A stretch of DNA of 64,000 bases, taken from contig NC_092087.1 of NCBI RefSeq assembly GCF_045679555.1, forward strand, positions 85,773,331 to 85,837,330. The letters are read 5' to 3'. A program made the translations under genes and the position numbers. Within the stretch, counting starts at the first letter, position 1, and the number at the start of each line of letters is the position of its first letter. The stretch comes from Salvelinus alpinus. Its lineage: Eukaryota; Chordata; Actinopteri; Salmoniformes; Salmonidae. Under the pieces are notes generated by a model, which was not told the origin of the DNA, did not search any database, and saw nothing but the letters and a program-made list of their open reading frames with translations. Below, in pieces: positions 1 through 64,000 of this stretch.

Positions 1-2313
1 CTGAACCCATAACGGCTCAGGATCTCGTGTTTGAGTCCCTCATAATTCGCCTTCTGGGCCTTCCCAGAGAGGTAGAGTGCTAACAGGCTGGCTCACTTGA
101 GCATGGCCCATCCCTCCCTCTGCGCCGTCCTCTCGGAGGTGCTCAAATACATCTCCACATCATCTTCCTCCCTTAATAACCTGTCTGGGAACGGGGTTCC
201 GCTAGTAGTAGGGTCCCCTAGCGGAACCCCTCGCCAACAGCCAGTGAAATTGCAGGGTGCCAAATTCAAACAACAGAAATCTCATAAATCAAATTTCTCA
301 AACATACAGGTATTAGACACCATTTTAAAGATAAAATTATCGTTAATCCAGCCACAGTGTCTGATTTCAAAAAGGCTTTACAGCGAAAGCTCCACAAATG
401 ATTATGTTAGGTCACCACCAAGTCACAGAAAAACACAGCCATTTTTCCAGCACAAGACAGTTGTCACAAAAATCAGAAATATAGATAAAATGAATCACTA
501 ACCTTTGATGATCTTCATCAGATGACACTCATAGGACTTCATGTTACACAATACATGTATGTTTTGTTCGATAAAGTGAATATTGATATCCAAAAATCTC
601 ATTTTACATTGTCGTGTTATGTTCAGTAGTTACAAAACATGCGGTGATTTTGCAGAGAGCCACATCAATTCACAGAAATACTCATAATAAACATTGATAA
701 TAGATACAACTATTATACATGGAACTTTAGATAAACTTCTCCTTAATGCAACCGCTGTGTCAGATTTAAAAAAGACTTTACGGAAAAAGCATACCATGCA
801 ATAATCTGAGTACGGCACTCAGAGCCCAAAGCAGCCAAAGAAATATCCGCCATATTGGGCAGTCAACATTAGTCAGAAATAGCATTATAAATATTTACTT
901 ACCTTTGATGATCTTCATCAGAATGCACTCCCAGGAATCCCAGTTCCACAATAAATGTTTGATTTGGTTTGATAAAGTTCATAATTTATGTCCAAACACC
1001 TCCTTGTTGTTAGTGCGTTTAGTAAACAAATCAAATTTATTTGTCACATACACATGGTTAGCAGATGTTAATGCGAGTGTAGCGAAATGCTTGTAGCGAA
1101 ATCGAAACTCACGAGGCGTGGGCAAGTCCAGCGGAAAGGTCGGACGAAAATTCTAAAATGTTATATTACCGGTCGTAGAAACATATTAAACGATGTATAG
1201 AATCAATCTTTAGGATGTTTTATCATAAATGTTCAATAATGTCCCAACCGGAGAATTCCTTTGTCTGTAGAAAAGCAATGGAACGAGAGGTAACTTTCTC
1301 ATGACCGCGAGACACGAGCCCGTGGCACTCTGCCAGACACCTGACTCATTCCCCTCTCATTCAGCCCCCCTTCACAGTAGAAGCCTGAAACAACGTTCTA
1401 AAGACTGTTGCCATCTAGTGGAAGCCTTAGGTAGTGCAACATGACCAATATCCCACCGTATTTTCAATAGGGGCTGAGTTGAAAAACTACAAACCTCAGA
1501 TTTCCCACTTCCTGGTTGGATTTTTTCTCAGGGTTTTGCCTGCCATATGAGTTCTGTTATACTCACAGACATCATTCAAACAGTTTTAGAAACTTCAGAG
1601 TGTTTTCTATCCAATACTACTAATAATATGCCTATATTAGCATCTGGGACTGAGTAGGAGGCAGTTTACTCTGGGCACGCTTTTCATCCAAAAGTGAAAA
1701 TGCTGCCCCCTAGCCCAAACAGGTTAACTTAACCAGGAACTGATTCGGGCCAGACTCGTGAGCCATCCCTGCCTTCAACTGGGCTACCTCCGCTACCAGT
1801 CGGAGGTTTTGTTGGCGCTGCTCCTCCAGTGCTTGCTCCAGGAGAGCCTGTTTCTTCTGCTGGCTGAGGATAAACTGAGCCACCAACTCCTCCATGGTAT
1901 TCTCTGTACGCTCGACCCCACGGCACCCAAAGCTACTGAGTTGCCTGCGTTCTGGTAAACCGTGGGGTGTTGGGTTGAGCATGCAGAGATTAACACAGAG
2001 ACCGGGAGGTTTTAGTCAGCAAACACAACTTTACTAGGCCATAAAATAAACATAACAAACAAAATCACATAGGTTTGGCTCGGTCCTTCTTCTCAGCTTT
2101 GGCTCTGTGTCGGTCTCTCCCGCGGTGTGCCACAGCGCTCCTTTTATGTTGCCTCCACAGCTGGTTGGCACTTTCCCCTAATTACCTCCACTTGGAGCCA
2201 TCCGTGTCGAGGTGGTGCCCAGCTAGTGTACTCCCAGGAGAGGGAACCAACGCCGCAGCCCCGTACCTCTCCTCTATTGTCATCCCACGGGGTAGACCTC
2301 CCGGGATACAACA
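1..2313 (-). mobile_element. Fossil Ty3-like LTR retroelement, interrupted by another element
   Basis: A minus-strand fossil in two parts, 1-178 and about 1725-2313, separated by a later DNA element. The right part holds an LTR-like stretch (about 1980-2313) and the start of a Gag-like product with a glutamine-rich coiled coil. The left part looks like a SCAN/Gag-type helical segment. It is partial and broken; the rest lies beyond the left window edge. Its family is judged from Gag style only. Confidence 0.5.
179..1724. mobile_element. Non-autonomous TTAA-type DNA element (piggyBac-like ends)
   Basis: The ends form an imperfect terminal inverted repeat (CCTGTCTGGG on the left; CCTGTTTGGG as the complement of the right end), and TTAA follows the right end. 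The inside is non-coding and contains subterminal motifs, such as CTTTGATGATCTTCATCAGA, that recur near 6820, 33020, 47860 and 53600. Related copies lie at 32722-35948 and 36270-39528. It sits inside the older LTR fossil, so it is the younger of the two. The piggyBac assignment rests on the TTAA target and is an inference. Confidence 0.5.
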
Positions 2314-2639
2314 AGATATATAACATAATATTCATGTCAGTGGGAGAATTTACTTCTATCAGATGCCTTTTATGAAGAGCTTTGCGGTATGTTTTTGCAC
2401 ATAGAAAACCCTTTCAATTTTAAATTGAAAAAAGAAAAAGAAAACTACAAACGTTGAAAAACGACAAACCTGAAGGGGTGGTCACTTTCTCGTTACTTTT
2501 ACAGAATATAACTATGGTTTTACAAACGGTTAGGAAGTAATTATTCATTTTCCTACTTTATTAAAAACATAAGTGTATACTGGTAGGTATTGTAATTAAA
2601 GATTTATGCAAGGTGTTCTCTTGTCTTCTTGTATTTCAG

Positions 2640-5055
<2,416 letters not shown>

Positions 5056-5059
<4 letters not shown>

Positions 5060-5215
5060 AGAGAACCACCACAGATTCTGGACTGAAGAGAACCACCACA
5101 GACCTGGACTGAAGAGAACCACCACATAACCTGGACTGAAGTCAATCAACACAGAACCTGGGCTGTGGAGAACCATAACAGAAACTGGTCCGAAGAGAAG
5201 AGAACCACCAATGTT
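5056..5215 (+). repeat. Degenerate 27-bp minisatellite at the locus 1 stop codon
   Basis: About five imperfect copies of a unit containing GAAGAGAACCACCACAGA start at the stop codon and run into the 3' UTR. The same unit is expanded to about 25 copies in locus 2 and kept at about four in locus 3. Confidence 0.85.
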
Positions 5216-5640
5216 TTTTCCTTGTAATGTTAATTGTATATATTGAAGATAAATAGGACGGATTATACTTTTACTCTTTTACAATAGTACATTTCCCCCA
5301 AAAATTATTACATAATGTACTTTTCTCAGCAACTAATATGGATAATATTGAAAACAGCTTTTAATATTTTTTGCTCTCTGACCTTGTTGCTCCTGATGTG
5401 TTAATAGATGTACTTTGTATTGCTGTCAGACATTATTGTGCCATGGCATTTATGAAAAGGAATATCATAATCATGCTTGTTTTATGGTGAAATTATTCAT
5501 GATGATGTACTTCTGAAACAGTGTGATTCAGTGTAAATTATGCATTTTGTTGTAAATGAGCTCAAAGTTTAAGACAATAAATACAAATACATGTTGCGTG
5601 AAATATTACAGCCTAGTCTGTCATTCTTTATTATCTGTTA
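5216..5640 (+). other. 3' UTR of locus 1 with polyadenylation signal
   Basis: An AT-rich 3' UTR with AATAAA at 5576-5581. It is homologous to the stranded UTR at 42846-43270 and more distantly to the UTRs of loci 2-4. Confidence 0.7.
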
Positions 5641-5710
5641 ACTTGAAAATCTTAAAAAGCTGAATTTATAGAAGTTTATATTTTTTACATTTTATTTCAA
5701 CTTTATTTAA

Positions 5711-7036
5711 CTTCTCTAGGGTAGGGGGCAGCCCAAATTAAACTGCCAGCTACTCATCCCCAGAAGATAAGTTATGCATATCATTAGTAGATTTGGATGG
5801 AAAACACTCTGAAGTTTCTAAAACTGTTTGAATCCTGTCTGTGAGTATAACAGAACTTATTTAGCAGGCGAAACCCCAAGGACAAACCATTCAGATCTTT
5901 TTTTTTTTTGAGGTCACTCTCTTTTCAGTGAATTTTCATTGGGAAACCAGATTTCTAAGGGACCTGCTTGCAGTTCCTACCGCTTCCACTGGATGTCAAC
6001 AGTCTTGAGAAATTGGTTGAGGTTATTCCTTTGTGTAATGAAGAAGTACGACCATCTTGAACGAGAGTCACATGAAGTGTCCTGTTAGATAGAAGCGCGT
6101 GACCAGAAAGCTAGCTATAGTTGGTTTTAATCCTGTATTGAACACAGATCATCCCGTCTTCAATTTTGACGATTATTAACGTTAAAAAATACCTAAAGTT
6201 GTATTACAAAAGTAGTTTGCCATTTTTTGGCAAAGTTTACAGGTAACCTTTGAGATATTTTGTAGTCACGTTTGAGCAAGTTGGAATCGGTGTTTTTCTG
6301 GATCAAACACGCCAAATAAATGGACATTTTGGATATATATCAACGGAATTAATCGAACAAAAGGACCATTTGTGATGTTTATGGGACATATTGGAGTGCC
6401 AACAACAGAAGCTCGTCAAAGGTAAGGCATAAATTATATTTTTATTTCTGTGTTTTGTGTCGCGCCTGCAGGGTTGAAATATGCTTCTCTGTCTTTGTTT
6501 ACTATTGTGCTATCCTCAGATAATAGCATCGTTTGCTTTCGCCGAAAAGCATATTTGAATTCTGACATGCTGGCTGGATTCACAACCAGTGTAGCTTTAA
6601 TTTGGTATCATTCATGTGTGATTTAATGAAAGTTCGATTTTTATAGTAATTTTCATAGTAATTATTTGAATTTGGCGCTCTGCATTTTCTCTGGCTTTTT
6701 TCCAAGTGAGACAGTAGCATCCCGCCTAAACTCAGATTTTTGGATATAAATATGAACTTTACCGAACAGAACATACATGTATTGTGTAACATGAAGTCCT
6801 ATGAGTGTCATCTGATGAAGATCATCAAAGGTTAGTGATTCATTTTATCTCTATTTCTGTTTTTTGTTACTTCTCTCTTTGGCTGGAAAAATTGCTGTCT
6901 TTTTCTGTGACTTGGCTCATACCTTACATAATCGTTTGGTGTGCTTTCGTCGTAAAACCTTTTTGAAATTGGACACTTTGGCTGGATTTACAACAAGTGT
7001 ATCTTTAACGCTACCGTCCCACATACCCTAGAGAGG
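5711..7036. mobile_element. Non-autonomous TTAA-type DNA element
   Basis: It starts after TTAA at 5707-5710 with CTTCTCTAGGGTA and ends with TACCCTAGAGAGG, giving near-perfect inverted ends. It has no coding potential. The inside contains the motif TGATGAAGATCATCAAAGGT (about 6815-6834), shared with the other TTAA-type elements here. It occupies the interval between loci 1 and 2. Confidence 0.6.
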
Positions 7037-7040
7037 TTTA

Positions 7041-7935
7041 TTTAACCAGGCAGGTTAGTTGAGAACAAGTTCTCATTTGAAACTGCGACCTGGGCAAGAT
7101 AAAGCAAAGCAGTTCGACACATACAACAACACAGAATTACACATGGAATAAACAAACATACAATCAATAATACAGTAGAAAAAATCTGTATACAGCATGT
7201 GCAAATGAGGTAGGATAAGAGAGGTAAGGCAATAAAAAGGCCATGATGGCAAAGTAATTACAAAATAGCAATTAAACACTGGCATGGTAGGATGTGCAGT
7301 AGATGAATGTGCAAGTTGAGATAATGGGGTGCAAAGGAGCAAGATAAATAAATAAATACAGTATGAGGATGAGGTAGATTGGATGGGCTATTTACAGCTG
7401 GTGCTTAAAGCTAGTGAGGGAGGTAAGAGTCTCCAGCTTCAGAGATTTTTGCAGTCCGTTCCAGTCATTGGCAGCAGAGACCTGAAGGAGAAGCGGCCAA
7501 AGGAAGAATTGGCTTTGGGGGTGACCAGTGAGGTATACCTGCTGGATCGCGTGCTATGGGTGGGTGCTGCTATGGTGACCAGTGAGCTGAGATAAGGCAG
7601 GGCTTTACCTAGCAGAGACTTGTAGATGACCTGGAGCCAGTGGGTTTGGCGACGAGTATGAAGCGAGGGCCAGCCAACGAGATCATACAGGTCGCAGTGG
7701 TGGGTAGTATATGGAGCTTTGATGACAAAACTTATGGCACTGTGATAGACTGCATCCAATTTGTTGAGTAGAGTGTTGGAGGCTATTTTGTAAATGACAT
7801 CGCCGATGTCGAGGATCGGTAGGGTTAGGGTTAGGGTATGTTACGAGGGTATGTTTGGAAGCATGAGTGAAGGATGCTTTGTTGCAAAATAGGAAGCCAA
7901 TTCTAGATTTGATTTTGGATTGGAAATGTTTAAGA
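7041..7935 (-). mobile_element. 3' end of a LINE (reverse transcriptase C-terminus)
   Basis: The minus-strand frame at 7439-7759 encodes a LINE RT C-terminal region (APYTTHHCDLYDLVGWPSLH, then IYKSLLGKALPYLSSL). Its 3' non-coding part, to 7041, is AT-rich. The 5' end is truncated. A shorter copy of the same 3' end lies at 35949-36165. I place it in the Jockey/CR1/Rex-like LINE range, from memory of similar salmonid repeats. Confidence 0.65.
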
Positions 7936-7978
7936 AGGTGTCATAATCGACCCATAAAATAACACAATATATGTCACA

Positions 7979-8371
7979 TGTTACGGCTTTCATATTCCTC
8001 CTCCTCGGACGAGGAGAGGCGAGAAGGATCGGACCAATACGCGGAGTGGTTAGTGTCCATAATTTATTAGCATCGAACTGAACACTATATGAAGCAAGAA
8101 TAAAAATGAAAATCAAAACCGACAAACAGTCCCGTGTGGCACAACGACTACACGGAAGACAAACACCCACAAAACACACGTGAAACCCAGGCTGCCTAAG
8201 TATGATTCTCAATCAGGGACAACGATTGACAGCTGTCTCTGATTGAGAATCATACCTGGCCGAACACAAACATCCCAACATAGAAAATAACACATAGACA
8301 AACCCACCCAACTCACGCCCTGACCAACTAAATAAATACAAGAAAAAGGAAAACAGGTCAGGAACGTGACA
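7979..8371. mobile_element. Solo-LTR-like fossil, 393 bp
   Basis: It runs from TGTTACGGC to ACGTGACA and is flanked by the 5-bp direct repeat TCACA (7974-7978 and 8372-8376). TG...CA ends with a 5-bp duplication fit a solo LTR. It looks whole as a solo LTR. It is related in length, ends and an internal CCTCTGATTGGGA-like palindrome to 43386-43779. It sits inside an older TATGAC-rich repeat. Confidence 0.65.
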
Positions 8372-8376
8372 TCACA

Positions 8377-8525
8377 GCAGGTGTAAGTATATAGGTCATG
8401 AGAGCGTTATGACCATATTATGACAGGTTATGACAAGTTATGTCAGCTGTTATGAAATATTGTGACATGGTCATGACCAAGTCGTAGCGTGCTATGACAC
8501 TGTGTCAAATAAATTGTTACCATTG
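8377..8525. repeat. TATGAC-rich dispersed repeat
   Basis: Many degenerate TATGACA/GTCATG motifs in both orientations. The left part of the same repeat (about 7938-7973) lies on the other side of the solo LTR. Confidence 0.45.
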
Positions 8526-8784
8526 GGGTCAATCCCATGTCAATTCCAGTCAATTCAGAAAGTAAACCAAATTCCAATTCTACATTTTCACTCATTAAAA
8601 AGCTTTGAAGATAATTGGAATTAGAATTTCAATCTACTTCTTGAAAATAGTGGAATTGAAATGGAACAACTTGCTGGTGGTTGACATCATTCTTATTCTG
8701 CTCCTGCTGCTGATGTGCAGAAGTGTTAACGGAAACCTCAGTGAGGTGTGAAATATAACTATTTAAAGTGAAGTGGAGACACTT

Positions 8785-9090
8785 AATTATCCTATCAGAA
8801 GCTTCTAAAGCCATGACATCATTTTCTGGAATTTCCAAGCTGTTTAAAGGCACAGTCAACTTAGTGTATGTAAACTTCTGACCCACTGGAATTGTGATAC
8901 AGTGAATTATAAGTGAAATAATCTGTCTGTCAACAATTGTTGGAAAAATTACTTGTGTCATGCAGAAAGTAGATGTCCTAACCGACTTGCCAAAACTATA
9001 GTTTGTTAACAAGAAATTTGTGGAGTGGTTGAAAAACAAGTTTTAATTATGACTCCAACCTACGTGTATGTAAACTTCCAACTTCAACTG
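8785..9090. mobile_element. Tc1/Sleeping-Beauty-type element, one end only
   Basis: The terminal sequence is GTGTATGTAAACTTC...CTTCAACTG followed by TA, as in the inverted repeats of the salmonid Sleeping Beauty group. Only about 300 bp of one end remains and no transposase is left. It replaces the region where the V exon of locus 2 would be expected. Confidence 0.75.
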
Positions 9091-9092
9091 TA

Positions 9093-9187
9093 GATAACTG
9101 TAATTACCTTATTACGGGCAGTAATACAGGCTTAGTAGTGGTATGTAACAGAAAAATAACAAATCTTGTATTTCACATCAGAGGACA
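9093..9187 (+). other. Island of receptor intron between two Tc1 ends
   Basis: These bases match the locus 1 intron after the V exon (about 2995-3090), for example the ATTACCTTATTA and GTATTTCACAT blocks. This shows that the locus 2 intron once continued here and that its V exon should have stood just to the left. Confidence 0.75.
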
Positions 9188-9189
9188 TA

Positions 9190-9226
9190 CAGTTGAAGTC
9201 GGAAGTTTACATACACTTAGGTTGGA
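9190..9226. mobile_element. Sleeping-Beauty-type terminal repeat fragment
   Basis: CAGTTGAAGTCGGAAGTTTA and onward is the outer terminal repeat of the Sleeping Beauty group, preceded by TA. It is cut off after about 37 bp by the adjoining LINE. Confidence 0.85.
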
Positions 9227-11627
9227 CACCAACCCCGAAGAAGTTAAAACTTTCCACCTTCTCCACTACTGTCCTGTCGATGTGGATGGAGGGGTGCTCC
9301 CTCTGCTGTCTCCTGAAGTCCACGCTCATCTCCTTTGTTTTGTTGACATTGAGTGAGAAGTTATTTTCCTGACACCACACTCCGGGGGCCCTCACCTCCT
9401 CACTGTAGGCCGCCTCGTTGTTGTTGGTCATCAAGCCTACCACTGTAGTGTCGTCTGCAAACTTGATGATTGAGTTGGAACCGTGCATGGCCACGCAGTC
9501 ATAGGTGAACAGGGAGTACAGGAGAGGGCTGAGAATGCACCCTTGTAGGGCCCCAGTGTTGAGGACCAGCTGGTTGGAGATATTGTTTCCTATCTTCACC
9601 CCCTGGGGGCAGCCCGTCAGAAAGTCCAGGACCCAGTTGCATAGGGGACCCAGGGTCTTAACGATGAGTTTGGAGGGTACTGAGCTGTAGTCAATGAACA
9701 GCATTCTTATGTAGGTATTCTTCTTGTCCAAATGGGATAGGGCAGTGTGCAGTGTGTTGGCGATTGCATCATAAGTGGACCTATTGGGGCGGTAAGCAAA
9801 TTGGAGTGGGTCTAGGTCTATCACCAAGTCAGGTGATATGATACTTGACTAGTTTCTCAAAGCACTTCATGATGACAGAAGTGAGTGCAATGGGGCAATA
9901 GTAATTTAGTTCAGTTACCTTGGCTTTCTTGGGAACAGGAATAATAGTGGCCCTTGAAGCATGTGGGGAGAGCAGACTGGGATAGGGATTGATTGAATAT
10001 GTCCGTAAACACACCAGCCAGCTGGTCTGCGCATTCTCTGAGGACACGGCTAGGGATGCCTTCTGGGCCGGCAGCCTTGCAAGGGTTAACACATTTAAAT
10101 GCTTTACTCACGTCAGCCACGGAGAAGGAGAGCCCACAGTCTATGGTAGCGGGCCATGTTAGTGGCACTGTACTGTCCTCAAAGCGAGCAAAGAAGTTGT
10201 TTAATTTGTCTGGGAGTAAGATATCGGTGTCTACGACAGGGCTGGTTTTCTTTTTGTAATCCGTGATTGACTGTAGACCCTGCCACATACGTCTCGTGTT
10301 TGAGCCGTTGAATTGCGACTCTACTTTGTCCTTATACCGACAGTTTGCTTGTATGATTGCCTTGCGGAGGGAATAGCTGCACTGTTTGTATTCGGTCATG
10401 TTTCCGGTCGCCTTGCCATGGTTAAAAGCGGTGGTTCGCGCTTTGAGTGTTGCAAGAATTCTGCCATCAATCCACTGTTTCTGGTTAGGAAACGTTTTAT
10501 TAGTCACAGTGGGTACGACATCTCTGATGCACTTGCTAATAAACTCGCTCACCGAGTCAGCCACTACATCAATGTTATTGTCTGATGCTATCCGGAACAT
10601 ATCCCAGTCCACGTGATCGAAGCAATCTTGAAGCATAGAATCCGACTGGTCAGACCAGCGTTGAATAGACCTGAGTATGGGCGTTTCTGGTTTTAGTTTC
10701 TGTCTATATTCTGGGAGCAACAAAATAGAGTCATGGTCAGATTTGCCGAAGGCAGGGCGGGGGAGGGTTTTGTATGCATCACGGAAGTTAGAGTAGCAGT
10801 GATCCAGAATGCTACCAGCTCGAGTCACGCAGTCGATATGCTGATAAAATTTAGGAAGGCTTGTTATCAGGTTAGCTTTGTTAAAATCCCCAGCTACAAT
10901 AAATGCAGCCTTGGGATGTATGGTTTCCAGTTTGAAGTTCTTTCAGGGCCGACGAGGTAATTGCTTGGGGGGCTATACACAGCTGTGATTATATTCTAAG
11001 AGAATTCTCTTGGAAGATAATGCTGTCGGAATTTGATTTGAAGGAATTCTAGGTCAGGTGAACAGAAGGACTTCTTATCAGAGACATGTTTGTATTTGTC
11101 GGCACGATGCATGAAGAAACCGGGTTTCTGTACCGACTCTGACAACGTATCCATAGTGAGCCATGTTTCCGTGAAACAGAGAATGTTACAACCTCTGATG
11201 TCTCTCTGGAAGGCAACTCGTGCCCAAATTTCGTCCACCTTGTTGTCTAGAGATTGGACATTGGCGAGTAATATGGTCGGAAGCGGTGGATGGTGTGCTC
11301 GCCTTCTGAGTCTGACCAGTAGGCCGCTCCGTCTGCCTCTCCTGCGGCGACCGCATTGTTTTGGGTCGGCCTCTGGGATAAGATCCGATGTCAGGGTGGA
11401 GTTCCGAACAAGGGATCCGCTTCGGGAAAGACGTATTCCTGGTCGTATTGTTGGTAAGTTGACGTCGCTTTTATATCTAATAGTTCTTCCTGGCTGTATG
11501 TAATAACACTTGAGATTTTCTGGGCTAACAATGTAAGAAATAATACATGAAAAAACAAAGAACTGCATCGTTTTCTAAGGACCTGAAGCGAGGTGACCAT
11601 CTCTGTCGGCGCTATCTTGTGTCGACG
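9227..11627 (-). mobile_element. LINE with endonuclease and reverse transcriptase remnants
   Basis: Minus strand. About 11000-11400 encodes an APE-endonuclease start (LLANVQSLDNKVDEI, CILCFTETWLT-like). About 9911-10828 encodes the linker and N-terminal RT region. About 9207-9827 encodes RT motifs including [14 protein letters not shown] and the catalytic FADDTTVVG. Several frame breaks separate these pieces, so it is dead. The RT C-terminus and 3' end are missing at 9227. It belongs to the same family as 44470-46570. It lies in the intron before the first C2 exon of locus 2. Confidence 0.85.
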
Positions 11628-12160
11628 CTTGGCATAGCTCACGGTGATCTTAGGCTTGTGTGCGGCTGCTCGGCCATGGGAACCCATTTCATGAAGCTCC
11701 CGACGAACAGTTATTGTGCTGAAGTTACTTCCAAAGGCAGTTTGGAACTTGGTAGTGAGTGTTGCACCCCAGGACAGACGGTTTTAAAGTGCTAAGCGCT
11801 TCAGCACTCGGCGGTCCCGTTCTGTGAGCTTGACCTGTGTGGCCTACCAATTTGTGGCTGAGCCGCTGTTGCTCCTAGATGTTTCCACTTCACAATAACA
11901 GCACTTACAGTTGAACGGGGTTGCTCTAGCAGGGCAGAAATTCGACGAACTGACTTCTTGGAAAGGTGGCATCCTATGACGGTGACACGTTGAAAGTCAC
12001 TGAGCTCTTCAGTAAGGCCATTCTACTGCCAATGTTTGTCTATGAGGATTATGAGGATTGCATGGCTGTGTGCTCGATTTTACACACCCGGGTGTGGCTG
12101 TAATAGCTGGATCCACTCATTTGAAAGGGTGTCCACATACTTTTGGATATATTGTGTATT
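11628..12160. mobile_element. Tc1-like element fragment
   Basis: The right end GGGTGTCCACATACTTTTGG...GTGTA matches a common salmonid Tc1 terminal repeat. The inside matches the same repeat as I remember it (CGGCCATGGGAACCCATTTC, GCCATTCTACTGCC). It joins the LINE at about 11628. There is no usable open frame. Confidence 0.7.
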
Positions 12161-12197
12161 TAGGAGGATATTAATGATTTGTTTCCTTTAACTCCAG

Positions 12198-13497
12198 ATG
12201 TTGTGTTGGAGATGGATCCTACATCTGTGTCAGAGAGGGAGAATGTGACACTGACGTGTAGAATCACATGTACACTGGACCCCATCACAGCCTACAGTTG
12301 GTATAAGAATGGACAGCCTATACCAAACAGCAACACCTACTCTCCTGTCTATATCCTATTCTCAGTCAGCAGTGAGGATACAGGCAGATACTCCTGTGCT
12401 GTAGAAGGCCATGAGGATCTCCCCTCTGCTGAAGAGACTCTCACCGTCAGATGTAAGTACATAGGGTTTAAATCATTAGCTTGGTATATTAACATTGTAA
12501 TTATTTTGTATCTATCTCCAGTTGTATTCTTTATGAAGTAACATCATGTTGGAACCTCAGAGCATGTGCTTTACATTTTTCTCAATGTAATTATTTTAAT
12601 ATATCTTGTAAAATGCGCTGATGTACTTTATTTGCTAAATCTAATGTCATCAGAAAGCCAAGATAATATATACCATAACCAAGATGTTAATGTCTTTTTA
12701 ATGGTCCTTTACCAGATGGCCCAAAGAACACCTCGGTGTCAGTCAGTCCCTCTGGTGAAATAGTGGAGGGCAGTTCAGTGACTCTGACCTGCAGCAGTGA
12801 CGCCAACCCACCTGTGCAGAATTACACCTGGTACAAGAACATGTCGATGAGACATTCTGGACAGAGATACACCATCCATAACATCAGCTCTGAGGAAAGA
12901 GAGGGATACTACTGCGAGGCCCTGAACATTATAGGGAGAGAGACTATCCCTGTCCATATTAATGTTATATGTAAGTATGACACATTCTGTCTATTTTTGT
13001 GCTCTGTAACTTTACAGATTTCATTCTGACATCATGCATTTATAACCTCATGACCCTGCAGCAGTGTTTCCCTGGTTTCCTGTGGTGGGGGTGGGGGCTG
13101 TCCTGACTGCTGGAGCTCTTCTACTCACCATCTACTGCACACTGAAGAGGTGAGCCAGCCATTTACATCTACTGTATTAGTAACATATCAACTTCCACTA
13201 GAGGTCAGTAGAGAGCAGAACACACTCTGTCCCTCATTACAGGAGATCCACAGGAGGAAGTGATGCAACAGCAGACACACAGGTAATAATGTCAACAACC
13301 AAAGTTATTTCAATCCCAATACCACAGACAGTAAGCAAATTAATTTACATGAAAATGTAGAGGGAGTGGTTCGTAAAGTGCTAATTCAGAGTGTCTTCTT
13401 TCAGATTAAGGGACTCCCCTGTGACACAGCCCCTCAGAAAGATGCTGAGCCCTCCGATTATGAGAACTGGAGCGAACCACCACAGAACCTGGACTGA
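12198..13497 (+). pseudogene. CD22-like receptor, locus 2 (C2-C2-TM-tail; no leader or V exon found)
   Basis: Exons: C2 12198-12452, C2 12716-12970, transmembrane 13062-13149, linker 13243-13282 and last exon 13405-13497. Joined, they stay open for about 243 residues and are very close to the locus 1 exons. The leader and V exons are absent; Tc1 and LINE sequence stands where they should be. The 81-bp tyrosine exon is also absent. The last exon has a compensated set of small indels near its start. The usual stop after DYEN has become TGG, adding WSEPPQNLD before a new TGA at 13495-13497. It could still contribute exons to a read-through transcript, but alone it has no way to enter the secretory pathway, hence the pseudogene call. 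Confidence 0.7.
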
Positions 13498-14140
13498 AGA
13501 GAACCACCACAGAACCTGGACTGAAGAGAACCACCACAGAACCTGGATTGAAAAGAACCACCACAGTACCTGGACTGAAGAGAACCACCACAGAACCTGA
13601 CTGAAGAGTACAACCACAGAACCTGGACTGAAGAGAACCACCACAGAACCTGACTGAAGAGAACCACCACAGAGCCTGACTGAAGAGTACCACCACAGAA
13701 CCTGGACTGAAGAGAACCACAACAGAACCTGACTGAAGAGAACCACCACAGAACCTGGACTGTAGAGAACCACCACAGAACCTGGACTGAAGAGAACCAC
13801 AACAGAACCTGACTGAAGAGAACCACCACAGAACCTGGACTGTAGAGAACCACCACAGAACCTGACTGAAGAGAACCACAACAGAACCTGGACTGAAGAG
13901 TACCACCACAGAACCTGGACTGAAGAGAACCACAACAGAACCTGACTGAAGAGAACCACCACAGAACCTGGACTGTAGAGTACCACCACAGAACCTGGAC
14001 TGAAGAGAACCACAACAGAACCTGACTGAAGAGAACCACCACAGAACCTGGACTGTAGAGAACCACCACAGAACCTGACTGAAGAGAACCACCACAGAAC
14101 CTGGACTGAAGAGAACCACAACAGAACCTGGACTGAAGAG
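13470..14140 (+). repeat. 27/25-bp minisatellite downstream of the locus 2 stop
   Basis: About 25 tandem copies of a unit around GAAGAGAACCACCACAGAAC. Two main lengths alternate: 27 bp with CCTGGACT and 25 bp with CCTGACT. The first copies overlap the end of the coding sequence. Long minus-strand open frames here are by-products of a unit length divisible by three. Confidence 0.95.
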
Positions 14141-14432
14141 CAACAGCATCAAACCAAAGCTAGGCCTCACAATGCTATTCTCTTACTATCATTATGCTTT
14201 CTTATCTATTAGGTTTTCCAGACAATGACCTTTAACTTTTGAGTGAATGCTGGAATTTAGAGTGTTATCCTAATGATAAATACAGTTTGTATATAGATGA
14301 TAAATGGGATAGATTAGGCTTCTTCAATTTTTCTATAAGATTTTGCTATTTACAGATTTGATAACATTTCATGTAGAAATATGTTGAACTATTCATTAGC
14401 TCAGCTCCTTCAGGTGTTTAGTAAGCCCACCG
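14141..14432 (+). other. 3' UTR of locus 2, first part
   Basis: Homologous to the 3' UTR after locus 3 (28140-28620), including the AAACCAAAGCTAGG block. It is interrupted by the 64-bp minisatellite and further repeats and resumes near 19345. Confidence 0.6.
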
Positions 14433-15958
14433 CATGCTAGGTAATGCTAGTATCAACATCCCATCCAAAACAGCTGAAACTATAGTAAGACCAGCACATG
14501 CTAGATAATGGTAGTATCAACATGCCATCCAACACAGCTGAAACTATAGTAAGACCACCACATGCTAGATAATGGTAGTATCAACATGCCATCCAACACA
14601 GCTGAAACTATAGTAAGCCCACCACATGCTAGGTAATGCTAGTATCAACATCCCATTCAACACAGCTGAAACTATAGTAAGACCAACACATGCTAGATAA
14701 TGCTAGTATCAACATGCCATCCAACACAGCTGAAACTATAGTAAGACCACCACATGCTAGGTAATGCTAGTATAAACATGACATCCAACCCAGCTGAAAC
14801 TATAGTAAGAACACCACATGCTAGGTAATGCTAGTATCAACATCCCATTCAACACAGCTGAAATTATAGTAAGACCACCACATGCTAGGTAATGCTAGTA
14901 TCAACATCCCATCCAACACAGCTGAAACTATAGTAAGACCACCAGATGCTAGGTAATGCTAGTATCAACATCCCATCCAACACAGCTGAAACTATAGTAA
15001 GAACACCACATGCTAGGTAATGCTAGTATCAACATGCCATCCAACACAGCTGAAACTATAGTAAGACCACCACATGCTAGGTAATGCTAGTATCAACAGC
15101 CCATCCAACACAGCTGAAACTATAGTAAGACCACCACATGCTAGGTAATGCTAGTATCAACATCCCATTCAACACAGCTGAAACTACAGTAAGACCACCA
15201 CATGCTAGGTAATGCTAGTATCAACACCCCATCCAACACAGCTGAAACTATAGTAAGAACACCACATGCTAGGTAATGCTAGTATCAACATCCCATCCAA
15301 CACAGCTGAAACTATAGTAAGACCACCACATGCTAGGTAATGCTAGTATCAACATCCCATCCAACACAGCTGAAACTACAGTAAGACCACCACATGCTAG
15401 ATAATGGTAGTATCAACATCCCATCCAACACAGCTGAAACTATAGTAAGACCACCACATGCTAGGTAATGCTAGTATCAACATCCCATCCAACACAGCTG
15501 AAACTATAGTAAGACCAACACATGCTAGGTAATGCTAGTATCAACATCCCATTCAACACAGCTGCAACTATAGTAAGACAACCACATGCTAGGTAATGCT
15601 AGTATCAACATCCCATCCAACACAGCTGACACTATAGTAAGACCACCACATGCTAGGTAATGCTAGTATCAACACCCCATCCAACACAGCTGAAACTACA
15701 GTAAGACCACCACATGCTAGGTAATGCTAGTATCAACATCCCATCCAACACAGCTGAAACTATAGTAAGACCACCACATGCTAGGTAATGCTAGTATCAA
15801 CATGCCATCCAACACAGCTGAAACTATAGTAAGACCACCACATGCTAGGTAATGGTAGTATCAACATCCCATCCAACACAGCTGAAACTATAGTAAGACC
15901 ACCACATGCTAGATAATGCTAGTATCAACATCCCATCCAACACAGCTGAAATTATAGC
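14433..15958 (+). repeat. 64-bp minisatellite, about 24 copies
   Basis: Regular 64-bp units start with CATGCTAGGTAATGCTAGTA and contain CCAACACAGCTGAAACTATA. Copies differ at a few positions (GGTAATGCTAG or GATAATGGTAG; CATCCC or CATGCC), and similar variants cluster. Confidence 0.95.
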
Positions 15959-16530
15959 TAGCCTTGATTAGTAATCACAGCGTCAGCTTCCCCACTAAGG
16001 TCCAATGTGATAACTTGAAATCTGAGGAAGAAAGTTTGGTTTAAGAAGTAGTATGACATTTTAAATGATGCCGTACATCTATGAATATAGGCTTACTGAT
16101 AAAAAGACCCAGTAATGCTCGACTGCTGAACAGCGCATATCGCGGCCAACAGCATTTGGGGCAGCCCGATGGTGGTAGTTATGACCCACTCTCACTAAAA
16201 CTACTGTAGCAGAGTGAGTCTCATCATGGTATAAGATGCCTGCATACTCACTATGTACAAGCAAACATGATAACATGCGTAAATGTATTACTAGCAGAAG
16301 ATGAATAAGAATGAATAATACACGATGACTAGAATGAAGTGATCGCTACAGTAGCATACAATGTAAAGATGGACCGACAGGGAGGCCTACCTATGTAAAA
16401 TACATAACAGGATTAGAACATGGCTAATAAATCAGAGCCTGAACCTACTGTTGCAGATAAGGATGAAGTAAATATTAGAGTGACACAAATTATACCATAA
16501 AATGGAAACTAATTATGTGACTCATGCAAC
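15959..16530. other. Unassigned intergenic stretch
   Basis: About 570 bp without a recognisable gene or repeat boundary. No splice-flanked exon resembling the neighbouring families was seen. Confidence 0.5.
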
Positions 16531-17138
16531 AGTATCAAATTGTATTTGTCACATGTGCGGAATACAACAGGTGTAGATCTTACAGGGAAATGCTTACTTA
16601 CAAGCCCCTTAACTAAAATAACATTAGAGAGGCTATATAAAGGGAAAGGGGGATACCTAGTCAGTTGTACAACTGAATGCATTCAACTGAAATTTGTCTT
16701 CTGCATTTAACCCAACCCCTCTACAGGGGGTATCGTACAGAGTCAGTTTGGGGGGCACCGGTTAGTTGAGGTAATATGTACATGTAGGTAGAGTTAAAGG
16801 GACTATGCAGAGATAATAAACAGAGTGTTGCAGCAGTGTCTTGGTAGCCCTTTGATCAGCTGTTCAGGAGTCTTATGGCTTGGGGGTAGAAGCTGTTAAG
16901 AAGCCTTTTGGACCTAGACTTGGCTGTCCGGAACCGTTTGCCGTGCGGTCGCAAAGAGAACAGCCTATGACTGGGGTGGCTGGAGTCTGACCATTTTTAT
17001 GGCCTTCTCCTGACACCGCCAGGTTAGAGGTCCTGGATGGCAGGAAGCTTGGCCCCAGTGATGTACTGGGCCATACGCGCCTTTTGGTCGGAGGCTGAGC
17101 AGTTGCCATAACAGTCGGTGATGCAACCAGTCAGTATG
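16531..17138. mobile_element. Salmonid dispersed repeat fragments (LINE/SINE-like)
   Basis: The left part (TATTTGTCACATGTGCGGAA, then AATACAACAGGTGTAG) is a common salmonid repeat end also present at 54452-54550 and 63780-63880. A CCTAGTCAGTTGTACAACTG block is shared with 28275. The right part (16740-17138) is another high-copy repeat, probably LINE-derived. It is truncated at the hAT insertion. Confidence 0.55.
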
Positions 17139-17146
17139 CACTAATG

Positions 17147-18493
17147 CAGCCTTTCATAAAGTTGGGTCACGGACCTGTTAATGGTGGGTCGCGACGTGTC
17201 AGTGTAAATACATAATTGTTTCATTAATTACTGGAATTGATTTGGCCAAGTGCATCTGCGCTCTCTGTTCAATGTGCTTTCTGCTTAAGCTGCGGTCTCT
17301 GCTCAGTTTGGCAGCTGCACGAGTGTGAGAGGGAGATGCCTGTGTGCATCGGAGTTGTGTACCGGATCTCTTTTTCTGCGGTTTTCTTGAAGATCACTCC
17401 GCTACACACGACGCAGCGCTGTCGTTCAGATTGTTGGCATTTTATAACAGGTGATAAGCAGTAATAAGGGAGTACTAACTAACTCTCATAGTAGTAGATG
17501 TGAGTTTCTCTTTCAATCCCCTGGCCTTGTACATGGCTAATAGCTAACATTCGCCAAAGCAAGCTAGCTACTGATAGTGCAACCCTAGTAACAGTACAGA
17601 TGAAAATGAAAATGATCAGGCCTACTTTACATCTTACTGTAGAAATTATTGTTGAAAACTAGTCTAGGTTGGAACTGTTACTCTCAAAATACAATAATAA
17701 TTGTTATTCTTAACTGGAATTAACTGATTGACGCAAGATGCTTTTTGAGGCAAACACACTCACAGTTCTGGGTTGCTCATCTACAGTAGGAAGCGGTCTC
17801 CTGCCTGACTGAGAAAGCAGTAGATGTTCTGGTCCAGTTTGGCACCACATACCTATGTGAGTCAGGGTTCTCAACTCTGACATACTTAAAAAACAAGTAC
17901 AGAAACAGTTTCAAGGCTGAGCATAACCTCAGTGTTGCATTGTCAAAAACAGAGCCCAGAATAGACATGCTCTCATTAGGACTGTGTGGGGGTTTTCTGG
18001 TCTACAGATGTGATCAATCAGTTTATTCCAGTTCAGAATAAAAAAAGATGTATTGTAGTTTAACAGCAACAGTTCCAACCTAGACTTTCAACAATCATTT
18101 CTACAGTAAGATGTACAGTAGGCCTGATCATTTTTCATCTGTACTGTTACTTAGGGTTGCACTATCAAAAAGCCTGTGTGTGTGTTCTGTTATTCATCTG
18201 TGTGATGTGATCAATCCTTTTATTCCAATTCAGAATTTAAATGATTTATTGTATTTTAACAGCAACAGTTCCAACCTAGACAGATATGTTTTTAATGGAG
18301 GAAAATAAATATTAATACATATTTATATGGATATTTAATTTCATTGTTATTTGTTTTTGTCTATATTGCATTTGTTTTAGGCATAAGGGCAATGACATGT
18401 ACTGATAATTATGTATAGTTGCATATTTTCCTGAGTTTGGGTCCAAGGAAAACACAGAATGTTGCATTCTGGTCCCAGGCTGAAGAACCCCTG
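17147..18493 (+). mobile_element. Internally deleted hAT transposon with 8-bp target duplication
   Basis: It starts CAG and ends CTG, with the identical 8-bp direct repeat CACTAATG on both sides (17139-17146 and 18494-18501), the hallmark of hAT insertion. At 17810-17975 the + strand reads FGTTYLCESGFSTLTYLKNK and onward to LSVALSKTEPRI, the hAT C-terminal dimerisation region. The rest of the transposase is absent, so it is non-autonomous. A roughly 110-bp inverted repeat lies inside it (17572-17685 against 18060-18170). Confidence 0.85.
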
Positions 18494-18501
18494 CACTAAT
18501 G

Positions 18502-19340
18502 AGCTAGCAGACGCTCTGAGCAAATCAGAGTAGAAGTGCAGCTAAAGTGTAACTATACAAATGCACTAGTCCAGACCAGTCTGCAAGTTCATTTGAAGGC
18601 TTCTAGTTTAAACTGTGTAAGGGAATAGGGTTCCAAGAATAATAACCAGAAATATTTTGTACAACATTTGAATAGTGACTGTCGGCGAAAGTCACACCGA
18701 CTAATGTGACTGGGATGACCTGTAAAATGTAAGCTATGGCTGATAGTGTGCATTTATTGCTGCGGTTTCATGAGCTGGACACATGCTGTACTAAACTAGT
18801 TAACGCTCATGATCAGAAAATATTGCTTCTCACTCACTGTATAGCAACACATAGCCTGTATGCTAGTCTAGCATAGACTACTTCCTCCTTGTATGTATGA
18901 AGGACTATTCTCCATGATGGTTCGTGGAGCACACTGACTCAGCTCGAAAGCTGGTATTGGGAACAAACAAGTAGACTATATGATAGACTACTCCTGAGGC
19001 TAATTCTACTTAGCTAGCTAGTTTGTATCCAGCTATTAACTGAAAACAGAGCAGCAACATGGTTGATCCTCGCAATTAATCACATCACCGCAGCAGCCAA
19101 ACATTGCAACATGAGCATATTGAACGATGCGGGCGAGGTTCAAACACAGCTAGCGAGCATTTACAAAGAAAACATTATATCAGAAATCAGCAGCATAGCG
19201 AGAAACAGCTAGTTACAACAGCAGAGTCAATGGAGAAAAAGAAGCCAGCGCTTAGTAGCAGCAAGCGGCAGAAGGATGTAAGAGCAGACCCGGTCAATAA
19301 GGAAGTTGTGAATGATACTAGCCTCTAATTGGTGCAATCT
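18502..19340. other. Unassigned stretch; possible transposon N-terminal remnant
   Basis: Mostly unrecognised. A short + frame at 19104-19328 (KKKPALSSSKRQKD) could be the N-terminus of a hAT-type transposase, because basic, serine-rich starts of this kind occur there, but no zinc-finger motif is visible. No receptor exon was seen. Confidence 0.3.
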
Positions 19341-19344
19341 CAGT

Positions 19345-19800
19345 TGAGGCGGGCACTCGGGTTTCCTTTCTGAACTAGCTCCGCTTAATAAATAGCCTTA
19401 TTTTCTTGTGTACTTCCGTTGTACTTATCTGTTTTTGATCTTTTTCTATGGGATTTAGCCAATTCTTGATTTTTTATAATAGATAAAGTATTGGCTTGTT
19501 TTAGTGACACAAAAGGAATAATATTGATAAGAGCTTTTAAATAATTTTAGCTCTGGAGTTGCTCCTGATTTGTTTAAATACGTTTTACTTTGTATTGGTG
19601 TCAGATATTATTGGGCATTTTATATTTTATATTATACCATATTGTTCAGTGTAATAATATTGCTTGTTTTATTATCAAATTATGAATTATTACCTATTTT
19701 AGATACATTACTCTTTTTTTTTTTTACATTGAATACAGTACAAGTATCATATTGTAAAGACGCTCAAAGTTAGACAATAAATAGACAACAAATATATCAA
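19345..19800 (+). other. Displaced distal 3' UTR of a receptor copy, with AATAAA
   Basis: Homologous to 28740-29060 and 50000-50410 (blocks TTGCTCCTGAT.TGTTTAA and ATTGTTCAGTGT). AATAAA lies at 19776-19781. It probably belongs to locus 2, separated from the proximal UTR by about 4.9 kb of repeats. Confidence 0.6.
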
Positions 19801-20041
19801 TTATGTTTCTTGTATTTGTGCCTATTGTACACATGATGGCGCCATTGAGCAACATAATGCATGAGTGGCTAGCCTATAGGTCAGCCAGGGATACTCCATT
19901 ACTGTCAGGAGATAAACTGTAATAGATCAACAATCAGCACTGTTCATCAACAAACACACACACGACCATGCACGCACACACACACACGTAAACACACACT
20001 GAGTCTGGAACTTGCCAGAGTCTTTCCCGGTAGTTCAGACG

Positions 20042-20079
20042 TTGTGTGTGTGTGTGCCTGCGTGTGTGTTGTGTGTGTT

Positions 20080-20156
<77 letters not shown>
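20042..20156 (+). repeat. (TG)n microsatellite
   Basis: A TG run, imperfect at first (20042-20090) and pure from about 20090 to 20154. Confidence 0.9.
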
Positions 20157-20312
20157 CTGTGTGGGTGGTATGGGTATGTTGCTCCCTAGACTACTGCAGG
20201 AGTACTCTAATGTAAGTGGTCCAACAGATTTACTAGGTGGTAAAGGTCTGGATGGACTATTTCTACATTGATCTCATTTCTTGTATTTCTTTGGGAATGT
20301 GGTTCATACTGC

Positions 20313-20434
20313 TACTGGTGTCTGGAGCTCTACCCTTCTGCCCTATCAGACGCTCAGAAGTCCATCCAGCTCGCCCCTGATTGGCCAAAGGGATACTTCT
20401 TCAAGGGGAGTGCACTGATGGGGTTGAATTCTAC
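20313..20434 (+). pseudogene. TPR-encoding exon of a TPR/CCCH gene fragment
   Basis: The + frame encodes LELYPSALSDAQKSIQLAPD followed by WPKGYFFKGSALMGL, a tetratricopeptide pattern (alanine-rich helix, then PDWxKGYxxxGxAL). The exon borders are uncertain. It lies about 470 bp upstream of the two 3' exons of what appears to be the same gene. No start or upstream exons are present, so it is a partial duplicate. I do not recognise the parent gene. Confidence 0.5.
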
Positions 20435-20901
20435 TGTGAACGTGGACATTGCTGATTGTGTGTGTTTGTGTGTCGGTCTGTCTTCTCCACTCCTTCTATC
20501 TCCCCATCGTTTCCTCCCTTCACTCTCTCACTTCATGTCCTCTACCTCCCGTCCCCTCCCCTCAGTTTTCCTTAAATGACCTTCTGAATAGGAATGGACC
20601 AGGGTTTGAGGCTGCGTGTTGCTACTGATGTCCACCTGACAGCACAGTAGAGATCTCAATGGTGAGTTAGACGTCCCTGCATGATACACAGAGTCAAGAG
20701 CCTTCAGTTTAGAGCTTCAGTTTAGAGCTTTAAATAGTATCAACATCGTTCAACACAGAGAGAAAAGTACAACGATTCAACTCCTTTCTGGCAGCAAAGG
20801 AAAAACAAGCTTTGTTATTGGTTCCATTTTACTTGTGGGACTATGCTATTGGTCCCATTGCATGTATTTGGAATGTGCCTGCTGTTTGTCCTCCTGTCCA
20901 G

Positions 20902-21368
20902 GGGTGGAGCTGGAGAGCACCAGCCTGGTGATCAGGTTCCCAGACCGCTGGATGCAGAGAACCCCTCCCTCTCCTCAGAGGACCAACCCTATAGGCCTCA
21001 ACACCTCCTCAGCCTCCCAGTACGCCTCCACAGGGTAAGGACACCCATCTGTCTGTCAAAACATCATCTACGATTTATAAACATATATATAAGCATTTAT
21101 AATTAATAATTATGAGTTATTCTAAAGTGTTACCAATCATCTCATATAAACTTTTGAAATGTACAAAGTGATGGAAGGAGGAAGCAGGAGCACAGGTGCA
21201 GGTGTTTGTGTTTTCATACTGTTTGTCTCTCTCTCTCCCAGGACCAGGAGGATGGCTCCCATCAATGGTGACGAGTGTTTCTTCTGGAGGACTACCGGCT
21301 GTTTCTATGGTGACAAGTGTCGCTTCAAACACAAGCCTGACCAGAGAGGGAGAGACAGGAAACCCTGA
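20902..21368 (+). CDS. 3' exons of a CCCH zinc-finger gene (most intact copy)
   Basis: Two exons with good borders: 20902-21034 (VELESTSLVIRFPDRW, then RTPPSPQRTNPIGL) and 21242-21368, ending at TGA 21366-21368. Joined, they are open. The last exon holds CFFWRTTGCFYGDKCRFKH, a C-x7-C-x5-C-x3-H zinc finger of the RNA-binding CCCH type, followed by a basic tail (RGRDRKP). The copies at 29739 and 52203 have stops in the first exon, so this is the best preserved of three. It lacks 5' exons other than the TPR exon and may itself be a non-functional duplicate. Confidence 0.6.
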
Positions 21369-22008
21369 CAACCCTGACAAACCTTACAACCCTGAACACC
21401 ACGTACCGTCCGGATATGACAGAGTAAGGAAGAAGAGAAGGAATAACAGAATAATGAATATGAAGATTGAGGAAGAGGAGGAGGGACCGTGTAGCTACCT
21501 TAAAAGGGAACAGGAGGCTTGGATAGAATGGAGCTGTTGGGGGGTGTCACCGCTTTTGTAGTCCTCTGACACACAGCACAGACAGCACACTGGACACACA
21601 GTAGGACTAAGTGTCAATCAAAGTGAAGAGGAGTGCTCCTCTGATTTCCTTCCCCCGCCCCCTCGGTCTGAGCTGTGAAACATGTTTGATCATTGATGTC
21701 AGATGATGGAGATGATGTCATCATTAGAATCTTGAGGGGGTTGTTGCCCAGGCCAACGCCTCTACAACAACCATGTTGTAGACACTAAAGGGGGTCAGTG
21801 CAGGGTCTTTGATGTAGCTGATGAGGAGTGTACATTAAATGGGTTAGTAGAATAGAATTAATGACATCATGGAACTGACCAAATGTAAATGGAACTTTGA
21901 CCTGTTCCATGTAGAACTCAGAGGGACAAGGCACACATTATAAGATATTATAAACATTCCATATAGAATAGTCAACATATTGTTAACATGGTTCTGTATT
22001 TAAATAAA
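21369..22008 (+). other. 3' UTR of the CCCH gene fragment
   Basis: No coding signal. AATAAA at 22003-22008. Blocks here (CAATCAAAGTGAAGAGGAGTG, ACCATGTTGTAGACACTAA) recur at about 32480 and 52810-52970, which tracks the co-duplication. Confidence 0.55.
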
Positions 22009-22129
22009 AGTGGAAATGGGGGACATTTTGTCCATTATAGAAATGTAGGGCCCATTCTAATACAGTAACCTCCCTTTTCTGACATGTTGTTCTGGTCTTC
22101 ATGCATGTTAATGACTTAAAGAGGAAGGA

Positions 22130-22269
22130 GAGGACAGTTCTGTATCAGCTACTTGTGTTCTGACTACTTTAAATATGTGTCAACCACAGAACTGACAGTT
22201 ACTAGCAGTTCCCACTCACTACCAGTCAGTTGACTCACTGTACAATACCTCACCCCTTCACTTCACTCT
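22130..22269 (+). promoter_or_regulatory. Putative promoter and 5' untranslated exon of locus 3
   Basis: An exon-like block ending CACTTCACTCT, followed by donor GTAAGT (22270). It is conserved at 55600-55730 and inverted at about 62655-62800. The upstream conserved core is ACTTTAAATATGTGTCAACC, with a RUNX-type AACCACA and a weak AT-rich TATA-like TTTAAAT at 22169-22175. The transcription start is not determined. Conservation in front of the leader exons of loci 3 and 5 is the main argument. Confidence 0.5.
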
Positions 22270-22500
22270 GTAAGTACTCTTGACAATATCTTGAAATGTA
22301 GTTTTTGGTTATTTGTTTTTAGTCATAAGTCATATATGATATATGTATAATTTTACTTGTTGTTATGTTTTGAGCTGTGTTTTGGTTGTTACATCAGGGC
22401 CAGTATTCATAAAGTGTCTCAGTGTAGGAGTGTTGATCTACATAGTGATGAGATGATTAACCAGGGTAAAATAGACATGCAGACAAACATTGTAACACTT

Positions 22501-22609
<109 letters not shown>

Positions 22610-22822
22610 TCAATTGCTGTTTAGCCTCACAGCTTGGGGATAGGAGCTATCATTGAACCTGGTGGTCAGTCTTTAGGCTGCTGTACAGCTTGACGGACCG
22701 TAGAGGATTGAACATTTATCCTCCTATATTTGGGGTTCTGAGAATAAAACAGCTTCAGAACATTCAGAAATATGTGTTTACAGTACTACAGATCTGTTCA
22801 ATAAGTTGTTGATGTTGTTTAT

Positions 22823-22863
22823 AATGATGGTGATGATGGTGATGGTGATGATGATGATGATGA
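22823..22863 (+). repeat. (GATGGT)/(GAT)n short repeat
   Basis: GATGGTGATGATGGTGATGG followed by GATGAT repeats. Intronic. Confidence 0.85.
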
Positions 22864-23158
22864 CTATTGTATACATTAGGAAATTGTTTTTGCATCATAC
22901 TACATATCATCTTAAATAGACAGATGTAGACAGACATGCAACACGTCACACACATTACATACATATTGCAATAGACTTACAGACAGAGAGTATTCACATA
23001 GACAACCATGTAGTACACTACAACACAACACAATATGAGCCTGGTTCATTTTCAGTAATGAGGCCCTGTACCCCATTTACAGTTTCTACTTCAATGTATC
23101 AGGTGGAGTAATTCACCAGCTATAGAGTGAGTTGTTGTTTATGTTTCTAAGACTGCAG

Positions 23159-26100
23159 GGTGGGAGATGCAACAATGGCCTTGAGAACAGCAGGAAGTGT
23201 GTTGGTGGTCTTTCTCTGGTCTGTAGCAGGTATGGTCTCATTCTTATATTTTAGTTGCTCTGTTTAATAATCTACAGACATTTATTAAAGGTTAAGAATC
23301 ATAATGATATTCTGGTGTGTTTTGTTAGGCGTCTCCACTTCACTTAAATAGTTTTCTGTGGTTTCCATTCACACTCAACTCAGCAACTATAGCAACAAAG
23401 TGGAGACAAACCCTACTGTCAGTGGCAACCAATAGACCTTGTCCTAATTCTGATACCATTGTGTTTTGTGACTGTGTTTCAGTGGTACTGGGTCAGAATG
23501 GCTGGAGAGTGAAATACACCACTCAGAGTATCTGTGCCTTGAAGGTGTCATCAGTGGATCTGTCCTGTTCTTACACATATCCCAGAGGTCATACAGTCAC
23601 AACAACCTTCTGGTTCACAAAAATTTTAAATCTGAGAGACGACCCAGACTACAAAGGTCGTATGACGTACCGTAGCGATAGGATGAATGGCCACACTCTG
23701 ACAATCACAGACCTGAGAGAGAGTGACTCAGCTGAGTACAAGTTCAAATTTATAACAGATCAGACTGAAGGGAAGTATACTGGTGATCCTGGAGTCACCT
23801 TGTCTGTTACAGGTACAGTGACATTATATATAGTATTGATCTGTTTAATCACTCTGTCTGTTACAGGTACAGTGATATTATATATAGTATTGATCTGTTT
23901 AATCACTCTGTCTGTTACAGGTACAGTGATATTATATATAGTGTTGATCTGTTTAATCACTCTGTCTGTTACAGTGATATTATATATAGTGTTGATCTGT
24001 TTAAACACTCTGTCTGTTACAGGTACAGGGATATTATATATAGTGTTGATCTGTTTAATCACTATGTCTGTTACAGGTACAGTGATATTATATATAGTAT
24101 TGATCTGTTTAATCACTCTGTCTGTTACAGGTACAGTGATATTATATATAGTATTGATCTGTTTAATCACTCTGTCTGTTACAGGTACAGTGATATTATA
24201 TATAGTATTGATCTGTTTAATCACTCTGTCTGTTACAGGTACAGTGATAATATATATAGTGTTGATCTGTTTAATCACTCTGTCTGTTACAGGTACAGTG
24301 ATATTATATATAGTGTTGATCTGTTTAAACACTCTGTCTGTTACAGGTACAGTGATATTATATATAGTGTTGATCTGTTTAATCACTATGTCTGTTACAG
24401 GTACAGTGATATTATATATAGTATTGATCTGTTTAATCACTCTGTCTGTTACAGGTACAGTGATATTATATATAGTATTGATCTGTTTAATCACTCTGTC
24501 TGTTACAGGTACAGTGATATTATATATAGTATTGATCTGTTTAATCACTCTGTCTGTTACAGGTACAGTGATATTATATATAGTATTGATCTGTTTAATC
24601 ACTCTGTCTGTTACAGGTACAGTGATATTATATATAGTGTTGATCTGTTTAAACACTCTGTCTGTTACAGGTACAGTGATATTATATATAGTATTGATCT
24701 GTTTAATCACTCTGTCTGTTACAGGTACAGTGATAATATATATAGTGTTGATCTGTTTAATCACTCTGTCTGTTACAGGTACAGTGATATTATATATAGT
24801 ATTGATCTGTTTAATCACTCTGTCTGTTACAGTGATATTATATATAGTGTTGATCTGTTTAAACACTCTGTCTGTTACAGGTAAAGTGATATTATATATA
24901 GTATTGATCTGTTTAATCACTCTGTCTGTTACAGGTACAGTGATATTATATATAGTATTGATCTGTTTAATCACTCTGTCTGTTACAGTGATATTATATA
25001 TAGTGTTGATCTGTTTAATCACTCTGTCTGTTACAGGTAAAGTGATATTATATATAGTATTGATCTGTTTAATCACTCTGTCTGTTACAGGTACAGTGAT
25101 ATTATATATAGTATTGATCTGTTTAATCACTCTGTCTGTTACAGTGATATTATATATAGTGTTGATCTGTTTAAACACTCTGTCTGTTACAGGTACAGTG
25201 ATATTATATATAGTGTTGATCTGTTTAATCACTCTGTCTGTTACAGGTACAGTGATATTATATATAGTATTGATCTGTTTAATCACTCTGTCTGTTACAG
25301 GTACATTGATATTATATATAGTGTTGATCTGTTTAATTGGTTCAGGAAAACTGTCTTGATTTGTATTTAAATAATATAAAAATGAACGTATGGTATAACA
25401 GAAATGTCTGAATTGATGATTTGAGAATGTCCACTCCTGCCTCATTTGAACTAGACAACAGGTCATTGATGGTTTTAATGTTGTTATCTACTCCAGACCT
25501 GCAGGTGAAGGTGACCACTACATGGTGGTCAACGACACTGACCTGTAGCACCACCTGTACTCTGACTGGTAACCCCACCTACATCTGGTACAGGAACAGT
25601 AAGATTGTACAAGAGGACTCCTCCCCCTCATACTCAGTCTACTTTAAAACTGAAGACAGATTCTACTGTGCTGTAAAAGGCATCAATTCTCCTGCAGTGT
25701 GTGAGTGTGACTAATAGACTTTATAAAGTCTATCAAAATCATCCAATACATCATAGGTCAGTGTTCATGTGCAGTGAAACAGACATGAAATAGGGCTCCT
25801 ATTTCCTTTAGATTAATGGTTGTTGATTTTACAGTTGTAAATACTTACACCATTTGAAAAATGTACTTGTGTTTCAGCTGTTGAGGGTCACAGTTATTTC
25901 CATGTGACTTACACCAATCAGAGTGTCTGTACCTTGAAGGGGTCATCAGTGGACATACCCTGCTCTTATACATTTCCCAGTGGTCATACAGTCTCTGAAA
26001 CAAAATGGTACACAAAAGGAAAACTTGACGAGGCGCCTCAAATCCTGAACCCGGGGTATGGAGGTCGTGTGGAGTACCTTGGAAATATGCAGAGTGACTC

Positions 26101-28026
26101 CACCCTGAGAATCACAGACCTGAGAGAGGAGGATTCAGCTGAGTATAAGTTTAGACTCAGAACAGATCAGACAACCTGGGAGCCCACCTTCCCAGGAACA
26201 ACTCTGACTGTCACAGGTAACACTGCACGTCACATCCTATCAATACTGCAAATGATTACTTAATGATATACTCAGTGTTTTAATCCTCTTTCATTTAGGT
26301 CTGCAGGTGAAGGTGACTCCTGCAACTGTGACAGAGGGACAGAAGGTGACACTGACCTGTAGCACCACCTGTACTCTGACTGACAACCCCAACCCCACCT
26401 ACATCTGGTACAAGAATGGACATGTAACCACCCAATCTAACAGTCTGTTCCTAAACCCAGTCAGCAGTGAGGATACAGGCAGATACTCCTGTGCTGTAGA
26501 AGGCCATGAGGATCTCTACTCTGCTGAAGAGACTCTCACTGTCACATGTGAGTATGTGTGATACATCTCCAGTTGTATTCTTTTAGTAACGTCTTCTCTT
26601 ATCTATTCTATCTATTATTTCAATCTATGTCCAAGTTCCATGAATGTACTCATCTCATTACTGTAGTTAACTACAAGTACTTCACAAACACTGTATTGTT
26701 ACATTATTGTCTAAGTTATACATATTTATATTAATATTTCATTTATTTCAATCACTAGTCCAAGTTCCATGATGCTCCTCATGTAAAGCTCTATGTATGA
26801 ACAATGTGTTGTTACATATTGTCTACCAGATGGCCCAAAGAACACCTCAGTGTCAGTCAGTCCCTCTGGTGAAATAGTGGAGGGCAGTTCAGTGACTCTG
26901 ACCTGCAGCAGTGATGCCAACCCACCTGTGGACAAATACACCTGGTACAAGAAGAATGTAACCTCACCAAAAGCATCAGGACAGAGTTACAGCATCACTA
27001 ACATCATCTCTGAGGACAGAGGAGAATATTACTGTGAGGCCCAGAATGGAAGAGGATCTATGAACTCTACAGCTCTGATGATCATTGTAGCAGGTAAAGT
27101 TAATCTTCAAAACTTCAATGCAAAACTACATGATTCAATCTCATGTTAATATTTTGGATTTGGCTTATTTTACTTGGGTTTTAATTCAACATTGAGTGTA
27201 CAAAACATTAAGAACACTTGTTCTTTCCATGACATAGACAGACTGACCAGGTGAAGCTTTGATCCCCTATCACTTGCTAAATCCACTTCAATCAGTGTGG
27301 ATGAAGGGGGGGAGACAGGTTTTACCATATTATATTTGTTTTTAATTTATTAGAACATGCCATGTACTCATATCATCCATATTTTATTGTAGGGAAACAG
27401 ACCTCAGTTCTGACTGCAGCTTTAGGAATCATAGTGGTTGTTCTGGTTCTCATCCTCTGTCTCTCTGGACTCATGTGGTTCAGGTGACATACTTTTTTTT
27501 ATTTCACCCCTCGCACTCTGATTTGTTATGAATGCATTAATATATTAATTTATTAATTAATGTGCAAAACTTTATTTGTAACATGTCAACTTCCACTAGA
27601 GGTCACTAGAGAGCATAACTCTCTCTGTTCCTCTTTACAGGAGATCCACAGGAGGAAGTGATGCCACAGCAGACACACAGGTGATTCTATCAGTTACACC
27701 TCCACCTTCACACCTGATGACATGAATTTACTATGTCACGACAGTCTCTCTCATACTATTTTCACTGTTACCGTGACAACTCTCTCTCTCTCTCCACAGA
27801 TTGTCCATCCTGATCCTAACAGTGACACCTACACATCTCTGAACATGAAGACCAGGTCACCAGACTATGACACCCTGGCAGTGAGTTTGTGTGTGTGTTT
27901 GTGTCCATAAAAATGTTATAGAGTAGTGTGTAATGTGTTCACTTTGTTTTCTTTCAGAATGTAAGGGATTCCCCTAGTGAAACAGTCCCTCAGATAGATG
28001 CTGAGCCCTCAGATTATGAGAACTGA
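23159..28026 (+). CDS. CD22/Siglec-like IgSF receptor, locus 3 (complete from leader to stop)
   Basis: Exons: leader 23159-23229 (ATG 23175; MALRTAGSVLVVFLWSVA), V 23483-23812, C2 25497-25700, V 25878-26216, C2 26299-26547, C2 26830-27093, TM 27393-27483, linker 27641-27680, tyrosine exon 27800-27880 and last exon 27958-28026. The sum from ATG to stop is 1722 nt, 573 residues, with no internal stop. The second V has the Siglec-like EYKFRLRT; the first has lysine where arginine is usual (EYKFKFIT). The tail has YTSLNMKTRSPDYDTL, two YxxL motifs eight residues apart, then DYEN at the C-terminus, a Grb2-type YxN site as in mammalian CD22. The membrane segment is uncharged. The first V exon is followed by a 54-bp array that repeats its own donor site. 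It is probably a leukocyte surface receptor; the ligand is unknown. Confidence 0.85.
23813..25340 (+). repeat. 54-bp tandem array multiplying a splice donor, about 28 units
   Basis: Each unit repeats the exon-intron junction of the V exon (CTCTGTCTGTTACAG|GTACAG) plus intron sequence. Every full unit therefore has a pyrimidine-rich CAG acceptor-like site directly joined to a GTACAG donor-like site. The length of 54 is a multiple of three and the frame stays open: one unit reads GTVILYIVLICLITLSVT. At least four units lack six bases (GGTACA), which removes the donor but keeps the frame. The open frame ends in TGA just after the array (25359). Confidence 0.95.
27190..27330. mobile_element. Short salmonid repeat fragment in a locus 3 intron
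   Basis: GAGTGTACAAAACATTAAGA, then CTTTCCATGACATAGACAGA. This is a high-copy salmonid sequence with Tc1-like ends as I recall it. No coding capacity. Confidence 0.5.
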
Positions 28027-28136
28027 AGAGAACCACCACAGAACATGGACTGAAGAGAACCACCACAGAACCTGGACTGAAGAGAACCACCACAGATCCT
28101 GGACTGAAGAGAACCACCACAGAACCTGGATGAAGA
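28020..28136 (+). repeat. 27-bp minisatellite at the locus 3 stop codon, about four copies
   Basis: Same unit as in loci 1 and 2 (GAAGAGAACCACCACAGA). The first copy overlaps the AAC-TGA end of the coding sequence. Confidence 0.9.
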
Positions 28137-29100
28137 GCTTCAGCACCAAACCAAAGCTAGGATTTACACCTCTATTCTCCTGCTATCATATTGCTATCAT
28201 ATCTAGAAGGCTTTCCAGACAATGAGCTCTAACTTTTAGAAAATTCTGTGATTATTTTATTTTCTTGTAAAGTTAAGGAAAGGGGAATACCTAGTCAGTT
28301 GTACAACTGAATGCATTCAACTGAAATGTGTCTTCCACATTTAACCCAACCCCTCTGAATCAGGGAGGTGCGGGGGGCTGCCATTATCGACATCCACGTC
28401 TTCGGCGCCCGATGAACAGTGGGTTAACTGCCTTGTTCAGGGGCAGAACGACATATTTTTATAATGATGCTTATTGGTGTCATATCTAGAAGTTTTTCCT
28501 AAGCTTTAACTTCCAGTAAATGCTGGAGTTGAATTATCTTTCCTTGTAATGATAATTATGTATATTGATGATAAATAAGACAGATTATGCTTCTGCTCTT
28601 TTTCTATGAGATTTGACCATTTGTAGATTTTCTGTAACACAAAAAGTCCACTTTTCTGTTTGCTCTCTGTAGATTAATATTATGTTTCTGTCTTTCTCTA
28701 TGGGATTTTGCCATTTCCAGATTTTAATAACAAATATAGACCTACATTTCTCAGTGACTAATGTGGATAATATTGATAACAGCATTTTAATATTTCTAGC
28801 TCTTGAACCAGGTTTCTCCTGATGTGTTTAATAATGACTTACTTTGTTTTGCTGTCAGACATTATTGCGCTTTTTATATTAAGTAATATCATATTGTTCA
28901 GTGTCATGTCACTTGTTTCATTATCAAATGATTAATTATGACCTATTTTAGATGCATTAAATACATGTTCACATTTGGAGATTTTACAGTGTTGTTCAAT
29001 GTAAATACAGTATAGGCGCCATGTTGTAAATGAGCTCAAAGTTCAAGATAAGAAGTACACTGATTAGTTGATCAACTATTAATACATTGAATCATATCTA
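28137..29100 (+). other. 3' UTR of locus 3 with a SINE-like insertion
   Basis: A receptor-type 3' UTR, homologous to 14150-14430 plus 19345-19800. Between 28266 and 28460 it contains a dispersed salmonid repeat (CCTAGTCAGTTGTACAACTG, then GGTGCGGGGGGCTGCC). The site aligned with AATAAA in other copies reads GATAAG (about 29046). Confidence 0.6.
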
Positions 29101-29738
29101 TATCCACTCTGCTGTTGTTTCTTGTATTTCTGCCTATTGGACACATGATGGACATAATAACTGCTAATAACACATCTTCAACCGCCCGACTATACTGTAA
29201 GTGATAAAGTGAAAATCTGAGGCCCTCACCACCCAACACTAACCCGCAAATATAGAATATGTGCTATAGGCTACAGTCAAAGACAGGGAGTGCAGGATTT
29301 TTTTGCTGTTGCTTGATTTAGACATGTTTCTGCTTATAATTTCAGACATTTTGGTGGGCTATTTGTTAGTCAACTTGTCCGTAGTTTCTAGATACATGCA
29401 TTAGCGACACGTCATTCATGGCAGGTGTGGCAGAGCTCCACCTGTTTAGCTTTTTTTGTTGCTTTTTTTCATGTTATTTTGGCATTAATACATGACACAT
29501 ATCAATTTGCATACATTGTAAAACATAAATAATGCATTGAGTTAATAAAGTCGCATACAAACATGGTCTCTTTTTTACTTTCTTGAGTAAGGTAGGAAAA
29601 TGCAGGTGTTCCTAGCTCAGTGCATTCTGTGGTGGTGGGGCAGCCAGCGGAAAATACGAAGTCTGCAAGCTGATTTCGGTCGTCAGTTCAACAGTGTTGC
29701 TGTTTGTCAGTGTTGCTGCTGTTCGTCCTCCTGTCCAG
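29101..29738. other. Intergenic stretch after locus 3
   Basis: No gene seen. The TGCCTATTGGACACATGATGG block (about 29132) recurs at 19820 and 50480, so the duplicated unit continues here. Confidence 0.5.
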
Positions 29739-29872
29739 GGGGTGGAGCTGGAGAGCACCAGGCTAGTAATCAGGTTCCCAGACCGCTAGATACAGAGAAC
29801 CCCTCCCTCTCCTCAGAGGACCAACCCTATAGGCCTCATCACCTCCTCAGCCTCCCAGTACGCCTCCACAGG
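29739..29872 (+). pseudogene. Decayed exon of the TPR/CCCH gene
   Basis: Homologous to 20902-21034, with the same acceptor and donor (GG|GTAAGG). The tryptophan codon after PDR has become TAG and one extra G follows the acceptor. The CCCH exon that should follow is separated by about 2.4 kb of transposon sequence; its tail is at 32345-32400. Confidence 0.75.
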
Positions 29873-29928
29873 GTAAGGATATCTGTCTTTGTCAAAACAT
29901 CAGCTATCATTTATAAACATATATAAAT

Positions 29929-31740
29929 CTTCTTGCAACTACAGGGGGTGCTGTTTCGAATTAGCATTTTTTTCATCTCCAAATTAAACTGCCTAGTACT
30001 CAATTCTTGCTCGTACAATATGCATATTATTAATTCTATTGGATAGAAAACACTTTCTAGTTTCATAAAACGTTGGAATTATGTCTGTGGGTGACCCAGA
30101 ACTCTTTCTACAGCGAAATCCATGACAGATAGTGAAAGGTCTGAGAGCGAAGCTCTGGTTTCAGATCAGTTTTTAAGGTCTGTGTATATCCTATTGAACG
30201 ACACGAACTGCACCCGCCTTCCCCTGGATGTCAGTAACCAATGAGAAGTGGAATGGGCTTTCTACGTAGCTCTCAGAGGTTATAAAAGACCAAGGAGTGA
30301 GAGTAGCCCCCCTTTCGACGCTCGCCATTACGCAGGAAGGGACCTCCGGATGCCATTTTCAAAGGCTCGGTTATCAACGTTAAATGTATCCGTCTGTAAT
30401 TTAATTCGATATAGGAGTTAGAAACATCATAACGTAGTTAATTTAAACCGTTTTATAGCAATTTATATCCGTTTAGTGCGATTTTGATGCATTTCTATGT
30501 GATGCTCTATGAAGCACCGGGCACGTTTCGGGGTCCCGGTCGAACGTTAGCGGGCATTTCGACGGACAAAGGACATCTTTCGACCAAAAGAAGATTAGAC
30601 CCAAGAAAGGATACATTGCCCAAGAATCTGATGGAAAATCACCTCATAGTAAGTAATATTTAATATGATAAATCGTTGTTCTGTCGAAATATTTTAAACG
30701 CATATTTCGCCATTTTGTTTTCTATCCCTTCGCTTGGCGAACCCTGTATTGCACAGTAAGGATAATTTTAGAAATGTAAATCAGCGATTGCATTAAGAAC
30801 TAATTTGTCTTTCGATTCCTGTCAACCCTGTATTTTTTAGTCAAGTATATGATTAGCTATTGATTAAACTAGATCACTCTGAAAGATGGCGACCGACTTT
30901 TCCATGCTTGTATTGCTACTATCTTCATTGTATAACCACGTTTTTTTATGGCTAAATATGCACATTTTCGAACAAACAATATATGTATGTTGTAATATGA
31001 TGTTACAGGAGTGTCAACGGAAGAATTCTGAGAAGGTTAGTGAAAAAATTAATATCTTTTGGCGATGATTACGTTATCGCTCTCTTTGGCTTGAATTGAT
31101 GCTCTGGTAATGTTTGCACATGTGGTATGCTAACTTATCGATTTATTGTGTTTTCGCTGTAAAACGCTTAGAAAATCTGAAATATTGTCTGAAATCACAA
31201 GATCTGTGTCTTTCCATTGCTATGCTTTGTCTATTTTTATGAAATGTTTTATGATGAGTAAATTGGTCATACACGTTGCTCTCTGTAGTAATTCTAGTCC
31301 AGTTGTGATTGTGGGTGCAATTGTAAACTGTGATTTCTACCTGAAATATGCACATTTTTCTAACAAAACCTATCCTATACCATAAATATGTTATCAGACT
31401 GTCATCTGATGAGGTTTTTTATTGGTTAGTGGCTATCAATATCTTTATTTGGCCGAATTGGTGATAGCTAGTGGTGGAGAGAAAAAATGGTGGACAAAGA
31501 AAAATGGTGTATTTTGCTAACGTGGTTAGCTAATAGATTTACATATTGTGTCTTCCCTGTAAAACATTTTAAAAAACAGAAATGATGGGTTTATTCACAA
31601 GATCTGTATCTTTCATCTGGTGTCTTGGACTTGTGATTTAATAATATTAAGATGCTACTATTTAGTTGTGAAGCTATGCTAGCTATGCTAATCAGTGTGG
31701 GTGGGGGTGGGGGGTGCTCCCGGATCCGGGTTTGGGAGGT
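29929..31740 (+). mobile_element. TTAA-type DNA element, older copy of the 1817-bp family
   Basis: Starts CTTCTTGCAACTACAGGGGG and ends near GTGCTCCCGGATCCGGG. It aligns along its length with 33266-35082 but is more diverged, and its right terminus is altered. It sits in the intron between two CCCH-gene exons. Non-coding. Confidence 0.6.
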
Positions 31741-31938
31741 GGTAGAGGATAAGCAAGTTTTACCAATCTCATATTATATATCATAACTTTTGACACAAAT
31801 GCCGGATTGTGCAGGCGGGAGAACAGGCATGCGGGTGCTGTTATTTTCATATGTCCTCCATAGAGATGGATAGAGGACTCTAGTGCCCAAAATCTAGTTT
31901 TAGCATGGGCAGCACCATTGAGAACTGTCACGTTCAAG

Positions 31939-31982
<44 letters not shown>

Positions 31983-32048
31983 TCTCTCTCTCTCTCCTCT
32001 CCTCTCTCTCCTCCTCCTCCCTCCCCTCTCCCTCACCTCCTCTCTCTC

Positions 32049-32112
<64 letters not shown>

Positions 32113-32344
32113 ATTCATAGGGATTTATTTGCATGGGAAACATATGTTTACATTTCCAAAGCAAGTGAAATAGATAATAAACAAAAGTGAAATAAACAAA
32201 AACATTTACAGTAAACATTACACTTACAAACGCTCCAAAGGAATATAGACATTTCAAATGTCATATTATGTCTATATACAGTGTAGTAATTATATCTCTT
32301 TCTCTCTTTCTCCCCCTCTTCTCTTTCACTCTCTCTCTCTCTTT
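31741..32344. repeat. Dispersed repeat and (TC)n tract
   Basis: 31745-31935 looks like another salmonid repeat (CATGGGCAGCACCATTGAGA). A CT/TC-rich microsatellite follows at 31938-32106 and a weaker one at 32298-32343. Confidence 0.6.
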
Positions 32345-32400
32345 CTTCAAACATAAGCCTGACCAGAGAGGAAGATACAGGAAACCAGGGCAACCCTTAC
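32345..32400 (+). pseudogene. Tail of a CCCH zinc-finger exon
   Basis: Encodes FKHKPDQRGRYRKPGQP, matching the end of the intact CCCH exon at 21320-21368. The zinc-finger cysteines are missing, replaced by the TC tract. ACCATGTTGTAGACACTAAA (about 32480) continues the homologous 3' UTR. Confidence 0.7.
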
Positions 32401-32721
32401 CACTGACAATCCTGACCACCCTGACAACTCTGACCACCCTGACCATCCTGACAAGCTTGACCACCTTGCCTCTACGACGACCATGTTGTAGACACTAAAG
32501 GGGGTCATTGTAGGATCTGACCTGCAATGATCCCTTCCCCCCCTCTCCCCATTGATGAAATACTTTATTGTAAAATGTGAATCCCTCATCCAGTTCCGTG
32601 TTCCGTGGCAAAGATTTCAGCTTCTCCTATTCCTCTTAATATAGCGTCCCCACCATATAATCCGGTCAAATAACAGTTTTTTAGAAGGATCCAAAATGAA
32701 GTCACCAGTCATAAGATTTAA

Positions 32722-35700
32722 CCTTTCTAGGACACACGTTCCGCTAGCGGAACCCCCCACAACATTCCGCTGAAAAGGCAGCGCGGGAAATTCAAAAATA
32801 TTTTTGCAAAATATTTAACTTTCACACATTAACAAGTCCAATACGGCAAATGAAAGATAAGATCTTGTTAATCTACCCATCGTGTCCGATTTAAAAATTG
32901 CTTTACAGCGAAAACACAACATATGATTATGTTAGATCACCAAGTAAAAAAAAAACACAGCCATTTTCCCAGCCAAAGATAGGAGTCACAAAAAGCAGAA
33001 AGAGATAAAATTAATCCCTAACCTTTGATGATCTTCATCAGATGACACTCATAGGACATCATGTTACACAATACATGTATTTTTTGTCCGATAATGTGCA
33101 TATTTATATCCGAAAATCTTAGTTTACATTGGCGCCATGTTCAGAAATGCCTCCAAAATATCCGGAGAAATTGCAGAAAGCCACATCTAATAACAGAAAT
33201 ACTCATCATACACTTTGATGAAAGATACATGTTTTACATATAATTAAAGATACACTTGTTCTTAACTTCTTGCAACTATAGGGGGTGCTGTTCCGCATTA
33301 GCATATTTGTGTCTCCAAATTAAACTGCCTCGTGCTAAATTCTTGATCGTACAATATGCATATTATTGTTATTATTGGATAGAAAACAGTCTATAGTTTC
33401 TATAGGAGTTGAAATTTTGTCTCTGAGTGGTACAGAACAATTTCTACAGCACTTTTCATGACAGGGTTCAGATTTCAGAAATTTTTACCTCTGATCTGGG
33501 GTCTGTTTATAAGGCCACAGTGAATGCTATGAAGAAACCGACACTGCCTACGTCTTCCTCTGGGTGTCTGTACGTCATCACGTTTTCAATGAAGTCGATG
33601 GGATATTCCCAGCCATTATAAAAGCCCAAAATGTACAGAGACCCCCCTTTCTCAACGTGCGCCTCAAGCGTGAAGGCCATCGGACCTGCCTCGTTCCAAA
33701 TCGTTTTCTAACCAGCAGTATTTCTCCGGTCATGTTTTCAGTCGTTATAGTTGTTAAAAACATCATAAGGTAGTGAATTTTAACCGTTTTATAGCAATTT
33801 ATATCCGTTTAGTGCGATTCTGAGGAATTTATTTGTCGTGCACTTTCTAGCTTTGGGAACGTTTCGCGGTCTCGGTCGTTGTTAGTGGACATTTCGAAGG
33901 ACAGAGGACATCTATCGACCAAAAGACGTTTATAACATAGAAAGGATACATTGCCCAAGAATATGATGGAAGATCAGCTCAAAGTAAGCAATATTTAATA
34001 TGATAAACCGTGTTTCTGTCGAAATATTTTAAACGTATATATCGCCATTTTGTTTGGTATAGCTTCACTTGGCCAACCCTGTATTGAAAAGTAAGGATAA
34101 TTTTAAAAATGTAAATCAGCGGTTGCATTAAGAACTAATTTGTCTTTCGATTCCTGTCAACCCTGTATTTTTTAGTCAAGTATATGATTAGCTTTTAATT
34201 AAACTAGATCACTCTGATAGATGACGTCAGACATATTGAGGCTTGATTTCCTAGTATTTTCATTGTGTAACCACGGTTTTGTATGGCTAAATATGCACCT
34301 TTTCGAACAAACTGTATATGTATGTTGTAAAATGATGTTACAGGAGTGTCATCGGAAGAATTCTGAGAAGGTTAGTGAAAAAATTAATATCTTTTGGCGG
34401 TGGTTACGTTATAGCGCTCTTTGGCTGGAATCGATGCTCTGGTAACGTTGGAACATGTAGTATGCTAACTTATCGATTTATTGTGTTTTCGCTGAAAAAC
34501 GCTTAGAAAATCTGAAATATGGTCTGAAATCACAAGAACTGGGTCTTTCCATTGCTATGCTTTGTCTATTTTTATGAAATGTTTTATGATGAGTAAATTG
34601 GTCATACACGTTGCTCTATCTAGTAATTCTAGTGGATTTGTGATGGTCGGTGCAATTGTAAACTGTGATTTCTACCTGAAATATGCACTTTTTTCTAACA
34701 AAAACTATCCTATACCATGAATATGTTATCAGACTGTCATCTGATGGTTTTTTTTATAGGTTATTGGCTATCAATATCTTAGTTGAGCCGAATTGGTGAT
34801 AGCACCTGAAGGAGTAAGAAACTGATGGAGTTAGAATAGTGGTGTATTTTGCTAACGTGTTTAGCTAATAGATTTACATATTTTGTCTTCCCTGTAAAAC
34901 ATTTTAAAAATCTGAAATGGTGGCTTTATTCACAAGATCTGTATCTTTCATCTGGTGTCTTGGACTTGTGATTTAATGATATTTAGATGCTACTATCTAC
35001 TTCTGAAGCTATGCTATCTATGCTAATCAGTGTGTGGGGGGTGGGGGGTGCTCCCGGATCCGGGGTTAGTAGCAATGAAAGGTTAATGCAATGGCTGTGT
35101 CAGATTTTTAAAAAACTTTACAGAAAAAGAACACCATGCAATAATCTGAGACGGCGCTCAGATATCAATAACATTTCTCCGCCATGTTGAAGTCAACAGA
35201 AATACAAAATTACATCATAAATATTCCTTTACCTTTGATTATCTTCATCAGAATGCAGTCCCAGGAATCCTAGTTCGACAATAAATTGTTGTTTTGTTCG
35301 ATAATGTCAATTATTTATGTCCAAGTAGCTACCTTTGCTAGCACGTTTAGTTCACATGTCCAAACGCTGGCGCCGGTCCAGGCGAACTCGGACGAAAACT
35401 TCAAAAAGTTATATTCCAGGTCGAATAAACTGGTCAAATTAAGTAGATAATCAATCTTCAGGATGTTGTTATCATATATATCCAATAACGTTCCAACCGG
35501 AGCATTCCTTTTTGTCTACAGAGTAATGGAACGCATGGTGATATCATGAGTAATGCGCATGACCAGGAACTTGCATTCTGCCAGACCACTGACTCAAATA
35601 GCTGCCATCCGGCCCCACATCACACTAGAGGCTTCATTCAACGTTCTACTGGCTGTTGACATCTAGTGGAAGGCGTAGGAAGTGCGACCAGATCCATATC

Positions 35701-35948
35701 TTACTGGAATGTGAATAGACGATCAGTTGAAAATCAACCAGCCCCAGAATTTCCTGTTTGGAAGTTTTTCTGCCATATGAGTTCTGTTATACTCACAGAC
35801 ATAATTCAAACAGTTTTAGAAACTTCAGAGTGTTTTCTATCCAATAGTAATAATAATATGCATATATTAGCATCTGGGACAGAGTAGGAGGCAGTTCAAT
35901 GTGGGCACGCTATTCATTCAAAGTGAAAATGCTGCCCCCTATCCCAGG
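32722..35948. mobile_element. TTAA-type host element, split by a nested 1817-bp element
   Basis: The left part 32722-33261 starts after TTAA (32718-32721) with CCTTTCTAGG. The right part 35087-35948 ends CCCCTATCCCAGG. Across the nested insertion the flanks read as one element: CTTGTTCTTAA joins TGCAATGGCTGTGTCAG, matching 745-770 of the element at 179-1724. No coding content. Confidence 0.6.
33266..35082 (+). mobile_element. 1817-bp TTAA element, forward copy
   Basis: Flanked by TTAA on both sides (33262-33265, 35083-35086). Starts CTTCTTGCAACTATAGGGGG and ends CAATGAAAGG. It has exactly the same length as the inverted copy at 36805-38621 and is nearly identical to it. Short open frames are shared, but none resembles a transposase. 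Confidence 0.75.
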
Positions 35949-36165
35949 TAGGCCAGTTGAGAACAAGTTCTCATTTACAACTGCGACCTGGCCAAGATAA
36001 AGCAAAGCAGTGCGAACACAGAGTTACACATGGGATAAACAAACATACAGTCAATAACACAATAGAAAATTATATGTACAGTGTGTGCTAATGTAGTAAG
36101 ATTAGGGAGGTAAGGCAATAAATAGGCCATAGAGGCGAAATAATTACAATTTTACATTAACATGT
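35949..36165 (-). mobile_element. LINE 3' end fragment
   Basis: Matches the 3' non-coding part of the LINE at 7041-7260 (GAGAACAAGTTCTCATTTAC, then GATAAAGCAAAGCAGT). Severely 5' truncated. Confidence 0.7.
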
Positions 36166-36269
36166 GTTTACCTTTGGATGAAAGTAGAGACTCAGAGCTA
36201 GAAAATTGTATATCTTACACTACAGTTGAGGTACAATGGGAAAGTAATTCTGCTTTGAAAGTTGATAAA

Positions 36270-39200
36270 CTTGTAACCTGTTTGGGCTCTAGGGGGCGAA
36301 TTGGAAAAACTGGAAAATATGCGCAAATTTTCAAACGGCCTTTTAATCAATTTCTGCTCTTACAATATGCATATTGTTAATAGTATTGGATAGAAAAGAG
36401 TCTCAAGTTTCTAAAACCGTTTTAATTTTTTCTCTGAGTGGAACACAAGTCCTTTGGCAGCACTTTCCCCGACCAGGAAGTAAAATGCAAGATGTTTATG
36501 CTCGCTTCAACGCTCTGCCTATACATGGTCATGCCACTTATGACCCGAAACACACCTCGTACGCCTTCCTCTGGGTGTCAAGAGTACGTCAGAGGAGAAA
36601 TCATGCGTTTATCTTGTTCTGACGTGAAATAAGACCTATTTCTTTGACGTGACCGTCAATTTCAGGAAGTCAGAAGCGTGCGACTTGGGAGAGATATCAT
36701 GTTTTGTTTTGCTGCCGTTTCGGATGTGAACTATCTCCAGCTCGGATTTGATTTGATAAATGAGACCATGTCATCGTAATGTATGTTTTTTCAATATAGT
36801 TTAACCTTTCACGGCTACTAACCCCGGATCCGGGAGCACCCCCCACCCCCCACACACTGATTAGCATAGATAGCATAGCTTCACAAGTAGATAGTAGCAT
36901 CTAAATATCATTAAATCACAAGTCCAAGACACCAGATGAAAGATACAGATCTTGTGAATAAAGCCACCATTTCAGATTTTTAAAATGTTTTACAGGGAAG
37001 ACAAAATATGTAAATCTATTAGCTAAACACGTTAGCAAAATACACCACTATTCTAACTCCATCAGTTTCTTACTCCTTCAGGTGCTATCACCAATTCGGC
37101 TCAACTAAGATATTGATAGCCAATAACCTATAAAAAAAACCATCAGATGACAGTCTGATAACATATTCATGGTATAGGATAGTTTTTGTTAGAAAAAAGT
37201 GCATATTTCAGGTAGAAATCACAGTTTACAATTGCACCGACCATCACAAATCCACTAGAATTACTAGATAGAGCAACGTGTATGACCAATTTACTCATCA
37301 TAAAACATTTCATAAAAATAGACAAAGCATAGCAATGGAAAGACCCAGTTCTTGTGATTTCAGACCATATTTCAGATTTTCTAAGCGTTTTTCAGCGAAA
37401 ACACAATAAATCGATAAGTTAGCATACTACATGTTCCAACGTTACCAGAGCATCGATTCCAGCCAAAGAGCGCTATAACGTAACCACCGCCAAAAGATAT
37501 TAATTTTTTCACTAACCTTCTCAGAATTCTTCCGATGACACTCCTGTAACATCATTTTACAACATACATATACAGTTTGTTCGAAAAGGTGCATATTTAG
37601 CCATACAAAACCGTGGTTACACAATGAAAATACTAGGAAATCAAGCCTCAATATGTCTGACGTCATCTATCAGAGTGATCTAGTTTAATTAAAAGCTAAT
37701 CATATACTTGACTAAAAAATACAGGGTAGACAGGAATCGAAAGACAAATTAGTTCTTAATGCAACCGCTGATTTACATTTTTAAAATTATCCTTACTTTT
37801 CAATACAGGGTTCGCCAAGTGAAGCTATACCAAACAAAATGGCGATATATGCGTTTAAAATATTTCGACAGAAACACGGTTTATCATATTAAATATTGCT
37901 TACTTTGAGCTGATCTTCCATCATATTCTTGGGCAATGTATCCTTTCTATGTTATAAACGTCTTTTGGTCGATAGATGTCCTCTGTCCTTCGAAATGTCC
38001 ATCACCAACGACTGACACCCTAAAACGTGTCCAAACTTTCAGAGTGCACGACAAAGAAATTCCTCAAAATCGCACTAAACGGATATAAATTGATATAAAA
38101 CGGTTAAAATTCACTACATTATGATGTTTTTAACAACTATAACGACTGAAAACATGACCGGAGAAATACTGCTGGTTAGAAAACGATTTGGAACGAGGCA
38201 GGTCCGATGGCCTTCACGCTTGAGGCGCACGTTGAGAAAGGGGGGTCTCTGTACATTTTTGTCATTTATAATGGCTGTGAACGTCCCATCGACTTCATTG
38301 AAAACGTGATGACGTACAGACACCCAGAGGAAGACGTAGGTAGTGTCGGTTTCTTCATAGCATTCACTGTGGCCTTATAAACAGACCCCAGATCAGAGGT
38401 AAAAATTTCTGAAATCTGAACCCTGTCATGAAAAGTGCTGTAGAAATTGTTCTGTACCACTCAGAGACAAAATTTCAACTCCTATAGAAACTATAGACTG
38501 TTTTCTATCCAATAATAACAATAATATGCATATTGTACGATCAAGAATTTAGCACGAGGCAGTTTAATTTGGAGACACAAATATGCTAATGCGGAACAGC
38601 ACCCCCTATAGTTCCAAGAAGTTAATCAGATTATTTGAATTTTTTCGGGAGTTTTGCCGTGTTCCGTAATGTTTATTTTGTTTACGTTGGAGAGTTCCGT
38701 GCCACTCGACGAGTACCCCTGCTAAATGAAGATGGAAAGTTGCCATTCTGAAGGGATTGAACGACTCTTCTGGACTAAGGACAACTTGATCAACATTCTG
38801 ATGAAAGATCAGCCAAAGTAAGACCAAATTTATAATGTTATTTCATATATCTGTCGTGCATGTCAACTGGTCGCGCGCGCCCAAGTGTGTCTGTCTGGCG
38901 TGGCTATGCTAATTTAGCGCTACATTTAGTTTTCGATGTAAAACATTTAATAAATCGGAAATATTGTCTGGAATCACAAGAATCCTGTTTTTCAATTGCT
39001 GCACAGTATGTATTTCTCAGAAATGTTTTATGAGGAGTAATTAGGTATTTGATGTTGGTGTCTGTAAATGTTATGGCTGCTTTCTGATTGTAGCTGAAAT
39101 GTAATTTATGATTTATACCATAAATATACACATTTTTCAAAAAAAAAAAATGCTATACAATAAATATGTTATCAGACTGTGATCTTATGAAGTTGTTTCT

Positions 39201-39528
39201 TGGTTAGTGGCTATATATATCTTCATTTGGTCGAATTAGTGATAGCTAGTGACGGAGTAAAAAACTGATGCAGTTAGAAAAGTGCTCTCTTTTGCTGACG
39301 TGGTTAGCTAATAGATTTACATATTTTGTCTTCCCTGTAAAACATTTTAAAAATCGAACATGGTGGTTAGATTCACAAGATGTCTGCCTTTCATATGCTG
39401 TATTGGACTTGTTAATGTGTAAAAGTTAAATATTTAAAAAAAATGTTTTTTTGAATTTGCCGCTCTGCCTTTTCAGTGGAATGTGGGAGGTGTGGCGCTA
39501 GCGGCACCCCAAGCCTCAACAGGTTGTA
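36270..39528. mobile_element. Second TTAA-type host element, split by the inverted 1817-bp element
   Basis: The left part 36270-36800 begins CCTGTTTGGGCTCTAGG. The right part 38626-39528 ends AAGCCTCAACAGG. TTGTAA stands next to both outer ends. No coding content. The right part shares the motifs of the 32722 host element. Confidence 0.55.
36805..38621 (-). mobile_element. 1817-bp TTAA element, inverted copy
   Basis: Flanked by TTAA (36801-36804 and 38622-38625). It is the reverse complement of 33266-35082 with a handful of substitutions by eye. For example, the 74-codon open frame at 34221-34445 is identical to the minus-strand frame at 37442-37666. Confidence 0.75.
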
Positions 39529-39539
39529 ACCTCACTTTT

Positions 39540-40770
39540 GAGAAAATGGCCGTTGAATGTTTTGGTACCTACTTGAGAGGTCTTCTTTGTCTACACCCAT
39601 TCAGCATCATGCACACCCTGTAAGCTTTAGCCCCACCCATCTCTTTAAGGTTTCACATGTGAGGTTATATATTTTAAACAAGCAAAGATTTCAAGTCTAA
39701 GGGCTGGCTTATTCTACAGGTGTGTTTGTAGAATACATTTAGTCTGGAATGCCAGTGTTCTCTGGGCGTTTGTAAACTCAGAGTGTTGTCAGATTGTCCG
39801 TTCGTAAAACCAGAGCATTTCGTTCTCGGAGCGTTCAGAGCGCACACTGGACGCTCTGGCTGAGGAGTAGGGTTGATCTTAGCATTCTGACCTAACAACA
39901 GCAGTCAAGCACCCAAGCTAACTGGCTAACGTTGGCTAGCTTGCTAGCTACTTCCAGACACAAATGAGAGAACAGCTCACTCTGACCATTTTACTCGCCC
40001 TAGCAGAGCTGGTTAGGCTGTTTTTAAGTTAACCTGCTGGCAACAATTTAATTACGCTTTTTGCCAATTAATACTGACACAGGCCATATTCAATGGGTTT
40101 TGAACGTTCGTAGATTTGTCAGTTTTTTTGCACTCTGGCACACTCAGATGAGAGTTTTCTGAAATCGGAGAAGATAGCCAGAGCTATCTACCATTGACAG
40201 CTGTTGCAGTGACATCATAAACATCCGAATAGCTACTTGCATAGTGGAGTCTTTTGTTTAGACATGTAGCTAGTTATCTAAACAATTAACCTGCATGAAT
40301 CTGCAGGTAGCTAACCAACCAGGTTCAATGTTAGCTAGCTAAAAGTACACTTTAACTTGATGAGAAACATATAATATTTGAAAATGTAGCTAGCTAGATA
40401 CATGGATGGACACTTCTCCCTCTCTGTCATGAAAGCCATGGTTGCCCTTAGTTTGAAGATGTAATCCGGAGACAGGTGTTTTCTCGCTTAGCAATCATAC
40501 TCAAATTCCACTGATTTCAAAACTCGGTCCTCCAGAAAGTGGAGCGCAAGACTTATGCAGATCTACTATGTGATATATATATTTTTTAAAGCAGCGTGAG
40601 AAAGGATTACCTACACATACTGACCAGCTCAAATAAACAGAAGGATGTTACATGGCAGACAAATCCGAACTCATTTCTTGGCATGTCCAGTCCATTTATT
40701 ATCTCAAACAATCATGGCAAGGGGGAAGGTTGCTGACTTTCTCTGTGGCTTAACCAACTAGGCTCCTGAT
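39540..40770. mobile_element. Salmonid dispersed repeat, class uncertain
   Basis: Contains GCTAACTGGCTAACGTTGGC and AGCACACTGGACGCTCTGG-like blocks that I recall as high-copy in salmonids, with a 'Gly-Ala-free' non-coding character. No frame or terminal repeat could be assigned. Confidence 0.4.
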
Positions 40771-40774
40771 TTAA

Positions 40775-40985
40775 CTTCTTGACGCTAGGTGTCCTCTGAA
40801 TAGTTCCTGCGTGTGAGGTTCCGGTCCAGTTGAAATATTATCGATTATGTTTGTTAAAAACAACCTTAGGATTGATTATAAAAAACATTTGACATGTTTC
40901 TACGACCATTATGGATACTTTTTGGAATTTTCGTCGAACGGAACGAGGCTGTAGTTTTCTCAACTGTGCGCAGAAAGGTTAACAA
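40775..40985. mobile_element. TTAA-type element fragment
   Basis: Begins after TTAA (40771-40774) with CTTCTTGACGCTAGG, as other members of this group do. It is cut off by the adjoining Tc1 remnant. Confidence 0.45.
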
Positions 40986-40987
40986 TT

Positions 40988-41880
40988 CTATTCGTATTTA
41001 CAGATGGTATACAACTTTGTTATTAAGGCACACGAAAGTTCACATGTTGCAGAAGGCATTTCTAACTCATCCCAAACCATCTCAATTGGGTTGAGGTCGG
41101 GTGATTGTGGAGGCCAAGTCATCTGATGCAGCATTCCATCACTCTCCTTGGTCAAATCACCCTTACACAGCCTGGAGGTGTGTTGGGTCATTGTCCTGTT
41201 GAAAAGCAAATGATAGTCCAACTAAGCACAAACCAGAGGAGATGGCGTATCACTGCGGAATGATCTTGAAGCCATGCTGGTTATGTGTGCCTTGAATTCT
41301 AAATAAATCACCAACAATGTTACCAGCAAAGTACGCCCAAACCATCACACCTCCATGCTTCACGGTGGGAACCACACATGCAGAGATCATCAGTTCAACT
41401 ACTCTGCTTCTCACAAAGACACGGCGCTTGTAACCAAAACTCTCCTATTTGGAGTCATCAGACCAAAGGACAGATTTACACCAGTCTAATATCCATTGCT
41501 CATGTTTCTTGGCCCCAGCAAGTCTCTTCATATTTTTGGTGTCCTTCAGTAGTGGTTTCTTTGCAGCAATTCGACCATGAAAGCCTGATTCACACAGTCT
41601 CCTCTGAACAGTTGATGTTGAGATGTGTCTGAAACTTGAACTCTGAAGTGTTTATTTGGGCTGCAATTTCTGAGGCTGGTAACTCTACTGAACGTATCGT
41701 CTGCAGCATAGGTAACTCTGGGTCTTCCTTTCCTGTGGCGGTCCTCATGAGAGCCAATTTCATTATAGCGCTGGATTGTTTTAGCGACTGCACTTGAAGA
41801 AACTTTCAAAGTTTTTGAAATGTTACGTATTGTCTGACCTTCATGTCTTAAAGTAATGATGGACTGTCGTTTCTCCACTT
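40988..41880 (-). mobile_element. Tc1-like transposase remnant
   Basis: The minus strand 41546-41878 encodes the N-terminal helix-turn-helix part (MEKRQSIITLRHEGQTIRNI). 40988-41221 encodes the C-terminal DDE part with WPPQSPDLNPIEMVWDELE, the region of the third acidic residue. The parts are out of frame with each other and the middle is degraded, so it is inactive. Terminal repeats were not identified. Confidence 0.85.
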
Positions 41881-41902
41881 ATCTATTTATTACTTAACAC
41901 TT

Positions 41903-42714
41903 TGTTACATACGCCTCTCGGAAGAGGGAACGCAACACCCTGCCAAAACTAAACTCCCCGTGGAGTGAAAGAGGTATGGGACTGTAGGTGCGAGTAGGGA
42001 TGACAAAGGCAGACAACTTATAGTTTACAGTGAATTTATTCCTTCACGTGGTAATTTTGGGGGAAAGGGTCTGGACAGGGCCAAAGCAAAGAAAGTAAAT
42101 GTCAAAGCCCCCTCTCCTACCTTACCTGCCTACCAACTACTTATCTAACTTAGCACCACCTGGTGCGCTAACAAAAATACAGGGGGTGGTCTGCACAGGT
42201 CTTAGCTTGTCTTGGCTAGTGTGTATAAACAGTAATACTACGGGTTATGTATGCCCGCAGGCCTCTTGCCTAAGCACTCCCTAGGTGCCTTCCCCTTCCC
42301 CACTGGGAAGAAATTAAACAGAATATTACAAACAATTTCACAAAAAAACTCTGAGAAACACAGAACATCAAATAAGCTCTATCTGACTGAGCAACAAACT
42401 AACACAGAACATACCAAAGCTGCTCCCAGCAACAAATAACAGAACATAACCAATCAGCCCTCTTTCAGCAACACTAACCAAAATACAGGACATAACCATC
42501 AGTTCTCTTCTCCAAACAAAGGAACACTGGCTTTTATAGCTGCAGGAGGAGTCGGTAATTGCAGACAGCGGTATCTCCTGACGAGAGGGGGGGGTCAGCT
42601 CCAATCTGCAATGGGGCTGACCAATCAGCTGCTTAGGGGAATCCAGGAAACCATTTCCTAAAATACACACATACAAATACACAAACCACAACACAGAAAC
42701 TGGGGATCGTAACA
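41903..42714. mobile_element. Solo LTR fossil, 812 bp
   Basis: Runs from TGTTACATACGC to GATCGTAACA, with the 5-bp direct repeat CACTT on both sides (41898-41902, 42715-42719). It looks whole as a solo LTR. Ty3-like assignment is tentative. The intact ends and identical flanking repeats suggest a fairly recent insertion. Confidence 0.75.
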
Positions 42715-42719
42715 CACTT

Positions 42720-42845
42720 ATTATTTTATTTTTTTCTCAAAACTTCTTAAAGCATTGTTGGTTAAGGGCTTGTAAGTAAGCATTTCACTGTAAGATTCAC
42801 ACCTGTGTATTCGGCGAATGTGACGAATACAATTTAATTTGATTT
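42720..42845. mobile_element. Salmonid dispersed repeat end
   Basis: Contains TAAGCATTTCACTGTAAG and a GGCGAATGTGACGAATACAA block, the reverse of the repeat end at 16531. Confidence 0.5.
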
Positions 42846-43270
42846 GACCTATTCTCCTGCTATCATATTGCTATCATGTCCAGAATGTTTTACATAGCTT
42901 TAACTTTTAAGTACATGTGGAGTTTAATTCTCTTTCCTTGTAATGATAATTATGTATATTCATGATAAATTGGATAGATTATGTTGATGTGGTCAAATGA
43001 TTTTACTTTTGTATTGCTGTCAGACATTGAGCTATGGCATTTATGAGAAGGAATATTAATAGTATAATTACTCTTGTTTTATTGTGAAATTATTCATTAT
43101 CTACTTTAGATGAAGTGTGATTCGGTTTAATTTATGCATCATGTTGTAAATAAGCTAAAAGTTTAAGACAATACGTACAAAATGTTATTTATTCTAAATA
43201 TTGCAGCTTTGCCTGTCATTCTTTATCGTCTGTTAACTTGAAAAACCGAAGAAGAAAAATTGAATATTGT
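42846..43270 (+). pseudogene. Stranded 3' UTR of a lost receptor copy
   Basis: Homologous to the locus 1 UTR (5216-5650): blocks TCTTTCCTTGTAATGATAAT, GCTGTCAGACATT and CTGTCATTCTTTAT. The site matching AATAAA is changed (AATACG, about 43172). No receptor exon precedes it; about 13 kb of transposon sequence does. It marks a copy whose coding part was deleted. Confidence 0.65.
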
Positions 43271-43385
43271 ATCACATCATTGGTTGTCGAGCATGAAAAT
43301 GTGGCCGTGTTTGACATTGCAGCCGACATTAAAGGTGAGTGGAGACTGACTGATCTTCAAATAATATGAAGTAGTTATTTATCAT

Positions 43386-43779
43386 TGTCACGAACGTCGT
43401 AGTGAGGAGACCAAAGCGCAGCGTGAAGACATATTTTTAATGGAAGACGAATAAACACGAAGAAGACTAAACAAACTAACAAAATTAACACTATAAACAA
43501 TGAGTGCAGACATGCAACTTCACATAGACAATAACCCACAAACCAAACTGGAAAATGGCAACCTAAATAGGATCCCCAATCAGAGACAACGATAAACAGC
43601 TGCCTCTGATTGGGAACCAATCTAGGCCACCATAGACCTACATAATGCCTAGACTACACACACACACCTAGACATACCAAAACCCTAGACAAGACAAAAA
43701 CACACATACCACCCTCGTCACACCCTGACCTAACCAAAATAATAAAGAAAACAAAGAATACTAAGGTCAGGGCGTGACA
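43386..43779. mobile_element. Solo-LTR-like fossil, 394 bp
   Basis: Runs from TGTCACGAACG to GGGCGTGACA, with the 5-bp direct repeat ATCAT (43381-43385, 43780-43784). A relative of 7979-8371. It looks whole as a solo LTR. Confidence 0.65.
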
Positions 43780-43784
43780 ATCAT

Positions 43785-44469
43785 GCAAGGTGATTTGTAG
43801 ATCAGTCAGTCAGTCAGTCAGTATTTAACCATCACACGTCACAGTTTTGATTAATTATATTCCAGCTACCATTACAATGAGCCTCTCCTCCTATATATCT
43901 ACACACCAGCCTCCTCTGTTGTACACAAGGTCCAACAGTGTAACAGAATACGATAGTGGCATATTTTACTACAATAGACAATAGTGTGTGTGTGCTTAAA
44001 TGTGACTTTGTCAAGTAAACAGTTTAGTTTTTCACTAGGTTATCTGATGTATTTCCAGTTTGTTATGTTGTTATTAACCCAACATTAATGAGGACATTAT
44101 TATTAGGATGGTGCAGTAATGTTGAGATGCCAGTAGGGAGAACTCTAGTCTAGAACACTGGAACCTTCAGTGTTACTTTGGATGCTGCTGATGAGGAGTG
44201 ATGGTCATGGGTGTTTAAATGGAATGGGTTCTAATTGAATGACATCATGGAACTTTGACCTGAATACAGAACTCAGAAGGACAATGCAACACATTCTAAG
44301 AAATTGTTAACGTTATAAATAGTGAAGAGGTCTTGCAGTTGTGTCAGAAATCACCTAGCAACAACACCAAGTCCTCTATAGTCGACATGTTGTTTAAATG
44401 GTTCTCTGTGTAGTCAAAATATCACATATCCTTTAACATATCCAATATCACAATTTCACATAGCCTTTA
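43785..44469 (+). other. Upstream flank of locus 4
   Basis: A (TCAG)n short repeat near 43806. 44100-44400 is homologous to 21820-21990 and to 55320-55450 (AATGACATCATGGAACTTTG; GTAGGGAGA.CTCTAGTCTAG). This is the duplicated region that precedes receptor promoters. The promoter and leader exon themselves are not recognised before the LINE. Confidence 0.5.
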
Positions 44470-46570
44470 ACAAGGCTAATCTGAAAACAAATCTCCCTAA
44501 ATTCTATCAGCATATCGATTGTGCTACCAGGGCTGGTAAAACCCTGGATCATTGTTATTCTAACTTCCGCGACGCATATAAGGCCCTCCCCCTCCCTCCT
44601 TTTGGAAAAGCTGACCACGACTCCATTTTGTTGCTTCCAGCCTACAAACAGAAACTAAAACAAGAAGCTCCAGCGCTCAGGTCTTTTCATCGCTGGTCCG
44701 ACCAATCTGACTCTACGCTTCAAGACTGCTTCGATCACGTGGATTGGGATATGTTCCGCATTGCGTCCAACAACAACATTGACGAATACGCTGAATCGGT
44801 CAGCGAGTTCATTAGAAAGTGCATCGGCGACATAATACCCACAGCAACGATTAAAACATTTCCAAACCAGAAACCGTGGATTGATGGCAGCATTCGCGTG
44901 AAACTGAAAGCGCGAACCACTGCTTTTAACCAGGGCAAGGTGATCGGAAACATGACCGAATACAAACAGTGTAGCTATTCCCTCCGCAAGGCAATCAAAC
45001 AAGCTAAGTGCTAGTATAGAGACAAAGTAGAGTCGCAATTCAACAGCTCAGACACAAGAGGTATGTGGCAGGGTCTACAGTCAATCACGGATTACAAAAA
45101 GAAAACCAGCCCCGTCGCGGACAAGGATGTCTTTCTCCCAGACAGACTAAATAACTTTTTTGCTCGCTTTGAGGACAATACAGTGCCACTGACACGGCCC
45201 GCTACCAAAACCTGCTTCACTGCAGCCGAGGTGAGTAAAACATTTAAACGTGTTAACCCTCGCAGGGCTGCAGGTCCAGCCGGCATTCCAGCCGCGTCCT
45301 CAGAGCATGCGCAGACCAGCTGGCTGGTGTGTTTACGGACATATTCAATCAGCCTTATCCCAGTCTGCTGTTCCCACATGCTTCAAGAGGGCCACCATTG
45401 TTCCTGTTCCCAAGAAAGCTAAGGTAACTGAGCTAAACGACTACCGCCCCGTAGCACTCACTTCCGTCATCATGAAGTGCTTTGAGAGACTAGTCAAGGA
45501 CCATATCATCTCCACCCTACCTGACAACCTAGACCCACTCCAATTTGCTTACCGACCCAATAGGTAAACAGACGACGCAATCGCAACCACAAGAGGAATA
45601 CCTATGTGAGAATGCTGTTCATTGACTACAGCTCAGCATTTAACACCATAGTACCCTCCAAACTCGTCATCAAGCTCGAGACCCTGGGTCTCGACCCCGC
45701 CCTGTGCAACTGGGTACTGGACTTCCTGACGGGCCGCCCCCAGGTGGTGAGGGTAGGTAACAATATCTCCACCCCGCTGATCCTCAACACTGGGGCCCCA
45801 CAAGGGTGCGTTCTGAGCCCTCTCCTGTACTCCCTGTTCACCCACGACTGCGTGGCCATGCACGCCTCCAACTCAATCATCAAGTTTGCGGACGAAACTA
45901 CAGTGGTAGGCTTGATTACCAACAACAACGAGACGGCCTACAGGGAGGAGGTGAGGGCCCTCGGAGTGTGGTGTCAGGAAAATAACCTCACACTCACACT
46001 CAACGTCAACAAAACAAAGGAGATGATTGTGGACTTAAGGAAACAGCAGAGGATGCACCCCCCTATCCACATCGACGGGACAGTAGTGGAGAGGGTAGTA
46101 AGTTTTAAGTTCCTCTGTGTACACATCACGGACAAACTGAATTGGTCCACCCACACAGACAGCGTTGTGACACAGACAGCGTTGTTCAACCTCTGGAGGC
46201 TGAAGAAATTCGGCTTGTCACCAAAAGCACTCACAAACTTCTACAGATGCACAATCGAGAGCATCCTGTTGGGCTGTATCACCGCCTGGTACGGGGCAAC
46301 TGCTCCGCCCACAACCGTAAGGCTCTCCAGAGGGTAGTGAGGTCTGCACAACGCATCACCGGGGGCAAACTACCTGCCCTCCAGGACACCTACACCAGCC
46401 GATATCACAGGAAGGCCATAAAGATCATCAAAGACAACTACCACCCGAGCCACTGCCTGTTCACCCCGCTATCATCGAGAAGGCGAGGTCAGTACAGGTG
46501 CATCAAAGCAGGGACCGAGAGATTGAAAAACAACTTCTTGCCAAAACTACAGACGATTATTAAACTACAT
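44470..46570 (+). mobile_element. LINE, 5' truncated, with reverse transcriptase
   Basis: Same family as 9227-11627. It starts in the linker (LDHCYSNFRDAYKALP), then RT motifs at 45250-46337 ([56 protein letters not shown]), then the thumb and C-terminus to about 46570. The catalytic motif reads FADE where FADD is usual. There are several stops and frame changes. The 3' end abuts receptor V-exon sequence, so it inserted in or beside that exon. Confidence 0.85.
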
Positions 46571-46755
46571 ACACTAACAACCTTTTGGTTCACAAAAAAA
46601 TTATGCTGTCTGGAATCCTGTGAGTCTGAGTGATGACCCAGACTACAAAGGTTGTGTTACGTAGCATAGAGATGTGAAGAATGGCCACACCCTGACAATC
46701 ACAGACCTGAGAGAGAGTGACTCAGCTACGTACAAGTTCATCTTATTTAAACTTC

Positions 46756-48171
46756 GCCATCTTATTTAAACTTCGCCATTTCCACTTTGGGAAAAAGTAG
46801 TGCCCAAATTAAACGGCCTCGTACTCTGTTCTAGATCATATGATATGCCTATTATTTTTACTATTGGATAGAAAACACTCTGACGTTTCTAAAACTGATT
46901 GAATTATATCTGTGACTAAAACAGAACCCATTTGGCAGGCAAACTTCCAAACAGGAAGTGAAAATTCTGAAATGGTTCTCTGTGACAGGCCTCGCCTTTT
47001 CAATTGCCTTGAATTTATGGATATGTATGCACTTCATACGCCTTCCACTAGATGTCAACAGGCAGTACAACATTGAATGAGGTGTCTAGCCTGATGTGGG
47101 ACCGAATGAGAGCTTTTGGAGTGACAGGTCAGCCATATTGGCAGTATTTTGCTGCGCACCTGGGAGCACCATATCGTTTTCTGAAATGCGTTAGGTAGAC
47201 ATGAAGAAATGCTCCGTCTGGGACGTTATTGGATCTATTTCTGAAAAACATACTAAAGATGGATTATCAACTGAGTTTGACCAGTTTATTCGACTATTAT
47301 TATGACTTTTTGAATTTTTCGTTCATGCGTAAAATCTTCATGGACACTTGAGCTCCACCATGCTAACCAAAGTTGCTAATTCAACAGAAGAAATGGACAT
47401 TCTAAAACAAAACAACGATGTATTGTGGAACTAGGACTCCTTGCACTGCATTCTGATGAAAGATCATCAAAGGTAAGAGAATATTTATGATGTTATTTCG
47501 TATTTTTGTGGAATATGTTGACTCCAACATGGCGGAGAATGGCTGAGCGCTGTCTCAGATTATTGCATGCTGTGCTTTTTACTAAAGTTATTTTTTTTAA
47601 AATCTAACACAGCGGTTACAGTAAGAACCAGTGTATCTTTATTTATTTGCCCAACATGTATTTTTCAGCAAAGTTTATGATGAGTTTTTCTGTTCGATTA
47701 CGTGACTCTCTAAAATTTCTCTGGACAATTTGGAGCATTTTGGCGCCATGTTCACAATGTAAAACCAGGATTTGTAGCTATAAATATGCACATTTTCGAA
47801 CAAAACATAAATGTATTGTATAACATGATGTTATAAGACTGTCATCTGATGAAGTTGTTCAAAGGTTAGTGATTATTCTTATCTCTATTTGTGGGTTTTG
47901 TGAAAGCTATCTTTGTGGTGAGAAAATGGCGTTGTGTTTTGGGCTATTGTGGTGAGCTAACATAAATATATGTTGTGTTTTCGCTGTAAAACATTTAAAA
48001 AATCGGACATGTTGGCTGGATTCACAAGATGTTTATCTTTCATTTGCTGTATTGGACTTGTGATTTCATGAAATTATATTATATGATATTCCCTGTGGCG
48101 CTAGGCTAGGCTATGCTAGTCAGCGTTTCTGATGAGGAGGATCCCGGATCCGGGAGGGTGATCAAGTAGAG
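46756..48171. mobile_element. TTAA-type element inserted in a receptor V exon
   Basis: The left end has a doubled CTTATTTAAACTTCGCCAT (46737-46775). The right end is CCCGGATCCGGGAGG...GTAGAGG next to TTTTAAC. The internal ATGATGTTATAAGACTGTCATCTGATGA-type block matches the 1817-bp family. It separates two halves of the V exon whose joined sequence matches locus 5. Confidence 0.65.
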
Positions 48172-49192
48172 GTTTTAACAGATCAGACCAGAGGGAAATA
48201 TTATGGCACATCTGGAGATTCTCTCTCTCACAGGTAACATTCTATTGTCTGATATTCTGTTTAATCTTCATTGTCCATTTAGTTCTGGAAAATGTCTTCA
48301 TTTGTATTTATGAAATTCAAATAATATGATACTATGTGTATATAGCAATTGTCATGTCTTTATTGATCTGTTTGAGAATGTATAGCATCTTGTGATGACA
48401 CTAGACAACAGGTGATTCAGGTTCATGTTGTCTAGTCCAGACCTGCAGGTGAAGGTGACTCCTTTTTCACAGATTCCAACATGGAGGATACTGACCTGTA
48501 GAACCACCAGCTGTCCTCTGACTGGTAACCCCACCTACACCTGGTACAAGAACGGGCAGGTTGTCACTGAGAATACTTCCCCGTATTCAGTCCTCCCTAA
48601 TGCTAAGGACAGTTACTCCTGTGCTGTAAAAGGCCATGAGGATCTCCACTCTCCTGCAGTGTGTGAGTGTGAATTTAATACATTATACTGTGTGTTGGTT
48701 TCACTTTGTCATTTAAGAATTTTTAGCATTTCTAGAAAGAACTGAGAATATAATCCAGTTGACCTCTTATTATGTCACTGTGTTTCAGGTGTTCAGGATC
48801 AGAGCTGCAGCAGAGTGACTTACACCAAGATGAGAATCTGTGTCTTAAAGGGGTCAACAGTGGACATATCCTGTACTTATGTTGGTTATTATTCCACCAC
48901 ATCAACAGTCTGGTTTAGAAGTGATAAGACGACACCTGATGACCTAACCAGAGACCCAGGGTATGCAGGTCGTGTGAAGTACCCTGACAAAGAGAGATGG
49001 ATATATAAAGGTCCCTCCATCCTGAGAATCTCAGATCTGAGAGAGGAGGATTCAGCTGAGTATCGCTTCACTTTTAAAACATACAACCCTTAATGGGGTC
49101 ATAGTTTCCCAAGAACAACTCTGTCTGTCACAGGTAATACTACACTGTATGATACAACTGTATATCATATTGTAATTACAGGAGAAAAAAAA

Positions 49193-49237
49193 ATATATAT
49201 AATATATATATATATATATATAAATATATATATATAC
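49193..49237 (+). repeat. (TA)n microsatellite beside a splice acceptor
   Basis: A pure TA run with one AA interruption, ending about 10 bp before the acceptor TTGTTTCAG of the C2 exon at 49250. Confidence 0.9.
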
Positions 49238-49950
49238 ATATTGTTTCAGTTCTGCAGGTCAAAGTGACTCCTGCTGCAGAGGGACAGAACACACTGATCT
49301 GTAGAACCACTTGTACTCTGACTGACAACCCCACCCCCACCTACATCTGGTACAAGAACGGACAACGTCTAGATGAGCCCACTTCCCATCAATACTCTGT
49401 CAATAGTTATTATTCAGACAGTTACTCCTGTGCTGTAAAAGGCCATGAGGATCACCACTCTCCTGCAGTGTGTGAGTATGAATGAAACTAGTATTTTATG
49501 TAGTACCATTTAGAACCAATAAGAATGGTATTACTTTCTCTATCAATATTCTTAACTATATACTTTGGAATGATAAACAGTTTTATAGATGTATGTCAAT
49601 ATGTATTTTTTTAATTCAAAATGAACCTGTCCAATACATCTAAAACGTTTTGTCTCATTATCATTTCGGGAATTGATCAGCTACATTTTGTTTCAGGTGT
49701 TGTGGGTGAGAGCTGTATGAATGTGACTTATACCCATCAGAGTATCTGTGCTTTGAAAGGGTCAACAGTGGACATATCATGCTTTTACACACATCCCAGT
49801 TGGCATAACGTCACAGAAGTATCCTGGTTCAGCAAATGGGAGACTGAAGAAACTAAAGACCTGAGCCAGGACTCAGAGTATGCACGTCGTGTGGAATACC
49901 ATCGACAAACAGAAAAGTACTCCACCCTGAGAATCACAGACCTGAGAGAA

Positions 49951-50402
49951 AGACATATTTTTTATAACATTAATAGTCCTACTTTCCTCAGCAACTAATA
50001 TGGATGATATTGATAAGAGCTTTTTAATATATTTAGCTCTTGGGTCAAGTTTCTCCTGAAGTGTTTAATGATGATTTACTTTGTATTGCTGTCAGACATT
50101 ATTCCGCATTTTATGTTTTATATTTTTTTATACTATATTGTTTTTTGAATTTTGTAATCAGTACATTACATACATTTGCACATTTGCAATTTTTGACATT
50201 TTATATTCATTATAATTGTATATTACGTAGTGCTATATTGTTCAGTGTCATGATATCACTTGTTTTGTCATCACATTTTTCATTATGACGTATTTTATAT
50301 ACGTTAAATGCATGTTTACCTTTGCAGTTTTTACAGTGTGTTTTAGTGTCAATACAGTATAACCATCATGTTGTAAATAAGATCAACATTTAAGACAATA
50401 AA
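49951..50402 (+). other. 3' UTR fused to a truncated V exon
   Basis: Homologous to 28737-29060 and 19530-19800. AATAAA at 50397-50402. The join with V-exon sequence lies at about 49951. Confidence 0.75.
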
Positions 50403-51835
50403 TACACAGATATTTTCATCAACTAATAAAACATTGATTCATAACTATTTTCTCTCAGCTCTTGTTTCTTGTATTGCTGCCTATTAGACACATGATGGCG
50501 GCATTGAATCATTTAACCATGAGTGGCGAGGCCAGCGTTTCCTCAACTCAGTCCTGGGGACCCCAAGGGGTGAACGTTTTGGTTTTATCCCAAGCACTAC
50601 ACAGCTGATTCAAATAATCAAATCTTCATGACGAGTTGATTACTCAAACACAGAGGCAGTGTTACTTAGTTGTCTTATTAACCTCAGAAATATTATTTCA
50701 CTGAAATGACCCTAGTTTAACCCTTTGTTGTCTCCTCCAGTGAAGGCTATTCAGCTGTATAAGCACGGCCAGTATTTATTTTCACTAAAACAGTTTGCAA
50801 TGAAGGTCTACAGCAGCCTCAACAGCACTCTGTAGGGTAGCACCATGGTTTAGCCAGAAGACAGCCAGTTTTCGTCCTCCTCTGGGTAGAATGACTTCAA
50901 TACAAAACCTAGGAGGCTCATGGTTCTCATCCCCTTCCATAGACTTACACAGTAATTATGAGAACTTTCAGAGGACGTCCTCCAACCTATCAGAGCTCTA
51001 GCAGCATGAACTGACATGTTGTCCGACCAATCAAAGTATCAGATATTTAATCTAGTTCTGAAAGCATAAGCTACAGATAGCTCGCACTGCAGTCCATACA
51101 ATGTGGTGAGTAGTTGACTCAAAGAGAAAGACAATAGTTGAACAGTTTTGAACTAATACATTTCTTGAAAAATGAAGGAGAAGCAAGAGAGAGTGGGAAG
51201 AGCTAGCAAACTCTATTTTGTTGTATTGTTTTCAGTTTAACTTACTTAGCCAGCATCTAATGCAGCTAGCTAGTTTAGCCTACTCAAACAACCGTCTCAA
51301 ACAGAGAGGGGTGGTATGTTCGCTAGTTGGCTACGGCTATCCAACGCTGGAACTCTTCTAAGTCAAGGTAAGCTTTTGGTTTTATTCATTTATTGCCACG
51401 TGGGCCCACCAGTGTAACTGCTAAACTGCTTGCTAACTGTACACTGTTCTGTATGATTGGAGCGTGTTTACTAACGCATTAGTTCTAGTAGCTATGTTGA
51501 CAATACGTTAGCTAATATGGTAACAATGATGTAGGCTGTGTGTAGCGTTAGCAGTCATGATATGAAGGTTTGGCTTGGAAAGGTTTTTTCTGCTTAAAAA
51601 AAGGCATTGCAAACTAGTGACATGGACTGAAACAGCTAGAAACAGCTACATGTCTCAATAACCTGTTCATCTATTTGTCCTTTGAACTCCTCCAATGGAG
51701 GACATTCCAAGATCAAGGGGCTGAATAATGAATGGACTTTTTCCATGTTTGGTTCAATTTTCGGTACTGTTAGCATTAAACAAGATTGAGATGTGAGTTT
51801 GTATGTGTTCTCATTTCCTGCTAGAAGAGAGGATA
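50403..51835. repeat. Repeat-rich spacer with a possible TPR exon remnant
   Basis: About 50530-50660 resembles a palindromic MITE (GAACGTTTTGGTTTTATCCC; CTGATTCAAATAATCAAATC). 50815-51300 is a high-copy salmonid repeat (CGTCCTCCAACCTATCAGAG). At 50739-50812, after a CTCCTCCAG acceptor, the + strand reads KAIQLYKHGQYLFSLKQFA, which is TPR-like and may belong to the TPR/CCCH gene fragment downstream. Confidence 0.4.
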
Positions 51836-52202
51836 TATAACATGGCAGTTTTCCTTAAATGGTCTTCTGAATAAGAATGTACCAGGGTTTGAGCCTGTGT
51901 GTTGCTACTGATGTCCACCTGACAGCACTGTAGAGATCACAATGGTGAGTTAGACGTCTCTGCATGATACACAGAGTCAAGAGCCTTCAGTGGAGAGCTT
52001 GAGTCTTGCACATAAATAGTATCACCATTGTCCAACACAGAAAGAAAAGTACAACGATTCAACTCCTTTCTGTCGGGAAATGAAAAACAAGCCGGTAATA
52101 AAACCCAATATAATGTTATTGGTTTCATTGTACTTTTGGGACTATGCTATTTGTTTAATTGTATGTATTTGGACTGCGCCTGCAGTTTTTCCTCCTGTCC
52201 AG

Positions 52203-52628
52203 GGGGTGGAGCTGGAGAGCACCAGGCTGGTGATCAGGTACCCAGACCACTAGATCCAGAGAACCCCTCCCTCTTTTCAACTCTATAGGCCTCAACACCT
52301 CCTCAGCCTCCCAGTACGCCTCCACAAGGTAAAGACATCTGTCTGTCATTCAAAACATCATTATGAGTTATTCTAAAGTGTTACCAATCAACTCATATAC
52401 ACTTTTGAAATGTACAAAGTGATGGAAGGAGGAAGCAGGAGCACAGGTGCAGGTGCTTGTGTTTTCATACTGTTTGTCTCTCTCTCTCCCAGGACCAGGA
52501 GGATGGCTCCCATCAATGGTGACGAGTGTTTCTTCTGGAGGACCACCGGCTGTTTCTATGGTGACAAGTGTTGCTTCAAACACAAGCCGGACCAGAGAGG
52601 AAGAGACAGGAAACCATGTCAACCCTGA
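52203..52628 (+). pseudogene. 3' exons of the TPR/CCCH gene, third copy
   Basis: Exons 52203-52328 and 52493-52628 correspond to 20902-21034 and 21242-21368. The first has TAG after RYPDH and an internal deletion. The second is open and keeps the CCCH spacing, with KCCFKH instead of KCRFKH. The flanking 3' UTR blocks (52800-52980) are also kept. Confidence 0.75.
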
Positions 52629-52989
52629 CCACCACGCAGTGACTGGATAGTGGAGAGGGAGGAGGATGATGAAGATTAAGGAAGAGGATGAGGGGTCGTG
52701 TCCCTACTTTAAAAGGGAACAGGAGGATTGGGGGAGGGCTGTCACCCCATTTGTTGTCCTCTGGCACAGACCACAGATCCCAGACAGAACACTGGACATA
52801 TATAATGAGTGTATGAAATGTCAATCAAAGTGAAGAGGAGTGCACCTCTGATTTCCTTCCCCCTCTCCCTCGGCCTGAGCTGTGAAACATGGAAATTACA
52901 TCATCATTAGATCCTTGAAGGGATCTTTGCCCAGTGAACCGCCTCTATGATCACCATGTTGTAGACACTAAGGGGGCTGACATCTGTTG

Positions 52990-53290
52990 TTATCATGTGT
53001 TTCACTGTGTATGTATGTAAGGTCATGTGACTGGACATGTGACCCCTTGTGATGTAACTGTAAGACTCACTGCCAGCCTGATGCCATAGGGTGCCTAGTA
53101 ATTGCCCCAACAGGTGATAAATAAATACTATTATTTAATTGAATTACAAATGAATATGGGGCATGTTCCAGGCAGACTATATTGCAGCACCTGCCTATTC
53201 TCACAAACATTAGTCCTTCTTTTTATACCTAAAGGGATACTATAATTCAAAATCAAATAGCTAGATAATCCATGGTAGGACCACCTTAAA
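52990..53290. other. Short unassigned spacer
   Basis: No gene recognised. Confidence 0.5.
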
Positions 53291-53291
53291 A

Positions 53292-54336
53292 CCTCTCTAG
53301 GGTAGGTGGGACGCTACCGTCCCACCTGGCCAAAATTCGGTGAAATTGCAGAGCGCCAAAATCAAAATACAGAAATACTCATAATAAACATTCATTAAAT
53401 ATACAAGTGTTATACATCGGCTTAAAGATTAACCTCTTGTTAATCCAGCTGCTGTGTCAGATTTCAAAAAGACTTTACGGCGAAAGCATACCATGCGATT
53501 ATCTGAGGACAGCGGCCCGCTTGCAAAAGCATACAAACATTTTCCAGCCAAGTAGATTAGTCACAAAAGTCCGAAATAGCAATACAATTAATCACTTACC
53601 TTTGATGATCTTCATATGTTTGCACTCACAAGACTCCATGTTACACAATAAATGTTTGTTTTGTTCGATTAAGTCCCTCTTTATATCCAAAAAACTCTGT
53701 TTTGTTGGATCGTTTTGTTCAGTAATCCTTTGGCTCAAGGTCGGTCACAACATGCAGATGAATAGATCCAAATAGTACCGGTAAAGTTCATTGAAACATG
53801 TCAAACAATGTTTTTTATTCATCTTCAGGGTGTCTATTGTCTTTAAAATCAATAATATTTAAACTGGATAATAGCGTATTCAATACAAAGGAAAAAGAAC
53901 GGAGTGCACGCTCCCAGTCGTGCGCACAAAAAGCTCTTGTTCATTCGACTGACCACTCAGAAAATGCTGTCATTCTTACAAATTTTTCTGAAAAAAAGCC
54001 TGAAACAATGTCTAAAGACTTTTGACATCTAGTGGAAGCCATAGGATCTGCAATCCAGGTCCCATCCATTTATATGGTGAATAGGCTTTCAATAGAAAAA
54101 CACTCAATTCAAAAGAAGGCCACTTCCTGGATGGATTTTCCTCACGTTTTCGCCTGCCATATCAGTTCTGTTATACTCACAGACATTATTTTAAGATTAT
54201 GTTATTTTTAGATTGTTTTCTATCCAATACTACCACGCATATGCATATCCTAGCTTCTGGGCCTGAGTAACAGGCAGTTTACTTTAGGCACGCTTTTCAT
54301 CCGGATGTCAAAATACTGCCCCCTACCCAAGAGAGG
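53292..54336. mobile_element. TTAA-type DNA element, 1045 bp
   Basis: Starts CCTCTCTAGGGTAGGTGGGA and ends CTACCCAAGAGAGG, with TTAA following (54337-54340). Its last 14 bases are the outer end of the large inverted duplication; the matching bases close the window at 63987-64000. Confidence 0.7.
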
Positions 54337-55599
54337 TTAAATTGTCATATTTCAGCTAGTAGAACCCCCCCAAATGGCTCAGACTTTTAGATGTTCAGAA
54401 TCCCAGAGTCAGAGGGAGCAATGTCCAGCAGCTTAACACACAAATCAAGTAAAATTGTATCAGTCACATGCGCCGAATACAACAGGTGTAGACCATACTG
54501 TGAAATGGTTACTGACAAGCCCTTAAGCAACAATGCAGTTGTTTTTATGTAAGAAAATATTTAAAAAATGTACTTATAAAAACAAAAAAAAACTAAATAA
54601 ATCACACAATAAAATAACAATAACGAAGCAGCAATAAACAATTACATGAAAGATTAATCATTGTCATTTTCAAAAAACACGCATCACAGACACAATAGGA
54701 CACAATAATCCCAGACAGACAGACAGACTTAGTTATATGCATGTCAGGGTTCACTTTGGGTCCATTGTTCTGAAGACTAGTGAGCTGAAGACATCTCTTT
54801 CACACAAGCACACACTGGAAACTCAGAGCAGCTTGCTTTGGCCTTGGCATAATGACAGCTCACTGTTGTCTGTTGTTTCTAGCTAGCTAACGTTGATAGC
54901 TCAAAGTTAGCTAACTAGCTAGCTCACTAGCTAACTATGGGGTTTTGCTGTAATTCTGTGGCAGCACATCATATTGTTCACAATCCAGTCCATTCAAAGT
55001 AGCTGTGTGAGGCACAAAAATACTTGTTTATCGCTGAATAACACCAGCTTCATGTAGCTAACAAGCTAGCTGAGATCACTAATTAACTCAGTCCAAACGC
55101 CAGTTCAACATAAGTCTGAATAACAGCAGCTTCATGTAGCTAACAAGCTAGCTGAGATCACTAATTAACTCAGTCCAAACGCCAGTTCAACGTAAGTCCC
55201 AATAACATTGATTTTACGTGCATGCCTGGTTTACTCTATATACATTTTTTACATTTTCGAATGTTAGTTTAGCTTCTATATTGTATATTTTCATTGGACT
55301 AGTCGGGACATATGAAGCCTGGAAGCTGCAGTAATGTTGAGATGTCAGTAGGGAGAGCTCTAGTCTAGAACACTGGAACCAAAAATACCCCCCTTTCATC
55401 TGTTCTGGAACCTTCAGTACCAGCTGATGAAGAGTGATGGGAATGGGTCACATTTTGTCTCTTGTAAAAGATGTAGGCCCACTCCTCAAATAAAGAAATG
55501 CAACTACAGTATGATGACTTTATACCATTTTCTATTTAGATACAGTAACATCCCTTATGTGACATGCTGTTGCTGCATGTTAATGCCCTGACTAGGCTA

Positions 55600-55730
55600 C
55601 TTTAAAATGTGTCAACCACAGAACTCACACTTAGGCTACGTCTGCTTCTACTAACACTTACACTTCTTGTTTCCACGCAGTGACAGTACGTTGACTCACT
55701 GTTCAAGACCTCTCCCCTTCACTTCACTCT
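55600..55730 (+). promoter_or_regulatory. Putative promoter and 5' untranslated exon of locus 5
   Basis: Homologous to 22130-22269: GTGTCAACCACAGAACT upstream, then TTGACTCACTGT and CACTTCACTCT followed by GTAAGT at 55731. Leader exon at 57833. Confidence 0.55.
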
Positions 55731-56108
55731 GTAAGTACTCTTGACGATATCTTGTTAAATAGTTTTAGTTTTGATGTTTTTAGCCGTACGTCACATGACT
55801 TACTGTATCTTTGTACTTGATGATTTATTTTGAACTGTGTTTTGGTTGTTACATCAGGGCCTGTATTCATAAAGTGTCTCAGACAGTCCATTTAATAGTG
55901 ATCTAAAAGGCTAAACTGATCCCAGATCAGCTCTCCTACTCTGATACACTTTGTGAATACTGATCCTGGACTGTGGTTTCATGTGTTTAGTTTAGTTCAG
56001 TTTATTCATTTGCATGTTTAAAACATGATCAGTAGAGTTTGCCAGTAATACCCAGATCTCCGTTCAATAGGGTCATGTTCACTGTCAAAGTATAACAGGG
56101 TCAAGTAT

Positions 56109-56112
<4 letters not shown>

Positions 56113-56172
<60 letters not shown>
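56113..56172 (+). repeat. (TG)n microsatellite, left arm
   Basis: A pure GT run of about 60 bp. Its mirror is the CA run at 62228-62291. Confidence 0.95.
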
Positions 56173-56177
<5 letters not shown>

Positions 56178-56427
56178 ATTTTTTACATATTAATCTGATT
56201 GTTGGATATACAGTCACGACCAACATTATTGGCACCCTTGAAATACTGAGCTATATTGTCTGCTACAAAAGATAGGAAGTACATTGTACATGTTGTTTCA
56301 CATAAAGACTTCTGCATGCTATTTTAAGAGCTCTGAGAGCAATAGGTTGTTGTGGAGACATTTTGAAAATGGCCGAAAGTAAGAGTGACAGTAAGAGTAA
56401 GAGTGATTGAGTGGATGCTTCATAAGA

Positions 56428-57380
56428 GGTTTAGGAGTAGTATTAACATGAGACACAGTGATGGTGGGTTGTGTTTAGGAGTAGTATTAACATGAGATAC
56501 AGTGATGGTGGGTTGTGTTTAGGAGTAGTATTAACATGAGACACAGTGATGGTGGGTTGTGTTTAGGAGTAGTATTAACATGAGATACAGTGATGGTGGG
56601 TTGTGTTTGGGAGTAGTATTAACATGAGACACAGTGATGGTGGGTTGTGTATAGGAGTAGTATTAACATGAGACACAGTGATGGTGGGTTGTGTTTAGGA
56701 GTAGTATTAACATGAGACACAGTGATGGTGGGTTGTGTTTAGGAGTAGTATTAACATGAGACACAGTGATGGTGGGTTGTGTTTAGGATTAGTATTAACA
56801 TGAGACACAGTGATGGTGGGTTGTGTTTGGGAGTAGTATTAACATGAGACAGTGATGGTGTGTTGTGTTTAGGAGTAGTATTAACATGAGACACAGTGAT
56901 GGTGGGATGTGTTTAGGAGTAGTATTAACATGAGACAGTGATGGTGGGTTGTGTTTAGGAGTAGTATTAACATGAGACACAGTGATGGTGGGATGTGTTT
57001 AGGAGTAGTATTGACATGAGACACAGTGGCAGTGGATTCTGTTTAGGAGTAGTATTAACATGAGACACAGTGATGGTGGGCTGTGTTTAGGAGTAGTATT
57101 AACATGAGACACAGTGACTTTGGGTTGTGTTTAGGAGTAGTATTAACATGAGACACAGTGATGGAGGGTTGTGTTTAGGAGTAGTATTAACATGAGACAC
57201 AGTGATGGTGGGTTGTGTTTAGGAGTAGTATTAACATGAGACACAGTGATGGTGGGTTGTGTTTAGGAGTAGTATTAACATGAGACACAGTGATGGTGGG
57301 TTGTGTTTAGGAGTAGTATTGACATGAGACACAGTGGCAGTGGGTTGTGTTTAGGAGTAGTATTAACATGAGACACAGTA
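56428..57380 (+). repeat. 44-bp minisatellite, left arm, about 21 copies
   Basis: The unit contains TTAGGAGTAGTATTAACATG and AGACACAGTGATGGTGGG. Some units are 42 bp (GAGACAGTG) and two carry GACATGAGACACAGTGGCAG. Confidence 0.95.
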
Positions 57381-57505
57381 CTATACATACATACTATACA
57401 CTATACTGTGTATGATGTGTCGTTGAACCTTTCTACATCAATAACAACCAGCTCTCTAGACTTTGATATAGACTCCAATGGCTTTATGGGCCTTACCTAC
57501 AGATG

Positions 57506-57634
<129 letters not shown>

Positions 57635-57832
57635 TGCGTGTGCGCATGACTTACATGCAGACAGTAATCACATAGACAACCATATAGCACAATACAACAC
57701 AACACAATATGAGCCTGGTTCATTTTCAGTAATGAGGCCCTGTACCCCATTTACAGTTTATACTTCAATGTATCAGGTGGAGTTATTCACCAGCTACAGA
57801 GTGTGTTGTTGTTTATGTTTCTAAGACTGCAG

Positions 57833-60536
57833 GGTGGGAGATGCAACAATGTCCTTGAGAACAGCAGGAAGTGTGTTGGTGGTCTTTCTCTGGTCTGTGA
57901 CAGGTATGGTCTAATTCATAACTTGATATGTTTGTCAATCTACAGACTTTTGTAAAATATTAAAATTTCATTTGTGTTTTATTATTCTGTTGTGTTCTGT
58001 TAGGCGTCTCCACTTCACTTCAGTAGTTATCTTTCACACCTCACTTACCTTACTGAATGATTATTATGTGTTTTCCAATCACACTCAACTCAGCAACTAT
58101 GGCAACAAAGTAGGGACAACGCCTATACTGTTAGTGTGAGCCAATTGGCATTGGCTTAATGTAATACCCTTGTGTTCTGTGACTGTTTCAGTGGTACTGG
58201 GCCAGAATGGCTGGAGTGTTACATACACCACTCAGAGTATCTGTGCCTTGAAGGGGTCAACAGTGGACCTGACCTGCTCTTACATATATCCCAGTGGTAC
58301 AGTCAAAACAACCTTCTGGTTCACTAAAATGGAGACTGGTAACGAACCTGAAGATATAGCTCAGAATGCAGTTCGTCTGGAGTATCATGGGGATAAGAAG
58401 AATGGTCACAACCTGAAAATCACAGACCTGAGAGAGAGTGACTCAGCTACGTACAAGTTCAGATTTATAACAGATCAGAAAAGAGGGAGATATTATGGTG
58501 ATCCTGGAGTCACTCTGTCTGTCACAGGTACAGTTACATTCAATATAGTTAAACTGTTGAATTCCATTTTGTTCTGGAAAATTGTCTTGGTTGTATTTAT
58601 GTCTGTATTTATGTCTTCTTCCATCTTTGTATTAGAGTGATAAGTCAGTGATAAAGGGATTTACAGTGATATTGTTTTTTCTCCAGGTCTTCAGGTGAAG
58701 GTGACTGGTGGACATCAGGATAAGACACTGACCTGTATCACCAGCTGTACTCTGACTGACAACCCCACCTACATCTGGTACAAGAACGGTACCATAGTAA
58801 AGGAGGGCACTTCCAGCCTGTACTCAGACTCCTTTAATGATGCAGACAGTTACTCCTGTGCTGTAAAAGGCCATGAGAATCTCCACTCTCCTGCAGTGTG
58901 TAAGTGTGGACTTTTTTTATACACATTTAATATAAATACAATTTGGTTTAGGTCGTGAGACTTTTGTTAATTAATCAATGAATATTGATCATTATTTAAT
59001 AATGATGGTTTTCACTAGTGTTAACTGGTTTACAGTATACTGGAAGGTATTGTAATTAAAGATTTATATGAGATGTTATATAGTATTTTTGTATTTAAGG
59101 TCAGAACTGTTGGATTGTGACTTACAACCATCAGAGTATCTGTACCTCGAAGGGGTCAACAGTGAACATATCCTGCTCTTACACATATCCCAGTAATCAT
59201 GAGATCAAAACAGCTTTCTGGTTTACTAAATGGTCTGGTATGGAGGCTGAAGATCTGAGCTCAGTGCCAGGGTGTGAGGGTCAAATATAATATATTGGGG
59301 ATAGTTTGGTATTTTAACATTGTAGTGACAGATTTTGGCTCCACATGATACTTGAATTGATCATCTTTAATAAGAGGATGGATCTAAATGTCAATGTGTG
59401 GAAAAGTACAATTGTGGAAAGTGTATGTAATATTTTTAACTGATCAAATTTGTACTCTTTTTAAATCCACTGTCTTTTACATCAGATGGACCAAGGAACA
59501 CCTCAGTGTCAGTCAGTCCCTCTGGTGGAATAGTGGAGGGCAGTTCAGTGACTCTGACCTGCAGCAGTGATGCCAACCCACCTGTGCAGAGTTACACCTG
59601 GTGGTACAAGAATAATGGAGGTGAACATCAGAGTATGACAGGACCACAGCACGTCTTTAATCACATCCAGTCATCTGACACTGGAGAGTACTACTGTGAG
59701 GCCCAGAATGAGATGGGGACAGACATGTCTAGGACCATTAACATGGATGTGAAGTGTGAGTAAAGTACAGCTCAGTGTTTGAATGCCTTAGTTAGAGTTT
59801 TAAATAGTTCTCTGATTTAACAGATTATACATGTTTGACATAACAGGTCATTTGTAAATAAACTACTGTCCTAACCCTCTGACAAATTCTCCTTTACCAG
59901 ATGGCCCAAAGAACAACTCAGTGTCAGTCAGTCCCTCTGGTGAAATAGTGGAGGACAGTTCAGTGACTCTGACCTGCAGCAGTGATGCCAACCCACCTGT
60001 GGACAAATACACCTGGTACAAGAAGAATGGAGCTTCACTGACAGGATCTGAAAAGACATACAATTTCACGACCATCAGCTCTGAGGACAGAGGAGAATAC
60101 TACTGTGAGGCTGAGAATAAATATGGACGTCTCAACTCTTCTTCTGTGTCTGTGGACGTTCAGTGTTAGTACACCTAACCTCATCTTTTGATCAGAGGAT
60201 CACATTTAAATTCATATTTCAATCACAAGTTAAACACTATTTAATGCACTGTTGTTATATATTGTCCACCAGATGGCCCAAAGAACACCTCCTTGTCAGT
60301 TTCTCCATCTGATGAAATAGTGGAGGGCAGTTCAGTGACTCTGACCTGCAGCAGTGATGCCAACCCACCTGTGGACAAATACACCTGGTACTTTCAAAAT
60401 GAGACTTTTCTAAATGGATTTGGACAGATCTACAACATAAGTAAGTTCAAGTCTAAGGACAATGGACATTACCACTGTGAGGCCCGGAATGGAAGAGGAT
60501 CTAGGAACTCTACAGCTCTGATGATCATTTTACCAG
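57833..60536 (+). CDS. CD22/Siglec-like IgSF receptor, locus 5 (3' end lost in assembly gap)
   Basis: Exons: leader 57833-57903 (ATG 57849; MSLRTAGSVLVVFLWSVT), V 58192-58527, C2 58687-58899, C2 59486-59755, C2 59901-60164 and C2 60273-60536. Joined, they stay open (1402 nt, phase 1 at both inner ends). The V has TYKFRFIT, with the Siglec-type arginine. The first C2 keeps TLTCxxxCTL. The last three C2 exons are close copies of each other (SVSPSGEIVEGSSVTLTCSS). A decayed V exon lies at 59101-59300 and is probably skipped. No transmembrane or tail exon is seen before the 100-N gap. Confidence 0.85.
59101..59305 (+). pseudogene. Truncated V exon joined to a later intron
   Basis: Strong match to the locus 1 V exon (CALKG becomes CTSKG; NISCSYTYPSNHEIK) up to about 59300. 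From there the sequence matches the locus 1 intron after its first C2 exon (TTTGGTAT.TTAACATTGTAG, 3410). A deletion removed the rest of the V exon, its donor and the following C2 exon. TAA (ATA-TAA, about 59286) is in frame. Confidence 0.8.
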
Positions 60537-60649
60537 GTGAAGTTTCATCTTCAATATTTCAACACAAAATTACATTTCAAGCTATTGTTAATAGTTATAC
60601 ATTGGCTTATCATACTTTGTTTTATAATTATATATTTGTTGAGGTTAGA

Positions 60650-60749
60650 NNNNNNNNNNNNNNNNNNNNNNNNNNNNNNNNNNNNNNNNNNNNNNNNNNN
60701 NNNNNNNNNNNNNNNNNNNNNNNNNNNNNNNNNNNNNNNNNNNNNNNNN
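60650..60749. other. Assembly gap of 100 N
   Basis: Exactly 100 unknown bases, the usual placeholder for a gap of unknown size. It lies between an intron of locus 5 and the minisatellite of the right arm. Confidence 0.99.
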
Positions 60750-63700
60750 CCCACCATCACTGTGTCTCATGTTAATACTGCTCCTAAACACAACCCACCA
60801 TCACTGTGTCTCATGTCAATACTACTCCTAAACACAACCCACCATCACTGTGTCTCATGTTAATACTACTCCTAAACACAACCCACCATCACTGTGTCTC
60901 ATGTTAATACTACTCCTAAACACAACCCACCATCACTGTGTCTCATGTTAATACTACTCCTAAACACAACCCACCATCACTGTGTCTCATGTTAATACTA
61001 CTCCTAAACACAACACAAAGTCACTGTGTCTCATGTTAATACTACTCCTAAACACAACCCACCATCACTGCCATGTTAATACTACTCCTAAACACAACAC
61101 AAAGTCACTGTGTCTCATGTTAATACTACTCCTAAACACAACCCACCATCACTGTCATGTTAATACTACTCCTAAACACAACCCACCATCACTGTGTCTC
61201 ATGTTAATACTACTCCTAAACACAACCCACCATCACTGAGTCTCATGTTAATACTACTCCTAAACACAACCCACCATCACTGTGTCTCATGTTAATACTA
61301 CTCCTAAACACAACACAAAGTCACTGTGTCTCATGTTAATACTACTCCTAAACACAACCCACCATCACTGTGTCTCATGTTAATACTACTCCTAAACACA
61401 ACCCACCATCACTGTGTCTCATGTTAATACTACTCCTAAACACAACCCACCATCACTGTGTCTAATGTTAATACTACTCCTAAACACAACCCAACGTTAC
61501 TGTGTCTCATGTTAATACTACTCCTAAACACAACCCACAATCACTGTGTCTCATGTTAATACTACTCCTAAATACAACCCACCATCACTGTGTCTCATGT
61601 TAATACTACTCCTAAACACAACCCACCATCACTGTGTCTCATGTTAATACTACTCCTAAACACAACCCACCGTCACTGTGTCTCATGTTAATACTACTCC
61701 TAAACACAACCCACCACCACTGTGTCTCATGTTAATACCACTCCTAAACACAACGTACCATCACTGTGTCTCATGTTAATACTACTCCTAAACACAACCC
61801 AAAGTCACTGTGTCTCATGTTAATACCACTCCTAAACACAACCCACCATCACTGTGTCTCATGTTAATACTACTCCTAAACACAACCCACCATCACTGTG
61901 TCTCATGTAAATACTACTCCTAAACAGAACCCACCATCACTGTGTCTCATATAAATACATCTCCTAAACCTCTTATGAAACATCAACTCAATCACTCTTA
62001 CTCTATCTGTCACTTTTACTTTAGGGCCATTTTCAAAATGTCTCCACAACAATCTGTTGCTCTCAGAGCTCTTAAAATAGCATGTACACGTCTTTATGTG
62101 AAACCACATGTACAATGTACATCCCGTCTTCTCTAGCATACAATATAGCTCAGTATTTGTCAAGGGTGCCAATAATTTTGGTCGTGACTGTATATCTAAC
62201 AATCAGATTAATATGTCAAAATACATGTATACACACACACACGCACACACACGCACACACACGCGCACACGCACACACACACACACACACAGTTATACTT
62301 GACCCTGTTATACTTTGACAGTGAACATGACCCTATTGAATGGAGATCTGGGTGTTACTGGCAAACTCTACTGATCATGTTTTAAACATGTAAATGAATA
62401 AACTGAACTAAACTAAACACATGAAACCACAGTCCAGGGTCAGTATTCACAAAGTGTATCAGAGTAGGAGAGCTGATCTGGGATCAGTTTAGCCTTTTAG
62501 ATCATAATTATACGGACCGTCTGAGACAATTTATGAACACAGGCCCTGATGTAACAACCAAAACACAGTTCAAAATAAACCAACAAGTATGTCATGTGAT
62601 GTATGGCTAAAAACATCAAAAACTATATTCCAAGATATCGTCAAGTGTACTTACAGAGTGAAGTGAAGGGGAAGGTCTTGTACAGTGAATCAACTTACTG
62701 TCACTGTGTGGAAACAAGAAGTAGTCTACTGTAAGAGTTAGTAGAAGTAGGCGTAGTCTAAGTGTGAGTTCTGTGGTTGACACGTTTTAAAAGTAGCCTA
62801 GTCAGAGCATTAACATGCAGGAACAGCATGTCACATAAGGGATGTTACTCTATCTAAATAGAAAATGGTCTAAAGTCAGAATACTGGAGTTACATTTCTT
62901 TATTGGAGGAGTGGACCTACATGTTTTACAAGAGACACAATGTGACCCATTCCCATCACTCCTCATCAGCTGGTACTGAAGGTTCCAGAACAGATGAAAG
63001 GGGAGTATCTTTGGTTCCAGTGTTCTAGTCCAGTGTTCTAGACTAGAGCTCTCCCTACTGACATCTCAACATTACTGCAGCTTCCAGGCTTCATATGTCC
63101 CTACTAGTCCAATGAAAATATACAATATAGAAGGTAAACTAACATTCGAAAATGAAAAAAATGTATATAGAGCAAACCAGGCATGCACGTAAAAGTAATG
63201 TTATTGGGACTTACGTTGAACTGGAGTTTGGACTCAGTTAATTAGTGATCTCAGCTAGCTTGTTAGCTACATGAAGCTGGTGTTATTCAGCGATAAACAA
63301 GTATTTTTGTGCATCACACAGCTACTTTGAAAGTACTGGATTGTGAACAATATGATGTGCTGCCACAGAATTACAGCAAAACCCCATAGTTAGCTAGTGA
63401 GCTAGCTAGTTAGCTAACTTTGAGCTATCAACATTAGCTAGCTAGAAACACCAGACAAGAGTGAGCTGTCATCATGCCAAGGCCAAAGCAAGCTGCTATG
63501 AGTTTTCATTGTGTTCTTGTGTGAAAGAGATGTCTTCAGCTCACTAATCTTCAGAACAACGGACCCAAAGTGAACCCTGACATGCATATAACTAAGTCTG
63601 TCTGTTTGTCTGGGATTATTGTGTCCTATTGTGTCTGAGTGATGCGTGTTTTTTGAAAATGACAATGATTAATCTTTCATGTAATTGTTTATTGCTGCTT

Positions 63701-64000
63701 CGTTATTGTTATTTTATTGTGTGATTTGTTTCGTTTTTTTTGTTTTTATGATAAAAAAAATTGAATATTTTCTTACATAAAAACAACTGCATTGTTGCTT
63801 AAGGGCTTGTCAGTAACCATTTCACAGTATGGTCTACACCTGTTGTATTCGGCGCATGTGACTAATACAATTTTACTTGATTTGTGTGTTAAGCTGCTGG
63901 ACATTGCTCCCTCTGACTCCGATTCTGAACATCTAAAAGTCTGAGCCATTTGGGGGGGTTCTACTAGCTGAAATATGACAATTTAACCTCTCTTGGGTAG
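60750..64000 (-). repeat. Right arm of the large inverted duplication
   Basis: Reverse complement of 54323-57390. Contains a 44-bp minisatellite (60750-61965, about 27 units seen as CTCATGTTAATACTACTCCT), a CA tract (62228-62291), an inverted receptor 5' exon and the TAGCTAGC-rich block. The window ends inside it. Confidence 0.9.
62655..62800 (-). promoter_or_regulatory. Orphan receptor promoter and 5' exon on the minus strand
   Basis: The reverse complement matches 55600-55730, with donor GTAAGT (seen as ACTTAC at 62649-62654) and GTTCTGTGGTTGACAC as the mirror of the RUNX-like block. No leader exon follows on the minus strand before the N gap. Confidence 0.6.

Follow-up and report, generated by a model that had tools for sequence, protein, structure and literature searches.

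The array described here lies in a CD22/Siglec-like gene, within a window of 64,000 nt (the whole stretch of DNA analysed) that covers 85.77–85.84 Mb of its contig in the 2.37-Gb genome of Salvelinus alpinus. Ten exons (23175–28026), whose edges we placed by hand from homology and splice consensus, join into one open frame encoding, in order, a signal peptide, V, C2, V, C2 and Ig domains, a transmembrane segment and a tail that carries tyrosine motifs and closes with YEN-stop. In window coordinates, the gene and its array comprise the following features:

23175–23229, forward strand: signal-peptide exon, with ATG; donor CAG/GTATGG, joined in frame to V1
23483–23812, forward strand: V exon 1 (V1), with an open frame (phase 1) after the acceptor tttcag; its 3′ end supplies the exonic portion of the repeat
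23813–23818, forward strand: native (first) V1 donor GTACAG, matching the single-junction paralogs L051–L055 in position and sequence
23813–25300, forward strand: tandem array of 28 complete units that each run as a cassette from donor to acceptor; 24 measure 54 bp and 4, which lack a donor, 48 bp
24881–24886 and 25037–25042, forward strand: variant donors GTAAAG (7.91 against 4.91 on an approximate matrix)
25301–25336, forward strand: terminal unit, intron part only, with the last donor GTACAT, followed by unique intron; 196 nt from the C2a acceptor
25497–25700, forward strand: C2 exon a (C2a), next after V1; acceptor tactccag, donor GTGAGT
25878–26216, forward strand: V exon 2 (V2), with the best stretches of Pfam V-set and Ig_CD22
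26299–26547, forward strand: C2 exon b (C2b), with Pfam Ig families
26830–27093, forward strand: Ig exon, with the best stretches of Pfam Ig_3 and Ig_2
27393–27483, forward strand: transmembrane exon (19-residue hydropathy 3.28)
27641–27680, 27800–27880 and 27958–28026, forward strand: three tail exons with tyrosine motifs; stop codon at 28024–28026, placed from the translation

What kind of receptor is this? In Pfam, the whole gene model reaches 63.1 bits for Ig_CD22 against a cut-off of 27 and also matches V-set and other Ig families; V1 by itself, alone or with the array read through, scores 25.5 bits for Ig_CD22, just below that cut-off. Comparison of the host protein with the structure database ranks chains of Fc receptor-like 5, CD22 d6–d7 and CEA highest. 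A canonical ITIM has S, I, V or L two residues before the tyrosine, and, judged by eye, the tail motifs DTYTSL and PDYDTL have none of these at that position. The combination of Ig_CD22, V-set and further Ig domains, a transmembrane segment and a tyrosine tail resembles that of the teleost CD22/Siglec-like receptors, and CD22 is expressed in salmonid head kidney (PMC7226832). Among 40 matches scored out of 240 candidates, V1 recurs at 85.3–89.2 Mb of the same contig.

The window holds other repeats. A 27-bp minisatellite at 28022–28137 begins at the stop codon of the host gene and carries TGA in each unit; it also occurs at 13466–14140 and 5057–5199. Two 44-bp arrays at 56429–57379 and 60750–61969 share one unit but run in opposite directions, and the second starts right after a 100-N gap (60650–60749). 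Reverse-transcriptase-like open frames, recognized by eye in the ORF list, lie in pieces at 9210–11574 (reverse strand) and 44382–46630 (forward strand) and are probably LINE remnants.

At V1, TRF reports a period of 54 with 28.9 copies, 94% matches and a score of 2717 at 23801–25337. Cut at the junctions, the array including its terminal unit runs from 23813 to 25336 and repeats the boundary between V exon and intron: each unit consists of the last 18 bp of exon and the first 36 bp of intron, so that the array straddles the exon–intron boundary. An earlier sequence-only reading had proposed about 28 units multiplying the V-exon donor, and 28 complete units plus the terminal one are indeed present. 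It had also proposed that an acceptor-like CAG joins a donor in every unit. This holds at 25 of the 29 junctions, where CAG is followed by GT (22 GTACAG, 2 GTAAAG, 1 GTACAT), and fails at the other four, the starts of the 48-bp units (23975, 24833, 24989 and 25145), where GTACAG is lost and no donor remains. The V1 frame (phase 1) stays open across every unit and stops after GSGKLS, the ORF ending at 25356; the remaining reading frames of the array are also open over long stretches in the ORF list. Since an open unit whose length is a multiple of three copies its own openness, the long open frame amounts to roughly a single event. The 28-copy array itself is no chance pattern. It brings the V1–C2a intron of the window gene to 1684 nt.

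By sequence, each 54-nt unit is a potential intron, from GT to AG, and equally a potential phase 1-1 exon, from AG to GT. It contains a pyrimidine tract and yUnAy branch-point-like sites 18 and 27 nt upstream of AG, with the next donor 54 nt downstream in most units. On approximate matrices, the 28 array acceptors score 5.8–8.2, against 5.4 for the native C2a acceptor and 1.7–15.1 for the remaining acceptors of the gene. Most array donors share the V1 donor score of 4.91, the lowest of the gene's nine, with the two GTAAAG sites reaching 7.91, yet by computed pairing with U1 the V1 donor (−9.6) ranks first among them. Any splice within the array would restore CAG/GT, except before the four donorless units, and would shift the length by whole units; in principle, the array would therefore be self-erasing.

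How did such an array arise? We compared 49 loci, namely the window and L009–L056. Because L048–L056 were chosen by their match to the array unit, loci with an array or a single junction are over-represented in this set. Six loci (L051–L056) have a single junction with the same intron subtype and a V1–C2a intron of 197–202 nt. Nine loci carry arrays of 2 to 28 complete units:

window: 28 complete units plus the terminal one
L009 and L010: 8+1 each
L011: 6+1
L048: 5+1
L049: 15 complete units and the last one, counted from a 100-N gap onward
L050: 2+1
L021: 2 units, then an insert
L016: 2 units, then another intron subtype

In six of the nine (window, L009, L010, L011, L048 and L049) the last donor lies 196–200 nt from the C2a acceptor, from which we conclude that the array grew by whole units inserted into a 0.2-kb intron. 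The array of L050 reaches into the acceptor region and leaves 64 nt, whereas in L016 the distance, behind a foreign intron, is about 190 nt; in L021 the end point was set by hand, so that the figure represents no measured intron. In array loci outside the window with a mapped C2a end, the V1–C2a intron measures 172–1103 nt. A tree of V1 from 46 of the 49 loci (L031, L039 and L042, with V matches below 280 nt, were left out, and L040 is represented by a different V exon) unites all array loci except L016 in one clade of 8 rows with support of 99/87; its neighbour is the single-junction clade (6 rows, 100/98), and the node joining them has 90/84. With eight of the nine array loci in a single clade, one 54-bp duplication was expanded. 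L016 falls elsewhere in the tree and has a frameshifted V1 and another intron subtype after its array, which looks like a recombinant. By eye, the flanks of the duplication share about one base at the join; a long flanking repeat was thus unnecessary.

Two observations concern the assembly of the cluster. L009 and L010 are near-identical, 0.7 Mb apart and in opposite orientation, with small clustered indels in V1 and C2a of L010, which is perhaps an unpolished duplicate. In addition, matches at the contig end (130.945–130.954 Mb) mirror those at ~88.65 Mb (88.647–88.657) and 89.0 Mb in spacing and score, and perhaps represent a misplaced or duplicated piece of the cluster.

The sequence-only reading had further held that the reading frame survives expansion and that any extension is a multiple of 18 residues. 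In the window the units are in frame, as they are in L050, L021 and L016. The family at large departs from this, with the frame broken or stopped in five of nine arrays (four of eight should L009 and L010 be a single locus that was assembled in duplicate): the first unit of both L009 and L010 is 52 nt long, L049 has one 52-nt and L048 one 56-nt unit, and an in-frame TAA lies inside the L011 array. In-frame extension is, consequently, not conserved. Nor are extensions always multiples of 18 residues, given that 48-bp units add 16. The added residues are hydrophobic, as had been stated: the unit peptide has a mean Kyte-Doolittle value of 2.43 and resembles a membrane segment that would be placed outside the membrane. 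The 54-bp units of the window, 24 in number, show seven different substitutions, six nonsynonymous and one synonymous, where 118 of 162 possible changes in the unit are nonsynonymous. L009 is readable from V1 to the tail (its signal exon lies outside the piece of that locus analysed), and its donors past the first unit would shift the frame.

Other splice sites in the cluster have multiplied as well. In 12 loci (L018 3474–3716, L042 1794–2120 and L057–L066), the acceptor of a tail exon is repeated in 2–5 copies spaced 73–91 nt apart, at multiples of three (75, 78, 81, 90) and other distances (73, 77, 79, 83, 91). This search scored 40 of 53 candidates, with ten regions picked for their array matches in addition to L018 and L042; in L018, L042 and L063 the last match, 348–470 nt farther, reads as a separate exon (SVHPDPNSDTYTPLNM) and was left uncounted. 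L058, L059 and L066 are near-identical and L061 and L062 nearly so, and the 12 loci are hence not independent events. Of the 33 copies that precede the full-length one (or, in L063, the separate exon), 28 run into SVRPD-stop or SVCPD-stop within six codons, before the tyrosine motif; the other five, from L061, L062 and L065, stay open for all 27 codons inspected. At the V2 donor begins a 35-bp array (L027 1518–3801, 65 copies; L013 3073–4213, 1140 bp) whose unit copies the opening bases of the intron (GGTAATACTACACTTACAG...) and almost no exon; it contains the donor-like GGTAATA, and TGGTAA has 56 occurrences in L027 against 24 in L013. Splice-site arrays thus persist where splicing to the added sites would in most cases shorten the tail, a pattern more in keeping with tolerance than with design.

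Are minisatellites drawn to splice sites here? Three of 25 families (85 TRF rows) touch a mapped exon edge, namely the 54-bp family at the V1 donor, the 35-bp family at the V2 donor and the 75/77-bp family at the tail-exon acceptor, and for 13 of the 25 a row lies no more than 300 bp from the mapped exon span; edges were mapped with the ten exons of one gene and can be missed. Within the compact window gene, 28.5% of 54-nt placements span a junction, so an array on a junction is not improbable, and set against this share the three of 25 families represent no excess, which led us to reject a targeting of splice sites. What is unusual is the length the array has reached and the completeness of its cassettes. 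A retrocopy of the spliced V1–C2a junction, which would have been an indirect trace of splicing, was likewise sought and rejected: none is present among the 48 matches listed (40 of 277 candidates scored), each of which is one-sided and extends at most ~10 nt past the join.

Together, these observations make it probable that we are looking at a young minisatellite at the V1 junction which the CD22/Siglec-like gene tolerates and which is mostly spliced out. In the ancestor of one subclade, a single 54-bp tandem duplication (the last 18 bp of the exon with the first 36 bp of the intron) would have been followed by slippage or unequal exchange, yielding 2 to 28 complete units per gene. Removal could proceed piecewise or as a single splice from the first donor, and the expected mature mRNA would join V1 to C2a with mostly zero or few units. 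Tolerance would follow from each unit being a full cassette of donor, branch-point-like site, pyrimidine tract and acceptor, and piecewise removal would be workable because every internal splice puts CAG next to GT again, so that a donor remains available. This reading of a tolerated minisatellite draws on the single-junction sister clade with its 197–202-nt introns beside one array clade, the growth by whole units, the frame breaks in five of nine arrays, the readability of L009 despite its 52-nt first unit, the 6:1 ratio of nonsynonymous to synonymous unit variants, array acceptors that are no worse than the C2a acceptor, and the presence in the cluster of two more arrays at splice sites, of which one, if used, would mostly truncate the protein. 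While the anatomy, the single origin of the main clade and the frame breaks among paralogs can be read directly from the loci, the mechanism of duplication, the RNA outcome and neutrality are what we infer from them. Several points count against tolerance. As a gauge of constraint on the host gene, dN/dS between the window gene and L009 is 0.88 (bootstrap 0.50–1.79, 34.6% of bootstraps at or above 1), with a range that includes 1. The donor half of the unit is more variable than the acceptor half (12/26 against 4/28 positions; p 0.016, post hoc), and fewer variable positions in the latter could hint at acceptor use. The donor at V1 and in the array is the weakest of nine by matrix, yet the best in U1 pairing. 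Finally, where identical donors compete, the intron-proximal one is often favoured, and such a preference would retain units in the mRNA.

The same observations bear on other readings. If different donors were used, the array might generate receptors of variable length, as the sequence-only reading suggested, and these would be usefully extended by 16 or 18 hydrophobic residues per unit. The window array, in frame across all 28 units with 25 donors present, would suit this, as would L050, L021 and L016 with their 54-nt units only; however, with five of nine arrays frame-broken or stopped, the first L009 unit at 52 nt, unit variants of 6:1 and an added peptide that would resemble a membrane segment outside the membrane, a selected, frame-keeping generator of length isoforms is not supported, and we regard useful isoforms as very unlikely. 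For stepwise removal of units, with AG/GT as ratchet points and the 54-nt unit as ratchet exon, the AG/GT, the pyrimidine tract, yUnAy at 18 and 27 nt and a donor 54 nt downstream are all in place. Ratchet points need a short exon, as in the 51-nt microexons of Ubx (PMC8605326), and a human intron of 56 nt is spliced, with SPF45 (PMC8363638). This recursive ladder is nonetheless unlikely, as ratchet points are typically found in long introns whereas this one measures 1.7 kb, and one-step removal explains the same product. A more elaborate version, which we hold to be unlikely as well, would turn ~25 AG/GT cassettes, each a 54-nt intron or exon, into a working device ratcheted by the spliceosome, with occasional stops giving receptors with added membrane-like segments and the acceptor array of the sister genes acting as a mirror device that chooses between a tyrosine and a truncated tail. 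If true, each splice would restore the donor and its local sequence, the intron could grow by whole units and the mRNA would stay clean.

The array might also be a damaging load that disturbs splicing, cuts output and marks genes heading for loss. A dN/dS near 1, the frameshifted V1 of L016, the small indels in V1 and C2a of L010 and the state of L011, where V2 and C2b find no match and the AG preceding the Ig exon is gone, would all be compatible with decay, but V1 through tail can be read in both the window gene and L009 and the L010 indels may be sequencing errors, so that we consider a load quite unlikely. It is most improbable that the array or its length is an assembly error: a 100-N gap inside the L049 array, another beside a 44-bp array in the window and the possibility that a single locus was assembled twice, as L009 and L010, point that way, but the array recurs at nine loci with differing unit numbers and interspersed unit variants; only exact copy numbers are in doubt. 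A tolerated junction minisatellite thus remains our preferred account, ordinary in its origin and unusual in its outcome.

Several known systems come close. Variable minisatellites at exon–intron boundaries of recent human paralogs can form new introns (De Grassi and Ciccarelli 2009, PMC2812944); like ours, they lie across the boundary and differ in number among recent paralogs. Units in that study average 30 bp, are repeated 4 times and have transcript support, in contrast to units of 54 bp in up to 28 copies here, nearly all with AG/GT. Introns can be gained by tandem duplication of AGGT (PMC4974935), and fission yeast has new introns made of 24-nt repeats (PMC3629103). In both that process and the present array, tandem copies carry AGGT and supply GT and AG; here, however, an existing exon–intron junction rather than an exonic segment has been multiplied, and any new introns are potential ones. 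Fly ratchet points share the juxtaposed acceptor and donor, the short following exon and the regeneration of a donor at each step, but occur a few per long intron (PMC8605326), as opposed to 25 within 1.5 kb. For the receptor family, neither "splice" nor "tandem" appears even once in the searched text of the teleost CD22 study (PMC7226832), and no fish receptor with such an array was found in the literature searched, where long result lists were judged by their top entries and subscription papers mostly lay outside. With more and longer units, AG/GT nearly throughout, a copy-number series among paralogs and further donor and acceptor arrays, the locus differs from these known kinds.

For RNA studies in this cluster, an array-internal splice would yield a junction identical to that of a shorter genomic array; it would thus be invisible to short reads and mimic allelic length variation. 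At the same time, the paralogs form a natural copy-number series of a near-identical splice junction, with 1, 3, 6, 7, 9, at least 16 and 29 junctions, which allows competition between 5′ splice sites, exon definition and recursive splicing to be studied without engineering. Together with the arrays at a second donor and at an acceptor, this series indicates that, in the CD22/Siglec-like cluster of this fish, splice sites can be multiplied on either side of an exon and persist.
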